From Gammaproteobacteria bacterium (lineage in GTDB: Bacteria; Pseudomonadota; Gammaproteobacteria; Burkholderiales; Sulfuricellaceae), in assembly GCA_018823025.1 (NCBI GenBank), contig JAHJJI010000021.1, forward strand, positions 1-58,517: a stretch of 58,517 nucleotides of DNA, written 5' to 3'. Below are positions 1-58,517 of the stretch, one piece after another. The notes below the pieces were generated by a model. It was not told where the DNA came from. It made no database searches and saw nothing but the letters and a program-made list of their open reading frames with translations. Each line of letters begins with the position of its first letter. The stretch's first letter is position 1. A program made the position numbers and the translations under genes.

Positions 1-360
1 CGCCTGGTGCGCACCCTGTGCCCACACTGCAAGGAGCGCGAAGCACTCGACGGCGAAGTCTGGGAATCCATGGTCAAACCGTGGAAAGCCGCCGCGCCGG
101 CGACGGCCTGCGCGCCGAAAGGCTGCCTGGAATGCCGCATGACCGGCTATCTCGGGCGCATTGGTTTGTACGAGATGCTGATCATGTCGCCCGGCCTGCG
201 CAAGCTGATCAAGCCGGCCTGCGATGTCGCCGCCCTGCGCGAGCAGGCCTACAAGGAAGGCATGAAGCCGCTCAGGATCAGCGGCGCACAGAAGGTTGCG
301 AGCGGGTTCACCACCATAGAGGAAGTTTTGAAAGTCGCCCCGCCGCCCTACGGCATCTAA
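1..360 (+). CDS. GspE/PulE/PilB-type secretion ATPase, C-terminal fragment
   Basis: The gene enters from the left edge, so only about 119 C-terminal residues are visible. They carry the tetracysteine zinc motif of type II secretion and type IV pilus assembly ATPases: CPHC near the start, then CLEC about 45 residues later, followed by GYLGRIGLYE. The tail around VASGFTTIEEVLKV matches the family's usual C-terminal end. The Walker motifs lie outside the window. Family members are cytoplasmic hexameric ATPases that power pilin or pseudopilin assembly. Whether this one is PilB-like or GspE-like cannot be decided from the tail. The next gene is an unrelated cytochrome 192 bp away, so this is probably the last gene of its unit. 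Confidence 0.85.
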   Translation, partial: RLVRTLCPHCKEREALDGEVWESMVKPWKAAAPATACAPKGCLECRMTGYLGRIGLYEMLIMSPGLRKLIKPACDVAALREQAYKEGMKPLRISGAQKVASGFTTIEEVLKVAPPPYGI

Positions 361-373
361 TTGTTGACCAAAA

Positions 374-473
374 AGGCTGCTCGGCAGCCTCGACAAGCCG
401 GCAACGTCTGTTGTCAACGCCTGGGTGTGCCAGGGCGTTATATGTTTACCAGCAATATCGGATATTGATATCC
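374..473. repeat. Cluster of short inverted repeats upstream of the cytochrome c gene
   Basis: Three hairpin-capable sequences sit between the ATPase gene and the cytochrome gene: AGGCTGC/GCAGCCT (374-380 and 384-390), GCCTGG/CCAGGG-type around 419-435, and GGATAT/ATATCC (460-473). The first lies soon after the stop codon at 360 and could end transcription, but it has no T-run. The last could be an operator for the cytochrome gene. No function is proven. Confidence 0.35.
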
Positions 474-552
474 TGCTACAGGTTTGCAAAGTCGGAAAAA
501 TTGGATAAGATGGCGGGTCAGTTTTTTTCTCAAGTTAAACAAGGAGTATTAA

Positions 553-876
553 ATGAAAGCAATTCTGGGAATTGCCGCTGCTGCGGCCTTGTTGGTGGCT
601 GGACAAGCCAGTGCTGCGGATGAAACCGCGCTGGCACAAAAGAGCGGTTGCATGGCCTGCCATCAGGTCGCCATTAAAGTGGTTGGCCCGGCATACAAGG
701 ATGTGGCCAAGAAATATGCCGGCGACGCCGGTGCGGTCGACAGGCTGACCAAGCATGTCATCGCCGGCAGCAAGGACGTGTGGGGTCCCGTGCCTATGCC
801 CCCTAAGGGTGGCAACGCCTCCGTCAAGGACGGGGACATCAAGAAGATCGTGGCTTGGGTGTTGACCCTGAAATAA
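553..876 (+). CDS. Periplasmic class I c-type cytochrome (c551/c552 type)
   Basis: This small monohaem cytochrome has 107 residues including a signal peptide (residues 1-21, cleaved after an A-x-A type site ending QASAA). The haem motif is CMACH (Cys33, Cys36, His37) and the likely axial methionine is Met82 in PVPMPPKGG. The mature length of about 86 residues fits the c551/c552 family, which carries electrons in the periplasm to cytochrome cd1 nitrite reductase or terminal oxidases. The start is well supported by AAGGAG upstream at about 541-546. A strong terminator follows at 898-927, so the gene appears to be transcribed alone. Confidence 0.93.
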   Translation: MKAILGIAAAAALLVAGQASAADETALAQKSGCMACHQVAIKVVGPAYKDVAKKYAGDAGAVDRLTKHVIAGSKDVWGPVPMPPKGGNASVKDGDIKKIVAWVLTLK

Positions 877-897
877 GCAAGGCTTTCTCTGATGCTG

Positions 898-927
898 AAA
901 AAACCGGCCTTGAAGGCCGGTTTTTTT
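898..927. terminator. Bidirectional intrinsic terminator
   Basis: A perfect CCGGCCT/AGGCCGG stem (904-910 and 914-920) is flanked by six A residues on the left and seven T residues on the right, so it can act on both strands. It lies between the convergent cytochrome c gene and the transporter gene, whose stop codon it overlaps at 926-928. Confidence 0.9.
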
Positions 928-2284
928 ATGTCACCAGCCCGAACAGGTAAAGGAAGATGGCGATGATCGCCAGCGGCGAGACGAAGCGAATAGTAAAGCG
1001 CCACAGTTGGTAAGGCCATGCGCTTACATTAAGTTCGTCCTGAACATGATGGGTCTTCATCACCCATCCTGCGAACAGCGCCATGAGCAGCCCGCCCAGA
1101 GGTAACAGGATATTGGTGGTTAGCTTGTCGAGGGTGTCGAAAATGCCTAGGCTGAATAGCAGACGCACGTCTTTCCAGACGTTGAACGAGAGCAGCACGG
1201 CAATTCCGAGCAACCAGTCGGTCAGGCCGATCAGCAATGCCGCACCCTTGCGGGTCAGGCGAGTGTTTTCGGTCAGCCAGGAGATTGCCGGTTCGACCAG
1301 GGAAATCGCCGATGTCCAGGCGGCGAAGGCGACCAGCAGGAAGAATAGCGTGCCGATGAAGGCTCCGCCCGGCATTTTTCCGAAGGCGATAGGCAGGGTC
1401 TGGAAGATCAGCCCAGGCCCTGCCGCCGGCTCGAGTCCATTGGCGAACACCAGGGAGAAAATGGCGAGCCCCACCAGGAGGCCGATAGCGGTGTCGGCAA
1501 GGGCTACGAACAGTGAGGTGCGTGCGATGGAGACATGGCGCTGGAGGTAGGAGCCGTATACCATCACCGCCCCCATGCCCAGGCTCAGGGAAAAGAAGGC
1601 ATGGCCGAGTGCCGAAAGTACCACCACCGGCGTGACTTTGGAGAAATCCGGGGTAAACATGAAATCAGCGGAGCGAGCGACATCGCCTTCGGCCAGACTG
1701 TAGCCGAGTAGCACCAGCAGAATGGCGAACAGCGCGGGCATCAGAATATTGTTGGCTTTTTCCAGACCCGAATTCACGCCGCGCGCGACTACGCTCATGG
1801 TCATGACGATGAACAGGCTATGCCACAAACCCAACTCCAGCGGCGCGGCAAGAAAGGCATCGAACTGGCTCTGCGCCATCGCACCATCGATACCCTTGAA
1901 GGAGCCACTGGCCGCGCGCACCACGTAATCCAGCACCCAGCCGGCGATGACACTGTAAAAGGCCAGAATCAGCATACCCGCGATCAGGCCCATGATACCC
2001 ACCCATCGCCACAGCGCCGGCGCACCCGCCTCCTTTGCCAAGGCGGCCATACCATCCACTGGATTGCGCTGGGCGCGGCGTCCGAGCATGATCTCGCACA
2101 TTAGCAGCGGGATCCCGACCACGGCGATGCAGGCAAGAAACACCAGGACGAAGGCGCTGCCGCCGTTGACCCCGGTCATGTAAGGGAATTTCCAGATGTT
2201 GCCGAGCCCGATGGCCGAGCCGGCCGTGGCCAGGATGAAGGTCCAGCGGCTGGTCCAGTGGCTGCGGTGTTGGGTCTGGGTCAT
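926..2284 (-). CDS. Neurotransmitter:sodium symporter (SNF/NSS) family transporter
   Basis: This 452-residue inner-membrane protein has about 11-12 hydrophobic segments. The first helix carries the NSS signature GLGNIWKFPY (residues 26-35), where the family binds Na+ and substrate. Bacterial members (for example the Trp transporter TnaT, Leu transporter LeuT, MhsT) import amino acids with Na+; the substrate here cannot be named. The ATG at 2284 starts six bases after the stop of the upstream alanine/glycine symporter gene, so the two Na+-coupled amino-acid importers are very likely one operon. A shared bidirectional terminator closes it. Confidence 0.92.
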   Translation of the reverse strand: MTQTQHRSHWTSRWTFILATAGSAIGLGNIWKFPYMTGVNGGSAFVLVFLACIAVVGIPLLMCEIMLGRRAQRNPVDGMAALAKEAGAPALWRWVGIMGLIAGMLILAFYSVIAGWVLDYVVRAASGSFKGIDGAMAQSQFDAFLAAPLELGLWHSLFIVMTMSVVARGVNSGLEKANNILMPALFAILLVLLGYSLAEGDVARSADFMFTPDFSKVTPVVVLSALGHAFFSLSLGMGAVMVYGSYLQRHVSIARTSLFVALADTAIGLLVGLAIFSLVFANGLEPAAGPGLIFQTLPIAFGKMPGGAFIGTLFFLLVAFAAWTSAISLVEPAISWLTENTRLTRKGAALLIGLTDWLLGIAVLLSFNVWKDVRLLFSLGIFDTLDKLTTNILLPLGGLLMALFAGWVMKTHHVQDELNVSAWPYQLWRFTIRFVSPLAIIAIFLYLFGLVT

Positions 2285-2290
2285 CGACGG

Positions 2291-3613
2291 TCAGGACTTG
2301 AAATAACGGTCGGTCTCCGCTTTGACGACCTTGGACAGCAACAGCAGGCCGATCAGGTTGGGGATGGCCATCATCCCGTTCATCAGGTCGGAGAAGTTCC
2401 AGACGAATTCCAGATTCATCATCGCCCCGACAACCACCATGGCGATGAAAATGATGCGGTAGATGCGGATGGAGCGCGGGCCGAAGAGATATTCGATGGC
2501 CTTCTCGCCGTAGTAATTCCAGCCGATCAGGGTGGAATAGGCGAACACGGCCGTCGCCAGGGCGACGATGATCTCGCCGGTGCTGCCAAGCGTCTCGCCG
2601 AAGCTGGCGCTGGTCAGCTGGCCGGCGCTGACGCCCTGCGTCCACGAGTCCGCGCTGAGGATCACCAGGGCGGTCATGGTGCAGACCACCAGGGTGTCGA
2701 TGAAGGTCTGGGTCATGCTGACCAGCGCCTGCTTGACCGGATCATTGGTGCGTGCGGCAGCGGCGGCAATCGGCGCCGAGCCCAGGCCGGATTCGTTGGA
2801 GAACACACCGCGCGCGATACCGAAGCGCATGGCTGCGGCCACGGTAGCGCCGGCAAAGCCGCCGGTGGCAGAGGCCGGCGAGAAGGCATGGCTGAAGATC
2901 AGGCCGAAGGCATGGGGGATTTCGGTAACATTGAGTGCGAGCACCACCAGTGCCGAACCCACGTAGCCGATGATCATGAACGGCACGAGAAAGGAGGTGA
3001 ATTTTCCGATAGAGCGGATGCCGCCCAGAATCACCAGAGCCGTCAGCACCATCAGCACGACACCGGTGACCCACGGCTCGACGTGAAAAGTGGCCTCGAA
3101 GATCTTGGCGGTGGCGTTGGCCTGCGCCATGTTGCCGATGCCGAAGGTGGCGAGGGCGGTAAACAGAGCGAACAGCCAGCCCAGCCATGGCAGTCCGGCA
3201 CCCTTGGCAGGGTAATACATGGGCCCGCCGCGCATTCCGTGCTCCCCTTTTTCGCGGTATTTGACCGCCAGCACGGCCTCGGAATACTTGGTTACCATTC
3301 CGACCAGACCGGTCATCCACATCCAGAATACTGCGCCAGGGCCGCCCAGCGAGATCGCGGTGGCAACGCCGACGATATTGCCGATGCCGACGGTGGCTGC
3401 CAGTGCCGTCATCAGTGCGGCGAAATGGCTGATGTCGCCGGCGTGGCCGTGATCCTTGTGAAAAACCAGGCGGAATGCCAGCGGCAGCACTCGAAACTGC
3501 AAGCCCTTCAGCAGCACGGTCAGGTACAGGCCAGTGCCCACCAGCAGGGTCAGCATGGGTGGACCCCATACCCAGCCGGACAGTGTCGCGATCAGCGTTT
3601 CGATTGTTTGCAT
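2291..3613 (-). CDS. Alanine/glycine:cation symporter (AGCS) family protein
   Basis: This 440-residue integral membrane protein belongs to the AGCS/DagA/AgcS family, which imports alanine or glycine with Na+ or H+. Diagnostic stretches are LAATVGIGNIVGVATAI (about residues 71-87) and GGPGAVFWMWMTGLVGM (about 90-106), with many hydrophobic helices spread over the full family length. The start Met (MQTIETLIA) leads directly into the first amphipathic helix. It is the first gene of a two-gene operon with the NSS transporter. A TATAAT box at 3665-3670 on the minus strand lies about 50 bases ahead of the start, and a hairpin at 3679-3698 separates it from hemF. I saw no glycine riboswitch in its short leader. 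Confidence 0.93.
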   Translation of the reverse strand: MQTIETLIATLSGWVWGPPMLTLLVGTGLYLTVLLKGLQFRVLPLAFRLVFHKDHGHAGDISHFAALMTALAATVGIGNIVGVATAISLGGPGAVFWMWMTGLVGMVTKYSEAVLAVKYREKGEHGMRGGPMYYPAKGAGLPWLGWLFALFTALATFGIGNMAQANATAKIFEATFHVEPWVTGVVLMVLTALVILGGIRSIGKFTSFLVPFMIIGYVGSALVVLALNVTEIPHAFGLIFSHAFSPASATGGFAGATVAAAMRFGIARGVFSNESGLGSAPIAAAAARTNDPVKQALVSMTQTFIDTLVVCTMTALVILSADSWTQGVSAGQLTSASFGETLGSTGEIIVALATAVFAYSTLIGWNYYGEKAIEYLFGPRSIRIYRIIFIAMVVVGAMMNLEFVWNFSDLMNGMMAIPNLIGLLLLSKVVKAETDRYFKS

Positions 3614-3664
3614 GTTGTTTCCCCTTGACCGCTGTGGCGGCTGATTTTTATGGTAATTCCGCGG

Positions 3665-3670
3665 ATTATA
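3665..3670 (-). promoter_or_regulatory. Candidate -10 box for the AGCS-NSS transporter operon
   Basis: The minus strand reads TATAAT here, 51 bases upstream of the AGCS start codon. No clear -35 was seen at 16-18 bp spacing, so this rests on the -10 match and its position just after the hemF terminator. Confidence 0.45.
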
Positions 3671-3678
3671 ACCAGAAA

Positions 3679-3698
3679 CTCTTCCGTTAATGGAAGAG
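3679..3698 (-). terminator. Hairpin after hemF
   Basis: Perfect 7-bp arms CTCTTCC/GGAAGAG with a 6-base loop start 13 bases past the hemF stop codon. On the minus strand the hairpin is followed by TTTCTGG, a short and imperfect T-run, so it is a moderate terminator candidate. Confidence 0.55.
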
Positions 3699-3711
3699 CC
3701 GTCGACCTGTG

Positions 3712-4611
3712 TTACGCAAGCCAGTCTTTCGCTACCAGAAACTCGCGATATAAACGCTCCTCATCAGAGCCTTTCTCCGGCTGCCAGTCATAGCGCCATT
3801 TGACGATGGGCGGCAGCGACATCAGGATAGACTCGGTACGGCCCCCTGATTGCAGGCCGAACAAGGTGCCGCGATCCCACACCAGGTTGAACTCGACATA
3901 CCGGCCACGGCGATAAGCCTGGAAATCCCGCTCGCGTTCACCATATGACATTGCGCTGCGGCGTTGTAGTATGGGCATATAAGCAGACAGGAAGTGCTCA
4001 CTGACGCTTTGCATCAAGCTAAAGCTGAAATCGAAATCCTGTTCATGGAAATCGTCAAAAAAGATCCCGCCTATGCCGCGCGGTTCATTGCGGTGCTTGA
4101 GGTAAAAGTATTCGTCGCACCATTGCTTGAAGCGCGGGTGATATTCCGCGCCGAACGGTTCCAGCGCATCGCGACAGGTGCGGTGAAAATGCACGGTATC
4201 CTCGGCAAAGCCGTAATAAGGCGTCAGATCCATGCCGCCGCCGAACCACCACACCGGCTCAGCGCCGGGCGGTTGCGCACAGAAGAAGCGCACGTTGAAA
4301 TGGGTGGTGGGCACATAAGGGTTGCGCGGGTGCAGCACCAGCGACAGGCCCATCGCTTCGAAGCCGCATCCGGCAAGTTCGGGGCGTTTGGCGGTGGCGC
4401 TGGCGGGAAGCTTTTGCCCGCGCACGTGGGAGAAATTGACTCCGCCACGTTCGAACACCTTGCCCTCCTCGATCACGCAGCTCAAACCTTCACCGCCCTC
4501 CGGCCGTTGCCACGCGTCGCGCAGGAAGGTATGGCCATCGGTCTGCTCCAGCAGGGTGACGATGCGTTCCTGCAAATCGGTAAGATAGGTTTTGACAGCG
4601 TCTCGGTTCAT
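3712..4611 (-). CDS. hemF: Oxygen-dependent coproporphyrinogen III oxidase
   Basis: HemF catalyses the aerobic oxidative decarboxylation of coproporphyrinogen III to protoporphyrinogen IX in haem synthesis (cytoplasm, homodimer). The 299-residue product spans the whole family. It has [14 protein letters not shown] near residues 122-135 and four histidines at 94, 104, 143 and 173 that match the spacing of the conserved histidines in E. coli HemF. I chose the ATG at 4611 ([10 protein letters not shown]) because homology begins there; an open frame runs further upstream but overlaps tsaC. It starts two bases after the tsaC stop, so tsaC and hemF are co-transcribed, probably with purD. Confidence 0.96.
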
Positions 4612-4613
4612 AT

Positions 4614-5171
4614 TCAGGGTCGGATGATCTTGCCGGTTAGTAGATGCTGGATGGTGGAGGGGGTTTTGCGGGCGCCGACCCGACCCGGCAGTACGAGAAC
4701 ATTTTGGCCAAAGGCTTTGAAACAGGCGGAGCGGGTTTTTAATGGCATCAGACCAGCACGGTTGGCGCTGGTCGAAACCAGTGCCGTGCCAAGAACGCGG
4801 CACAATTCGGAGGCGTCAGGGTGTGCGGTCACTCTCACGGCAATGTTTTCATGCCGGCCACGTAGCCAGCGTGGCGTGTGTCGGGAAGCAGGCATCAGCC
4901 AGGTGTGCGGTCCCGGCCAAGTGCGGTCGAGTTGCCTCGATTTTTCCACCGTGGGCGGTAGCACGTAGCGCCGCAGGCGGCAGTAGCGGTCGGCGATCAG
5001 AATCAGGCCCTTGGACTGGGGGCGGTTCTTGAGCTGGAGAATCCGCCTGACGGCGCGATAGCTACGTGGGTCACAGCCCAGACCATAGCAGGATTCGGTG
5101 GCATACGCGATGACACCGTCACCCCTGATGTGGGCGCGCACTTTCCGGATCAGGGCAGCGGAATAAGGCAT
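4614..5171 (-). CDS. tsaC: Threonylcarbamoyl-AMP synthase (Sua5/YciO/YrdC family)
   Basis: TsaC makes threonylcarbamoyl-AMP from threonine, bicarbonate and ATP, the first step of the t6A37 modification of ANN-decoding tRNAs. The 185-residue protein has the single YrdC domain with the substrate-binding basic patch ([11 protein letters not shown], around residues 48-58) and the STSAN motif near residue 153. It lacks the extra C-terminal domain of long Sua5 proteins, so it is the short TsaC type. It lies between purD (12 bases upstream) and hemF (2 bases downstream) in one apparent operon. Confidence 0.92.
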
Positions 5172-5183
5172 CAGCCCTTGCGA

Positions 5184-6479
5184 TCAGGGTTTGGATTTGA
5201 TCGCCCGATAGCCGATGTCATGGCGCATCTGGCAACCGTCGAACTTGATCTGCTCGGCGATCTCGTAAGCACGTCGCTGCGCCAGCTGCACCTTGTCGCC
5301 CAGGGCGGTGACGCACAACACGCGACCGCCGCTGGTGACGACCTTGCCGTCTTTCATGGTGGTGCCGGCATGAAAGACGTGATAATCGCGCGGGGTTTCT
5401 TCCAGCAGGTCGTTGAGTGGCGGAAGGCCGTTGATGATGTCGCCCTTGCGCGGGTCGTCGGGGTAGTGTGCGGCAGCCAGGACCACGCCCAGCGCGGTGC
5501 GGCGGTCCCATTCCGCTTCGACTTGGTCGAGCGTGCCGTTGACGGCGTGTTCCACCAGAGTCAGCAAATCGCTCTTCAGACGCAGCATGATAGGCTGGGT
5601 TTCAGGGTCGCCCATGCGGCAGTTGAATTCCAGCACCTTGAGATTGCCATTGGCGTCTATCATCAGGCCCGCATAGAGGAAGCCGGTGAACATCTCCCCT
5701 TCCTGCACCATGCCCTGCATCACCGGGTCGATCACTTCGCGCATCACGCGCGCGTGCAGTGCCGGCGTGATGACGGGAGCCGGCGAATAAGCGCCCATGC
5801 CGCCGGTGTTGGGGCCTTGGTCGCCATCCAGCAGGCGCTTGTGATCCTGACTGGTGGCGAGCGGCAGCACGTGCTTGCCGTCGGCCATGACGATAAAACT
5901 GGCTTCCTCGCCGAGCAGGCATTCCTCGATCACCACCCGGGCACCGGCGGCGCCCAGCTTGTTGCCGGCCAGCATCATGTCCACGGCGGCGTGCGCTTCG
6001 TTCAGGTCCTGAGCCACTACCACGCCCTTGCCTGCCGCCAGACCGTCAGCCTTGATCACGATGGGGGCGCCCTGCTGGTCGATGTAGGCGTGGGCCGGGG
6101 CTGCATCGGTGAAGGTGGCGTAGGCGGCGGTCGGGATGTTATGACGCACCATGAAGGCCTTGGCGAAATCCTTGGAGCTTTCCAGTTGTGCCGCGAACTG
6201 GGTTGGGCCAAAGATTTTCAGCCCTTCGGCACGGAATGCGTCGACGATGCCCGCAGCCAGCGGCGCTTCCGGGCCAACCACGGTAAAGGCGACTTTTTCC
6301 TGTTTGGCGAACTCCAGCAGCTCGGGAATAGCGGTAAGGGCGACGTTGGTCAGGTCGGGTTCGATCTCGGTGCCCGCGTTGCCGGGGGCAACGAAGATCC
6401 TGGTAGAGCGCGGGCTCTGGGCAAGTTTCCAGGCTAGTGCGTGCTCACGTCCGCCGCTGCCTATGACTAATATTTTCAT
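5184..6479 (-). CDS. purD: Phosphoribosylamine--glycine ligase (GAR synthetase)
   Basis: PurD joins phosphoribosylamine and glycine with ATP to give GAR, step 2 of purine synthesis. The 431-residue protein begins [19 protein letters not shown], the family's N-terminal motif. It continues with an ATP-grasp domain containing [18 protein letters not shown] and the acidic metal site in [13 protein letters not shown], then the usual C-terminal domain. I use the ATG at 6479; an in-frame GTG 18 bases further upstream would only add residues not typical of the family. purH lies upstream on the same strand, separated by an inverted repeat at 6493-6570. Confidence 0.97.
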
Positions 6480-6492
6480 AAAATTATTCCTA

Positions 6493-6570
6493 ACCACAGA
6501 GACACAGAGTCACAGAGTCACAGAGAAAACCATGTTTAAAGCGTTTTTGATCTCTCTGTGCCTCTGTGGT
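6493..6570. repeat. Inverted repeat, CCACAGAG/CTCTGTGG family
   Basis: The left arm begins ACCACAGAGACACAGAG and contains a tandem TCACAGAG; the right arm ends CTCTGTGCCTCTGTGGT. The arms flank about 30 bases and fill the purH-purD gap. Related elements occur at 40641-40719 (full) and about 31446 and 55799 (half copies). The fold could work as an attenuator or processing site between the two genes. Confidence 0.75.
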
Positions 6571-6577
6571 GAAAAAA

Positions 6578-8146
6578 TCAATGTCTAAAATGACGCATCC
6601 CGGTGAACACCATCGCCATGCCGTGCTCGTCCGCGGCAGCGATGACTTCTTCGTCGCGCATCGAGCCGCCGGGCTGGATTACGGCGACGATGCCGGACTG
6701 GGCGGCTGAATCGATGCCGTCGCGGAACGGGAAGAAGGCGTCCGAGGCCATTACCGAACCGCTGACCTGCAAGCCGGCATGTTCGGCCTTGATGGCAGCG
6801 ATACGCGCGGAATTGATTCGGCTCATCTGGCCTGCGCCGACACCGATGGTCATTTTACCTTTGGCATAGACGATGGCGTTGGATTTGACGAACTTGGCCA
6901 CGCGCCAGGCAAACAGCAGATCGGCCATCTCGGCTTCGGTCGGCGCTCGTTTGGTGACCACCTTGAGCTCATTGTAGAGCGACAGGTCGGTTCCCTGTAC
7001 CAGCAGGCCGCCGGTAACGCGTTTGAAATCCAGGCGCTGCGCCGGTTCCTTCGACCACTGGCCGCATTCCAGCAGGCGCACGTTCTTTTTCGCCGCCACG
7101 ATTTCGCTGGCCGCTGCTGAAACCTTGGGGGCGATGATGACTTCGACAAACTGGCGCTCGACGATGGCCTGCGCAGTTGCGGCATCCAGTTCGCCGTTGA
7201 CGGCGATGATGCCACCGAAGGCGGATTCCGGGTCGGTCTTGTAGGCGAGGTCATAGGCTTCGAGCAGGTTGGCGCCGTAGGCCACGCCGCAAGGGTTGGC
7301 GTGCTTGACGATAACGCAGGACGGCGCCTCGTCGAACTGCTTGACGCATTCCAGTGCAGCATCGGCATCGCCGATGTTGTTGTAGGACAGTTCTTTGCCC
7401 TGCAACTGACGGGCGGTAGCAATGCTCGCTTCCTTCTCGCCGGGGGCAACGTAAAACGCCGCTTGCTGATGCGGGTTTTCACCGTAACGCATGGCCTGAG
7501 CCTTGGCGAACTGGAAATTGAGCCGTTCCGGAAATTGCTGCTTGCTGCCGTCCGGGGCGATGGCGGTGAGGTAGTTGCTGATCGCGCCGTCGTACTCGGC
7601 GGTGTGGGAAAAAGCCTTCACCGCCAGCTTGAACTTGGTTTCGCTGCTGAGCGCTCCGCCATTGGCCAGCAGTTCGGTCGCCAAAGCGGCGTAGTCGGCC
7701 GGGTCGGTCACTACCGCCACATCGCGATGGTTCTTGGCAGCAGCGCGCACCATGGTCGGGCCGCCGATGTCGATGTTCTCGATGGCGTCTTCCAGCGAGC
7801 AGTCGGGTTTGGCGATGGTGGCGCGGAACGGGTAGAGGTTGACGATGACCAGGTCGATCGGCGGGATGCCCGCATCGGCCGCAGCCGATACATGGGCCGG
7901 CAGGTCGCGCCGGAACAGGATGCCGCCGTGCACTTTCGGATGCAGGGTCTTGACCCGGCCATCCAGCATTTCAGGAAAGCCGGTGTAATCGCCGACTTCA
8001 GTAACTGCCACGCCCGCGTCAGCAAGCATTTTTGCAGTGCCGCCGGTGGAGAGGATTTCCACACCGAACTGGCGCAGGGTCTTGGCGAATTCGAGAACGC
8101 CGGATTTATCGGAAACGCTGATGAGGGCTCGACTGATTTTGGTCAT
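6578..8146 (-). CDS. purH: Bifunctional AICAR transformylase/IMP cyclohydrolase
   Basis: PurH carries out the last two steps of IMP synthesis: formylation of AICAR from 10-formyl-THF and ring closure to IMP. The 522-residue protein has the N-terminal MGS-like cyclohydrolase domain ([30 protein letters not shown]) and the C-terminal transformylase domain, with [14 protein letters not shown] near residues 219-232 and [10 protein letters not shown] near 416. Its length is normal. It begins about 100 bases after fis on the same strand, separated by a GTGAGG-type repeat, and precedes purD. Confidence 0.97.
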
Positions 8147-8163
8147 GTTTGATCCTGGATACG

Positions 8164-8241
8164 GTGAGGAGTAAGGGGTTAGGAGTGAGGAGCAACAGCC
8201 ACGCCGCTTTTACTCCTCACTCCTAACTCTTCACACCTCAC
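8164..8241. repeat. Inverted repeat, GTGAGGnGTnAGG family (copy 1)
   Basis: Arms of about 28 bases (GTGAGGAGTAAGGGGTTAGG and its approximate complement ending CTTCACACCTCAC) surround a short centre, between fis and purH. The same degenerate unit recurs at 29073-29172 and 50372-50466. It forms a long imperfect hairpin with no T-run. Confidence 0.75.
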
Positions 8242-8246
8242 TATCA

Positions 8247-8483
8247 TTATTTAATGCCGTGAGTTTTCATTTTCTTGCGCAGGGTGTTGCGGTTCAGGCC
8301 GAGGATTTCGGCGGCGCGGGTCTGGTTGCCTTGGGCGTGGTCGAGGATCACCTGCAGCAGCGGCTTTTCTACGCAGCCCACCACCATTTCATAGATGGCA
8401 CTGGGTTTTTCCCCGTCCAGATCCTTGAAGTAGCCGTCCAGAGCTTTGCGCACGCAGGTAGAAATTTCGTTTTCGTTGATCAT
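8247..8483 (-). CDS. fis: Nucleoid-associated DNA-binding protein Fis
   Basis: Fis bends DNA, activates rRNA promoters and shapes the nucleoid. The 78-residue protein matches the family over its full length. The C-terminal helix-turn-helix reads NQTRAAEILGLNRNTLRKKM (about residues 53-72) and the N-terminal part holds the dimer helices. Its ATG overlaps the dusB stop by 4 nt, giving the dusB-fis operon known across Beta- and Gammaproteobacteria. Translational coupling to dusB is therefore likely. Confidence 0.96.
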   Translation of the reverse strand: MINENEISTCVRKALDGYFKDLDGEKPSAIYEMVVGCVEKPLLQVILDHAQGNQTRAAEILGLNRNTLRKKMKTHGIK

Positions 8484-9481
8484 GCTGCCATCTCGTTTTC
8501 CATCGTATAAGTATGTCCGGTAGATTCGGCAAAGAAGCGCTCAACGGATTCAAGTTGCTCGCGGGTGGTTAGCAACTGGTTCATGGCATGGCGGAATCCG
8601 GCGGAATCCGGCAGGCCGCGGGTGTACCAGGCAATGTGCTTGCGCGCCATGCGCACGCCGGTGTGTTCGCCGTAGAAGGCGTAAAGTTCATGCAGGTGGC
8701 TGTTCAGCAGGCTGTGAGTTTCAGCTACATCGGGGTGCGGCAGCAACTCGCCGGTTTTCAGGTAATGGGCGATGTCGCGGAAAATCCAGGGTCGGCCCTG
8801 AGCAGCGCGACCGATCATGACGGCATCGGCCTGGGTGTAATCGAGCACGAATTTGGCTTTTTCCGGCGTGGTGATATCGCCGTTGGCAATAACTGGAATG
8901 CCTACCGCAGCCTTGACTGCGGCGATAATGTCGTACTCGGCATCACCGCTGTAGCCGCAGGCGCGGGTGCGGCCATGGATGGCCAGCGCCTGGATGCCGG
9001 AGGTTTCGGCGATGCGCGCTACGTTGATGGCGTTGCGGTTGTCCTTGTCCCAGCCGGTACGAATCTTCAGAGTCACCGGCACGTCCACCGCCTTGACTAC
9101 CGCTTCCAGGATGCGCGCCACCAGCGGTTCGTTCTGTAGCAGTGCTGAACCGGCCATGACGTTGCAGATTTTCTTCGCCGGGCAGCCCATGTTGATGTCG
9201 ATAATCTGTGCGCCGCGGTCCGCATTGTATTTCGCCGCCTCGGCCAGCATATCCGGATCGGCGCCAACGATCTGTACCGACACTGGACCAACCTCGCCTT
9301 CGTGGTTGGCTCGGCGCTTGGTTTTCTCGCTGCCATAGAGCAGGGAATTGGAGGCGACCATCTCAGAAACGGCAAGTCCCGCGCCGAAGCTGCGGCACAG
9401 TTTGCGGAAAGGACGGTCGGTCACCCCTGCCATGGGGGCAACGACCAAATTGCTATTCAGGGAATAGGGGCCGATTTTCAT
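8480..9481 (-). CDS. dusB: tRNA-dihydrouridine synthase B
   Basis: DusB reduces specific uridines in the tRNA D-loop to dihydrouridine using FMN and NADPH. The 333-residue protein has the Dus TIM-barrel. It opens with VVAPMAGVTDRPFRKLCRSF, carries the catalytic-cysteine region INMGCPAKKICNVMAGSALL (about residues 96-115), and has AIHGRTRACGYSG near 169 for substrate/FMN contacts. It is the first gene of the dusB-fis operon. The upstream gap 9482-9801 must hold its promoter. Confidence 0.96.
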   Translation of the reverse strand: MKIGPYSLNSNLVVAPMAGVTDRPFRKLCRSFGAGLAVSEMVASNSLLYGSEKTKRRANHEGEVGPVSVQIVGADPDMLAEAAKYNADRGAQIIDINMGCPAKKICNVMAGSALLQNEPLVARILEAVVKAVDVPVTLKIRTGWDKDNRNAINVARIAETSGIQALAIHGRTRACGYSGDAEYDIIAAVKAAVGIPVIANGDITTPEKAKFVLDYTQADAVMIGRAAQGRPWIFRDIAHYLKTGELLPHPDVAETHSLLNSHLHELYAFYGEHTGVRMARKHIAWYTRGLPDSAGFRHAMNQLLTTREQLESVERFFAESTGHTYTMENEMAA

Positions 9482-9801
9482 TGCTTATTTTTTGAGCGGG
9501 AAGGCCGGTATTGTAATCCCAAACCCGTTGCCGGGAAAGGGATTCACTCAACGAAAAACCACATCTCTGATGGAGGCCGGCAAGCCGGTTTCTGGATAGG
9601 GCCATGCCTTGATGTGGTGCGTGCCATGCCTGCGAGAGGGCGCTTGTCGTGAAGAGGAATGCAGAGTTTAATTCAACCGGTATATGCCCTGCTTTGGTGC
9701 AGGGGTAAAGTGTGGCGCATAGCGTGCTATCGTTTGACCGGGGCAACCCCGCAATATGTGCTTCAATGAATGATGTGCAGCAAAACCTTTTGAGAGCCTC
9801 A
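9482..9801. other. Intergenic gap between divergent dusB and the MarC-family gene
   Basis: No gene is supported in this stretch. It holds two small hairpins: CCGG-CAAG-CCGG (9577-9588) and CCCTGC/GCAGGG (9687-9692 and 9699-9704). An open frame runs through its right end in phase with the MarC-family gene but does not resemble the family, so it is treated as leader. Promoters for both genes must lie here; no convincing -35/-10 pair was found. Confidence 0.5.
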
Positions 9802-10431
9802 ATGTTTGAGACAGCGGGCATTGCCCTGGCAACCTTCTTTGCAACGGTCGCTCCGATAGATGTGGCGGCGATGTTTGCCGCCCTGACGGCAACAGCCGCC
9901 CATTCGGAGCGGCGTTCTATCGCTATCCGCGGGATCGTGATCGCCACCGTGATCCTGCTGGTGTTTGCACTGCTCGGGAAATTTCTGCTGGCCGGAATGG
10001 GGATTTCTCTGGCGGCGCTGAGGACAGCTGGAGGTATCTTGCTGCTACTGATCAGCATCGATATGGTGTTCGCGCGCACCTCCGGCGCCACTTCGACGAC
10101 GGATGAGGAGGACCGGGAGGCTGAACACAAGCACGACATTGCCGTATTTCCGCTTGCCACTCCCCTGATCGCCGGCCCTGGCGCCATCGGGGCGGCTATC
10201 CTGCTGATGGCGAATGCCGAGGGGCATGTCACGCATCAGCTGATCGTCCTGGCCGCCCTGCTGGCAGTGATGCTGGCCACCTTCGTCGCCATGCTGACCG
10301 CCAGCCAGCTCCACCGTTTCCTTGGCGTAACGGGCATGCAGGTGATCAACCGGATTTTCGGCATCCTGCTGTCTGCCCTGGCGGTGCAGTTTGTGTTCGA
10401 CGGGATCGCACAGAGCGGGTTGCTTGGATAG
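9802..10431 (+). CDS. MarC/UPF0056 family membrane protein
   Basis: This is a six-helix inner-membrane protein of the MarC family, whose function remains unclear (the early link to multiple antibiotic resistance was not upheld). Hydrophobic segments begin at FETAGIALATFFATVAPIDV and recur to the C-terminus. The loop AVFPLATPLIAGPGAIGAA is a strong family signature (the conserved P-L-I-x-G-P-G motif). An acidic loop rich in D/E and H sits between helices 3 and 4. I chose the ATG at 9802 because the first helix starts there and a GAGAG lies 8 bases upstream; ATG 9766 and a start at 9712 are in frame alternatives. It stands alone, facing away from dusB. Confidence 0.85.
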   Translation: MFETAGIALATFFATVAPIDVAAMFAALTATAAHSERRSIAIRGIVIATVILLVFALLGKFLLAGMGISLAALRTAGGILLLLISIDMVFARTSGATSTTDEEDREAEHKHDIAVFPLATPLIAGPGAIGAAILLMANAEGHVTHQLIVLAALLAVMLATFVAMLTASQLHRFLGVTGMQVINRIFGILLSALAVQFVFDGIAQSGLLG

Positions 10432-10482
10432 GGCTTCGTCTCCGGAAAAACAATCCGAAGTTGACCCCTCTCGATTGCCGGA

Positions 10483-11100
10483 TTAGAGCTTTTCCATAAG
10501 CGGCTGTTTCTTTTTCTGAAACTCTTCTTCGGTGATGATTCCATCCTTTCGTAGATTTTGTAATTCTCGTAGCTTTTGGCTTACGGACTCATTTGAGGTC
10601 GATTGGGATGCGGGAAGCGTGGCCATTTGCACATCAAGCGGTGCCAAATCATTATCTGAAATTGACGATGCAATCAGCTTCGACTCTAATACGCCAGCTC
10701 GCCCAGTGATTTCGTCTACCTGTTGCAACAAACTTCTTGCCATCCACATTCCCATCTTTACTTCTTGCCATACGAAATAGTTCTTTTCTGCCTCAACAGG
10801 CAAAGAAAAGCTTGAAACATTCTCAGCGTGGGATTCGATATTATATTTCCCTGGCAAGAGGTTTAACCTGAAATATGTTTGTGCTGCCGTCTGGCCCAAG
10901 GCTTTTCCATTAACAGATACTGTCATCGGTATTGCGGCACCCATACTTTCGTTGCGATAGATGTACAAAGATGCTTTGTTTGGAACGGGTGAAAAATCCT
11001 TCGCCTTGGTGTCTTGATCCAATGGTGCCATTGGAACTGAAGCGCATCCTGTTAGCAGCAGGACCAAAACAGACACAAATATTCCTACGGTATTTTTCAT
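10483..11100 (-). CDS. DUF2846-type lipoprotein with C-terminal SHOCT domain
   Basis: The product is a predicted lipoprotein of 205 residues: a hydrophobic signal ends in the lipobox LTGC (Cys19). Residues about 35-130 resemble DUF2846, with SLYIYRNESMGAAIP and a PGKYNIES-type strand. The last 30 residues form a SHOCT helix pair (LRELQNLRKDGIITEEEFQKK), a short oligomerisation module found at the ends of many unrelated proteins. Function is unknown; an envelope stress or surface role is only a guess. Its DNA is visibly richer in A+T than its neighbours, and it is isolated between unrelated genes, which suggests horizontal gain. Confidence 0.75.
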   Translation of the reverse strand: MKNTVGIFVSVLVLLLTGCASVPMAPLDQDTKAKDFSPVPNKASLYIYRNESMGAAIPMTVSVNGKALGQTAAQTYFRLNLLPGKYNIESHAENVSSFSLPVEAEKNYFVWQEVKMGMWMARSLLQQVDEITGRAGVLESKLIASSISDNDLAPLDVQMATLPASQSTSNESVSQKLRELQNLRKDGIITEEEFQKKKQPLMEKL

Positions 11101-11273
11101 GCGTACATCTCCCTTGTTGAAAGCGCTAACTTGAAGAAGTGGTCACCCAAAAGTCTCCGGAAAACACAGCTATGGTAAAAGGTGTCGAAGTCGGATTGTT
11201 TTAAGTGGCTCTGCCCTGTCTCCAGCCCTATTCCGGACCCCATGTTTCGATCGCTATGTATGTAGTCAGGTGA

Positions 11274-11891
11274 TCAAAACCCCAGGCTAGTCAGCAGGTC
11301 GTCCACTTCCTCCTGCCCGTTCACGATATCAGTGCGCCCTTCTTTTTTGACGACCGGGCCGTTAAGCAGGCTGTCGTTTTTGGTGTCGTCAGCCGGTTTG
11401 CTGATGAGAAGGATATGCACCAGTTGGTGCTCCAGCTCCTGGGTGAGCTGGGAGATTTTCTTGATGACCTGGCCGGTGAGATCCTGAAAATCCTGGGCCA
11501 TCAGGATTTCCGTGAGTTGCGATGAGGTTTCCCGGGTGTGGCTGGGAATTTCGGAGAGAAAGGCGTGCATTTTTTCGCCGATGCGCTGGCGTTCTCCATC
11601 CCCCTGGGCATTTCGCCATTCATTGGCCAGTTCCTGGGCTTCAGTTCCCATCTTTTCCTGCAGGGGTTGAGCCTTTTCCACGGCGTTGATCACTCGCTGG
11701 GCGGCCTGCTCGGTAAGCTGGGCAATGTAGCTGAGACGATCCTGAGTGTCCGGCAGTTCGCCGACCAGGTTCTGGATTGCCTCGTCGCAGCCAAGTTCTC
11801 GCAGGGTTTCATGGAGCTGGCGTATCAGATGGCCGAGTTCGTTGTAGCTGGATTCGTTGACCGTTGCGGGGTGTTGCGATTCGTCGTTCAT
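11274..11891 (-). CDS. cheZ: Chemotaxis protein phosphatase CheZ
   Basis: CheZ dephosphorylates CheY-P and so ends the motor-switching signal. The 205-residue protein carries the catalytic segment MAQDFQDLTGQVIKKI, with Asp137 and Gln141 at the positions of the E. coli Asp143/Gln147 pair. A long helical region precedes it. The extreme C-terminus, EVDDLLTSLGF, is the CheY-docking helix, joined by a flexible linker of about 30 residues. Both halves are thus intact. No cheY, cheA or flagellar gene is nearby, so cheZ is an orphan here; polA lies 91 bases upstream on the same strand. Confidence 0.92.
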   Translation of the reverse strand: MNDESQHPATVNESSYNELGHLIRQLHETLRELGCDEAIQNLVGELPDTQDRLSYIAQLTEQAAQRVINAVEKAQPLQEKMGTEAQELANEWRNAQGDGERQRIGEKMHAFLSEIPSHTRETSSQLTEILMAQDFQDLTGQVIKKISQLTQELEHQLVHILLISKPADDTKNDSLLNGPVVKKEGRTDIVNGQEEVDDLLTSLGF

Positions 11892-11982
11892 GCGGCAGCC
11901 TTTATTATTTTGTCATTATTAGGGCAGTTTGCCAGCTTTTTCGCGGCACGGCTACTCGTTCGTCATGGTTCTGGCGCCTGTT

Positions 11983-14703
11983 TCAGTGCGCCTGCTCCCA
12001 GTTCGGCCCCTCCCCCACATCCACCACCAGCGGTACGGCGAGCTGCGCTACACCGCACATCAGGCCGGGCAGTTCGCGCCGGACGGTTTCCAGTTCGGCG
12101 TCCGGCACTTCCAGCACCAGTTCGTCATGCACCTGCATGATGATCAGGCTTTGCATGCGGTTTTTCTCCAGCCAGCCCTGCACCGCGATCATGGCGAGCT
12201 TGATCAGGTCGGCGGCGGTGCCCTGCATCGGCGCGTTGATCGCGGCGCGTTCGGCGGCTTGGCGGCGCATGCCGTTGGCGCCGCTGATTTCCGGCAGCCA
12301 TAGCCTGCGCCCGAATACGGTTTCGACGTAGCCCTGCGCCTTGGCTGCTTCTCGGGTGCGCTCCATGTACCGGGCCACGCCGGGGTAGCGGGCGAAATAG
12401 CGTTCCATGTAGGACTGGGCGGCGGAGCGCTCGATGCCCAACTGCGAGGCCAGGCCGAATGCGGACATGCCGTAGATCAGCCCGAAGTTGATCACCTTGG
12501 CGTAGCGGCGCTGCTCACTGCTGACTTCGGCCGGCGTGGCGCCGAAAACTTCCGCTGCGGTGGCGCGGTGGATGTCCTCGCCGGCGGCGAAAGCCTTGAG
12601 CAGGCTTTCGTCACCCGACAGGTGGGCCATGATCCGGAGTTCGATCTGCGAGTAGTCGGCGGCGATGATGTGGCTGCCCGGCGTGGCGATGAAGGCTTCA
12701 CGAATGCGCCGCCCTTCCTGGGAACGCACCGGAATGTTCTGCAGGTTGGGGTCGGAACTGGCCAGCCGGCCGGTGACCGCCACGGCCTGATTGTAGCGGG
12801 TGTGGACGCGGCCGGTTTGCGGGTCGACCATGCGCGGCAGCTTGTCGGTGTAGGTGGATTTGAGCTTGGCGACGCCGCGGTATTCCAGCAGCACCTTGGG
12901 CAATGGGTAGTCCAGCGCCAGCTCCTGCAGTACGTCCTCGTCGGTGGAGGGGGCGCCGCTCGGGGTTTTCTTTTTCACCGGCAGCTTGAGCTGATCGAAC
13001 AGGATTTCCTGGATCTGCTTGGGGGAATTGAGGTTGAACGGTTGGCCCGCCAGCAGGTGCGCTTCCTTCTCCAGCCGCAACATGCTGGTGCCGAGTTCGT
13101 GGCTTTGCTGGGCAAGCAGTTGGGTATCCAGCAGCACCCCGTTGCGCTCTACGGTAAACAGCACGTCGAGCAGGGGCATTTCGATGTGGCGATAAACGAA
13201 GTCCAGCCTGTCGTTGGGAGAGATCTGCGGGTACAGGTTCTGGTGCAGTTGCAGGGTGATGTCAGCGTCCTCGGCGGCATAGCGGGTAGCAGTTTCGAGG
13301 TCGACCTGGTCGAATCCGATCTGCTTGGCGCCCTTGCCGGCGACCTCGGCGTAGGTAATGGTCTTGGCGCCAAGGTGGCGCAGCGCCATGGAGTCCATGT
13401 CGTGGGGCTTGTGGCTTTCGAGCACGTAGGATTGCAGCAGAGTGTCGTGGACGATGCCGTCGAGAAGGATGCCGTGGTTGGCGAACACGTGCTTGTCATA
13501 CTTGAGATTCTGCCCGAGCTTGGGCCGGGATTTGCTCTCCAGCAGGGGTTTTAGCCGGTTCAGCACCATTTCCCGATCAAGCTGCTGCGGTACGCCGGCG
13601 TAGTGGTGGCCGAGCGGGATATAGGCGGCAAGATGGGCCTCGGTGGCCAGCGAAATGCCGACAATCTGCGCTGCCAGCGGGTCGAGGCTAGTGGTTTCGG
13701 TATCCACAGAAATCAGTTCGGCGTCGGCGATTTTCTCCAGCCAGCGGTCGAGCGCCTCTTGCGTAAGCACGGTTTCGTAGCTGGCTGGCGGCTGAAAATT
13801 CAGCTCGCCCGCCGATGGTTGTACGCTGCCAACCGAAGGCTGTGCGCTGATCTCTGATGACAACTCCCTCAGCCAGGTCTTGAACTCGCAGCGCTCGAAC
13901 AGTTCGATCAGCTTGGGCGTGTCCGGCGGTTGCGGGCCAAGTTCGGTCAGTTCCACCGGCAGCACCACGTCGCACTTGATGGTGACCAGTTCCCTGCCCT
14001 TGGGCAGCCAGTCCAGGGTGTTGCGCAGGTTTTCGCCAACCACGCCGCCGATTTCGTTGGCATGGGCGATCAGGTTATCGAGCGAGCCATACTGGGCCAG
14101 CCATTTCACGGCCGTCTTCGGGCCGACCTTGTCCACTCCCGGCACGCCGTCTACCGCGTCGCCGACCAGGGAGAGGTAATCGACGATGCGGGTGGCGGGC
14201 ACGCCGAACTTGGTTTCGACCCCGGCTTCGTCGAGCTTTTCGTTACTCATGGTGTTGACCAGCGTCACGTGCGGATTGACCAGCTGCGCCATGTCCTTGT
14301 CACCGGTCGAGATCACGGTGCGGATGCCCTGGCGCCAAGCCAGCTCGGACAGGGTGCCGATGACGTCGTCGGCCTCTACCCCGTCTACCATCAACAGCGG
14401 CCAGCCCATGGCGCGGATCGCTTCGTGCAGCGGCTCGATCTGGCGCGCCAGGTCATCCGGCATCGGCGGGCGGTGGGCCTTGTATTCCGGGTAGAGGTCG
14501 TCGCGGAAGGTTTTCCCCTTGGCGTCGAACACACAGGCGCTATAATCGGCGTTATAATCCTTGTGCAGGCGGCGCAGCATGTTGAGCACGCCGTAGATCG
14601 CGCCAGTCGGCTCGTTGTGGCGGTTGCGCAGATCCGGCAGCGCGTGAAATGCGCGGTACAGGTAAGACGATCCATCCACCAGCAGCAGCGTTTTAGTTTC
14701 CAT
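11983..14703 (-). CDS. polA: DNA polymerase I
   Basis: PolA fills gaps and removes RNA primers. The 906-residue protein has three domains. The 5'-3' exonuclease starts at LLVDGSSYLYRAFHALP. The 3'-5' proofreading domain has ISVDTETTSLD near residue 334, so the DEDD acids appear retained. The polymerase domain has motif A DYSQIELRIMAHLSGDES (about residue 683) and motif C MQVHDELVLEVP near the end. The ATG at 14703 is only 17 bases from the divergent LOG-family start, so their promoters must overlap each other's coding sequences. Confidence 0.97.
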   Translation of the reverse strand: METKTLLLVDGSSYLYRAFHALPDLRNRHNEPTGAIYGVLNMLRRLHKDYNADYSACVFDAKGKTFRDDLYPEYKAHRPPMPDDLARQIEPLHEAIRAMGWPLLMVDGVEADDVIGTLSELAWRQGIRTVISTGDKDMAQLVNPHVTLVNTMSNEKLDEAGVETKFGVPATRIVDYLSLVGDAVDGVPGVDKVGPKTAVKWLAQYGSLDNLIAHANEIGGVVGENLRNTLDWLPKGRELVTIKCDVVLPVELTELGPQPPDTPKLIELFERCEFKTWLRELSSEISAQPSVGSVQPSAGELNFQPPASYETVLTQEALDRWLEKIADAELISVDTETTSLDPLAAQIVGISLATEAHLAAYIPLGHHYAGVPQQLDREMVLNRLKPLLESKSRPKLGQNLKYDKHVFANHGILLDGIVHDTLLQSYVLESHKPHDMDSMALRHLGAKTITYAEVAGKGAKQIGFDQVDLETATRYAAEDADITLQLHQNLYPQISPNDRLDFVYRHIEMPLLDVLFTVERNGVLLDTQLLAQQSHELGTSMLRLEKEAHLLAGQPFNLNSPKQIQEILFDQLKLPVKKKTPSGAPSTDEDVLQELALDYPLPKVLLEYRGVAKLKSTYTDKLPRMVDPQTGRVHTRYNQAVAVTGRLASSDPNLQNIPVRSQEGRRIREAFIATPGSHIIAADYSQIELRIMAHLSGDESLLKAFAAGEDIHRATAAEVFGATPAEVSSEQRRYAKVINFGLIYGMSAFGLASQLGIERSAAQSYMERYFARYPGVARYMERTREAAKAQGYVETVFGRRLWLPEISGANGMRRQAAERAAINAPMQGTAADLIKLAMIAVQGWLEKNRMQSLIIMQVHDELVLEVPDAELETVRRELPGLMCGVAQLAVPLVVDVGEGPNWEQAH

Positions 14704-14720
14704 ATTGCGGTTAAACCTTT

Positions 14721-15449
14721 ATGAACGGCTCAGAAAAAATTCCCAAAATGCAGGGCGCGGACATAGCCGGGCACGCTTATTCAGCCAGGGAATCCTGGCG
14801 CGTGTTCGAGATTATGGCAGAATTCGTCGAAGCGACGGAGCGCCTGAGTTGTATCCGTCCGGCGGTTAGCGTTTTCGGCAGCGCCCGCACCTCCGTCGAT
14901 CATGCTTATTACAAGCTGACCGAGGAAATTTCCCGGCAGCTGTCCGATGCCGGCTTCAGCGTGATTTCCGGCGGTGGCCCGGGCATTATGGAAGCGGCCA
15001 ACAAGGGCGCTTTTTTCGGCAAGTCCCCCAGCGTCGGCCTGAACATCCAGCTGCCGTTCGAGCAGCACACCAACCCCTACCAGAACATCAGCCAGACCTT
15101 CCGCCATTTTTTCGCGCGCAAGGTGATGTTCGTCAAGTTCGCCACGGCCTACGTCGTGATGCCCGGTGGCTTCGGTACCCTGGACGAACTGATGGAGGCG
15201 CTGACACTGGTGCAGACCGGCAAGACCCGCAAGATCCCGATCATCCTGGTGCATGGGTCCTACTGGCGCGGTCTGGTGGACTGGTTCAGGGATACCCTGG
15301 TCAAGGAAGGAACGATCAACGCGGACGATCTGGATCTGATCCAGATCATCGACGAGCCCAAGGACGTGGTGGACGCGATCTTCAAGTACTATGAAACTCG
15401 TGGTTTCGAGCCTTCCCCCGCCGAGCGCGAAATGCTGCTCAGTCTGTAA
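14721..15449 (+). CDS. LOG-family protein (TIGR00730-type Rossmann fold)
   Basis: This is a 242-residue lysine-decarboxylase-like (LOG) protein. The two nucleotide-binding signatures are present: SGGGPGIMEAANKGA (about residues 87-101) and MPGGFGTLDELMEA (about 148-161). Characterised members hydrolyse nucleoside 5'-monophosphates, including cytokinin ribotides, at the N-glycosidic bond; several bacterial ones act as general nucleotide 5'-monophosphate nucleosidases. It is divergent from polA and precedes the DUF2782 gene, an arrangement common in Betaproteobacteria. Confidence 0.88.
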   Translation: MNGSEKIPKMQGADIAGHAYSARESWRVFEIMAEFVEATERLSCIRPAVSVFGSARTSVDHAYYKLTEEISRQLSDAGFSVISGGGPGIMEAANKGAFFGKSPSVGLNIQLPFEQHTNPYQNISQTFRHFFARKVMFVKFATAYVVMPGGFGTLDELMEALTLVQTGKTRKIPIILVHGSYWRGLVDWFRDTLVKEGTINADDLDLIQIIDEPKDVVDAIFKYYETRGFEPSPAEREMLLSL

Positions 15450-15461
15450 GCCCTTCAAATG

Positions 15462-15467
15462 TATAAT
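15462..15467 (+). promoter_or_regulatory. Candidate -10 box for the DUF2782-thrB unit
   Basis: A consensus TATAAT lies 24 bases ahead of the DUF2782 start codon, with an AAGGA ribosome-binding site between (15481-15485). The -35 region is not convincing. Confidence 0.5.
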
Positions 15468-15491
15468 GGCCACCCGTTTTAAGGAAAAAAT

Positions 15492-15836
15492 ATGCGCGCC
15501 CTCATTGCTACATTGCTGCTAGTCTTGGCCCTGCCGGTTTATGCCGAGGGAGCCAAACCCCTGCCGAAGGATCTGCAGCCGATTCCGGAGCCGCCTGCGG
15601 CGCCCGCCGGCATGGAGCTTGACCCGGCTTTCGAACCGCAGGTGACTATCATCAAGCGCGGCGAGGAAAAGGTTGAGGAATACCGCATCGGCGGCAAGCT
15701 GTACATGCTGAAAGTTACGCCACCCCATGGTGTGTCCTATTACCTGGTTGATCACAAGGGCGATGGGCAATTCTCCCGGCAGGACAATCTGGACTCCGGT
15801 GTGCGCGTGCCGCAGTGGGTGTTGATCCGGTTTTAG
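15492..15836 (+). CDS. DUF2782 family exported protein
   Basis: The product is a 114-residue protein with a clear signal peptide (MRALIATLLLVLALPVYA, cleaved near residue 18-20), then a proline-rich linker and a compact C-terminal domain with QVTIIKRGEEKVEEYRIGG and YMLKVTPPHGVSYYLVD. This matches the DUF2782 family of Beta/Gammaproteobacteria, often found between polA and thrB. Function is unknown; a periplasmic location is predicted. The ATG is supported by AAGGA nine bases upstream. Confidence 0.82.
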   Translation: MRALIATLLLVLALPVYAEGAKPLPKDLQPIPEPPAAPAGMELDPAFEPQVTIIKRGEEKVEEYRIGGKLYMLKVTPPHGVSYYLVDHKGDGQFSRQDNLDSGVRVPQWVLIRF

Positions 15837-15854
15837 GGGCCAGATCGTCAAAGC

Positions 15855-16802
15855 ATGTCAGTATTTACTACCGTTTCCAGGGATGAACTTGCCGTTTGGC
15901 TGAAGAATTATTCTTTGGGCGGCCTGGTCGATTTGCAGGGTATTTCTGCGGGCATCGAAAACACTAATTATTTCGTCACCACCAGTCATGCGCGCTACGT
16001 GCTGACTCTGTTTGAAAAGCTCACCCGCGAAGAGCTGCCGTTTTTTCTCGACCTGCTCGACCATCTTGCTTCTCACGGCATTCCCTGTCCGCGGCCGATC
16101 GCCAGTTTGGACAACAGTTTTCTCGGTGAGTTGAACGGCAAGCCGGCCTGCATCGTCAGCTGCCTTGAGGGCAAGTCGCTGGAGCAGTCGAATGCGCAAC
16201 ACTGCGGCCAGGTCGGCGAAATGCTCGCTGACATGCACCTTGCTGGTCGTTCCTATAAGGTCGAAATGCCGAACCCGCGCGGCCCGGCTTGGTGGAAGGC
16301 GACCGCGCCGCAGGTTCTGCCCAGGCTTACGGCCGAGGACAGTGCGCTGCTCAGCCAGGAAATCACCCACCAGTCCGGCTTCCGTTTCGTGGATCTGCCG
16401 CGAGGCGTGATCCACGGCGACCTGTTCCGCGATAATGTCTTGTTCAAGGATGATACCCTGAGTGGCGCGATCGATTTTTACTACGCATGTAGCGATGCCT
16501 GGCTTTACGACCTGGCGATTACGGTGAACGACTGGTGCGTCACTGAAGATGGATCACTGGATAGTGAGCGAACTGCAGCCATGCTGCAAGCCTATCATGG
16601 TACCCGCCCCCTCTCCGAAATGGAGCAGCAGGCATGGCCGACCATGCTGCGCGCGGGAGCCCTGCGTTTCTGGTTGTCGCGGCTTTACGATTTACATTTC
16701 CCACGCCCGGGTGAACTCACTCATGCCAAAGACCCCGGCCATTTTCGACGTATCCTGCAGTGGCATGTGGCGACGCCGTCGGAACTTCAGCATTTATTGT
16801 AA
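15855..16802 (+). CDS. thrB: Homoserine kinase (aminoglycoside phosphotransferase-like type)
   Basis: ThrB phosphorylates homoserine on the way to threonine. This 315-residue protein is the choline-kinase/APH-fold type used by many Betaproteobacteria and pseudomonads, not the GHMP-kinase type of E. coli. It starts [16 protein letters not shown]. It keeps [13 protein letters not shown] in the nucleotide loop, the catalytic loop [13 protein letters not shown] (about residues 183-195) and the metal-binding IDFYYA (about 206-211). It begins 18 bases after the DUF2782 gene and is followed 10 bases later by a membrane protein gene, so the three are probably one operon. Confidence 0.95.
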
Positions 16803-16812
16803 GGAATTAAGC

Positions 16813-17574
16813 ATGGAAATTCGTAAAGCGGATGCTGGACAGGGTTGGCGGTGGATCGCTGATGGTTTCGGCCTGTTCAGGAAAAATCCACCGATCTGGA
16901 TTACGTTGTTTGTTATTTATTTCCTGATCGTCATCGTGGTTTCCATCGTTCCCGTGGTGGGGCCGCTGGTGATGACGCTGCTGGCGCCGGTGTTTACCGC
17001 GGGCTTCATGCTGGCCTGTCGGGACGTGGAGGCGGATGAAGAGCTTGAACTGGGCTATCTGATAGCCGGATTCAAGCACAACACCGGCCAACTCATCACC
17101 GTGGGCGGTATTTATCTGGTGGGTTCGATCACCATCCTGGGTCTGATGATGATGGCCGGCGGCGGCTCCATTCTAGGTTCTGCGGCGCTGGGTCAGATGC
17201 AGGGCGCTGAACCGACCGAGGCGATGGTGGGTGCGATGGGCGGAATGCTGGTCGCCCTGCTGGTGGCCATGGCGTTATTGGTTCCGCTGCTGATGGCGTA
17301 CTGGTTCGCCCCGGCGCTGGTGGTGTTGCGCAACATGACGGCCATGGATGCGATGAAGCTGAGTTTTGTGGGTTGCCTGCGCAATATGTGGCCGTTTCTG
17401 GTTTACGGGGTGATCGCCTTTATCCTGATGATGATCGCCATGATTCCTTTCGGTCTCGGCATGCTGATTCTGGTGCCGGTGCTGAACGCCTCGATCTATT
17501 TGGGCTACAAGGATATCTTTCCGGCTGAGCCGGAGCCGGAGCCGGAAGCCGAAGCGCCTGTATTGCCGGCGTAA
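16813..17574 (+). CDS. BPSS1780-type multi-pass membrane protein
   Basis: The 253-residue protein begins MEIRKADAGQGWRWIADGF, the N-terminal signature of the BPSS1780/DUF2189-like family of betaproteobacterial membrane proteins. It then has about five to six hydrophobic segments, starting at IWITLFVIYFLIVIVVSIVP. The tail is a low-complexity Pro-Glu run. Function is unknown. I chose the ATG at 16813 because the family signature starts there and AAGGAA lies just upstream (16801-16806), although the frame is open for longer. It directly follows thrB. Confidence 0.8.
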   Translation: MEIRKADAGQGWRWIADGFGLFRKNPPIWITLFVIYFLIVIVVSIVPVVGPLVMTLLAPVFTAGFMLACRDVEADEELELGYLIAGFKHNTGQLITVGGIYLVGSITILGLMMMAGGGSILGSAALGQMQGAEPTEAMVGAMGGMLVALLVAMALLVPLLMAYWFAPALVVLRNMTAMDAMKLSFVGCLRNMWPFLVYGVIAFILMMIAMIPFGLGMLILVPVLNASIYLGYKDIFPAEPEPEPEAEAPVLPA

Positions 17575-17593
17575 TCCTCCCTTCCGTTCACGC

Positions 17594-19753
17594 CTAAGCA
17601 GGCGTCAGCTTGGCATACTCCAGCGCCAGCCACTTCACCCCGGCATTGCGGAATTTCACCTGTACCCTTGCATCCGCGCCGCTGCCTTCGCAGTTGACGA
17701 TAACGCCCGAGCCGAACTTGGCGTGAGCCACATTCTGGCCGACGTGCCAGGGTGAGCTTGAGTCGCGGCTGTAGGCGGTTGGGTTGCCGGCAGGCGTGGG
17801 CTGCGGCGCCCAGGCCGTCTTTTCCGGCGCATAGTAGGCTTTGGGCGCCGGGTTGATCCGCTTCAGCAGGTTTTCCGGAATTTCGTTCAGGAAGCGCGAA
17901 GCCAGTCCGTAGCGGAACTGGCCATGCAGCATCCGGCTTTGTGCCAGACTGAGATAAAGCCGGCGTCGGGCGCGAGTGATGGCGACGTACATCAAACGCC
18001 TTTCCTCTTCGACGCCATCAGCTTCGTTGCGGGCATTGTCATGGGGAAACAGTCCCTCCTCCAGCCCGCTCAGGAACACGGCGTGGAACTCCAGCCCCTT
18101 GGCGGCATGCACGGTCATCAACTGGAGCGCGTCGCTACCCTCTCCAGCCTGGTGCTCGCCCGCTTCCAGCGCGGCATGGGTAAGAAAAGCGACGAGACTG
18201 TCGTCCTCGATCTCGTTGACGAAGCCGACGGCGGCGTTGACCAGTTCGTTGAGGTTGTCGACCCGGTCGGCGCCGTCCTTTTCGGCCTGGTAATGCGCCA
18301 GCAGTCCGCTCTGCGCCAGCATGTGCTCGATCTGCTCCGGCAATGGCAGTCCTTCGCAGGTGTCCTGCATCGCCCTGATCAGTTCAAGAAAGGCGCCGAT
18401 GCTCGACCCTGCCTTGCCGCCGAGCTGCCCACTTTTCGCCGCCTGCCACAGGCTGGACTGGTTTTGCTTGGCGATTTCCTGCAGCTGCTCCAGGCTGCGC
18501 GCGCCGATGCCGCGGGCCGGGAAGTTGATCACCCGCATCAGCGCCCCGTCGTCGTCGGTGTTGCCGATCAGGCGCAGGTAGGCCAGCGCGTGCTTGATCT
18601 CCTGGCGTTCAAAGAAGCGCAGGCCGCCATGGACGCGATACGGGATGCCGGCATTGAACAGGGCATGCTCCAGTACGCGGGATTGGGCGTTGGAGCGGTA
18701 CAGCAGGGCAATGTGGGCGAAGTCCACGCCTTCGCGCTTCAGCGCCTTGGCTTCGTCGACGATGAACTGGGCTTCTTCCTGATCGTTGGCGGCCTCGTAC
18801 AGGCGGATCGGTTCGCCGGTGCTCTCGGCGGTCCACAGATTCTTGCCGAGGCGGCCGCGGTTGTGGGCGATCAGGGCATTGGCCGCATCCAGGATGTTGC
18901 CGTGGGAGCGGTAGTTCTGTTCCAGCTTGATGACTTTGGCGACACCGAAATCGCGTTCGAAATCCTGCATGTTGCCCACGCGCGCACCGCGGAAGGCATA
19001 GATCGACTGGTCGTCGTCGCCGACCGCGAACACCGCGGCATCCGGTCCCGCCAGTTGCTTGAGCCAGAGGTACTGGAGGCGGTTGGTGTCCTGGAATTCA
19101 TCCACCAGGATGTGGCGGAAACGGCTCTGGTAATGGGCGCGCAAGGCGGCATCGCGGGAAAGCAGTTCGTAGCTCCGCAGCAGCAGCTCGGCGAAATCCA
19201 CCACGCCTTCGCGGCTACACTGCTCGTCATAGGCGGCGAACAGCTCCTGTTGCTTGCGCGTGTAGGGGTCGTACGCCTCCACGTCCTTGGCACGCAACCC
19301 CTGATCCTTGGTGTTGTTGATAAAATGCTGCAACTGCTTGGGCGGATATTTCTCGTCGTCGACATTCAGCGCCTTGAGCAGGCGCTTGATCGCACCGAGC
19401 TGATCGGCTGAATCCAGAATCTGGAACAGCGCGGGCAAGCCGGCCTCACGGTGGTGGGCGCGGAGCAGGCGGTTACACAGGCCGTGGAAAGTGCCTATCC
19501 ACATGCCACGGGTATTGATCGGCAGCATCGCACCCAGCCGCGTCAGCATTTCCTTGGCGGCCTTGTTGGTGAAGGTAACGGCCAGGATTCCTGCAGGGCT
19601 GGCCTGGCCGGTCTGGATCAGATGGGCGATGCGGGTGGTCAGCACCCGCGTCTTGCCGCTGCCGGCGCCGGCCAGGATCAGTGCAGACTGGTGCGGCAAG
19701 GTGGCGGCTTCGAGCTGTTCGGGGTTGAGGCCGGCAAGAAAAGGCTGGGTCAT
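17594..19753 (-). CDS. uvrD: ATP-dependent DNA helicase UvrD/PcrA type
   Basis: This superfamily 1A 3'-5' helicase acts in nucleotide excision and mismatch repair. The 719-residue protein has Walker A LAGAGSGKTRVL (about residues 28-39), motif II VDEFQDTNR, motif III AVGDDDQSIYAFRGA, motif IV EQNYRSHGNIL, and motifs V-VI in MTVHAAKGLEF and YVAITRARRRL. The C-terminal VKFRNAGVKWLALEYAKL is the UvrD/PcrA tudor-like tail that contacts RNA polymerase, which Rep lacks. It faces the upstream membrane-protein gene convergently, 19 bases apart, and diverges from the MoaD-like gene. Confidence 0.96.
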   Translation of the reverse strand: MTQPFLAGLNPEQLEAATLPHQSALILAGAGSGKTRVLTTRIAHLIQTGQASPAGILAVTFTNKAAKEMLTRLGAMLPINTRGMWIGTFHGLCNRLLRAHHREAGLPALFQILDSADQLGAIKRLLKALNVDDEKYPPKQLQHFINNTKDQGLRAKDVEAYDPYTRKQQELFAAYDEQCSREGVVDFAELLLRSYELLSRDAALRAHYQSRFRHILVDEFQDTNRLQYLWLKQLAGPDAAVFAVGDDDQSIYAFRGARVGNMQDFERDFGVAKVIKLEQNYRSHGNILDAANALIAHNRGRLGKNLWTAESTGEPIRLYEAANDQEEAQFIVDEAKALKREGVDFAHIALLYRSNAQSRVLEHALFNAGIPYRVHGGLRFFERQEIKHALAYLRLIGNTDDDGALMRVINFPARGIGARSLEQLQEIAKQNQSSLWQAAKSGQLGGKAGSSIGAFLELIRAMQDTCEGLPLPEQIEHMLAQSGLLAHYQAEKDGADRVDNLNELVNAAVGFVNEIEDDSLVAFLTHAALEAGEHQAGEGSDALQLMTVHAAKGLEFHAVFLSGLEEGLFPHDNARNEADGVEEERRLMYVAITRARRRLYLSLAQSRMLHGQFRYGLASRFLNEIPENLLKRINPAPKAYYAPEKTAWAPQPTPAGNPTAYSRDSSSPWHVGQNVAHAKFGSGVIVNCEGSGADARVQVKFRNAGVKWLALEYAKLTPA

Positions 19754-19816
19754 GGCATGGTAAGATTCGTGGCGGGGAATACTGGATTATAAGTCAAAGT
19801 AACGGAGAAAAATTTC

Positions 19817-20065
19817 ATGGTGAAACTGATGTATTTCGCACAACTGGCCGAAACGCTGGACTGCACCTCGGAACAGGTAACGCTGCCAGCCTCAGTCGGC
19901 AACGTGAGCCAGTTGGTGGACTGGCTGGGCCGCCGTGAGGACGCCTGCTGGAAAGCGCTGGCCGGGGATAAGGTGGCGGTGATGGTGAATCGGCAGCCAG
20001 CTGCCCCAGAGACGGCGATCAAGGATGGCGACGAGATTGCTTTCATTCCCGAACGGCTGAAATAG
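19817..20065 (+). CDS. MoaD/ThiS-like beta-grasp protein without the C-terminal Gly-Gly
   Basis: The 82-residue protein has the length and fold signals of MoaD, the sulfur-carrier subunit of molybdopterin synthase: VKLMYFAQLAETL at the start, MVNRQPA in the middle and IKDGDEIAFIPE near the end. In MoaD the chain ends in Gly-Gly, which is thiocarboxylated by MoeB. Here it ends IPERLK and no Gly-Gly occurs anywhere near the end, in this frame or the adjacent ones. It therefore either has another role or is a relic. No moaE, moaA or moeB is nearby. SD-like CGGAG lies upstream at 19802-19806. Confidence 0.75.
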   Translation: MVKLMYFAQLAETLDCTSEQVTLPASVGNVSQLVDWLGRREDACWKALAGDKVAVMVNRQPAAPETAIKDGDEIAFIPERLK

Positions 20066-20174
20066 GGAAACCTGGTGGCTTAAAGCAGACAGGCCGGGAT
20101 AAACATAATATGATTTGAAGGGTTAGGTCAGGTTTTATCTTCGATCTGGAAATATTTGAGGGGGCAGCCAGACA

Positions 20175-22046
20175 ATGGAACTAGCAAAAATCGTTTCGAT
20201 GCATCCCGCTCTGGCGGGACACGAGTCCAGGATGGTTTCGGCGAATCAAGCTGTTGCCATGGTTCAGGCGGGTAACAATGTCTATCTCGGTACTGCTTGC
20301 GCAACCCCCCGCCTGCTGTGCGAGGCGCTGGAAAATCTCGCCGAACCGCCCCCTGATGTAACGCTTTACCATTTCCTGACCGATGGCGCGGTGTCGCACA
20401 AGGGGGGCAAACCCTCGACGCGGTACAGGCACAAGTGCTTCTTTGTCGGCAGCGACCTGCGCTCTGCCGTCGCAAAGGGGTTGGTCGAATACATCCCCGT
20501 TTCGCTTTCGCAGGTGCCCGGGCTCGTCGAAAACGGGCGTATCCCGATCGACGTGGCGTTTGTCCAGGTGTCCCCGCCGGACGAATTCGGCTATTTGAGC
20601 CTGGGCGTTTCGGTCGACGTGACCGCCTCGATGGTCCAGAACGCCCGACGCGTGATTGCCGAAATCAACCCCAATATGCCCCGCACCACCGGGGACAGCC
20701 TCGTCCATGTTAGCCGCTTCGACCGCATGGTCTGGTATGACACGCCGGTTATCGAAGTGCCTGCGGTGCCCATCGACGAGGTGACTGAGCAGATAGCACG
20801 GCGTATCGCGAGCATCATCGAAGACCGCTCCACCTTGCAGATCGGGCTGGGCAACCTGCCGCAGGCGACGCTTCGGTATCTCGGTGACCGGCGCGATCTT
20901 GGCATTCATACGGACGTCATTACGGACGCTCTGGTCGAACTGCTGGAGAAAGGGGTGGTGACCGGTCGCAGCAAAAGCCGGTTCCGGGGGATGATCGTCG
21001 GCAGCTACTGCATGGGCACTCGGCGGCTGTACGATCTGATCGACGGCAACCCGCTGTTTTCCTTCCAGGCTATCGAGCGCGTCAGCGCAGTCGGTACCAT
21101 TGCCTTGCAGCACAAGATGGTTTCGGTGAATCAGGTCTGCTCGGTTGACCTGACCGGGCAGGTTTGCACTGACCAGTTTGCTGGCCAGTTTTGTGGCGGG
21201 GTGTCGACGCAGGCGGAATTTATTCGGGGCGCGGCCCTGTCGCCCGGTGGCAAGCCCGTCGTCTGCCTGACCTCTACGTCGGAGGACGGCAAGGTGTCGC
21301 GTATCCGTCCGTTGCTGCTGGGGGGCGAGGGCGTGACCATTGCGCGGTCTGACGTACACTATGTGGTGACCGAATATGGGGTTGCCTACCTGTTTGGCAA
21401 GTCGATTCGCGAAAGGGCGCTCGCGCTGATTCGGATCGCCCATCCGGATTTCCGCTCCAAGCTGCTGAAAGAGGCCAGGAAGCTAGGTTATGTCGAGAAA
21501 GGGCTGTCACTCAAGAAGGCCGCCGCGGTTTCGGACAGGGAAGAGCGGCGCCTGCTCCTGAGGGACCAGAAGACGGTGCTGATACGTCCGACCCGGGCAG
21601 GCGATACGCAAGCTTTGCAGGATTTTTTCCGGAGCATGAGCAAGGAAGATCGTTACACACGGTTTTTCCGGCGCCTGAGCCATCTTTCCGATGCCGAGGC
21701 ACAGCGCCTGTGCCATGTCGATCAGGATAGCGAGGTGGCTTTCCTGGTGCTGTACGGTGCCAAAGGGAAGGAAGCGATTATCGGTAGCGCATTTTACTTT
21801 GTGAACCCATCCGCCAATATGGCGGAGGTCGCCTATATGGTGGCGCCGGGATGGCAGGGTAAGGGAATCGGCACAGCCATGCAGCTCAGGCTCATGGAGC
21901 ATGCCAAGAAGCGCGGTTTGCGGGGCTTCACCGCTGAAATTCAGGCCTATAACGCCAATATGATCAACCTTGCGAAGCGGGCCTGCGACGATATCAGCAT
22001 CGAACGGCACGGCGATACGCACGAAGTCACCATGTTGTTCGAGTAA
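20175..22046 (+). CDS. Acetyl-CoA hydrolase/transferase fused to a GNAT acetyltransferase
   Basis: This 623-residue cytoplasmic protein has two parts. Residues 1 to about 435 form an acetyl-CoA hydrolase/CoA-transferase domain: SLGVSVDVTASMV, LQIGLGNLPQATLRYL, then VDLTGQVCTDQFAGQF and VTEYGVAYLFGKSIRERA. Residues about 455-623 form a GNAT domain starting LIRPTRAGDTQAL, with the acetyl-CoA loop VAPGWQGKGIGTAMQ. The fusion is a known architecture in proteobacteria, but its substrate is not settled. Candidates are CoA transfer to or from acetate or a related acid and acetylation of a protein. The segment GIHTDVITDALVEL has Asp247 where related CoA-transferases generally have a glutamate (comparison from memory). 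The strong terminator at 22064-22103 follows. Confidence 0.88.
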   Translation: MELAKIVSMHPALAGHESRMVSANQAVAMVQAGNNVYLGTACATPRLLCEALENLAEPPPDVTLYHFLTDGAVSHKGGKPSTRYRHKCFFVGSDLRSAVAKGLVEYIPVSLSQVPGLVENGRIPIDVAFVQVSPPDEFGYLSLGVSVDVTASMVQNARRVIAEINPNMPRTTGDSLVHVSRFDRMVWYDTPVIEVPAVPIDEVTEQIARRIASIIEDRSTLQIGLGNLPQATLRYLGDRRDLGIHTDVITDALVELLEKGVVTGRSKSRFRGMIVGSYCMGTRRLYDLIDGNPLFSFQAIERVSAVGTIALQHKMVSVNQVCSVDLTGQVCTDQFAGQFCGGVSTQAEFIRGAALSPGGKPVVCLTSTSEDGKVSRIRPLLLGGEGVTIARSDVHYVVTEYGVAYLFGKSIRERALALIRIAHPDFRSKLLKEARKLGYVEKGLSLKKAAAVSDREERRLLLRDQKTVLIRPTRAGDTQALQDFFRSMSKEDRYTRFFRRLSHLSDAEAQRLCHVDQDSEVAFLVLYGAKGKEAIIGSAFYFVNPSANMAEVAYMVAPGWQGKGIGTAMQLRLMEHAKKRGLRGFTAEIQAYNANMINLAKRACDDISIERHGDTHEVTMLFE

Positions 22047-22063
22047 GGTTGGTTTTACGGCGT

Positions 22064-22103
22064 AAAAAAGCCGGCTAGGGACCTTTGCCCTACCCGGCTT
22101 TTT
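22064..22103. terminator. Bidirectional intrinsic terminator
   Basis: A near-perfect hairpin, AAAAAGCCGG-C-TAGGG pairing with CCCTA-C-CCGGCTTTTT around a 7-base loop, sits between the convergent acyltransferase fusion gene and phosphoribulokinase. A- and T-runs on the two sides let it stop both transcripts. Confidence 0.93.
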
Positions 22104-22119
22104 AATTTCTGGCGCAGGT

Positions 22120-23022
22120 TTACTTCTTGCTTTTCTTCTTGGCTTCCATCATGTCGTGGATCATCGGGGCGAGGATGACTTCCATCGCGAAGCCCATCTT
22201 GCCGCCGGGCACTACCATGGTATTGCGGCGCGACATGAACGAGTCGTGGATCATGCTTTGCAGATAGGGGAAGTCGATCCCCTTCGGATCCTTGAAACGG
22301 ATCACCACAAAGCTTTCATCAGGCGTCGGGATGTCGCGGGCGATGAAGGGGTTGGAGGTGTCCACGGTCGGTACGCGCTGGAAGTTGACGTCGGTGCGTG
22401 AGAACTGTGGGGTAATGTAGTTGATGTAGTCGGGCATGCGGCGCAGGATGGTTTCCACCGTGGCTTCGGCCGAGTAGCCGCGCTCCTTGGCGTCGCGGTG
22501 GATTTTCTGGATCCATTCCAGGTTGACGATCGGCACTACGCCGACACCCAGATCCACATATTTGGAAGAGTCAGTCTTGCCGTTTGCCGCCAAGCCGTGC
22601 AGGCCTTCATAGAACAGGATGTCGGTGCCGCCGGGGATGTCTTCCCAAGGGGTGAATTCACCGGCGCCGAGCTTGGTTTTCAGCTTCAGGCGGGTATTGT
22701 GCGCTTCGGCTTCATCGCCGTTGTGCAGGTAGTAGCGTTTTTTGCCGGTACCGGTTTCGCCGTAGCTCTTGAATAGCGCCTCGATCTTGTCGAAGTGGTT
22801 GGCTTCCGGACCGAAGTGGCTGAAATGATTGTTGCCCTGGGCTTCGGCTTTGGCGACCGCTTCCTTGAATTGGGCGCGGTTCAGCGAGTGGAAGCTGTCG
22901 CCTTCCACTACCGCTGCCTGGATGTTCTCCCGGGTAAAAATGTGCTCAAACGCGACCTTGACCGTGGTCGTGCCGGCGCCGGATGAACCGGTAACCGCAA
23001 TTACAGGGTGCTTCTTGGACAT
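22120..23022 (-). CDS. cbbP: Phosphoribulokinase (proteobacterial class I)
   Basis: PRK phosphorylates ribulose 5-phosphate to ribulose 1,5-bisphosphate, the step unique to the Calvin cycle alongside RuBisCO. The 300-residue protein is the short octameric bacterial type: Walker A TGSSGAGTTTVK (residues 11-22), VVEGDSFHSLNR with the catalytic-type Asp, then DILFYEGLHGL and the basic loop RRNTMVVPGGK. Its start is set by GGGAGGAAAG just upstream. No RuBisCO, CbbR or other cbb gene is in the window. This is the best evidence that the host fixes CO2. Confidence 0.96.
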   Translation of the reverse strand: MSKKHPVIAVTGSSGAGTTTVKVAFEHIFTRENIQAAVVEGDSFHSLNRAQFKEAVAKAEAQGNNHFSHFGPEANHFDKIEALFKSYGETGTGKKRYYLHNGDEAEAHNTRLKLKTKLGAGEFTPWEDIPGGTDILFYEGLHGLAANGKTDSSKYVDLGVGVVPIVNLEWIQKIHRDAKERGYSAEATVETILRRMPDYINYITPQFSRTDVNFQRVPTVDTSNPFIARDIPTPDESFVVIRFKDPKGIDFPYLQSMIHDSFMSRRNTMVVPGGKMGFAMEVILAPMIHDMMEAKKKSKK

Positions 23023-23241
23023 CTGGCTTTCCTCCCGCTGCTTAAGTCATTAATTAAGAATGGGTCGAGTATAATCTGGCGCTGCCGCTTTTGTCACTAT
23101 GCGGAGCATTCGATTCTTGAATGGAGGGATAAATATGCCTTGTCGACGCACCTTACCCCAACTCTCCCGCAAGCGGGAAAGGGTGCAATGGTAAAGGGCT
23201 CTTGTTTTGATATGGCGTAAACCGAGCCCGCCGTTCGCGGG

Positions 23242-25808
<2,567 letters not shown>

Positions 25809-25821
25809 ACAAGGGAAACCG

Positions 25822-26385
25822 ATGCGGAATGTGCTGACCGGATTCATCCTGACCCTGCTGCTTGCCGCTTGCGGCTTTCAGTTGCGTGGCGTGGCGACCT
25901 TGCCGTTCGAGTCCCTGTATGTGGATGGCAGCGGCAATCCTGCGCTGGCGGCGGAGATCGGCCGGGCGATCCGCTCCGGGACGCAGACCAGGCTAACCGA
26001 AAAAGCGGACGACGCGCAGGCAGTGCTGCAGATGCAGGGGACCGCACGGGAAAAGCGTATTCTGGCGCTGAGTGGCGCTGGACGGGTAAGGGAATACGAG
26101 CTGATTTACCGCGTCGGCTTCCGTCTGCTGGACAAGAAAGGCCGTGACCTGATTTCCACCCAGCCAATCGAATTGAGGCGCGCCATGCTCTATGACGATG
26201 CCCAGGTGTTGGCGAAGGAGCAGGAAGAGGCGCTGCTCTACCGCGATATGCAGAATGATATGCTCGGCCAACTGATTCGACGTCTGGCCTCGGCGAAGCT
26301 TCAACCGGCTGATGTTCCACAAGGGGACTCCGGCTTTCTCCGCCCTGAAGGCCGTGAAAGGCCGTATGGCGCGACTCAACGCTGA
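25822..26385 (+). CDS. lptE: LPS-assembly lipoprotein LptE
   Basis: LptE plugs the LptD barrel and helps place lipopolysaccharide in the outer membrane. The 187-residue protein has a lipoprotein signal ending LLAACGFQLRG (lipobox LAAC, Cys17); GFxLRG after the cysteine is typical. The mid-region has YELIYRVGFRLLD and the C-terminal helix MLGQLIRRLAS. It starts 13 bases after leuS, and its 3' end overlaps holA by 20 bases, so the three genes are one operon, as in most proteobacteria. Confidence 0.92.
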   Translation: MRNVLTGFILTLLLAACGFQLRGVATLPFESLYVDGSGNPALAAEIGRAIRSGTQTRLTEKADDAQAVLQMQGTAREKRILALSGAGRVREYELIYRVGFRLLDKKGRDLISTQPIELRRAMLYDDAQVLAKEQEEALLYRDMQNDMLGQLIRRLASAKLQPADVPQGDSGFLRPEGRERPYGATQR

Positions 26386-27373
26386 TCAGCTGGGCGCGCA
26401 TTTGCAGCGCAACCTCGCGCCGCTGTACCTGATTTACGGCGATGAGCCGCTGCTGGCGCTGGAGGCCGCCGATGCGATCCGCGCCAAAGCCCGACAGGCA
26501 GGCCATGCCGAGCGCGAGGTATTTACGGTCGAGTCCGGCTTCAGCTGGCAAAATCTGCTGACGAGCGGCAACAGTCTGTCGCTGTTCGCGACCAGGCGTA
26601 TCATTGAAATTCGCATCCCCACCGGCAAGCCGGGCACTGAGGGTGGTCAGGCGCTGCAGGAATATTGCGCGCGGTTGCCGGATGACACCATCACCGTGGT
26701 GACTTGCCCCAAGCTCGACAAGCAGGCGCAGGCGACTAAATGGTTCAAGGCGCTGGAGCAGGCTGGCACGGCGATACCAGTTTATCCAGTGGAGCGGGCG
26801 CGACTGCCGCAATGGATCGGGTTGCGGCTGGCGGCACAGAAACAGCGTGCCGACGCGATGACCTTGCAGTTTCTGGCGAACCGCGTCGAGGGCAATCTTT
26901 TGGCGGCATACCAGGAAATCCAGAAGCTCGGATTGCTTTTCCCTGAAGGTCCGCTGTTGTTTGATCAGGTTCGTGAAGCGGTGCTGGATGTCTCGCGCTA
27001 TGATGTGTTTAACCTCTCCGATGCTATGCTGGCAGGAGATGTCGTCCGACTGGCACGGATTCTGGAAGGGTTGAAGGGCGAGGGTGTGGCGCCAACGCTG
27101 GCGCTGTGGGCGCTGACCCAGGAAATCCGCACCTTGGCAAAATTAAAGCAGGGTCAGCGCAAGGGCGCCGCCCTGCCACAGCTGCTCCGCGAGGCACGAG
27201 TATGGGAATCCCGCCAGGGATTGGTGCAACGTGCACTGGGCCGGTTGAATGAAACCCGGCTGGTTGCGGGGTTGAAGCAGGCTGCGGCGCTAGACCGAAT
27301 GATCAAGGGTCTGGCACGCGGCGACGTGTGGGACGAGCTGTTGCAGCTTGGGCTGGGGATCGCCCGAACTTGA
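26366..27373 (+). CDS. holA: DNA polymerase III delta subunit
   Basis: HolA is the clamp-loader subunit that opens the beta sliding clamp. The 335-residue protein starts MARLNADQLGAHL, followed by LAPLYLIYGDEPLLALEAAD, the family's N-terminal AAA+-like block, and has the usual helical collar domain at the C-terminus (LALWALTQEIRTLAKL). The ATG at 26366 lies inside the end of lptE (20-nt overlap). An inverted repeat at 27388-27474 separates it from proA. Confidence 0.94.
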   Translation: MARLNADQLGAHLQRNLAPLYLIYGDEPLLALEAADAIRAKARQAGHAEREVFTVESGFSWQNLLTSGNSLSLFATRRIIEIRIPTGKPGTEGGQALQEYCARLPDDTITVVTCPKLDKQAQATKWFKALEQAGTAIPVYPVERARLPQWIGLRLAAQKQRADAMTLQFLANRVEGNLLAAYQEIQKLGLLFPEGPLLFDQVREAVLDVSRYDVFNLSDAMLAGDVVRLARILEGLKGEGVAPTLALWALTQEIRTLAKLKQGQRKGAALPQLLREARVWESRQGLVQRALGRLNETRLVAGLKQAAALDRMIKGLARGDVWDELLQLGLGIART

Positions 27374-27387
27374 AATGGAAAAATACG

Positions 27388-27474
27388 CGTAGGATGGGTG
27401 GAGCGTAGCGATACCCATCGTATTACGGTGATGATTGATGGGTATCGGCGCAAGCGCCTCAACCCATCCTACGG
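27388..27474. repeat. Palindromic repeat, GTAGGATGGGT...ACCCATCCTAC
   Basis: Outer arms CGTAGGATGGGT and ACCCATCCTACG pair exactly, and an inner pair (GATACCCATC/GATGGGTATC) lies near the centre, making a long cruciform-capable element between holA and proA. Similar GTAGGATGGGT repeats are widespread in proteobacterial intergenic DNA. It has no T-run but could end or process the leuS-lptE-holA transcript. Confidence 0.85.
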
Positions 27475-27506
27475 GTTACGGGTTTGAAACGGAAAAGGGT
27501 GTGAAC

Positions 27507-28763
27507 ATGGACATCAAAGCTTACATGCAAACTGTCGGTCAGCAGGCACGAGCCGCTTCCCGCCTGATGGCGAAGGCCGACACCAATGCCAAGAACAAAG
27601 CGCTGACGGCGATGGCTGCGGCGATCCAGCGCGATGCCGCCAAGCTGATAGCGGCGAATGTCAAGGATCTGGCCGAAGCTCGCGAGGCCGGCCTGGAAGA
27701 AGCGTTGCTTGACCGCCTGGCCCTGACCGAAAAAGGCGTTGCCGGCATGGTGGAGGGGCTGTTGCAGATTGCCGCCTTGCCCGATCCGGTGGGGGAAATC
27801 ACTGACCTCAACTACCGTCCTTCCGGTATCCAGGTGGGCAAGATGCGCGTGCCACTGGGCGTGATCGGGATCATCTACGAGGCCCGCCCTAACGTCACGG
27901 CGGATGCCGCCGGGCTGTGCCTGAAATCCGGTAATGCGGCGATCCTGCGCGGCGGTTCGGAAGCGATTCACTCCAACCAGGCGATCGCCGCCTGTGTGCG
28001 CGAAGGGCTGGCAGCTGCCGGTTTGCCGCCGACGGCGGTGCAGGTGATAGAAACTACTGATCGCGCCGCAGTGGGCGAATTGATCACCATGAAGGAATTC
28101 GTCGACGTGATCGTGCCGCGCGGCGGCAAGGGGTTGATCGAGCGCCTGATCGCCGAGGCGCGCATCCCGGTGATCAAGCACCTGCATGGCGTTTGCCATG
28201 TCTATATCGACGACAAGGCGGATTTGGACAAGGCGATCCGGATTGCCGACAACGCCAAGACCAGCCGCTACGGCACCTGCAACACGATGGAAACCTTGCT
28301 GGTGGCGGAAGGCGTGGCAGTGACGGTGCTGCCACCACTGTGCAAGATTTATCTGGACAAGGGCGTGGAACTGCGCGGCTGTCCGGCTTCGCGCGCGATC
28401 ATTCCTCAGATGAAGGAAGCCACCGAGGAAGACTGGCACACGGAATACCTCGCGCCTATCCTTTCGGTGCGGGTGGTCAAGGACATCGATGCGGCGATCG
28501 AGCACATCAACACCTACAGCTCGCAGCACACCGAGTCTATCGTTACCGAGGACTACAGCCGGGCGCGCCGATTCCTGCGCGAAGTGGATTCCAGCTCGGT
28601 GATGGTAAACGCCTCGACCCGTTTCGCCGACGGTTTCGAATACGGGCTGGGAGCGGAAATCGGCATCTCCACCGACAAGATACATGCACGCGGCCCGGTC
28701 GGGCTGGAAGGCTTGACCAGCCAGAAATTCATCGTGCTGGGTGATGGCCACGTTCGTGGCTAA
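27507..28763 (+). CDS. proA: Gamma-glutamyl phosphate reductase
   Basis: ProA reduces gamma-glutamyl phosphate to glutamate semialdehyde with NADPH, the second step of proline synthesis. The 418-residue protein is full length. It includes [16 protein letters not shown], the nucleotide-binding [12 protein letters not shown], and the catalytic cysteine in [14 protein letters not shown]. The ATG at 27507 is chosen because the family starts MDIKAYM-like there; the open frame extends upstream only into the repeat. proC is present elsewhere in this window (39783-40613), while proB is not. Confidence 0.96.
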
Positions 28764-28791
28764 TTAACGGATTTTTACTAAGGAGGGCGGT

Positions 28792-29070
28792 ATGACGATC
28801 AACATTCCAGAAACTCCAGCCGGATATGACCAAACCCGGATTATCGAACGACCGGATGGTTATTACTGGCAGGACAAGGAAACCGACAAAGTGTTCGGGC
28901 CATTCCCGACGCTGATGGATGCGGTGCAGGACATGGAATATAGCGCCGACTCCGATTACGAGCCTGGCGAGTCGCTGGCGGAAGTGGAGGCGGAAATCGG
29001 TATTGCGGACTGGAATGACCCCGACACCGGCCTGCCAGCCGAGGAAACTCATCACCTTGAAGATCATTGA
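28792..29070 (+). CDS. Conserved small acidic protein of unknown function
   Basis: I do not recognise this 92-residue protein. It has a clear ribosome-binding site (AGGAGGG, 28780-28786) and starts 28 bases after proA, so it is probably co-transcribed. It is soluble, strongly acidic in the C-terminal half, rich in aromatic residues in the middle (ERPDGYYWQD, KVFGPFPTLMDA) and lacks a signal peptide or membrane segment. The pattern GYYW-x-GPF suggests a small beta domain followed by a helix and a disordered acidic tail. It lies between proA and nadD; no function is assigned. Confidence 0.75.
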   Translation: MTINIPETPAGYDQTRIIERPDGYYWQDKETDKVFGPFPTLMDAVQDMEYSADSDYEPGESLAEVEAEIGIADWNDPDTGLPAEETHHLEDH

Positions 29071-29072
29071 TA

Positions 29073-29172
29073 GGTGAGGGGTGAGAAGGTGAGGGGTGAG
29101 GCGGACAGTCAAAAACGGTGCTGCGGAGGGGGTTTGTCTTTCCGTCTCTCCCCTCACCCTTTACGCCTCACC
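29073..29172. repeat. Inverted repeat, GTGAGGnGTnAGG family (copy 2)
   Basis: The left arm (29073-29101) holds GGTGAGGGGTGAG twice in tandem; the right arm (29146-29172) reads CTCTCCCCTCACCC followed by GCCTCACC. The element fills the whole gap before nadD, and its right arm ends two bases before the nadD start codon, so nadD has no clear SD of its own. Confidence 0.75.
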
Positions 29173-29174
29173 AG

Positions 29175-29846
29175 ATGACATCCCCTATCGGCATACTCGG
29201 CGGCACGTTCGACCCCCTGCATTTTGGCCATCTGCGGCTGGCGCAGGAGCTGGCGGAAGGATTGGCTCTGAGCGCGGTCCGCTTCATTCCGGCGGGGCTG
29301 CCGCCGCATCGCGCCCAGCCCTTTGCCTCGCCGCAACAACGGCTGGAAATGGCGCGTCTGGGCATTGCAGGTAACCCGTTATTCTCGCTCGACGAGCGGG
29401 AAGTCTTTAAGCCGACGCCCAGCTACACGGTGGAAACCCTGCTGGAGTTACGCCGGGAGTTAGGCGCGATGCAGCCGCTGTGCCTGTTCATGGGCGCGGA
29501 CGCTTTTCTCGGCCTGGCTGCCTGGCATCGCTGGCGCGAACTGTTCGATCTGGCCCATATCGTGGTGGCGCAGCGTCCAGGTGTGGACGGCATAACCCGG
29601 GCCGCCGCAACCTTGCCATCCGAGTTGCTGGATGAACTCAACCGGCGCTTGACCCATGAGCCGGAAGCCTTGCGTGATGAGCCCTCCGGCGCGATTTTAG
29701 TTCATCCGGTCACGGCGCTCGATATTTCCGCCACACAAATTCGCAGCGAGCTCACCGCCGGACGCAGTCCGCGTTATTTGCTCCCCGACGCGGTTCTCGA
29801 TTATATTCAGATAAACGGACTTTATAAGGACATCAATGGAACCTGA
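29175..29846 (+). CDS. nadD: Nicotinate-nucleotide adenylyltransferase
   Basis: NadD adenylates nicotinate mononucleotide to deamido-NAD. The 223-residue protein has the nucleotidyltransferase motif GILGGTFDPLHFGHLRLAQ near the N-terminus and the second motif ISATQIRSEL near the C-terminus (family ISSTxIR). I use the ATG at 29175, right at the family start; upstream codons are inside the repeat. Its 3' end overlaps rsfS by 11 nt. Confidence 0.95.
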   Translation: MTSPIGILGGTFDPLHFGHLRLAQELAEGLALSAVRFIPAGLPPHRAQPFASPQQRLEMARLGIAGNPLFSLDEREVFKPTPSYTVETLLELRRELGAMQPLCLFMGADAFLGLAAWHRWRELFDLAHIVVAQRPGVDGITRAAATLPSELLDELNRRLTHEPEALRDEPSGAILVHPVTALDISATQIRSELTAGRSPRYLLPDAVLDYIQINGLYKDINGT

Positions 29847-30204
29847 AGCGATGAAACAAGCGGTAATTTCCGCGCTGGAAGACATCAAGGCGCGCGATAT
29901 CGTGGTAATGGATGTACGCAAGCTCACTAGCATGACCGATTTCATGATCGTAGCCAGCGCCGATTCCAACCGTCAGACCCGGGCCCTGGCCGATAACGTT
30001 CAGAAAAAGCTCAAGGAAGCTGGCGCGCATGTGCAGGGCGTGGAGGGTGAGGGAACCGGCGAGTGGGTGCTGGTGGATCTGGGGTCGGTGATCGTTCACA
30101 TCATGCAGCCCACAATACGGGAGTATTACAATCTAGAGCAATTGTGGGGTGGGCCGCCGATGAGCAAGAAACCGAAATTGGCGGAACCCACAGCTCATCC
30201 GTGA
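29836..30204 (+). CDS. rsfS: Ribosome silencing factor RsfS
   Basis: RsfS binds ribosomal protein L14 on the 50S subunit and blocks subunit joining in starvation. The 122-residue protein has the family core [21 protein letters not shown] and [18 protein letters not shown], followed by [11 protein letters not shown]. It overlaps nadD and its stop overlaps the rlmH GTG start (GTGA), in the highly conserved nadD-rsfS-rlmH order. Confidence 0.96.
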
Positions 30205-30671
30205 AACTGTTGATCATGGCGGTTGGCCACAAGATGCCCGCCTGGGTGAATGAAGGTTTCGGGGAGTACACCAAGCGCATGCCGCGCGAGGCCCGTATCG
30301 AACTGGCCGAGATCAAACCGGAAAAGCGGGCTGGGGGAAAAACCCGGGAACAGGTTCACGAGGCAGAGCGGAGCCGCATCGAGGCTGCCCTGCCTGCCGA
30401 TTGCGTGCGAGTCGTGCTGGATGAGCATGGCAAGGACTGGAGCACCCTGGAGCTTGCCGATGAGTTGAAAGACTGGATGCGTGGCGGGCGCGACGTGGCT
30501 TTAGTCATCGGAGGTGCGGATGGTTTGCATCCGGAGTTGAAGCGCCAAGCCAGCCGGCTCTGGTCCCTGTCCTGCTTGACTCTGCCCCATGGTCTGGTAC
30601 GGGTGGTTCTGGCAGAACAGCTGTATCGCGCCGTGACCGTAATCCAGAATCACCCCTATCATCGGGAGTAA
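30201..30671 (+). CDS. rlmH: 23S rRNA (pseudouridine1915-N3)-methyltransferase
   Basis: RlmH methylates pseudouridine 1915 of 23S rRNA in complete 70S ribosomes. The 156-residue SPOUT protein starts at GTG 30201 ([16 protein letters not shown]), four bases inside rsfS. The SAM-binding knot region is present as [15 protein letters not shown] and the C-terminal signature as [17 protein letters not shown]. Its TAA stop is followed immediately by the TTG start of the maf gene. Confidence 0.96.
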
Positions 30672-30675
30672 TGGT

Positions 30676-31293
30676 TTGATTTTAGACAAAAAAATATACT
30701 TGGCATCGCGTTCGCCACGTCGGCGAGAGTTGCTCGCGCAAATCGGCGTCGGTTTCGAATTGTTGCTGCTTCGGGATGACCCGTCGCGTGGCAACGATTT
30801 GGACGAGAGCCCCTTGCCCGGCGAGAACCCGCATGATTACGTGCTGCGGGTCAGCCACGCCAAGGCCGAGGCCGGCTGGCAGCGCGTGCAGCAGCGCAGG
30901 CTGCCGCATTTTCCCGTGCTGGCGGCAGATACTGCGGTGGTGTTGAACGACAGGATCATGGGCAAACCCGCGAACCGGGACGAGGCTATGGAGATGCTGC
31001 TGGCGTTGTCGGGGAAAAGACATGAAGTACTCACTGCCGTGGCGGTGGCGAATGCGGGGAGAATTGAGCAAAAGCTGTCAGCTACTATCGTACAATTCGG
31101 CAAGCTGACCGATCATGCGGTTCGTCGTTATGCCATGACCGGCGAATCGCTAGACAAGGCTGGTGCTTACGCGATTCAGGGGCATGCGGCGGCATTCATC
31201 GAGAAAATCGAGGGCAGTTACTCCGGCGTGATGGGGCTGCCGCTATACGAAACGACAGAGTTGCTGGCAGGGTTCGGCATTGAAGTTTTGTAA
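30676..31293 (+). CDS. maf: Maf/YhdE-type nucleotide pyrophosphatase
   Basis: Maf proteins hydrolyse dTTP, UTP or modified nucleotides to monophosphates, cleaning the nucleotide pool. The 205-residue protein has LASRSPRRRELLAQIG near residues 9-24, the catalytic acid in VLAADTAVV (about 74-82), and DKAGAYAIQGHAA near 158-170. The start is a TTG at 30676, preceded by GGGAG at 30664-30668. An ATG at 30671 is out of frame and hits TGA after two codons. The gene follows rlmH by four bases. Confidence 0.92.
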   Translation: MILDKKIYLASRSPRRRELLAQIGVGFELLLLRDDPSRGNDLDESPLPGENPHDYVLRVSHAKAEAGWQRVQQRRLPHFPVLAADTAVVLNDRIMGKPANRDEAMEMLLALSGKRHEVLTAVAVANAGRIEQKLSATIVQFGKLTDHAVRRYAMTGESLDKAGAYAIQGHAAAFIEKIEGSYSGVMGLPLYETTELLAGFGIEVL

Positions 31294-31445
31294 ATCTGAA
31301 AGTAGCACAGTACAAATGGCGGAGGTCGGGGAAGAACCAGGGTAAGCAGGGATGGGCGGCTTTATCGACCAACTCGCAAAGGCGATAAACTTACGCCGAA
31401 TGTCCCTCCTGGTGAGCGTGCAATGGCGTGAACTTTTCTGAATTC

Positions 31446-31464
31446 CTCCGCACCCTCTGCGGTT
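31446..31464. repeat. Half copy of the CTCTGCGG-type repeat
   Basis: CTCCGCACCCTCTGCGGTT resembles one arm of the repeat at 40641-40719. It lies in the maf-rng gap, just upstream of the rng start codon. No partner arm was found. Confidence 0.4.
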
Positions 31465-31488
31465 CCATGGGTTTTTCCAAGAAAAAAT

Positions 31489-32940
31489 ATGAGTGAAGAA
31501 ATTTTAATCAATGTCACCCCGCAGGAAACCCGGGTGGCAGTCATGCAACAGGGTGTGGTGCAGGAAATCCATATCGAGCGCATGAGCAGTCGCGGTCTTG
31601 TCGGCAATATCTATGTCGGCCGGGTGTGCCGAGTGTTGCCGGGGATGCAGTCCGCATTCGTCGAAATCGGCCTGGATCGCGCCGCTTTCCTGCATGTGGC
31701 GGACATCTGGCAGGAGCGCCAGGATGTGGAAACCCGGCTGATCGAGAGGATATTGCACGAGGGGCAGACCCTGCTGGTGCAAGTGATCAAGGATCCCATC
31801 AGCACCAAGGGCGCACGGCTTTCCACCCAGATCAGCATCGCCGGACGCTTCCTGGTTTTTTTGCCGCAGGAGACGCACATCGGCATCTCCCAGCGCATCG
31901 AGGACGAAGCCGAGCGCGAACTGCTGCGCGAAAAGTTGCAGCATCTATTGCAACCCGACGCAGGAGGTGGTTTCATCATCCGCACTATGGCGGAAGCGGC
32001 CTCCGGCAGCGAGCTTGAAGCCGATGTCGAGTACCTGCGCAAGCAGTGGCGCGACATCAACGACAAAGCCAAAAGCGCCAAGCCGACCACTATGCTTTAC
32101 CATGACCTGAATCTTTCTCTGCGGGTGCTACGCGATTTCGTCAACGAAGAAACCATCCGAATTCGGGTGGATTCGCGTGAGACCTTCCAGAAAATGCAGG
32201 GTTTCGCCCTCGAGTACACCAGTAACGTCGTCGGCCTGCTCGAACATTATGCCGGCGAGCGACCGCTGTTCGATCTGCATGGCGTGGAAAACGAGATCGA
32301 GAAGGCGCTGGCGCGGCGCGTCGACCTGAAGTCGGGCGGCTACCTGATTATCGACCAGACCGAGGCGCTGACCACGGTGGACGTGAACACCGGCGGCTTC
32401 GTTGGCGGACGTAATTTCGACGACACTATTTTCAAAACCAACCTCGAAGCAGCTCAGGCGATCGCCCGGCAGTTGCGGCTGAGAAACCTCGGCGGCATCA
32501 TCATCGTGGATTTTATCGATATGGACAACGAGGAGCACAAGACCGCCGTCCTTGCCGAGTTCAAGAAGACGTTGGCGAAAGACCGTACGCGCATGACAGT
32601 AAACGGTTTCTCCGCGCTTGGCTTGGTGGAGATGACGCGCAAGCGCACCCGCGAGAGCCTGGCCCACATCCTGTGCGAGCCCTGCTCCACCTGTCAGGGG
32701 CGAGGTGTTCTGAAGACGGCGCAGACAGTGTGCTACGACATTCTGCGCGAGCTGGTGCGTGAGGCGCGCCAGTTCAGTTCGCGCGAGTTTCGCATACTCG
32801 CTTCCCAGCAGGTGATCGACTTGTTTCTCGATGAGGAATCACAAAGCCTGGCGCAGTTGGGAGATTTTATTGGCAAGCCGATTTATCTTCAGGTGGAAAG
32901 TCAGTACAGCCAAGAGCAGTACGATATTGTATTGATGTAG
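31489..32940 (+). CDS. rng: Ribonuclease G
   Basis: RNase G is the short paralogue of RNase E and processes the 5' end of 16S rRNA and some mRNAs. The 483-residue protein lacks the long disordered tail of RNase E. It has the S1-like RNA-binding domain (GNIYVGRVCRVLPGMQSAFV), the DNase I-like catalytic core with VDVNTGGFVG and IIVDFIDMDN (metal-binding aspartates), and the zinc-link CEPCSTCQGRG. It ends the leuS-to-rng run; a short spacer of about 195 bp with a repeat remnant separates it from maf. Confidence 0.95.
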   Translation: MSEEILINVTPQETRVAVMQQGVVQEIHIERMSSRGLVGNIYVGRVCRVLPGMQSAFVEIGLDRAAFLHVADIWQERQDVETRLIERILHEGQTLLVQVIKDPISTKGARLSTQISIAGRFLVFLPQETHIGISQRIEDEAERELLREKLQHLLQPDAGGGFIIRTMAEAASGSELEADVEYLRKQWRDINDKAKSAKPTTMLYHDLNLSLRVLRDFVNEETIRIRVDSRETFQKMQGFALEYTSNVVGLLEHYAGERPLFDLHGVENEIEKALARRVDLKSGGYLIIDQTEALTTVDVNTGGFVGGRNFDDTIFKTNLEAAQAIARQLRLRNLGGIIIVDFIDMDNEEHKTAVLAEFKKTLAKDRTRMTVNGFSALGLVEMTRKRTRESLAHILCEPCSTCQGRGVLKTAQTVCYDILRELVREARQFSSREFRILASQQVIDLFLDEESQSLAQLGDFIGKPIYLQVESQYSQEQYDIVLM

Positions 32941-33053
32941 GGGAACCCCCCTTCCACCTTGCCAGATGAATATCTGATAGTAACTGACGCCCATCAATCT
33001 GTGCTGCCAAAATTAAAGTTTGTTAATTCTGCTGAAATTCCCTCGATTCTTTA
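32941..33053. other. Start of the 350-bp gap between rng and the DUF1631 gene
   Basis: No gene or clear terminator was found in the first 113 bases after rng. The rest of the gap (33054-33291) holds a promoter, a c-di-GMP riboswitch, a candidate terminator and the leader with a ribosome-binding site, listed separately. Confidence 0.5.
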
Positions 33054-33082
33054 TTGCAAAACGCTGTTCTGTCTGATATTTT
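33054..33082 (+). promoter_or_regulatory. Candidate sigma-70 promoter for the riboswitch-DUF1631 transcript
   Basis: TTGCAA (33054-33059), a 17-bp spacer and TATTTT (33077-33082) make a reasonable -35/-10 pair. It would start transcription at about 33089, directly before the riboswitch. Confidence 0.5.
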
Positions 33083-33091
33083 TATAGTAAC

Positions 33092-33175
33092 CAAAAAAGG
33101 TAAACCCATCGAAAGGTGGGGGCGCAAAGTTTCCGGTCTAAGGGGCGAAAGCTCTACGATAGCGGGATTGCTGGG
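33092..33175 (+). promoter_or_regulatory. Cyclic di-GMP class I (GEMM-I) riboswitch aptamer
   Basis: The sequence follows the GEMM-I consensus block by block: GGTAAACC, stem CCCATC-GAAA-GGTGGG, the strongly conserved GGCGCAAAG, then CCGGTCTA, a second stem GGGGC-GAAA-GCTCT, and TACGATAGCGGGATTGC at the end. The GAAA tetraloop of the first stem and the receptor-type CTAAG...CTACGA of the second stem are both present, as needed for the tertiary docking that forms the ligand pocket. The AGGTAA segment near the 5' end can pair with TTGCT at the 3' end. It sits on the leader of the DUF1631 gene, 117 bases ahead of its start codon. Confidence 0.93.
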
Positions 33176-33182
33176 TGAGCCA

Positions 33183-33220
33183 GACTGGCGCTTTCTGTCA
33201 GCCAGTCGTCGTTTCTTTTC
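33183..33220 (+). terminator. Candidate expression-platform terminator of the c-di-GMP riboswitch
   Basis: Perfect 7-bp arms GACTGGC (33183-33189) and GCCAGTC (33201-33207) are followed by GTCGTTTCTTTTC, an imperfect T-run. CTGG at 33171-33174, overlapping the aptamer's 3' end, can pair with CCAG at 33180-33183, whose last base belongs to the terminator stem, so ligand binding could shift which hairpin forms. Whether c-di-GMP turns the gene on or off cannot be read from sequence. Confidence 0.5.
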
Positions 33221-33291
33221 GCCTGCATTCTCTATTCCCTGGACCTGTTTTTCGGCACAACCGCTGCGCTCCGCTAACCAGGAGAACCATT

Positions 33292-35655
33292 ATGAGCACT
33301 AGCTCGAACAAAAATGTCGTGGATATGAGCAAGTTCGATAAGCTTCGTGCCGTTTCGGGAGCCTCCGGCGTGCCTCTGCTAAACGATTGCCGAGACATGG
33401 CCGCCTCACAGTTGGCGCAATTTGCTGCTGCCATGCTGGACAAGGCGGTGAACGAGTTGTTCGAGCAGGCCGAAAAATCCCTCGGCGGTGAAATGCGCAA
33501 TCTCTACATGGATGGGATGTCGCTCGCGCGCGACGAAAAAGAAGCCATTACAACCGGGTTCAAGCGGCAATTTGTCCAAGGTTTCAACAAGCACATCAGG
33601 AAAGGAAAATACGCACAGCCCTCCAGCGCATCATCATTCAACCTCGCCGAGATGGAGCTTAGCCTGATCGACCTGGATGCACTGGAAGAATCCCTGGCCT
33701 TGGCCAATATTACAAATAACATTCATGGTACTTGTGCTGAGGAACTGTTCGGTATCGAAAAACGTCTGGGCACGCTGTTGCATGTGCATGAGCTGGATTC
33801 CGCCGACAACCCGATTGGCCCGGAAGCAATCGGTACAGGCTTCATGGAGGCGCTCAAGGAACTGGACGGCAGCGTAAAAGTAAAGCTGTTGCTAGTCATG
33901 ATGTTCAACAAGTACATGCCGGATCAGATCAAAAATATGTACCAGGACATCAACCAGCATTTGGTGGAAAAGGGCGTGCTGCCCAAAATTCGGGTTGGCA
34001 TGAAAAAGCACGGTGGTTCTGCTGCCCGCCAGCCTGAATTCCACGCCGCTGGTGCAACGGGTTCCGAGCCAACAGCGAATGGGCCGGATTTATTTGCAAC
34101 CTTGCAACAGCTCGTCTCCCTTGGCAATTCGGGTATGGCGGGAATGGGCGTACCACAACAAGCCGGTCAGCCTGGAGCCATCGGAGGTGCAATGGCTTCG
34201 GGCGGCGCTGCTGTACAAAGCGCAGGAGTCATGAGTACGTTGACCAAGTTGCAACAGGGTCAGTTTGAAGGGGTATTGGGTGAGGGTGTCATGCTCGATC
34301 CTGCACTGCTGGCTAATGGCCGTACGAATGTTCTACGTGAAATAAAATCAAGCGGCATGGCCAGCGTCATGGGGCACGTCGACGCTATGACGCTGGATAT
34401 TGTCGCCATGCTGTTCGACTATATTCTGGATGACCGTAATATTCCGGATGCCATGAAGGCGTTAATCGGCAGGCTGCAAATACCAGTTCTTAAAGTGGCC
34501 ATGCTGGATAAAACGTTTTTCTCAAAAAAAGCACATCCAGCCCGCAAGTTCCTCGATACGCTGGCCAATGCTGCGATTGGCTGGAATGAGGAAGAAGGCC
34601 ATCAGGGAGGTTTGTACAAGAAGGTGGATCATCTGGTACAGCGCATCCTGAACGAGTTTGAAGATAAGGTCGGTGTATTCGCCGATATGCAGGAAGAACT
34701 GGAAAGCTATCTTGCCGCGGAGAAAGAGCGTGCTGACGAACTGACTGGGCGCAGCGCCCAGGTAGTGCAGACCCGTGAGCAGGAAGAGATCGCCAGGATT
34801 ATGGCGCACGACGAAGTGAAACGTCGCATCGAATCGCGCAAGCTGCCGCAGCTTATTCGTGAATTCCTGTCCCACCAGTGGGAGTCCGTGCTCAGCTTAA
34901 CCTATCAGAAATCTGGCGAAGACAGCCAGGCATGGAACGAAGTGCTGGAAACAATGGATCAACTGATATGGAGCGTGGTCGCCAAGGAAGTATCGGATGA
35001 CCGCAAAAAGCTGGTTGGCCTGCTGCCGAATTTGCTGAAACGCTTACAGCAGGGTATGGCCGCTATTGATGTGACTGGTGACGAACGCGACCAATTCTTC
35101 GCCAAGCTCATCCGCTGTCATGCGGATGCGGTGAAATCCGGCCTGCACGCTGAAGATGAAGAAGCCTGGCAAGACACGGACATAGAAAGTCTTGCGGAAG
35201 AGACAGAGGGCATGGTCGAAGCGCCGACGGATTTTGAAGAAATCACCCCGTCGCCTGAAGCCCCTGCACCGGATATGGCGCTCATTCAGCAGATTTCTGA
35301 GGAACCTGCTCCTGTGGACTTTGATCTGGAGGAAGTGCCAATCAGCGATGTACCGTGGCAGGCAAATGAACTTCAAAATGATGACTCTGGAGCGTTAGTG
35401 GCAAAACTCAAGCGCGGTACCTGGATTGAGTTCGTCCAGGCGGATGGCACTGCCTCGCGCAGCAAGCTGGCGTGGGTGAGTCCACTCAAGGGTCTGTACC
35501 TGTTTACCAACCGTCTTGGCTCAAGAGCGCTTTCGATTACGCCTTCCCGCCTCACGGAGAAATTCCGCAGCGGGCAGGCACAAATCATCAACGATGAAGC
35601 ATTGATCGACCGTGCAGTCAGCGACATGATGGGACGTCTCCAGCAAGTGGCCTGA
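33292..35655 (+). CDS. DUF1631 family protein under c-di-GMP riboswitch control
   Basis: The 787-residue cytoplasmic protein belongs to DUF1631, a betaproteobacterial/gammaproteobacterial family often mislabelled thymidine phosphorylase; no enzyme motif was found. It starts at ATG 33292 behind a good AGGAG (33279-33284). It is largely helical, with a low-complexity Gly/Ala/Gln-rich linker near residues 245-315, a charged coiled stretch (DMQEELESYLAAEKERADEL, about 464-483) and a C-terminal beta-rich block, LKRGTWIEFVQADGTASRSK followed by WVSPLKGLYLFTNR. That last block is PilZ-like in style, but I see no RxxxR motif. Regulated by the upstream riboswitch, it is probably an output of c-di-GMP signalling. 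The EAL-HDOD gene follows after 95 bases. Confidence 0.85.
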   Translation: MSTSSNKNVVDMSKFDKLRAVSGASGVPLLNDCRDMAASQLAQFAAAMLDKAVNELFEQAEKSLGGEMRNLYMDGMSLARDEKEAITTGFKRQFVQGFNKHIRKGKYAQPSSASSFNLAEMELSLIDLDALEESLALANITNNIHGTCAEELFGIEKRLGTLLHVHELDSADNPIGPEAIGTGFMEALKELDGSVKVKLLLVMMFNKYMPDQIKNMYQDINQHLVEKGVLPKIRVGMKKHGGSAARQPEFHAAGATGSEPTANGPDLFATLQQLVSLGNSGMAGMGVPQQAGQPGAIGGAMASGGAAVQSAGVMSTLTKLQQGQFEGVLGEGVMLDPALLANGRTNVLREIKSSGMASVMGHVDAMTLDIVAMLFDYILDDRNIPDAMKALIGRLQIPVLKVAMLDKTFFSKKAHPARKFLDTLANAAIGWNEEEGHQGGLYKKVDHLVQRILNEFEDKVGVFADMQEELESYLAAEKERADELTGRSAQVVQTREQEEIARIMAHDEVKRRIESRKLPQLIREFLSHQWESVLSLTYQKSGEDSQAWNEVLETMDQLIWSVVAKEVSDDRKKLVGLLPNLLKRLQQGMAAIDVTGDERDQFFAKLIRCHADAVKSGLHAEDEEAWQDTDIESLAEETEGMVEAPTDFEEITPSPEAPAPDMALIQQISEEPAPVDFDLEEVPISDVPWQANELQNDDSGALVAKLKRGTWIEFVQADGTASRSKLAWVSPLKGLYLFTNRLGSRALSITPSRLTEKFRSGQAQIINDEALIDRAVSDMMGRLQQVA

Positions 35656-35750
35656 TTTGGCCGTGGAAAACCTTTCCCGCGAACATTTACAAAGCATGCG
35701 GGTTATTGCATGCTAGTGTCCTGTTGCCGGATGTTATGCGAAGAGCCCAT

Positions 35751-37094
35751 ATGCTAGAGAAATATCTCAGACTGATCACCGGTGGCCGCGATAAATCGTT
35801 CACCCCTCCCCCCGGTGGAATCGAAACCTTGCTGGATAACCCGGAACACGAGACCCGCGCAGGGGCAAAAGCCACGTTACAGCGCTTTCTCGGTCGCCAG
35901 CCGATCCTGGATGATGCATCCCGGATAGTCGGATACGAGCTGAAGATAAGAAGCGGTGTGTTGTCCCCGGAAGAGCTGACTGAAGGCGCACGACAACAGG
36001 CGCAGAATGAAATGCTGGTGATCGGCGTCATCGACCTCGCTTTCCAGAAGGCGTTGGGCGCCAAGCTGACCTTCATCAGTCTGTCTCCCGCCATGCTGGA
36101 CAACCCCCTGCTGAATGAGCTGCCGGCAAAAAATATCGTCGTCGCTATTTGCCCTGAGAAAACCGATATTCAAGAACTGGTTGAGCGATGTCGCGAACTC
36201 ACTGCCCGTGGCATCCAGATTGCACTGGAAGATTTCGAATACCGCCCTGAACTGAATCCGCTGCTAGAACTGTGCCGTTACGTCAGGATCAACACACGCC
36301 AATACGACGCCTTGCAACTGAGTGAGCAGGCTGTCGCGCTGCTTAAAATGCATGGTCCTACTCTGATTGCTACTCAAGTAGAAACGGAAGAAGCATTCGA
36401 GGCTTACCGTAAGCTTTCTTTCAACCTGTTTCAGGGTTACTACTTTACCTGCCTGCAACCCGCTGCGCCGCACCGCATGGACAGCAATCGCATTCGCGTA
36501 ATGGAACTGCTCAACCTGGTCATCAACCGTGCCGATATTCACGCGCTGGAAGAAAAGGTCAAACTGGATGCGGCCTTGACCTACCGTTTGCTGAATTACA
36601 TTAATTCACCGGCAAACGGCATGCAGAAACAAATCCAGTCGATTGGGCATGCCATCACGCTCATCGGCTACGACCAGTTGTACCGTTGGCTCACTCTGCT
36701 GATGTTTAGTAGCGGTAAAGCGGATGAACGCAGCCGCTCACTACTCAAAAATGCATTGGTGCGCGGGCGTTTTTGCGAGTCGCTCGGCAAAACCAGGCTG
36801 CGGCCAGCCGAACTCGGCGGCTTGTTTATCGTAGGCATTTTTTCGTTGCTGGATGCCTTGCTCAATATACCCATGGGGGATGCGCTCGCCCGCCTGAACC
36901 TGCCGAAACCGGTTGTCGACGCCCTGATCCGGCGCGAGGGTCTATATGCGCCATATCTGCAACTGGCCATTGCCTGCGAAAATTTCGATCAGGACACCAT
37001 TTCTCGCTATTCCACCGATTGCGGCCTTGATGCAGATGCGGTAAACGTGGCGCATGTGAACGCATTGATCTGGTCTGAGCAGATCGAAGTGTAG
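35751..37094 (+). CDS. Degenerate EAL domain-HDOD signalling protein (YuxH type)
   Basis: This 447-residue protein pairs an EAL domain (about residues 40-230) with a HDOD domain (about 235-440). The EAL part starts GRQPILDDASRIVGYELKIR but lacks the catalytic signature: the usual EAL is YELK, and the DDFGTG region reads LEDFEYRPELN. It is therefore probably not a phosphodiesterase; it may bind c-di-GMP or a partner. The HDOD part has ALTYRLLNYINSPANGMQ. The start is placed at the ATG at 35751, with GAAGAG upstream; ATG 35736 is possible. It lies 95 bases after the DUF1631 gene and could share its riboswitch-controlled transcript. Confidence 0.87.
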   Translation: MLEKYLRLITGGRDKSFTPPPGGIETLLDNPEHETRAGAKATLQRFLGRQPILDDASRIVGYELKIRSGVLSPEELTEGARQQAQNEMLVIGVIDLAFQKALGAKLTFISLSPAMLDNPLLNELPAKNIVVAICPEKTDIQELVERCRELTARGIQIALEDFEYRPELNPLLELCRYVRINTRQYDALQLSEQAVALLKMHGPTLIATQVETEEAFEAYRKLSFNLFQGYYFTCLQPAAPHRMDSNRIRVMELLNLVINRADIHALEEKVKLDAALTYRLLNYINSPANGMQKQIQSIGHAITLIGYDQLYRWLTLLMFSSGKADERSRSLLKNALVRGRFCESLGKTRLRPAELGGLFIVGIFSLLDALLNIPMGDALARLNLPKPVVDALIRREGLYAPYLQLAIACENFDQDTISRYSTDCGLDADAVNVAHVNALIWSEQIEV

Positions 37095-37184
37095 AAGCAA
37101 CTGCAGCAACCCAAAATTGCCGACGGTTTTTTTCGGGGAAATCGGGTGGTTGTATAAAGCTTGGCCCTGATGGCCTTCGACACA

Positions 37185-37598
37185 CTAATCTTTCCACGGA
37201 TTCACCACCACCAGCCCCGGAATCTCAAAATTTTTGTCGTTGCACGTGACTATCCGCAAGTCGTGATGCAGGGCGGTGGCCGTCAGCAGGCTATCGGTAG
37301 CGGGAAGGGGGCGAGATGTTTCGGACTGCAGGCGGCCCCACCGGTCGGCGACGGCGGCGTCCACGGGTAATAGATGATCGCCGAACCAGGCAGGCAAGTC
37401 GTTTTCCAGCCACACGCGCAGTTTTTCCCGGCGGTTTGCATCCGGCATCTTCTCCACTCTTTTGCGCAATTCCCCCAGAGTCAGGACGCTCAAGTACAGG
37501 GCAGAATCCGGTATGGTATTAAACCATTCCACCACTCGTGGATCGGGCTTGGTCCGGACGAGTTCGGAAATGACGCTGGTGTCGATGAGGTAGCTCAC
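37185..37598 (-). CDS. PIN-domain toxin of a type II toxin-antitoxin pair (VapC type)
   Basis: The 137-residue protein is a PIN-domain ribonuclease. The acidic metal-binding residues are Asp6 (YLIDTSVISE), Glu43 (LGELRK), Asp102 (ATDSLLTATA) and Asp121 (CNDKNF), so the active site looks intact. VapC-type toxins cut tRNA or rRNA and stop growth when the antitoxin is lost. Its start codon overlaps the stop of the antitoxin gene by 4 nt, as expected for translational coupling. Confidence 0.93.
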   Translation of the reverse strand: MSYLIDTSVISELVRTKPDPRVVEWFNTIPDSALYLSVLTLGELRKRVEKMPDANRREKLRVWLENDLPAWFGDHLLPVDAAVADRWGRLQSETSRPLPATDSLLTATALHHDLRIVTCNDKNFEIPGLVVVNPWKD

Positions 37599-37843
37599 AG
37601 CCCAAGCTCGCGGGCGAAGGCGGCGCCCCGCTCTCGCTCGATTTCCACGCCATGCAGGGGGGAGTCGCGCAGAAAGGCGGTGAAGGAAGGCTTGGGTCGG
37701 GTTAGCATCTCGTAATCGGCATGAGAAAGGATCACTGCCGCCGGGCGCCCTCGCAGGGAGATGTCCTGCGGCCCTTCGTTAATCGCTTTCTGAATTACCT
37801 CGCTCAAGCGGGCTTTTGCTTCTTGCAGTTGCCATGCATGCAT
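37595..37843 (-). CDS. Phd/YefM-type antitoxin
   Basis: The 82-residue protein starts MHAWQLQEAKARLSEVIQKA and continues ISLRGRPAAVILSHADYEML, the typical Phd/YefM DNA-binding fold. The C-terminal 35 residues are likely disordered and should wrap the PIN toxin. Phd-type antitoxins bind their own promoter as dimers, so the pair is probably autoregulated. It is the first gene of the pair and lies 42 bases downstream of the unknown coiled-coil gene's stop. Confidence 0.92.
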   Translation of the reverse strand: MHAWQLQEAKARLSEVIQKAINEGPQDISLRGRPAAVILSHADYEMLTRPKPSFTAFLRDSPLHGVEIERERGAAFARELGL

Positions 37844-37885
37844 GGCGGCCTCCTATGCTAACTAGTCAGACTGGTCAGTATAGAT

Positions 37886-38905
37886 CTATTGGGCCGGTTT
37901 CTCAAATGGGAATGTTTGCGCGAGCGCCATTATCCGCTCGATCACAGCTTCCTGATGGTGCAGCCGAGCGAGTGCGGTATCCGTTTCTTCCTTCCGCGCC
38001 TCAAGGGTAGTGATCTGGTCACGGATCATGTTGACGTCTTCCTCGCATTTCTCCAGGGAGATTTTTTTTATCTGGATCTGCTCCTGAATCGGGACGGACA
38101 GCTCTCTTAGCCACCAGTCGGTTTCTGTTTTTAACTGTGTGAACAGATCGCGCAGTGGCATCACCACTTCCATGCCGAATTTCTTTGCCAGGCTGGCTTT
38201 GTCTGTCATCAGATTGATCGGGCGGCGGCAGAATTCAGCGGTTTTTTCACCGAGCTGCTCTAAGTCCTGACGGTAATTCTCCAGGCCGGAAAGTTGGGGT
38301 GGCCCAAGTGTAAAACCGGGAAGTTGATTGAATCGGGTGTATACGGCCTCGACCACAGTCATGATTTGACGATTCTGGCGCTCGAAACCTTCAAACAAGG
38401 TAGATGCCTCGCTGATCAGGGAATGCATTGCCTGGGTAAGCGCACTGGTAGTGGGGCTTTTAAGCATTTCATTCAGATTTTTTGCTACCAGTTGTTCGAC
38501 ATGTATGTTGTCGAGATGGTTGAGAAGTATGCCGCCCTGCCGCGCAATGAGTTTGCGCGCGATGTTGAAGCTATTCCATGCCTCCTGGCTCAGGTACTGG
38601 TCTGCCCGCAGACTTTGCTCCAGTTGATCTGCGACTTCACGATTTTTACTGATCAGGCTGGTCAATGTGTTTTGTTCGTGATGCAGTTCGGCATACCGGC
38701 GCTTCACGCCTGAGCGGACAGTTTCCGTAATCAGGCTCATTTGAGCAAAAGTAGCGGCATCAGGCAGCGTAGTTTTCAGGATGTCCAGCAGTTCATGGGC
38801 GCGCCGCAGCAACTGCGGGTCGAGCAACTCGGGCGCATCCGGCAAGGACAGGCAGGCTTCCAGTGCGCTAGCCAGCTCAATATGCGGCAGCAAGGTGTCA
38901 GTCAT
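37886..38905 (-). CDS. Unrecognised coiled-coil protein in the yggS-proC-yggT-yggU block
   Basis: I do not recognise this 339-residue protein. It is mostly alpha-helical and soluble, with no signal peptide or membrane segment. Likely coiled coils lie in TLTSLISKNREVADQLEQSL (about residues 80-99) and again in the last 60 residues (EEDVNMIRDQITTLEARKEE). It has no Walker motif or known enzyme signature. Its start overlaps the yggU stop by 4 nt, so it is translationally coupled to the proC-yggT-yggU genes. A structural or adaptor role is plausible but unproven. Confidence 0.7.
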   Translation of the reverse strand: MTDTLLPHIELASALEACLSLPDAPELLDPQLLRRAHELLDILKTTLPDAATFAQMSLITETVRSGVKRRYAELHHEQNTLTSLISKNREVADQLEQSLRADQYLSQEAWNSFNIARKLIARQGGILLNHLDNIHVEQLVAKNLNEMLKSPTTSALTQAMHSLISEASTLFEGFERQNRQIMTVVEAVYTRFNQLPGFTLGPPQLSGLENYRQDLEQLGEKTAEFCRRPINLMTDKASLAKKFGMEVVMPLRDLFTQLKTETDWWLRELSVPIQEQIQIKKISLEKCEEDVNMIRDQITTLEARKEETDTALARLHHQEAVIERIMALAQTFPFEKPAQ

Positions 38906-39201
38906 GGGGTGTCCAACCCATGCAACAATACTTCCGGCGCAAGAGACGAACCCAGAATTTCCACCACCTTGCGGCGCGCATGTTCACCGTGCTTCAAACT
39001 AATCCGGCCAGCCGGAACCTTGAATGCCTTGCGCAAGAAATCCAGCAGCCTGGTGTTGGCCTGTCCTTCCACGGCAGCAGCAGCGACCCTGATTTTCAAA
39101 GCATCGCCGTGCAACCCGATCACTTCGGTACGCTTGGCTCCGGGTTGCACGTGCACGGTGAGGGTGAGGCGGTCGTCACTGAGCTGATACCAGTCAGCCA
39201 T
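38902..39201 (-). CDS. yggU: DUF167/YggU family protein
   Basis: The 99-residue protein matches YggU: LTLTVHVQPGAKRTEVIGLH at the start, then LKIRVAAAAVEGQANTRLLD and a final strand after GRISLKHGEHARRK. The family has a compact fold of unknown function and commonly follows yggT. It begins three bases after the yggT stop. The 4-nt overlap with the next gene shows they are one operon. Confidence 0.9.
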   Translation of the reverse strand: MADWYQLSDDRLTLTVHVQPGAKRTEVIGLHGDALKIRVAAAAVEGQANTRLLDFLRKAFKVPAGRISLKHGEHARRKVVEILGSSLAPEVLLHGLDTP

Positions 39202-39204
39202 ATG

Positions 39205-39786
39205 TCAGGCAAGTTGCATGGCGAGGCTTTCCAGCCAAGCTACAGGCACCATCAGTAGAAGTTCGCAGATGATGAACAGCAGTAGTGGAGAAAGATCGAC
39301 ATTGGCAAAAAGCGGGACAACCCTGCGCAGCGGCAGAAGGAACGGGTCGGTCAGCCGACTTAGAACCGGTGCCAAGGGTGTGTGCGGGTTGGTCCAGGAC
39401 AGAATTGCCTGGATGAAGACCGCGCCAAGCAAAATATAGATGCTTATTTTAAGCAGCTTGATCACTGCCAGGAAGGCGATGGCTAGAAAAACGGAAGGTC
39501 CGGCTTTAAGCAGGAACAGGCCACCCAGCCAGAACACAACGAGCAGAATAACGTATTCCACCAGCCACGCCAGCACCAGGGAAGCCAGATCCAGCCCGAA
39601 GAGGCCCGGAATGAACCGGCGCAGCGGTTTAACTGCAAAATCGGTAAGCGCCGTGATGAACTGCGAGACCGGGTTGCGGAATGGTGCGCGTGCCCATTGC
39701 AGGTAGAAGCGCAGCAGCGTAGCCAGCACAAACAGGCCTAGCAGGGTTTCGATCAGGAATTGGAAGGCTTGGTTTAGCATGGTCAA
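39205..39786 (-). CDS. yggT: YggT family inner-membrane protein
   Basis: This 193-residue protein has two YggT repeats, each with about two hydrophobic helices. The first contains FYLQWARAPFRNPVSQFITA and the second LSRLTDPFLLPLRRVVPLFA; the N-P-[VL] and D-P-x-L-x-P-L-R signatures are typical. E. coli YggT is linked to osmotic shock protection, but a role here is unproven. Its start overlaps the proC stop by 4 nt. Confidence 0.9.
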   Translation of the reverse strand: MTMLNQAFQFLIETLLGLFVLATLLRFYLQWARAPFRNPVSQFITALTDFAVKPLRRFIPGLFGLDLASLVLAWLVEYVILLVVFWLGGLFLLKAGPSVFLAIAFLAVIKLLKISIYILLGAVFIQAILSWTNPHTPLAPVLSRLTDPFLLPLRRVVPLFANVDLSPLLLFIICELLLMVPVAWLESLAMQLA

Positions 39787-40613
39787 ATTGTCTCTCTGGA
39801 ACCCATTTTACCCAATTCTTCCCCCAACTCGCGAGAGCGCAGACTGGCGGCCTGCGCGGCTTGGCCGATGATCTGCCTGATCCCGGCATTCTCCATCACA
39901 AGAATGGCGCGCTCGGTGGTGCCTCCCTTGGAAGTGACGCGGGTTCGCAGGGTAGCGGCATCCTCGGTGCTTTGACTGGCAAGCTTGGCGGCACCGAGGA
40001 AGGTTTCCAGGCTGAGGGTGCGGGCTTGATCCGGGGTGAAGCCCAGTTCTGCGGCAGCTTCCTGCAATGCTTCGATGAAAAGGAAGACATAAGCTGGTCC
40101 GCTACCGGAAATGGCGGTGACGGCGTCTATTTGCGCTTCCTTCTCCAGCCATAGTGTCGTACCCACTGCGCCAAGTATGATTTCGGCCTGGCGACGCTGG
40201 ACTTCGGGCACGCCGGGCATAGCGTAGAGGCCAGTCACCCCCGCCAGCACCATCGCCGGCGTATTCGGCATGGCGCGAACGATTACGGTATGGTCGCCCA
40301 GCCATAGAGAGAGATCGGCGCTGCGCACTCCCGCGGCGATGGAAATGACCAGTTTGCCATCAAGCAACCCGTGCAGTTGCGTAGCAACACTGCACAGCTG
40401 CTGCGGCTTCACTGCCAGCACAATGACGTCGGAGGCAACGGATGCTGCGCTGATTTTCTCGTGAGTGGCGATGCCGAATTTTTCACTCAGTTGGGCGCGG
40501 CTTTCCGCGGAGATTTCTACCACGCCGATGGCTGCAGGATCGAAGCCCTTTTGCAGCAGGCCGGTAATGAGTGCTCCGGCCATGTTGCCGCCGCCGATAA
40601 AAGTGATGTTCAT
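39783..40613 (-). CDS. proC: Pyrroline-5-carboxylate reductase
   Basis: ProC reduces pyrroline-5-carboxylate to proline with NAD(P)H. The 276-residue protein has the Rossmann start MNITFIGGGNMAGALITGLL, the loop VRAMPNTPAMVLAG, and the C-terminal dimer signature SKGGTTERAILVMENAG. It is the second gene of the yggS-proC-yggT-yggU block, separated from yggS by a long inverted repeat that may tune its expression. Confidence 0.96.
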   Translation of the reverse strand: MNITFIGGGNMAGALITGLLQKGFDPAAIGVVEISAESRAQLSEKFGIATHEKISAASVASDVIVLAVKPQQLCSVATQLHGLLDGKLVISIAAGVRSADLSLWLGDHTVIVRAMPNTPAMVLAGVTGLYAMPGVPEVQRRQAEIILGAVGTTLWLEKEAQIDAVTAISGSGPAYVFLFIEALQEAAAELGFTPDQARTLSLETFLGAAKLASQSTEDAATLRTRVTSKGGTTERAILVMENAGIRQIIGQAAQAASLRSRELGEELGKMGSRETI

Positions 40614-40640
40614 GATTTATCCTAAAAACAACAATCGCTT

Positions 40641-40719
40641 AACCGCAGAGGCGCTGAGACGCGGAGAAAACAATGCGGGTAGAAACCATGCCGTTCTCCG
40701 CGTCTCAGCGCCTCTGGGT
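40641..40719. repeat. Long inverted repeat between yggS and proC (CGCAGAGGCGCTGAGACG type)
   Basis: AACCGCAGAGGCGCTGAGAC followed by GCGGAGAA pairs with TTCTCCGCGTCTCAGCGCCT followed by CTGGGT: arms of about 28 bases enclosing 22 bases. It fills the yggS-proC gap. The same family, in a more divergent form, lies at 6493-6570. Confidence 0.85.
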
Positions 40720-40725
40720 GAATGT

Positions 40726-41415
40726 TTAAAGCTTTTCCCGTTCGCCGAAAATCGCCGACCCCACCCGCACGATCGTTGCACCCTCGGCTATTGCCGCTTC
40801 CAGATCGTCCGACATGCCCATCGACAAGGTGTCGAGCTGAAAGCCTTGAGCATTAAGTTGCTCGAGTAGCTGGCGCAAGTGGGCGAAAGCAAGGCGCTGA
40901 TCCACAGGGTTGTCGGATGGCTCGGGAATCGCCATCAGTCCGCGCAATTTAAGGCGCGGCAAGGCCTGTACGTAGCGTGCCAGCGACAACAAATCTTCCG
41001 GCGCAACGCCGCTTTTGCTGGATTCTCCGCTGACGTTGACCTGCAGGCACACCTGCAGGTCGGGCAGATTGGATGGCCGGCCTGCAGATAGCCGGTCGGC
41101 GATCCTGGCCCGATCCAGGCTGTGTACCCAAGAAAAACTTTCGGCGATCGGGCGTGTTTTGTTGCTTTGAAGCGGGCCGACGAAATGCCATTTCAGCGGC
41201 AAATCGCTGAGCGCTTCAACTTTATCCATGGCTTCCTGAACGTAGCTTTCGCCGAAGGCGCGCTGTCCGGCCGTGTAGGCTAGGCGCACCGCGGAGGCGG
41301 GAAAGGTTTTGCTGACTGCCAGCAGCTGGATGCCCGCAACGGGTCGTCCAGCCTCAGTGGCGGCCTGTGAAATGCGCTGCCGCACAGCTTGCAATGCGTT
41401 TGATATAGTTGTCAT
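40726..41415 (-). CDS. yggS: YggS/PLPBP family PLP-homeostasis protein
   Basis: The 229-residue PLP-binding protein controls pyridoxal phosphate levels and amino-acid balance. It has LLAVSKTFPASAVRLAY with the PLP lysine (about residue 36), WHFVGPLQSNKT, LRGLMAIPEPSDN and LSMGMSDDLEAAIAEG. The ATG at 41415 (MTTISNALQAV) is the family start; longer in-frame starts run into pilT. It diverges from pilT, only 36 bases away, the conserved pilT-yggS arrangement of many proteobacteria. Confidence 0.95.
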   Translation of the reverse strand: MTTISNALQAVRQRISQAATEAGRPVAGIQLLAVSKTFPASAVRLAYTAGQRAFGESYVQEAMDKVEALSDLPLKWHFVGPLQSNKTRPIAESFSWVHSLDRARIADRLSAGRPSNLPDLQVCLQVNVSGESSKSGVAPEDLLSLARYVQALPRLKLRGLMAIPEPSDNPVDQRLAFAHLRQLLEQLNAQGFQLDTLSMGMSDDLEAAIAEGATIVRVGSAIFGEREKL

Positions 41416-41418
41416 AAT
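41389..41418 (+). promoter_or_regulatory. Candidate pilT promoter inside the yggS start region
   Basis: TTGCAA (41389-41394), an 18-bp spacer and CATAAT (41413-41418) form a reasonable sigma-70 promoter pointing toward pilT. The -10 box includes the yggS start codon on the other strand, so pilT transcription and yggS translation start share the same bases. Confidence 0.45.
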
Positions 41419-41451
41419 GGTGGGACGCGTTTGTGCATAAGGGAAATTATA

Positions 41452-42495
41452 ATGGAAATCTCGGATTTGCTTGCCTTTTCGGTAAAAAACAAGGCCTCCG
41501 ACTTGCACCTGTCATCCGGCTTGCCGCCTATGATCCGGGTGCATGGCGACGTGCGCCGCATCAACGTGCCGGTGCTGGAGCACAAGGATGTTCACGGCAT
41601 GGTGTACGACATCATGAACGATGGTCAGCGCAAATTTTACGAGGAAAATCTGGAGGTCGACTTCTCTTTCGAGATTCCCAATCTGGCGCGCTTTCGCGTC
41701 AATGCTTTTGTCCAGAACCGGGGCGCTGCTGCGGTGTTTCGTACCATTCCATCGAAAGTGCTGAGCCTGGAAGAGCTGAAATGCCCGGAGATTTTCAAGG
41801 AAATATCCGAGCAGCCGCGCGGCATCGTGCTGGTGACCGGACCGACCGGCTCGGGTAAGTCCACCACCCTGGCAGCGATGGTCAATCACATCAATGAAAA
41901 GGATTTCGGCCATATCCTGACAGTGGAAGATCCAATCGAATTCGTGCATGAGAGCAAAAAATGCCTGATCAACCAGCGCGAGGTCGGGCCGCATACGCTG
42001 TCCTTCAACAACGCCCTGCGCTCAGCCTTGCGTGAGGACCCGGACGTGATTCTGGTGGGCGAGCTGCGTGACCTGGAAACCATCCGCCTGGCGCTGACCG
42101 CAGCGGAAACCGGCCACCTGGTGTTCGGTACCCTGCACACCAGTTCTGCCGCCAAGACCATCGACCGGATCGTGGACGTGTTTCCGGCCGCTGAAAAGGA
42201 TATGGTGCGCTCGATGCTGTCGGAATCCCTGCGTGCGGTAATTTCACAGACCCTGCTCAAGACCAAGGACGGTACCGGGCGGGTAGCGGCGCACGAGATC
42301 ATGATCGGCACGCCCGCGATCCGCAACCTGATCCGTGAGGCCAAGATCGCACAGATGTACTCGGCGATTCAGACCGGCGGAAATATCGGCATGCAGACGC
42401 TGGACCAGAATCTGACCGAACTGGTCAAACGCAACGTCGTGTCCTCGGCTGAAGCTCGTACCAAGGCTTCAAACAAAGACACCTTTCCAGGTTAA
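41452..42495 (+). CDS. pilT: Type IV pilus retraction ATPase PilT
   Basis: PilT is the hexameric ATPase that depolymerises type IV pili for twitching motility. The 347-residue protein starts MEISDLLAFSVKNKASDLHL. It has Walker A GPTGSGKSTTLAAM (about residues 133-146), the Asp box TVEDPIEFVH, Walker B RSALREDPDVILVGE, the His box GHLVFGTLHTSSA and the C-terminal AIRNLIREAKIAQMY motif needed for retraction. pilU follows 11 bases downstream, so they are one operon. Confidence 0.97.
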   Translation: MEISDLLAFSVKNKASDLHLSSGLPPMIRVHGDVRRINVPVLEHKDVHGMVYDIMNDGQRKFYEENLEVDFSFEIPNLARFRVNAFVQNRGAAAVFRTIPSKVLSLEELKCPEIFKEISEQPRGIVLVTGPTGSGKSTTLAAMVNHINEKDFGHILTVEDPIEFVHESKKCLINQREVGPHTLSFNNALRSALREDPDVILVGELRDLETIRLALTAAETGHLVFGTLHTSSAAKTIDRIVDVFPAAEKDMVRSMLSESLRAVISQTLLKTKDGTGRVAAHEIMIGTPAIRNLIREAKIAQMYSAIQTGGNIGMQTLDQNLTELVKRNVVSSAEARTKASNKDTFPG

Positions 42496-42506
42496 GGAAA
42501 CGTACT

Positions 42507-43643
42507 ATGGAACGCGATCAAGCAGTCAAATTCATGCACGACCTGTTGCGGTTGATGCTGTCGAAGAAGGCCTCGGATCTGTTTATCACCGCCGACTTCC
42601 CGCCTGCCATCAAGGTGGACGGCAAGATGACGCCGGTTTCCAATCAGAGGCTGACGCCGCAGCACACCAAGGAACTTGCGCGTTCGATCATGAACGACAA
42701 GCAGTCATCCGAGTTCGAGTCGAGCAAGGAGTGCAACTTCGCCATCAGTCCGGCGGATATCGGCCGCTTCCGGGTCAGCGCCTTTATCCAGCAGGGGCGG
42801 ATCGGCATGGTGCTGCGCACCATCACCACCGAGATTCCCAATTTCGAGGATCTGGGGTTGCCTGGCGTGCTCAAGGACGTGGCGATGACCAAGCGCGGCC
42901 TGGTGGTTTTCGTCGGCGGCACCGGTTCGGGGAAATCCACCTCTCTGGCGGCGATGATCGGCTACCGCAACCAGAACAGCTACGGCCACATCATCACCAT
43001 CGAGGATCCGGTCGAATACGTGCATCCGCACCTCAACTGCATCCTGACCCAGCGCGAGGTCGGCGTGGATACAGATTCCTGGCATGCAGCGCTGAAAAAC
43101 ACCCTGCGTCAGGCGCCGGATGTGATCCTGATTGGTGAGATCCGCGACCGCGAAACCATGGAATACGCCATCGCCTTCGCCGAAACCGGTCACTTGTGCA
43201 TGTCCACCCTGCACGCCAACAGCGCCAACCAGGCGCTCGACCGGATCATCAACTTCTTTCCAGAGGAACGGCGTCAGCAACTGCTGATGGACCTGTCCCT
43301 AAATCTCAAGGCGTTCGTATCGCAGCGCCTTATCCCCAAGGTTGGCGGCAAGGGACGGGTGGCAGCGGTCGAGATCATGCTCAACTCGCCGCTGATTGCT
43401 GATCTGATCTTCAAGGGCGAGGTCCACGAGATCAAGGAGCTCATGGCCAGGTCCAACGAACTCGGTATGATCACTTTCGATCAGGCGTTGTTCAAGCTCT
43501 ACGAGGCCGATCTGATCAACTACGAGGATGCGCTCAGAAACGCCGATTCTGTCAACGATCTACGTCTCAAGATCAAGCTCCACGGCAAAGCCACCAAGGA
43601 TGCCGACCTGATGAGCGGACTCGAACATCTGGATATCGTTTAG
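42507..43643 (+). CDS. pilU: Type IV pilus retraction ATPase PilU
   Basis: PilU is a PilT paralogue that assists high-force retraction. The 378-residue protein has FVGGTGSGKSTSLAAMIGYR as Walker A, TIEDPVEYVHPHLNC, VILIGEIRDRETMEYAIAFA and GHLCMSTLHANSANQALDRI. Its tail is longer than that of PilT (to LMSGLEHLDIV), as usual for PilU. It follows pilT directly. A strong repeat hairpin (43649-43682) comes five bases after its stop. Confidence 0.95.
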   Translation: MERDQAVKFMHDLLRLMLSKKASDLFITADFPPAIKVDGKMTPVSNQRLTPQHTKELARSIMNDKQSSEFESSKECNFAISPADIGRFRVSAFIQQGRIGMVLRTITTEIPNFEDLGLPGVLKDVAMTKRGLVVFVGGTGSGKSTSLAAMIGYRNQNSYGHIITIEDPVEYVHPHLNCILTQREVGVDTDSWHAALKNTLRQAPDVILIGEIRDRETMEYAIAFAETGHLCMSTLHANSANQALDRIINFFPEERRQQLLMDLSLNLKAFVSQRLIPKVGGKGRVAAVEIMLNSPLIADLIFKGEVHEIKELMARSNELGMITFDQALFKLYEADLINYEDALRNADSVNDLRLKIKLHGKATKDADLMSGLEHLDIV

Positions 43644-43648
43644 CAGCA

Positions 43649-43682
43649 TGTAGCCCGGATTGCACTCTCCATCCGGGCTACA
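43649..43682. repeat. Palindromic repeat TGTAGCCCGGAT...ATCCGGGCTACA
   Basis: Perfect 12-bp arms surround a 10-base loop, starting five bases after the pilU stop and ending 16 bases before the acyl-CoA ligase start. The GTAGCCCGGA motif is typical of repeats scattered through many proteobacterial genomes. It could end or process the pilTU transcript but has no T-run. Confidence 0.85.
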
Positions 43683-43698
43683 GTTGAAAGCCCACCCC

Positions 43699-45363
43699 AT
43701 GGTCAACCTCGCCGGCTTGCTTGAACAGCACTGCGCTAACCCGAAAATCGTCCTTTACCGCCAGTACGCAGACAACATCTGGCGCGACTATGTCGCTGCT
43801 GATGTGATGACCCTGGCGGCTCGCTGGCAACAGGCCTTTCGTGCCGCAGATTATGGACCGGGCGACCGTATCGCGCTGTGCCTGAAAAATAGCGTCAACT
43901 GGGTGGCGATCGATCAGGCTGCGCTGGGTCTGGGGCTGGTGGTGGTGCCGCTGTACGCGGACGACAACCCGGAAAACTTGGCCTGGTGCCTGGCAGACTC
44001 CGGCGCGCGCTTGCTGGTGCTGGAAAATACCCGTCTGCTCGATGGCCTGGTCCGGGCGATACCCAGCCTTCCCACCATCGTCTGTCTGCACGGAGATGTG
44101 CCCGCCCCCGCCATCCCGGCCTGCCGCTGGTTGCCTGAAAATGGGAGCGCATTTGAGGTGCGGGACCTGGACGAAAACTCGCTTGCCACTCTCGTTTACA
44201 CTTCCGGCACCACCGGGCGGCCCAAGGGCGTGATGCTGTCCCATCGCAACATCCTCAGCAACGTGGCGGCGGCGCTGGAAGTGGTCCGCCTGCATCCGGG
44301 CGATCTGTTGATTTCGGTGTTGCCGCTTTCCCATATGTTCGAGCGCACCTGCGGCTATTATGTGCCGCTTAAGGCCGGGGTGCCGGTGGCCTATGCCCGT
44401 TCCATCAACCAGTTGGCCGAGGACCTGGCTTTCCTCAAACCGACGGTGATGGTTGCCGTGCCGCGGGTATTTCAGCGCTTTCTCGCTCGGATCGAGCAGG
44501 CGTTGGCCGGCTCTCCGCTCAAACGCTCGCTGTTTTATTTTACGGTGGCGCTGGGCTGGCGTAAATTCGAGTGCCGCGCCAGCAAGGTGGAGCAGGTGTT
44601 GTTCCGGTTGTTGCAACCCTTGGTTGCCGGGCCGGTGCTGAACCGGCTCGGCGGCCGCATGCGCCTGACAGTGGTGGGCGGCGCACCGCTGGAGTTGCGC
44701 GTGGCGCGATCCTTCATTGGCCTGGGGCTAAGCATGCTCCAGGGTTATGGTCTGACCGAAGCATCGCCTATAGTGGCTGGCAACCGCGAGCATGACAATG
44801 ACCCGATTACGGTAGGCGCACCCTTGCCGGGCGTGGCGGTCAGAGTCAATGACGTGGGTGAACTGCTGGTGCGCGGGCCTTCCGTGATGCTGGGCTACTG
44901 GCATAATCCGGAAGCCACTGCGGAAGTGCTGGATGCGGATGGCTGGCTGAATACCGGTGATCTGGTGGAAATCCCTGCCGACAAAATCATTATCAAGGGT
45001 CGCACCAAGGATATTCTGGTGCTTTCCAACGGCGAGAAAGTGTCGCCCCAGGCTGCGGAAATGGCGATTCTCGACGACCCTTTGTTCGAGCAGGTGATGC
45101 TGGTTGGTGAAGGACGCGCCTATCTGGTGCTGCTGGCCGTGACCCAGGAAAGCGATGAAAGAACTTTGATCAAACACGCCAATGCCCGGCTCAAATCGTT
45201 TTCCCGCTGGGTGCGGGTGCGTCGGGTGATTGCCTTGTCGGAGTCGTGGACGCTGGCGGAAGGCCTGCTGACGCCCACCCTCAAGGTCAAGCGCAATGCG
45301 GTGCACGAAAAGTATCGCGAGCGGATCGAGAGTGTTTACCGCAAGGGAATCAAAACGGTTTGA
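43699..45363 (+). CDS. AMP-forming acyl-CoA ligase (long-chain type)
   Basis: This 554-residue enzyme of the ANL superfamily should activate a carboxylic acid to its CoA ester through an acyl-AMP. It has the P-loop-like YTSGTTGRPKGVMLSHRN, MLQGYGLTEASPIVAGN, the ATP-binding NTGDLV and the hinge/C-terminal GRTKDILVLSNGEKVSP. Its features are those of long-chain FadD-like ligases, but the substrate is not certain. The start is the ATG at 43699; the longer open frame lies in the repeat. The 3' end overlaps the convergent hemJ gene by 14 bases. Confidence 0.9.
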   Translation: MVNLAGLLEQHCANPKIVLYRQYADNIWRDYVAADVMTLAARWQQAFRAADYGPGDRIALCLKNSVNWVAIDQAALGLGLVVVPLYADDNPENLAWCLADSGARLLVLENTRLLDGLVRAIPSLPTIVCLHGDVPAPAIPACRWLPENGSAFEVRDLDENSLATLVYTSGTTGRPKGVMLSHRNILSNVAAALEVVRLHPGDLLISVLPLSHMFERTCGYYVPLKAGVPVAYARSINQLAEDLAFLKPTVMVAVPRVFQRFLARIEQALAGSPLKRSLFYFTVALGWRKFECRASKVEQVLFRLLQPLVAGPVLNRLGGRMRLTVVGGAPLELRVARSFIGLGLSMLQGYGLTEASPIVAGNREHDNDPITVGAPLPGVAVRVNDVGELLVRGPSVMLGYWHNPEATAEVLDADGWLNTGDLVEIPADKIIIKGRTKDILVLSNGEKVSPQAAEMAILDDPLFEQVMLVGEGRAYLVLLAVTQESDERTLIKHANARLKSFSRWVRVRRVIALSESWTLAEGLLTPTLKVKRNAVHEKYRERIESVYRKGIKTV

Positions 45364-45763
45364 CGACGACCAGGATCACCACGGCCACCAGTATCAGCAC
45401 CGGAAATTCGTTGAACCAGCGGTAGAAAACATGGCTATGATGGTTGCGGTCATCTCGGAAATCCCTGAGCAGTTTGCCGCAATACACGTGGTAAACCAGC
45501 AACACCGTCACCAGCGCCAGCTTGGTGTGCAGCCAGCCGCCGGAAAAACCGAAGCCGAGCCACAGCCACAGGCCGAGCGTAACCGCCAGCATCGCGCTGG
45601 GCGTCATGATGCCACGGTAGAGCTTGCGCTCCATGACCTTGAAACGTGCGATGCTGACGGCGTCTTCACTCATGGCGTGATAGACGAACAGTCTCGGCAG
45701 GTAAAACAGCGCGGCGAACCAGGTCACTACGGCGATGATGTGAAATGCTTTGATCCAGAGCAT
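45350..45763 (-). CDS. hemJ: Protoporphyrinogen IX oxidase HemJ (CopD-like membrane protein)
   Basis: HemJ oxidises protoporphyrinogen IX to protoporphyrin IX in many bacteria that lack HemY or HemG. The 137-residue inner-membrane protein has about four helices. It starts MLWIKAFHIIAVVTWFAALF, with the conserved haem-ligating-type His8, and has MERKLYRGIMTPSAMLAV and WLHTKLALVTVLLVYHVYCG in the middle. I chose the ATG at 45763; the frame is open a further 30 bases. With hemF in this window, it supplies a second late haem step. Confidence 0.88.
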   Translation of the reverse strand: MLWIKAFHIIAVVTWFAALFYLPRLFVYHAMSEDAVSIARFKVMERKLYRGIMTPSAMLAVTLGLWLWLGFGFSGGWLHTKLALVTVLLVYHVYCGKLLRDFRDDRNHHSHVFYRWFNEFPVLILVAVVILVVVKPF

Positions 45764-45830
45764 GTCGGGTTCCAATGTTAAAATCCGGAGCAACTATAAC
45801 TTATCGGGAGTGCGGGTGAAAGCAGGCAAC

Positions 45831-46349
45831 ATGTGGGCGCGGGTCAAAAAATACCGACCGGACTGGCTGACGCTGGTGCTGCTCGGGCTGATAGTCTATG
45901 TCTGGTTTCGTCCGCCGGCGTGGGTGTCGGACGAAAATAGTGCACCGCCGGAGGTGGGGGTGGTGTTGCTGGACGGCCGGCAAACCAGCCTGGAACAGCT
46001 CCGCGGCAAGGTGGTGCTGGTCAATTTCTGGGCCACCTGGTGCCCTTATTGCCGTCATGAAATGCCCGACATGGAGCGGTTTTATCGTGATTACCAGGCA
46101 CAGGGCTTCGAAATTCTGGCCCTGAGCCAGGATGACGCGCCGGAACCTGTGCGTCAGTTTATGGAGAAAGAGGGCTACCATTTTCCGGTGGCGATGGCGG
46201 AAGCACGGCATGCCGCTGCCTTCGGTGGGGTGAGCCGGCTACCGACCTCGTTTCTGATCGATAAACAAGGCCGAATTCGCAAGAAAATCAGCGGGCAGGT
46301 TCATTACGCCCGGCTGGAGGATCTGGTCACGCCCCTGCTGGCCGAGTAA
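45831..46349 (+). CDS. TlpA-family membrane-anchored thiol:disulfide oxidoreductase
   Basis: The protein (about 172 residues) has one N-terminal membrane anchor (WLTLVLLGLIVYVWF) and a periplasmic thioredoxin domain with the redox motif WATWCPYCRHEMPDM. The segment GVSRLPTSFLIDKQGRI carries the cis-proline loop, typical of TlpA/ResA-like proteins. Such proteins keep cytochrome-c or oxidase cysteines reduced. Start: ATG 45831 (MWARVKKYRP); GTG 45816 or 45810 are in frame and also possible. It diverges from hemJ. Confidence 0.88.
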   Translation: MWARVKKYRPDWLTLVLLGLIVYVWFRPPAWVSDENSAPPEVGVVLLDGRQTSLEQLRGKVVLVNFWATWCPYCRHEMPDMERFYRDYQAQGFEILALSQDDAPEPVRQFMEKEGYHFPVAMAEARHAAAFGGVSRLPTSFLIDKQGRIRKKISGQVHYARLEDLVTPLLAE

Positions 46350-46397
46350 GCATTTAAGGACTCAGCGGGTTCCCTCTGGACTCCCGGGTAGCGGGTT

Positions 46398-48005
<1,608 letters not shown>

Positions 48006-48171
48006 TGTGGAGCTGTCCTGAAAATTTGCTGTAAAAACCAAGCATTATACCAAATGGAGAGCAACACGGCAGCCCTTTCTCGCGTTGGAGTCTGTTCTTC
48101 GGCCAGAGTCCTGACGAGTCCGGCCTTATCCGCTACAATCACTATCACCCCCGAACTTTTCATGGACAACC

Positions 48172-49443
48172 ATGGTTCCCCATTTAACTACAGCGCTTAC
48201 CGGACCTCTTCTCGAACTGGAGCAACACATCCTGGATGCGCAACCACAGATCGAGCATTGGTTCCGCACCCAGTGGCAGGATCATGCCGCGCCGTTCTAC
48301 GCCTCGGTGGACTTGCGTAATAGCGGCTTCAAGCTCGCCCCGGTGGATACCAACCTGTTTCCTGGCGGGTTTAATAACCTGAACCGCGACTTCACGCCGC
48401 TCTGCGTGCAGGCGGCGATGTCGGCCGTGGAGAAGGTTTGTCCTGTGGCGCAACGATTTCTGCTGATCCCGGAAAATCACACCCGTAATACCTATTACCT
48501 GCAGAACGTAGCGGCGCTCGCCTCCATACTGCGGCATGCCGGTTTGCAAGTGCGCATCGGCAGCCTGCTGCCGGAAATCACCGCGCCCACCACGCTCGAT
48601 TTGCCGGATGGCTCGACCCTGACGCTGGAGCCGTTGAAGCGTGAGGGTGACCGTTTGAAGCTGGATGGCTTCGATCCCTGCGCGATACTGCTCAACAATG
48701 ACCTTTCGGCGGGAATCCCCGACATTCTGAAAGACCTCGATCAGCCGGTGATTCCGCCGCTACATGCCGGTTGGTCAACGCGGCGGAAATCCGACCATTT
48801 CGGCAAGTACGACCGGGTCGCCGAGGAGTTCGCGCGCCTGCTGCATATCGACCCCTGGCTGATCAATCCGATGTTCGCCACCTGTGGCCAGATCAATTTC
48901 CAGGAGCGGCAAGGCGAGGAATGCCTGGCCGCCCATGTCGATGATCTGCTCAAGGATATCCGCGAAAAATACCAGGAATACGGCGTGAACGAAGATCCCT
49001 TCGTCATCGTCAAGGCCGATGCGGGCACTTACGGAATGGGCATCATGACAGTGAAGGACGCCTCCGAGGTGCGCGACCTGAACCGCAAGCAGCGCAATAA
49101 GATGGCAGTGGGCAAGGAGGGGATGGCGGTGACCGACGTCATCATCCAGGAAGGCGTATACACTTTTGAAAGTCTTGCCGACGCGGTCGCCGAGCCGGTG
49201 GTATACATGATGGATCATTTCGTGGTGGGCGGCTTCTACCGTGTCCACACCAGCCGCGGCAAGGATGAAAACCTGAATGCGCCGGGGATGCGCTTTGAAC
49301 CGCTGGCCTTCGAGACCGCGCTCACCCTGCCGGACTGTGCCGCCGCCCCTGATGCCGAGCCCAACCGCTTCTATGCCTATGGTGTGGTGGCCAGGCTGGC
49401 GTTGCTGGCTGCCGCGAGGGAACTGGAAAGCCTGGCGCCATGA
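48172..49443 (+). CDS. gshA: Glutamate--cysteine ligase (Acidithiobacillus-type)
   Basis: GshA makes gamma-glutamylcysteine, the first step of glutathione synthesis. The 423-residue protein belongs to the ferrooxidans-type family (TIGR02049-like), distinct from E. coli GshA, with VDLRNSGFKLAPVDTNLFPG, LLIPENHTRNTYYLQNVAAL and VKADAGTYGMGIMTVKDASE. It overlaps gshB by 4 nt, giving an immediate two-gene glutathione operon, followed by apbE. A -10-like TACAAT lies about 37 bases upstream. Confidence 0.93.
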   Translation: MVPHLTTALTGPLLELEQHILDAQPQIEHWFRTQWQDHAAPFYASVDLRNSGFKLAPVDTNLFPGGFNNLNRDFTPLCVQAAMSAVEKVCPVAQRFLLIPENHTRNTYYLQNVAALASILRHAGLQVRIGSLLPEITAPTTLDLPDGSTLTLEPLKREGDRLKLDGFDPCAILLNNDLSAGIPDILKDLDQPVIPPLHAGWSTRRKSDHFGKYDRVAEEFARLLHIDPWLINPMFATCGQINFQERQGEECLAAHVDDLLKDIREKYQEYGVNEDPFVIVKADAGTYGMGIMTVKDASEVRDLNRKQRNKMAVGKEGMAVTDVIIQEGVYTFESLADAVAEPVVYMMDHFVVGGFYRVHTSRGKDENLNAPGMRFEPLAFETALTLPDCAAAPDAEPNRFYAYGVVARLALLAAARELESLAP

Positions 49444-50390
49444 AGCTGGCGATCATACTCGACCCGCTGGAGTCCATCAAAACCTACAAGGATTCGACCT
49501 ACGCCGTGATGCGCGCAGCGCATGCGCGCGGCCACGAACTCTACGTCATGGAGCAGCATGAGATGGTGTTGCGTGAGGGTGCGGTGGCCGGCTTCGCACG
49601 CAAGCTTGATCTGGTGGATGATGCGTTGCGCTGGTATACGCTGGAAGAGGCGGCCTGGCATGCGCTCTCGGACTTTGATGCCACGCTGATGCGCAAGGAC
49701 CCGCCCTTCGACATGGAATACATCTACAGCACCTATTTGCTGGAGCTGGCGGAGGAGCAAGGCGCGCAGATTTTCAACCGTCCGGCGGCGATACGTGACT
49801 TCAACGAAAAGCTTTCCACCGCAAAATTCCCCGGATTCATGCCGCCTACGCTGGTCACCAGGCAGGAAGCGCTGATCCGCGAGTTCATCGAGCAGCACGG
49901 CGACATCATTCTGAAGCCGCTGGACGGGATGGGCGGCAGCTCGGTGTTTCGTATCCTGCGCATTGATCCCAATCTGAACGTGATCATCGAAACCTTGACG
50001 CAACTGGGGGCTCGAACAGTGATGGCGCAGCGCTACATTCCGGAGATTTCCCAAGGCGACAAGCGCATCCTGCTGATCGACGGCGAGCCGGTGCCTTATG
50101 CGCTTGCGCGCATTCCGAAAGAGGGTGAAACCCGCGGCAATCTCGCCGTCGGCGGCAAAGGCGTGGCCCAGCCGCTTTCAGAGCGGGACAGGGAAATCGC
50201 CGCCGTACTGGGGCCGAAGCTCAAGGAGGCCGGATTGTTCCTGGTCGGCCTCGACGTGATCGGCGACTGGCTTACCGAGATCAACGTCACCAGCCCGACC
50301 GGGATGCAGGAGATCGCCAGCCAGACCGGCTTCGACGTGGCGGGGATGTTTGTGGATAAATTAGAGAAGCGCGTGAGGGGTGAGGCGTGA
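49440..50390 (+). CDS. gshB: Glutathione synthetase
   Basis: GshB adds glycine to gamma-glutamylcysteine. The 316-residue ATP-grasp protein starts MKLAIILDPLESIKTYKDST and has DGMGGSSVFRI in the ATP-binding part, RYIPEISQGDKRILLIDGEP and the metal site EINVTSPTGMQEI. Its last eight codons run into the repeat at 50372-50466, so its C-terminal tail (KRVRGEA) is partly repeat-derived. apbE overlaps by 4 nt. Confidence 0.96.
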   Translation: MKLAIILDPLESIKTYKDSTYAVMRAAHARGHELYVMEQHEMVLREGAVAGFARKLDLVDDALRWYTLEEAAWHALSDFDATLMRKDPPFDMEYIYSTYLLELAEEQGAQIFNRPAAIRDFNEKLSTAKFPGFMPPTLVTRQEALIREFIEQHGDIILKPLDGMGGSSVFRILRIDPNLNVIIETLTQLGARTVMAQRYIPEISQGDKRILLIDGEPVPYALARIPKEGETRGNLAVGGKGVAQPLSERDREIAAVLGPKLKEAGLFLVGLDVIGDWLTEINVTSPTGMQEIASQTGFDVAGMFVDKLEKRVRGEA

Positions 50391-50466
50391 GGCGTGAAAC
50401 CTTAAGGTCGGCGAATTTCCGGGTTTTTCTCACCCCCCACCCCTTACCCCACCCCTTACCCCTCGC
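50372..50466. repeat. Inverted repeat, GTGAGGnGTnAGG family (copy 3), inside coding sequence
   Basis: The left arm (50372-50398, GCGTGAGGGGTGAGGCGTGA type) and the right arm (50429-50466, CACCCCCCACCCCTTACCCC type) flank about 30 bases. The element spans the gshB end and the apbE start, so it is translated in both genes. It is the same family as 8164-8241 and 29073-29172. Confidence 0.75.
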
Positions 50467-51499
50467 CTTTCTGCTGACAGCGCTTGTCCTGCTGTTCGCG
50501 CTCGCCGGCTGCACCAAGGAAGCCCCTGTATACCACGAACAGAGCTTCGTCTTCGGCACCATGGTGGATGTAACGATTGCCGGCGAGGAGCCGGCGCGCG
50601 CCAGGGAACTGGCGAGCAAGGTGCTGGCGGACTTTGATTATCTGCATCGCACCCTGCATGCCTGGGAGCCGGGTGCGCTGTCGCGGATGAATGCGGTGTT
50701 CGCGCAAAGCCCATCGAAAGTGGCGGTAGTGCCCGGCCTGGTTCCGATCATCCAGGATGCCACGCGCCTTTCGGAAATGTCGGGCGGCTTGTTCAACCCC
50801 GCCATCGGTAAGCTGATTAAACTCTGGGGGTTCCAGGGTGACGAATTCACGCCACAACAGCCTGATCCCAAGGAAATCAAGGCGCTGATCCAGGCCAATC
50901 CGCGCATGACCGATATCGTGTTCGAAGGGATACTGTTCTACAGCAAGAACCCGGCGGTCCAACTTGACCTTGGCGGCTATGCCAAGGGCTATGCGCTCGA
51001 TCTGGCGGCGGAATATCTGCGTACCCAAGGGGTGAAAGGCGCGCTGATCAACATTGGCGGCAATATCATTGCGATTGGCAGTCGCGGCGGTCAACCCTGG
51101 CGCGTCGGCGTGCAACATCCGCGCAAGGCGGGAGCCATTGCTTCGCTGGAACTTCACGATGGTGAGGCAATCGGCACTTCGGGAGATTACCAGCGTTACT
51201 TCGAGTTCGACGGCAAACGCTACTGTCACATCATCGATCCGCGTACCGGCTACCCGACGCAGGGCGTGCAGGCGGTAACCGTGCTGATTCCCAAGGGGAA
51301 CAATGCCGGCACATTGTCCGATGTGGCCTCCAAGCCGGCCTTTATCGCCGGTGTGAAGGGCTGGCGCAAGGCGGCACAAGCCATGGGAGCTGAGAGCACC
51401 ATGTTGATCGATGAACGCGGCGAAGTCTATTTGACAGCGGCGATGAATAAACGTCTTGAATTTCAGGAAAAGGGGCTGGTCTTTCATGAAGTTCCCTGA
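50387..51499 (+). CDS. apbE: FAD:protein FMN transferase (ApbE), lipoprotein type
   Basis: ApbE covalently attaches FMN to threonine residues of target flavoproteins such as Nqr/Rnf subunits. The product (about 370 residues) has a lipoprotein signal LLTALVLLFALAGCTKE with lipobox LAGC, then FGTMVDVTIAGEE, LDLGGYAKGYALD and HIIDPRTGYPTQG, the family's active-site motifs. The start is unusual: a GTG at 50387 overlapping gshB by 4 nt, and the first about 26 residues are encoded by the inverted repeat at 50372-50466. A later start is hard to find, because no ATG precedes the signal peptide. Confidence 0.9.
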   Translation: MRRETLRSANFRVFLTPHPLPHPLPLAFLLTALVLLFALAGCTKEAPVYHEQSFVFGTMVDVTIAGEEPARARELASKVLADFDYLHRTLHAWEPGALSRMNAVFAQSPSKVAVVPGLVPIIQDATRLSEMSGGLFNPAIGKLIKLWGFQGDEFTPQQPDPKEIKALIQANPRMTDIVFEGILFYSKNPAVQLDLGGYAKGYALDLAAEYLRTQGVKGALINIGGNIIAIGSRGGQPWRVGVQHPRKAGAIASLELHDGEAIGTSGDYQRYFEFDGKRYCHIIDPRTGYPTQGVQAVTVLIPKGNNAGTLSDVASKPAFIAGVKGWRKAAQAMGAESTMLIDERGEVYLTAAMNKRLEFQEKGLVFHEVP

Positions 51500-51562
51500 T
51501 TCAGCGCATCGTCTTTGCGGTAAAATGGCGGTTTTGTGTTTGGCAGGAACCAGGGACTCTCA

Positions 51563-51955
51563 ATGATCGGCATTCTAATTATCGCGCATGGCACTTTGGG
51601 CGACAGCTTGATTCACTGTGCCAGCCATGTATTTGGCGGACCCCAGCCGCAATTGCAAGAGTTTGGGGTGGCGGTTCAGGACGACCCCGGTCGGCTATTG
51701 TCTCAGGTACGGGAAATTGTCGAGGGACTTGACGATGGCAGCGGGGTGCTGGTGCTGACCGACATGTATGGCGCTACGCCGAGCAATATCGCTTGTCGTC
51801 TGGCCGAGCCTGGGCGGGTGGAATGTGTCGCCGGCGTCAATTTGCCGATGCTGGTACGGGCGATCACTTACCGCAACGACCCGCTGGAAGCGGTGGCGGA
51901 GAAGGCGTTCTCCGGCGGCCGTGACGGTGTGGTTCACGTTACCAAGGAATGCTGA
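51563..51955 (+). CDS. PTS EIIA component, mannose (PtsL/ManX) type
   Basis: The 130-residue protein has the EIIA-Man fold with the phosphorylated His9 in MIGILIIAHGTLGDSLIHC, and DDGSGVLVLTDMYGATPSNI further on. It starts at ATG 51563, the family start; a longer frame opens at 51536. HPr follows one base after its stop and EI follows HPr. No EIIB or EIIC permease is present, so in this lineage the system probably has a regulatory rather than a sugar-uptake role. Confidence 0.92.
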   Translation: MIGILIIAHGTLGDSLIHCASHVFGGPQPQLQEFGVAVQDDPGRLLSQVREIVEGLDDGSGVLVLTDMYGATPSNIACRLAEPGRVECVAGVNLPMLVRAITYRNDPLEAVAEKAFSGGRDGVVHVTKEC

Positions 51956-51956
51956 G

Positions 51957-52226
51957 ATGTTACAGCAAGATATAGCTATCGTTAACAAGCTCGGCCTGCA
52001 CGCACGCGCCTCCGCAAAGCTGACTCAGATGGCAGGGCAGTTCAAAAGCGAAATCTGGATTACGCGTAATGAGCGCCGGGTTAACGCCAAGAGCATCATG
52101 GGCGTGATGATGCTGGCGGCGAACAAGGGAAGCACGATCCATCTCGAGATCGACGGTGCCGATGAAAATGAGGCGATGCAGGCCTTGGCAGCCTTGATCA
52201 CCGATCGTTTCGGCGAGGGGGAATGA
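51957..52226 (+). CDS. ptsH: Phosphocarrier protein HPr
   Basis: HPr passes the phosphoryl group from EI to EIIA. The 89-residue protein has the phosphorylatable His15 in KLGLHARASAKL and Ser46 in AKSIMGVMMLA, the site used by HPr kinase. It begins one base after the EIIA stop; the start is ATG 51957. No hprK is in this window. A short gap with a direct repeat precedes ptsI. Confidence 0.95.
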   Translation: MLQQDIAIVNKLGLHARASAKLTQMAGQFKSEIWITRNERRVNAKSIMGVMMLAANKGSTIHLEIDGADENEAMQALAALITDRFGEGE

Positions 52227-52233
52227 TGAAAAT

Positions 52234-52256
52234 GGTCGTCAGCCATCGGTCGTCAG
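52234..52256 (+). repeat. Short direct repeat GGTCGTCAG in the ptsH-ptsI gap
   Basis: GGTCGTCAG occurs at 52234-52242 and 52248-52256. It precedes the ptsI ribosome-binding site (AGGAGCGAGG). No function is apparent. Confidence 0.4.
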
Positions 52257-52278
52257 TCGTTAGCAGGAGCGAGGCACA

Positions 52279-54003
52279 ATGAGTTTTGCCATGCATGGCG
52301 TCGGAGTGTCTGGCGGTATCGCCATCGGCTATGCCCATTTAATCTCCCATGCCGTTCTTGAGGTTCCTCTTTACGCACTGTCATTGGAACAAGTCCCGAA
52401 TGAGATCGCCCGTTTCGAGGCGGCGATAACCGCCACTCGCCTCGAACTGGAGGCGTTGCGGGTGAATATCCCCGCCGGCTCTCCGGCAGAATTCGACGCT
52501 TTTCTTGACCTGCATTTGCTGATCCTGGCGGACGGCACGCTATCCAAGGCGCCGATCGGCCTGATCCAGAACCAGCGTATCAACGCGGAATGGGCGCTGA
52601 AGCAGCAGATGGACGCCCTGCTCTCGCAGTTCGAGCAAATCGAGGACGACTACCTGCGTGAACGCAAGGCCGACGTGGTCCAAGTGGTAGAGCGCGTGCT
52701 CAAGGAACTGCTTGGTCATCCCGGTTCGGTTAGTCAGCCGACAAACCCCGATGTGAGCCGGATCCTGGTGGCGCACGATCTTTCCCCTGCCGACATGATG
52801 CTGTTCAAGCAGCAGCGTTTCGCTGCGTTCATCACCGATGTCGGAGGCGTTACCTCGCACACCGCGATTGTTGCCCGCAGTTTGAATATCCCCTCGATCG
52901 TGGCGCTGCACCATGCGCGCCAGCTGATCCGCGAAAACGAGCTGTTGATCGTGGATGGCCAGCAGGGCGTGGTGATCGTCAACCCGGACAAGCAGATCCT
53001 GGCCGAATACAAGCTGCGCCAGAGCCAGTGGGAAATCGAGAGGCAGAAACTCAAGCGACTCAAGTCTACTGCCGCCACCACCCTGGACGGCACAGCGGTG
53101 GAACTGCACGCCAATATCGAATTGCCGCAGGATATTCCACAGGTAAAGGCGTCAGGCGCCACCGGGATTGGTTTATTTCGCAGCGAATTCCTGTTCCTCA
53201 ACCGCGACGATTTGCCGGACGAGGAGGAGCAATTTGCCGCCTACCGCAAGGTAGCGCAGGACATGAAGGGGCTGCCGGTGACCATCCGCACCCTGGACCT
53301 GGGTGCGGACAAGCAGCTCAGGTTCGCCGACCGTAGCGGCGATAACCCCGCCTTGGGACTGCGCGCCATCCGTCTGTGCCTGTCCGAGCCGCAGATGTTC
53401 CATACCCAGTTGCGGGCAATCCTGCGCGCCTCGCATTATGGCCGGATTCACCTGCTGATCCCGATGCTGTGCAGCTTGTCCGAGCTGCGCCAGACCTTGC
53501 ACTTGATCGGCCACGCCAAGCAGGAGCTGGCGGCGGAAGGGATACCCTTCGACGCCCGCATCCCGGTCGGCGGCATGATCGAGATCCCTGCGGCGGCACT
53601 GTCGGTGCAGACCTTCGCCAAGCATCTCGATTTCCTGTCGATCGGCACCAACGACCTGATCCAGTACACCCTGGCGATTGACCGTACCGACGATACCGTG
53701 GCGCACCTCTACGATCCGCTTCATCCGGCAGTGCTGCAGCTCATCGCCATGACCATTGCCGCCGCCGACAAGGCCGGCATTCCGGTTTCGGTATGCGGCG
53801 AAATGGCGGGTGATCCCAGCTTCACCCGTCTGCTGCTCGGGTTCGGGTTGCGCCAGTTCTCCATGCACCCGGCTCACGTGCTCACGGTCAAGCAGCAGAT
53901 CCTCAAATCCGACCTGCCTCACATCACCGGCGTGGCGCAGAAAATGCTCAAGGCACAGGAGCCGGAGAAGCTGCCCCAGTTGCTGGCGCGTCTGAACGCC
54001 TGA
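52279..54003 (+). CDS. ptsI: PTS enzyme I
   Basis: Enzyme I takes phosphate from PEP and passes it to HPr. The 574-residue protein has the active His194 in [13 protein letters not shown] (matching E. coli His189) and the PEP site Cys506 in VCGEMAGDP. The N-terminal HPr-binding helices and the C-terminal TIM-barrel are both complete. It follows ptsH after 52 bases, so EIIA, HPr and EI form one unit. Confidence 0.95.
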
Positions 54004-54019
54004 GCGCTCGAAATCACGC

Positions 54020-54025
54020 TATAAT
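54020..54025 (+). promoter_or_regulatory. Candidate -10 box directly before metX
   Basis: TATAAT ends seven bases before the metX ATG. If used, transcription would start at or within a base or two of the start codon and give a leaderless mRNA. A matching -35 was not found. Confidence 0.35.
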
Positions 54026-54032
54026 TTCCGCC

Positions 54033-55175
54033 ATGCACCCGCAACCCAACTCCGTCGGCATCGTTACGCCACAGACCGCGCACTTCGATACGCCGATCGC
54101 CCTGAAAAGCGGCGCGACGCTGGACAGCTACGACCTGGTTTATGAAACTTACGGCACGCTGAACGCGGACAAATCCAACGCCATCCTGGTTTGCCACGCC
54201 CTGTCCGGCCATCATCATGTTGCCGGCTTCCATTTTGAACAGGAGAAGCGGCCGGGCTGGTGGGACAATATGATCGGTCCCGGAAAGCCGGTGGACACCG
54301 AGCGCTTTTTCGTCATCGGCCTCAACAACCTGGGCGGCTGCCACGGCTCGACCGGCCCCTCCAGCCCGGATCCGAAAACCGGCAAGCCTTACGGCAAGAC
54401 CTTCCCCTTCGTGACGGTGGAAGATTGGGTGGAAACCCAGGTACGTTTGGCCGACCGGCTTGGCATTGAAACTTTCGCCGCGGTGATGGGCGGCAGCCTG
54501 GGCGGGATGCAGGCGCTGTCGTGGACCATCCTGCATCCGCAGCGCGTGCGCCATGCCCTGGTGATCGCCTCCGCACCGGGGCTGACCGCGCAGAATATCG
54601 CCTTCAACGACGTGGCGCGCCAGGCCATTCTGACCGACCCGGATTTCCACGACGGCGACTTCTATGCTCACGGCGTGGTACCCAGGCGCGGCCTGCGTCT
54701 GGCGCGCATGCTCGGTCACATCACCTATCTGTCGGACGACGTGATGGGCGAGAAATTCGGTCGCATCCTCAAGAATGACGTGTTCCAGTTCGGCTATGGC
54801 GTGGAGTTCGAAGTCGAATCCTACCTGCGCTATCAGGGCGACAAGTTCGCCGACAGCTTCGACGCCAATACGTATCTGCTGATGACCAAGGCGCTCGACT
54901 ATTTCGATCCTACCCATCATCACCGTGTCGGTCTGAGTGCAGCGATGAGTCCGGCCCAGGCCGATTTTCTGGTGATCTCATTCACCAGCGACTGGCGTTT
55001 TGCGCCGGGCCGTTCGCGTGAAATCGTCAAGGCGCTGCTGGACAACGACCGCCGCGTCAGCTACGCGGAAATCACCGCGGCACACGGTCACGATGCCTTC
55101 CTCATGCCCGACCCGCACTACCATGCTCTGGTACGCGCTTACATGAACAATGCGGCCAAAGGGTTGGGGATATGA
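54033..55175 (+). CDS. metX: Homoserine O-acyltransferase MetX
   Basis: MetX acylates homoserine (acetyl or succinyl donor, not distinguishable by eye) for methionine synthesis. The 380-residue alpha/beta-hydrolase has the oxyanion-region motif [14 protein letters not shown] and the nucleophile Ser155 in [13 protein letters not shown]; the catalytic Asp and His are in the C-terminal part ([10 protein letters not shown] and HGHDAFLMP). Its start lacks a clear SD. The stop overlaps metW by 4 nt. Confidence 0.95.
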
Positions 55176-55756
55176 TCGCCAGAGCCGATTTCGCTGCCAT
55201 TGCACGCTGGGTGGAGCCGAATGCCAAGGTGCTCGATCTGGGTTGTGGCGACGGTACTCTGCTGAAATACCTCAAGGAGGCCCGTAACGCACACGGCTAC
55301 GGCATCGAGATTGCCGACGCCAACATCCTCGCCTGCGTCGAAAAAAACGTCAACGTGATCCAGATGGATTTGGAGGCGGGGTTATCCGGATTCGAGCCGC
55401 AGTCGTTCGATTTTGTCATTCTGTCGCAGACCCTGCAGGCGATGCGCAACATCGAACTGGTGGTGAAGGAAATCCTGCGTGTCGGTCGGCAGGGCATCGT
55501 CACCATACCCAATTTCGGCTACTGGCGGCGGCGTATCCAGATCATCGGAGGGCGCATGCCGGTGTCGAAGGATTTGCCCTACCAATGGTACGACACGCCC
55601 AATATTCATCTTTGCACCTTTGTCGATTTCGAGGCGTTCTGCCGCGATCAGGGGGTGCGCATCCTTGAACGCCATGTCATGTGCGATGGCGACGATGTAA
55701 GCTTGCTACCGAATCTGCTGGGGAATTTGGCGGTATATCGTTTCGAGAAGGCGTAG
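55172..55756 (+). CDS. metW: Methionine biosynthesis protein MetW
   Basis: MetW works with MetX in methionine synthesis, though its molecular role is unsettled. The 194-residue protein is a SAM-dependent methyltransferase-like domain: [19 protein letters not shown] (motif I), then [20 protein letters not shown] and the family tail [16 protein letters not shown]. The 4-nt overlap with metX gives the conserved metXW pair. Confidence 0.95.
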
Positions 55757-55798
55757 GGGCTAAATGCTTTACCCGTAGAGGTGAAGCATTACTGGGTT

Positions 55799-55824
55799 TT
55801 CTCCGCGTCCTCTGCGGTGAAAAG
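55799..55824. repeat. Half copy of the CTCTGCGG-type repeat
   Basis: TTCTCCGCGTCCTCTGCGGT resembles the right arm of the repeat at 40641-40719. It sits in the 97-bp gap between the convergent metW and SafE-like genes; the left partner is not clear (GTAGAGG near 55775 may be a remnant). Confidence 0.4.
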
Positions 55825-55853
55825 ACTTTCATCGAAAAACGAACACATCTGGG

Positions 55854-56522
55854 CTACAGCATCGCCAGCCGGTACAGACCCAGTAGACCGAAGCCCGCCA
55901 CCAGAAGCCCGGCGGCGAGGCGGACCCCTTTGTGCTGCATGAAGCCTTTGAGCTGTCGGGCGAAGTAGCCCATCGCCAGCAGGTTGGGCAGGGTGCCGAG
56001 ACCGAAGGCGATCATGATCATGCCACCACTGGCGGCGCTGCCGCTGGCCATCGCGGCTACCAGCACGCTGTAGACCAGACCGCAAGGCACCCAGCCCCAC
56101 AGTGCTCCCAGGGCGAAAGCCTGCGGTACCGAGCGTACAGGCAGCAGCTTTTTCGAGTAAGGCTGCAGGCGCTGCCAGATGACGCCGCCGAGGCGCTCAA
56201 GCTGCACTATGGCATGGGAAAGACCGGCCAGATACAGGCCCAGGAAAACCAGCAGCAGGTTTGCAATCAGGTACAGGGCTTGTTTGACCGGCAACATGTC
56301 GCTCAGCATCATGCTGCTCGCCCCGGCCGCACCCACCAGCACACCCGCCGCGCCGTAGCTGACGATACGGCCCAGGTTGTAAGCCAGATGGAACCGCCAT
56401 TGCGGGACATTGGCCGGCATTTGCAGGCTTAATGCGCCGACGATGCCGCCGCACATGCCGACGCAGTGGGTGCCGCCGAGCAGGCCGACCAGCAGCGCCG
56501 AGATCAGACTGACTTCAGGCAT
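55854..56522 (-). CDS. SafE/UreH (DsbD-like) family membrane protein
   Basis: The 222-residue inner-membrane protein has six predicted helices and the hallmark HCVGMCGG (about residues 19-26) at the end of helix 1, plus the paired PCGLVYS motif later. Proteins of this type are named sulfite exporter TauE/SafE or UreH-like in databases. Several support copper delivery or cytochrome cbb3 maturation. The start is ATG 56522 (MPEVSLISALL); the longer frame adds an untypical leader. It is divergent from the AmpG-like gene. Confidence 0.85.
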   Translation of the reverse strand: MPEVSLISALLVGLLGGTHCVGMCGGIVGALSLQMPANVPQWRFHLAYNLGRIVSYGAAGVLVGAAGASSMMLSDMLPVKQALYLIANLLLVFLGLYLAGLSHAIVQLERLGGVIWQRLQPYSKKLLPVRSVPQAFALGALWGWVPCGLVYSVLVAAMASGSAASGGMIMIAFGLGTLPNLLAMGYFARQLKGFMQHKGVRLAAGLLVAGFGLLGLYRLAML

Positions 56523-56656
56523 GGGTTTTGGGGGTGTAAAGAGGACATGGATAACCATTTTGACATAGCCGGCAGCATCCGGCAAAGAGAAGGGCTTGCT
56601 GTTTCTGTGTCGCATTTTCAGGTAAGGTAGCGCGTCTGAATTATTGTTACTTCCGT

Positions 56657-57907
56657 ATGCCTGAAAACTCCTCTCTCTGGCGGGCGATCTTCACCCGAAA
56701 AATGCTCATCTGCGTTTTTACCGGTTTCAGTTCCGGCCTGCCGCTGTATTTCCTGATCAGCCTGGTGCCGGCCTGGTTGCGCACCGAGCAGGTCGACCTC
56801 AAGGTGATCGGCCTGTTTGCGCTGATCCAGTTGCCCTATATCTGGAAGTTCCTCTGGTCGCCGTTGCTGGATCACTTCGCCTGGCCTAAGCTGGGTCGGC
56901 GGCGGGGATGGATGCTGTTTACCCAGATTGCACTGCTGCTTTCTGTGCCGATGTTCGGCTGGTTCGAGCCGAAGCTGGATCTGTGGAGCATCGCCTACCT
57001 GGCCTTGGCGGTCGCCTTCTTTTCCGCCACGCAGGATGTCGTGCTCGACGCTTTTCGGCGGGAAATCCTGTTCGACGTCGAACTCGGTCTGGGCAACTCA
57101 ATTCATGTTAACGCCTACCGCCTCGCAGGCCTGGTGCCGGGCTCGCTGTCCCTGATCCTGGCCGACCACTTGCCCTGGAGCAGCGTGTTCCTGATCACCG
57201 CCCTGTTTATGCTGCCTGGCGTCGTCATGACGCTGATGGTGTCCGAGCCCGATCTCGTCAAGTCCGGTCCGAGAACGTTGCGGGCAGCGGTGGTCGAACC
57301 GTTCCGTGAATTCATCAACCGCAAGGGCTGGCGCTCCGCACTGCTGATTCTCGGTTTCATCTTCCTCTACAAGCTTGGCGACAGCATGGCTACCGCCCTG
57401 GCAACGCCGTTCTATCTCGATATGGGATTCACCAAGACCGATATCGGTCTGATCGCCAAGCACGCTGGCCTGTGGCCCAGCGTCATCGGTGGGCTGCTGG
57501 GGGGGGTGTGGATGATGCGTATCGGCATCAATCGCGCGCTATGGCTGTTCGGCGTGGTGCAGGTAGTGTCGATTTTAGGTTTCGCCGTGCTGGCGCAGGT
57601 CGGTCACGACAAGGTCGTGCTCGCCCTGGTGATCGGCTTCGAAGCCCTGGGGGTCGGCTTGGGCACGGCGGCCTTCGTCGCCTTCATCGCTCGCACCACC
57701 CACCCGCTTTACACCGCCACCCAGTTCGCCCTGTTCACCAGTCTGGCGTCGGTGCCGCGCGCCTTTATCAATGCCTCCACCGGGTTTTTGGTTGAGCAGC
57801 TGGGGTGGTTTTCCTTCTTTATATTGTGTACGGTGTTGGCTTTGCCGGGGATGGCGTTGCTGCTTAAGGTGGCGCCTTGGAAAGAGGGCGAGGATAAGTA
57901 TTTGTAG
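56657..57907 (+). CDS. ampG: AmpG-like MFS transporter
   Basis: AmpG brings anhydro-muropeptides into the cytoplasm for cell-wall recycling. The 416-residue protein has 12 predicted helices and the family's N-terminal GFSSGLPLYFLISLVPAWLR, then LFALIQLPYIWKFLWSPLLD and ATQDVVLDAFRREIL. No ampD, ampE or ampR is in the window, so function rests on sequence alone. A long repeat region follows its stop. Confidence 0.9.
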   Translation: MPENSSLWRAIFTRKMLICVFTGFSSGLPLYFLISLVPAWLRTEQVDLKVIGLFALIQLPYIWKFLWSPLLDHFAWPKLGRRRGWMLFTQIALLLSVPMFGWFEPKLDLWSIAYLALAVAFFSATQDVVLDAFRREILFDVELGLGNSIHVNAYRLAGLVPGSLSLILADHLPWSSVFLITALFMLPGVVMTLMVSEPDLVKSGPRTLRAAVVEPFREFINRKGWRSALLILGFIFLYKLGDSMATALATPFYLDMGFTKTDIGLIAKHAGLWPSVIGGLLGGVWMMRIGINRALWLFGVVQVVSILGFAVLAQVGHDKVVLALVIGFEALGVGLGTAAFVAFIARTTHPLYTATQFALFTSLASVPRAFINASTGFLVEQLGWFSFFILCTVLALPGMALLLKVAPWKEGEDKYL

Positions 57908-57940
57908 TTTGTTGTGCGCTTCGCGCGGGTGATTTGGGTG

Positions 57941-58402
57941 CCGGGGGTAGCCCGGCGGGCTAGTTACTTTCTTTAAACGGCTAAAGAAAGTAACCAAAGA
58001 AAGCCGCCCCTCTCCACCGCCCCTTCGGGGTTCCCTGCGCTGCTCGCCGAACCGGGCGGCTGCGGAACTCGGCCCTGTGGGCCTCAGACAGTCCTCGCCG
58101 AAATCCCCCGGCCCGGCTGTGCTGCTCGGCGGCGGCCCAAGGGGACTAAAAACCAACACAAAACCGCCCCACCCAGCCCTCCCCGGCGGGGAGGGTACCC
58201 AAAAATCGGGCTCCACCCACAAAACCCAAACTCCCCCTCTGCACCACCTCGGTTTTCCGAAAAGATCGGGGGCCGTCGGCGAGGACTGTCTGAGCGCGCA
58301 GCGCGAGTTCCGCAGCCGCCCGATCTTTTATGAAAACCGAGGGTAGCCCGAAGGGCCGGTGCGGGTGGGTCGCCTTCTTTTGGTTAACTTTTCTTGGCGA
58401 AG
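57941..58402. repeat. Long structured intergenic repeat (TTACTTTCTTT...AAAGAAAGTAA, GACTGTCTGAGCGC type)
   Basis: This noncoding stretch of about 460 bases has several nested inverted repeats. TTACTTTCTTTA (57964-57975) pairs with TAAAGAAAGTAA (57982-57993). The GGGCGGCTGCGGAACTCG block near 58054-58071 is the approximate complement of CGAGTTCCGCAGCCGCCC near 58305-58322, and CAGACAGTCCTCGCCGA near 58086 matches the inverse of GGCGAGGACTGTCTG near 58277. The two ends therefore pair across about 270 bases. The start (TAGCCCGGCGGGCTAG) and end (GTCGCCTTCTTTTGGTTAAC) resemble a repeat seen in many beta/gammaproteobacterial genomes. Open frames inside it have no homology support. Confidence 0.8.
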
Positions 58403-58517
58403 TGTATAGACCGGAGACATGGGTAACACTTGTTCGGAGACATAGGTAACACTATTTGACTTGGATGATGGAGTCACTAGGAGATCGCCATGCCGTGGAA
58501 CGAGGTTAGTGCAGTAG
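58403..58517 (+). mobile_element. Left end of an IS481-like insertion sequence (cut by window edge)
   Basis: From TGT at 58403 the DNA reads TGTATAGACCGGAGACATGG followed by GTAACAC, then a second GGAGACATAGGTAACAC about 20 bases on. A TGT end with GACATGGGTAACAC repeats is typical of IS481-type terminal repeats. A transposase start follows. The element abuts the end of the long repeat, suggesting insertion there. Family assignment is from memory and partial sequence. Confidence 0.7.
58490..58517 (+). CDS. Transposase N-terminal fragment (IS481 type)
   Basis: Only nine codons (MPWNEVSAV) are visible before the window ends. They match the start of a known IS481-like integrase-core transposase (MPWxE...). 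AGGAG at 58479-58483 gives a clear ribosome-binding site six bases before the ATG. Confidence 0.65.

Follow-up and report, generated by a model that had tools for sequence, protein, structure and literature searches.

The c-di-GMP-I (GEMM-I) riboswitches of Rfam RF01051 are the closest described systems to the RNA analysed here, and rare variants of this class sense other cyclic dinucleotides such as cAMP-GMP, according to an excerpt of one report (PMC7266159). EAL-HDOD proteins occur in Acidithiobacillus, as stated in an excerpt of another (PMC6416229). In the literature searched, which included few subscription papers, we found no description of a riboswitch-DUF1631-HDOD unit or of a riboswitch-DUF1631 pair, and in the passages retrieved DUF1631 appears only in gene lists. 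In our window, the whole 58,517-nt stretch of DNA that was analysed (host genus Sulfuricella), the aptamer RNA belongs by its sequence to the already known c-di-GMP-I class. It shares with known RF01051 members the full-length model match, the 5' leader position, the core blocks and the GAAA loop, but differs from them in its target, DUF1631, and in a predicted expression platform in which the core of the aptamer pairs close to the ribosome-binding site.

All features of the locus lie on the forward strand. The aptamer (33089 to 33175) matches RF01051 over the full model (1 to 87) with a covariance score of 77.4 bits, above the gathering threshold of 35 (E value 1.6e-13), and is the sole match at gathering level in the window among those listed. 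The initial annotation had recognized this GEMM-I aptamer and its 3' end correctly but began it 3 nt too far downstream, at 33092. It had also placed the aptamer upstream of the DUF1631 gene, as we confirm, though the distance to the ATG at 33292 is 116 nt rather than 117. The aptamer thus lies in the 5' leader of a co-directional gene, whose Shine-Dalgarno AGGAG (33280 to 33284) lies 7 nt upstream of the start codon. The promoter considered plausible earlier corresponds to weak sigma-70-like hexamers (33054 to 33082; TTGCAA at 33054 to 33059 and TATTTT at 33077 to 33082, with a 17-nt spacer) that match 8 of 12 consensus positions, but a consensus scan requiring at least 9 of 12 found no promoter upstream of the aptamer.

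The DUF1631 gene (33292 to 35655) encodes 787 amino acids and matches PF07793 at 655.7 bits (cut-off, 33.7) over profile positions 9 to 741 of 741. Searching the order for similar proteins, we found GGDEF and EAL domains fused to DUF1631 in four of six long DUF1631 frames scanned, which had been chosen for their length (a further chosen frame, L063:791-2332, lacks DUF1631); two of the four come from the genus of the window (L062 and L070). These fusion proteins, with or without PilZ, have the DUF1631 region in common with the window protein, which by contrast gave no Pfam match to PilZ, GGDEF or EAL. Within the fusions, PilZ exceeded the cut-off of 22.5 bits only in L062 (30.1 bits), with L074 below it at 21.3. 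A by-eye suggestion that the C-terminal domain of DUF1631 is a PilZ domain found no profile support: none of 44 C-terminal domains matched Pfam PilZ at E values up to 10 with HMMER filters on, and PilZ was absent from the 25 of 56 families listed for 60 full-length DUF1631 proteins. A search by sequence for relatives of solved structure returned no credible one. The only NCBIfam model to match the window protein was NF058594, "PacR family protein," at 283.8 bits, far under the curated cut-off of 1200, and a literature search on PacR found no paper.

Recurrence of the arrangement was assessed in 120 genomes of the order, our own included. Among 94 DUF1631 matches examined, 11 without an N terminus were excluded (as were all remaining ones, which also lack it), and 22 of the other 83, from ten families, have a co-directional RF01051 match upstream, at 147 to 267 nt from the DUF1631 protein match. 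Only about 0.003 such pairs would be expected by chance, a figure that ignores relatedness. DUF1631 is the target of 22 of the 96 RF01051 matches in these genomes, a scan whose filters lose some weak matches. The riboswitch-DUF1631 order described in the initial annotation is thus a recurring one, and because this pairing recurs in ten families, the DUF1631 protein is very probably part of a c-di-GMP response. Its proposed role as a c-di-GMP-linked protein is further strengthened by the GGDEF-EAL fusions and by HDOD neighbours described below. A DUF1631 tree of 60 proteins includes 19 of the 22 riboswitch loci. At closer range, the check for the unit in near relatives gave a divided answer, since 7 of 10 other family members searched have it but, within the genus, only 2 of 11 relatives do. 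Among the genomes that lack it, some are incomplete, and most of those in the same genus have no DUF1631 match at all. A contig search with the DUF1631 protein returned solely Sulfuricella sp. T08. At 12 riboswitch-less DUF1631 loci of the order, scanning at E values up to 5 revealed no sub-threshold RF01051 match, although only 11 of them are informative because L062 has almost no leader.

Behind the DUF1631 gene, after a gap of 95 nt in which neither a promoter nor a terminator was found, lies a co-directional gene for an EAL-HDOD protein of 447 amino acids (35751 to 37094; EAL, 44.9 bits against a cut-off of 31.3; HDOD, 38.9 bits against 22.9), with a conserved ATG at 35751. Catalytic EAL domains carry an Asn, ETE, DDF and xKID motifs. 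The alignment confirmed the earlier view that this EAL domain is degenerate: the Asn and ETE motifs are missing in all 12 aligned EAL-HDOD proteins, and the window protein has EDF for DDF and VRIN for xKID, whereas several relatives keep DDF and xKID. The comparators were the four EAL domains of the DUF1631-GGDEF-EAL fusions, which may or may not be active themselves. The window domain accordingly lacks the catalytic motifs expected of an active EAL phosphodiesterase. The domain pair is common to the Acidithiobacillus proteins, from which, as far as the excerpt describes them, the window protein differs in lying behind a riboswitch leader and DUF1631 and in having lost the EAL catalytic motifs (PMC6416229).

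How closely this gene belongs to the unit varies across the order. Of the 22 riboswitch loci, 12 have an EAL-HDOD gene directly 3' of DUF1631, namely all ten of our own family and two others, and none was found at the remaining ten within the 1.1 to 2.8 kb covered downstream; the three-part module of the initial annotation thus holds for part of the loci, which makes EAL-HDOD a companion specific to certain lineages. The EAL-HDOD family is also multi-copy, with eight matches to the window protein in its own genome. Both the partial occurrence and the copy number would suit a reading in which EAL-HDOD is a mere neighbour and DUF1631 alone is the c-di-GMP-controlled unit. We regard that reading as rather unlikely, given the constant neighbourhood within the family and the situation in other orders, where an HDOD gene adjoins DUF1631 in at least 10 of 29 loci, in several orientations, against 0.28 expected. 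Two of the ten loci found had themselves contributed to the HDOD search profile, and all ten are also Pfam HDOD matches. None of these 29 loci, the best-scoring ones of a longer list, has an RF01051 aptamer.

To explore the mode of regulation, we examined the folding of the leader. Its aptamer core strand (33118 to 33141; GGGGGCGCAAAG at 33118 to 33129 and CGGUCUAA at 33134 to 33141) can pair with a downstream strand near the ribosome-binding site (33239 to 33272; CUGGACCU from 33239 and UGCGCUCC at 33265 to 33272), which contains a proposed anti-Shine-Dalgarno CUCC (33269 to 33272). Across ten family members, 164 of 200 cells of this alternative helix are paired, against 106 in the highest slid register, a control that is biased because the segments were picked for complementarity. 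Between two genera of the family, one A-U to G-C difference occurs on both helix sides. The core-duplex test gave P values of 0.001 to 0.002 in G014, G017 and G020; six of the ten family members fall below 0.05, the window is at 0.081, and outside the family only 1 of 12 is below 0.05. This test superseded a whole-aptamer duplex test, which joins far-apart pieces and was below 0.05 only in G014, G016, G018, G020 and G031.

In the ligand-like state, the predicted ribosome site becomes less accessible in nine of the ten family members for a 7-nt site (two by 0.04 or less) and in eight of the ten for a 4-nt site. For the window itself, the 7-nt site shows a fall in accessibility, from 0.50 to 0.18, but GGAG shows a rise, from 0.17 to 0.22. 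Outside the family, a clear drop was seen only in G052 and G096, and a rise in G048 (+0.14) and G114 (+0.06). Against shuffled aptamers, only G014, G016, G017 and G052 of 12 stand out (3 to 5 of 60 shuffles as high), and G018 goes in the opposite direction (59 of 60). Because the aptamer core has potential pairing partners in the leader ahead of the ribosome site, these models suggest that c-di-GMP turns DUF1631 translation off, a direction that is not robust for the window.

A possible but doubtful alternative is that DUF1631 is switched on by c-di-GMP, or that the riboswitch works at the level of transcription, which in one ligand state would end at a 7-bp hairpin 3' of the aptamer (33183 to 33207) and its T tract or at a Rho loading site, for which a pyrimidine-rich stretch 3' of this hairpin is the candidate. 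The 45-nt stretch folds at -12.6 kcal/mol, with the stem followed four bases on by UUUCUUUU (an imperfect T tract from 33212), and strong hairpins stand behind the aptamer in the predicted folds of other family members; the terminator scan, however, did not call the hairpin, and the T tract is altered in G011 (TTTCTCAT) and not evident in the sister genus. That the aptamer senses another cyclic dinucleotide, as the rare cAMP-GMP variants do, seems very improbable. Variants of the cAMP-GMP type differ at G20 (Vc2 numbering). The window aptamer has GGUAAA, and GG[C/U]AAA, which presumably holds this c-di-GMP- rather than cAMP-GMP-linked residue, is kept in all 22 DUF1631 leaders with an aptamer, from which we infer c-di-GMP as the ligand.

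What can be read directly from the genomes is the aptamer and where it lies, its repeated occurrence ahead of DUF1631 across ten families, and the recurring HDOD or EAL-HDOD neighbour. We consider it probable, on balance, that the leader is a c-di-GMP-I riboswitch that controls DUF1631 and, in the host lineage, EAL-HDOD, acting as a translational off switch on a c-di-GMP-linked protein. As long as no ligand is bound, the core of the aptamer would pair with the leader stretch holding the CUCC, leaving the ribosome site free and the gene on; c-di-GMP would lock the aptamer and free the CUCC to cover AGGAG, so that translation would be lowered and the gene turned off. DUF1631 may then act as a signalling or scaffold protein linked to c-di-GMP and as a partner of HDOD-type regulators, and the degenerate EAL domain may provide a non-catalytic c-di-GMP input for its HDOD partner. 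More tentatively, DUF1631 and HDOD proteins could form a previously undescribed two-protein c-di-GMP output that is widespread in Gammaproteobacteria and that one order would have placed under direct c-di-GMP control in two ways, through a riboswitch on the mRNA and through a degenerate but ligand-sensing EAL domain on the HDOD partner.

The riboswitch-DUF1631 pair fits an order-wide pattern of c-di-GMP riboswitches before genes for other c-di-GMP-linked proteins: among 13 other riboswitch targets listed, ten were domain-scanned and three of these encode response regulator-PilZ proteins. Three kinds of genomic evidence, the riboswitch, the gene fusions and the HDOD neighbours, link DUF1631 to c-di-GMP, and a protein family of so far no known function thereby gains a specific position in c-di-GMP signalling that can be tested, together with a named partner.

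The match to RF01051, the Rfam model of the c-di-GMP-I aptamer, covers the whole model at 33089-33175 with 77.4 bits against a gathering score of 35, which bears out the initial annotation of a riboswitch here; by its sequence, the RNA belongs to a known class, of which it is a strong but unexceptional example. The contig, number 7 of a 3.35-Mb genome, carries the DUF1631 gene (33292-35655, 787 aa) and then the EAL-HDOD gene (35751-37094), and the RNase G gene (31489-32940) lies on the other flank of the aptamer, opposite the DUF1631 gene. Simple scans found neither a promoter nor a terminator in the 95-nt gap between the DUF1631 and EAL-HDOD genes. Adjoining the EAL-HDOD gene on the opposite strand is a PIN-domain (VapC-like) gene (37185-37598, minus strand) whose VapC model score is below the cut-off, and the sole match of a 339-aa ORF (37886-38905, minus strand) is a weak one to deoxyhypusine synthase, also below the cut-off. 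At 20175-22046 (plus strand), a GNAT acetyltransferase domain is fused to an Acetyl-CoA hydrolase/transferase.

The pairing of this riboswitch with DUF1631 recurs. Among 120 genomes of the Burkholderiales, the own one included, 56 contain RF01051 and 52 contain DUF1631, and 22 of the 83 DUF1631 matches with an N-terminus have a co-directional RF01051 match upstream, the protein match beginning 147 to 267 nt after the aptamer. By chance, about 0.003 such pairs would be expected, from a rough calculation that takes no account of relatedness. DUF1631 is served by 22 of the 96 RF01051 matches of the order, one of the 96 being below the cut-off. The 22 loci span ten families (ten genomes of the own family, the Sulfuricellaceae, and 12 of nine others), but conservation among relatives is uneven: the unit is present in 7 of the 10 other genomes of the family and, within the genus Sulfuricella, in only 2 of 11 relatives (G005 and G011); most of the same-genus genomes without it have no DUF1631 match at all, and several are incomplete. 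Among DUF1631 loci of the order without the riboswitch, the 11 that were informative showed no aptamer even at E values up to 5, nor was RF01051 found at 29 DUF1631 loci of other orders in the class, the best-scoring ones of the search. When 60 DUF1631 proteins were placed on a tree, presence of the aptamer required 7 changes, compared with 16.3 after shuffling of the labels, and none of 500 shuffles gave so low a number, so that the aptamer is clustered without being confined to one clade; an early gain followed by losses may account for this pattern.

In 12 of the 22 riboswitch loci, DUF1631 is followed immediately on its 3' side by an EAL-HDOD gene; these are all ten of the own family plus those of G048 (61-62%) and G063 (44%). 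No such gene was found at ten full-length loci of the order that lack the riboswitch (L047-L049, L051, L054 and L056-L060, where L057 extends only about 0.5 kb downstream). That its EAL domain is degenerate, as proposed initially, was confirmed by alignment with comparison domains that are themselves not known as active enzymes: Asn and ETE are absent from 12 of 12 aligned EAL-HDOD sequences, and the copy in the window lacks DDF and xKID as well, both of which several relatives retain. These four are the catalytic motifs of EAL, and judged by its sequence the protein is probably not an active phosphodiesterase.

Three lines, the riboswitch, domain fusions and HDOD neighbors, lead us to infer from sequence a role of DUF1631 in c-di-GMP signaling. 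Of six DUF1631 frames that were picked for their length and scanned, four also contain GGDEF and EAL domains (L062 and L070 of the same genus, L069 and L074 of the order), with PilZ above the cut-off in L062 and just below it in L074. At no fewer than 10 of the 29 loci of other orders (L081, L086, L087, L094, L096, L097, L098, L100, L102 and L103, from ten different families), an HDOD gene adjoins DUF1631, with about 120 to 410 nt between protein matches and in divergent (five), convergent (three) or co-directional (two) orientation. Against these at least 10 neighbors, 0.28 would be expected if independence is assumed, a value derived from 187 HDOD matches in the 29 genomes, among the matches listed. 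No c-di-GMP-I riboswitch was found at these ten loci; the HDOD-DUF1631 link is independent of the riboswitch. Sequence searches gave no solved relative of DUF1631, PilZ matched none of 44 DUF1631 C-terminal domains, and the window protein is distantly related to PacR (an NCBIfam name), on which the literature searched held no paper. In the own genome, the ends of contigs 82 and 66 (L067 and L068) carry additional pieces of DUF1631; the relative in G005 is the PilZ-DUF1631-GGDEF-EAL fusion.

The leader suggests how the riboswitch may act. In ten family leaders, the aptamer core GGGG[A/G]CGCAAAG and CGGUCUAA are complementary to a stretch before the ribosome site, with 164 of 200 cells paired versus 106 in the best slid register, a control that is biased because the leader stretches were chosen for complementarity. 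In the window, the last four bases of this stretch are CUCC (33269-33272), which can pair with AGGAG (33280-33284), and between the two genera one pair of the helix differs on both sides (A-U versus G-C). Against shuffled leaders, the duplex reached p <0.05 in six of ten family members (G005, G012, G014, G017, G018 and G020), the others being G000, the own genome (0.081), G011 (0.192), G016 (0.085) and G019 (0.157), and in 1 of 12 leaders beyond the family (G114). By eye, L044 of G034 has a stretch complementary to the aptamer 5' strand (GGGCAAACUC/GAGUUUGCCC), and GUUUGCCC directly precedes the ribosome site in G012, G016, G018 and G019, possibly a second form of the platform.

When the ligand-bound state was represented by the leader alone, predicted ribosome-site accessibility was lower in this state in nine of ten family members with a 7-nt site and in eight of ten with a 4-nt core, the window shifting the opposite way with the latter (0.17 to 0.22). 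Beyond the family, a clear drop appeared only in G052 and G096, with upward shifts in G048 and G114, and only G014, G016, G017 and G052 stood out of 12 tested against shuffled aptamers. Transcription termination is a rival explanation, for which a hairpin at 33183-33207 followed by an imperfect T tract speaks. Taking family pairing, accessibility shifts and controls together, we favor a translational off switch with modest confidence: the core would pair with the leader stretch ahead of the ribosome site, and ligand binding would make the site less accessible and turn translation off.

Ten genes behind other RF01051 matches of the order were scanned for Pfam domains. Three encode response regulator-PilZ proteins (L012, L013 and L027; position ~1500), so that in these cases a probable protein receptor of c-di-GMP seems to be under the control of an RNA that senses the same ligand. 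Of the others, one codes for an HDOD protein (L024), two for subtilases (L005 and L017) and one for a PilX pilin-like protein (L014); the remaining three (L002, L015 and L028) have no Pfam match. The one other RF01051 match of the own genome (contig 61) lies at 1501-1577 of L002 with 54.3 bits, and the product of the gene behind it ends in a PEP-CTERM-like sorting sequence. A review describes the class as controlling diverse genes, those for motility and biofilm formation among them (PMC7266159). In the open part of the literature searched, we found no description of a riboswitch-DUF1631/HDOD link. The worth of the finding lies in the recurring link between the riboswitch and DUF1631 and, via DUF1631, in the link to HDOD proteins.
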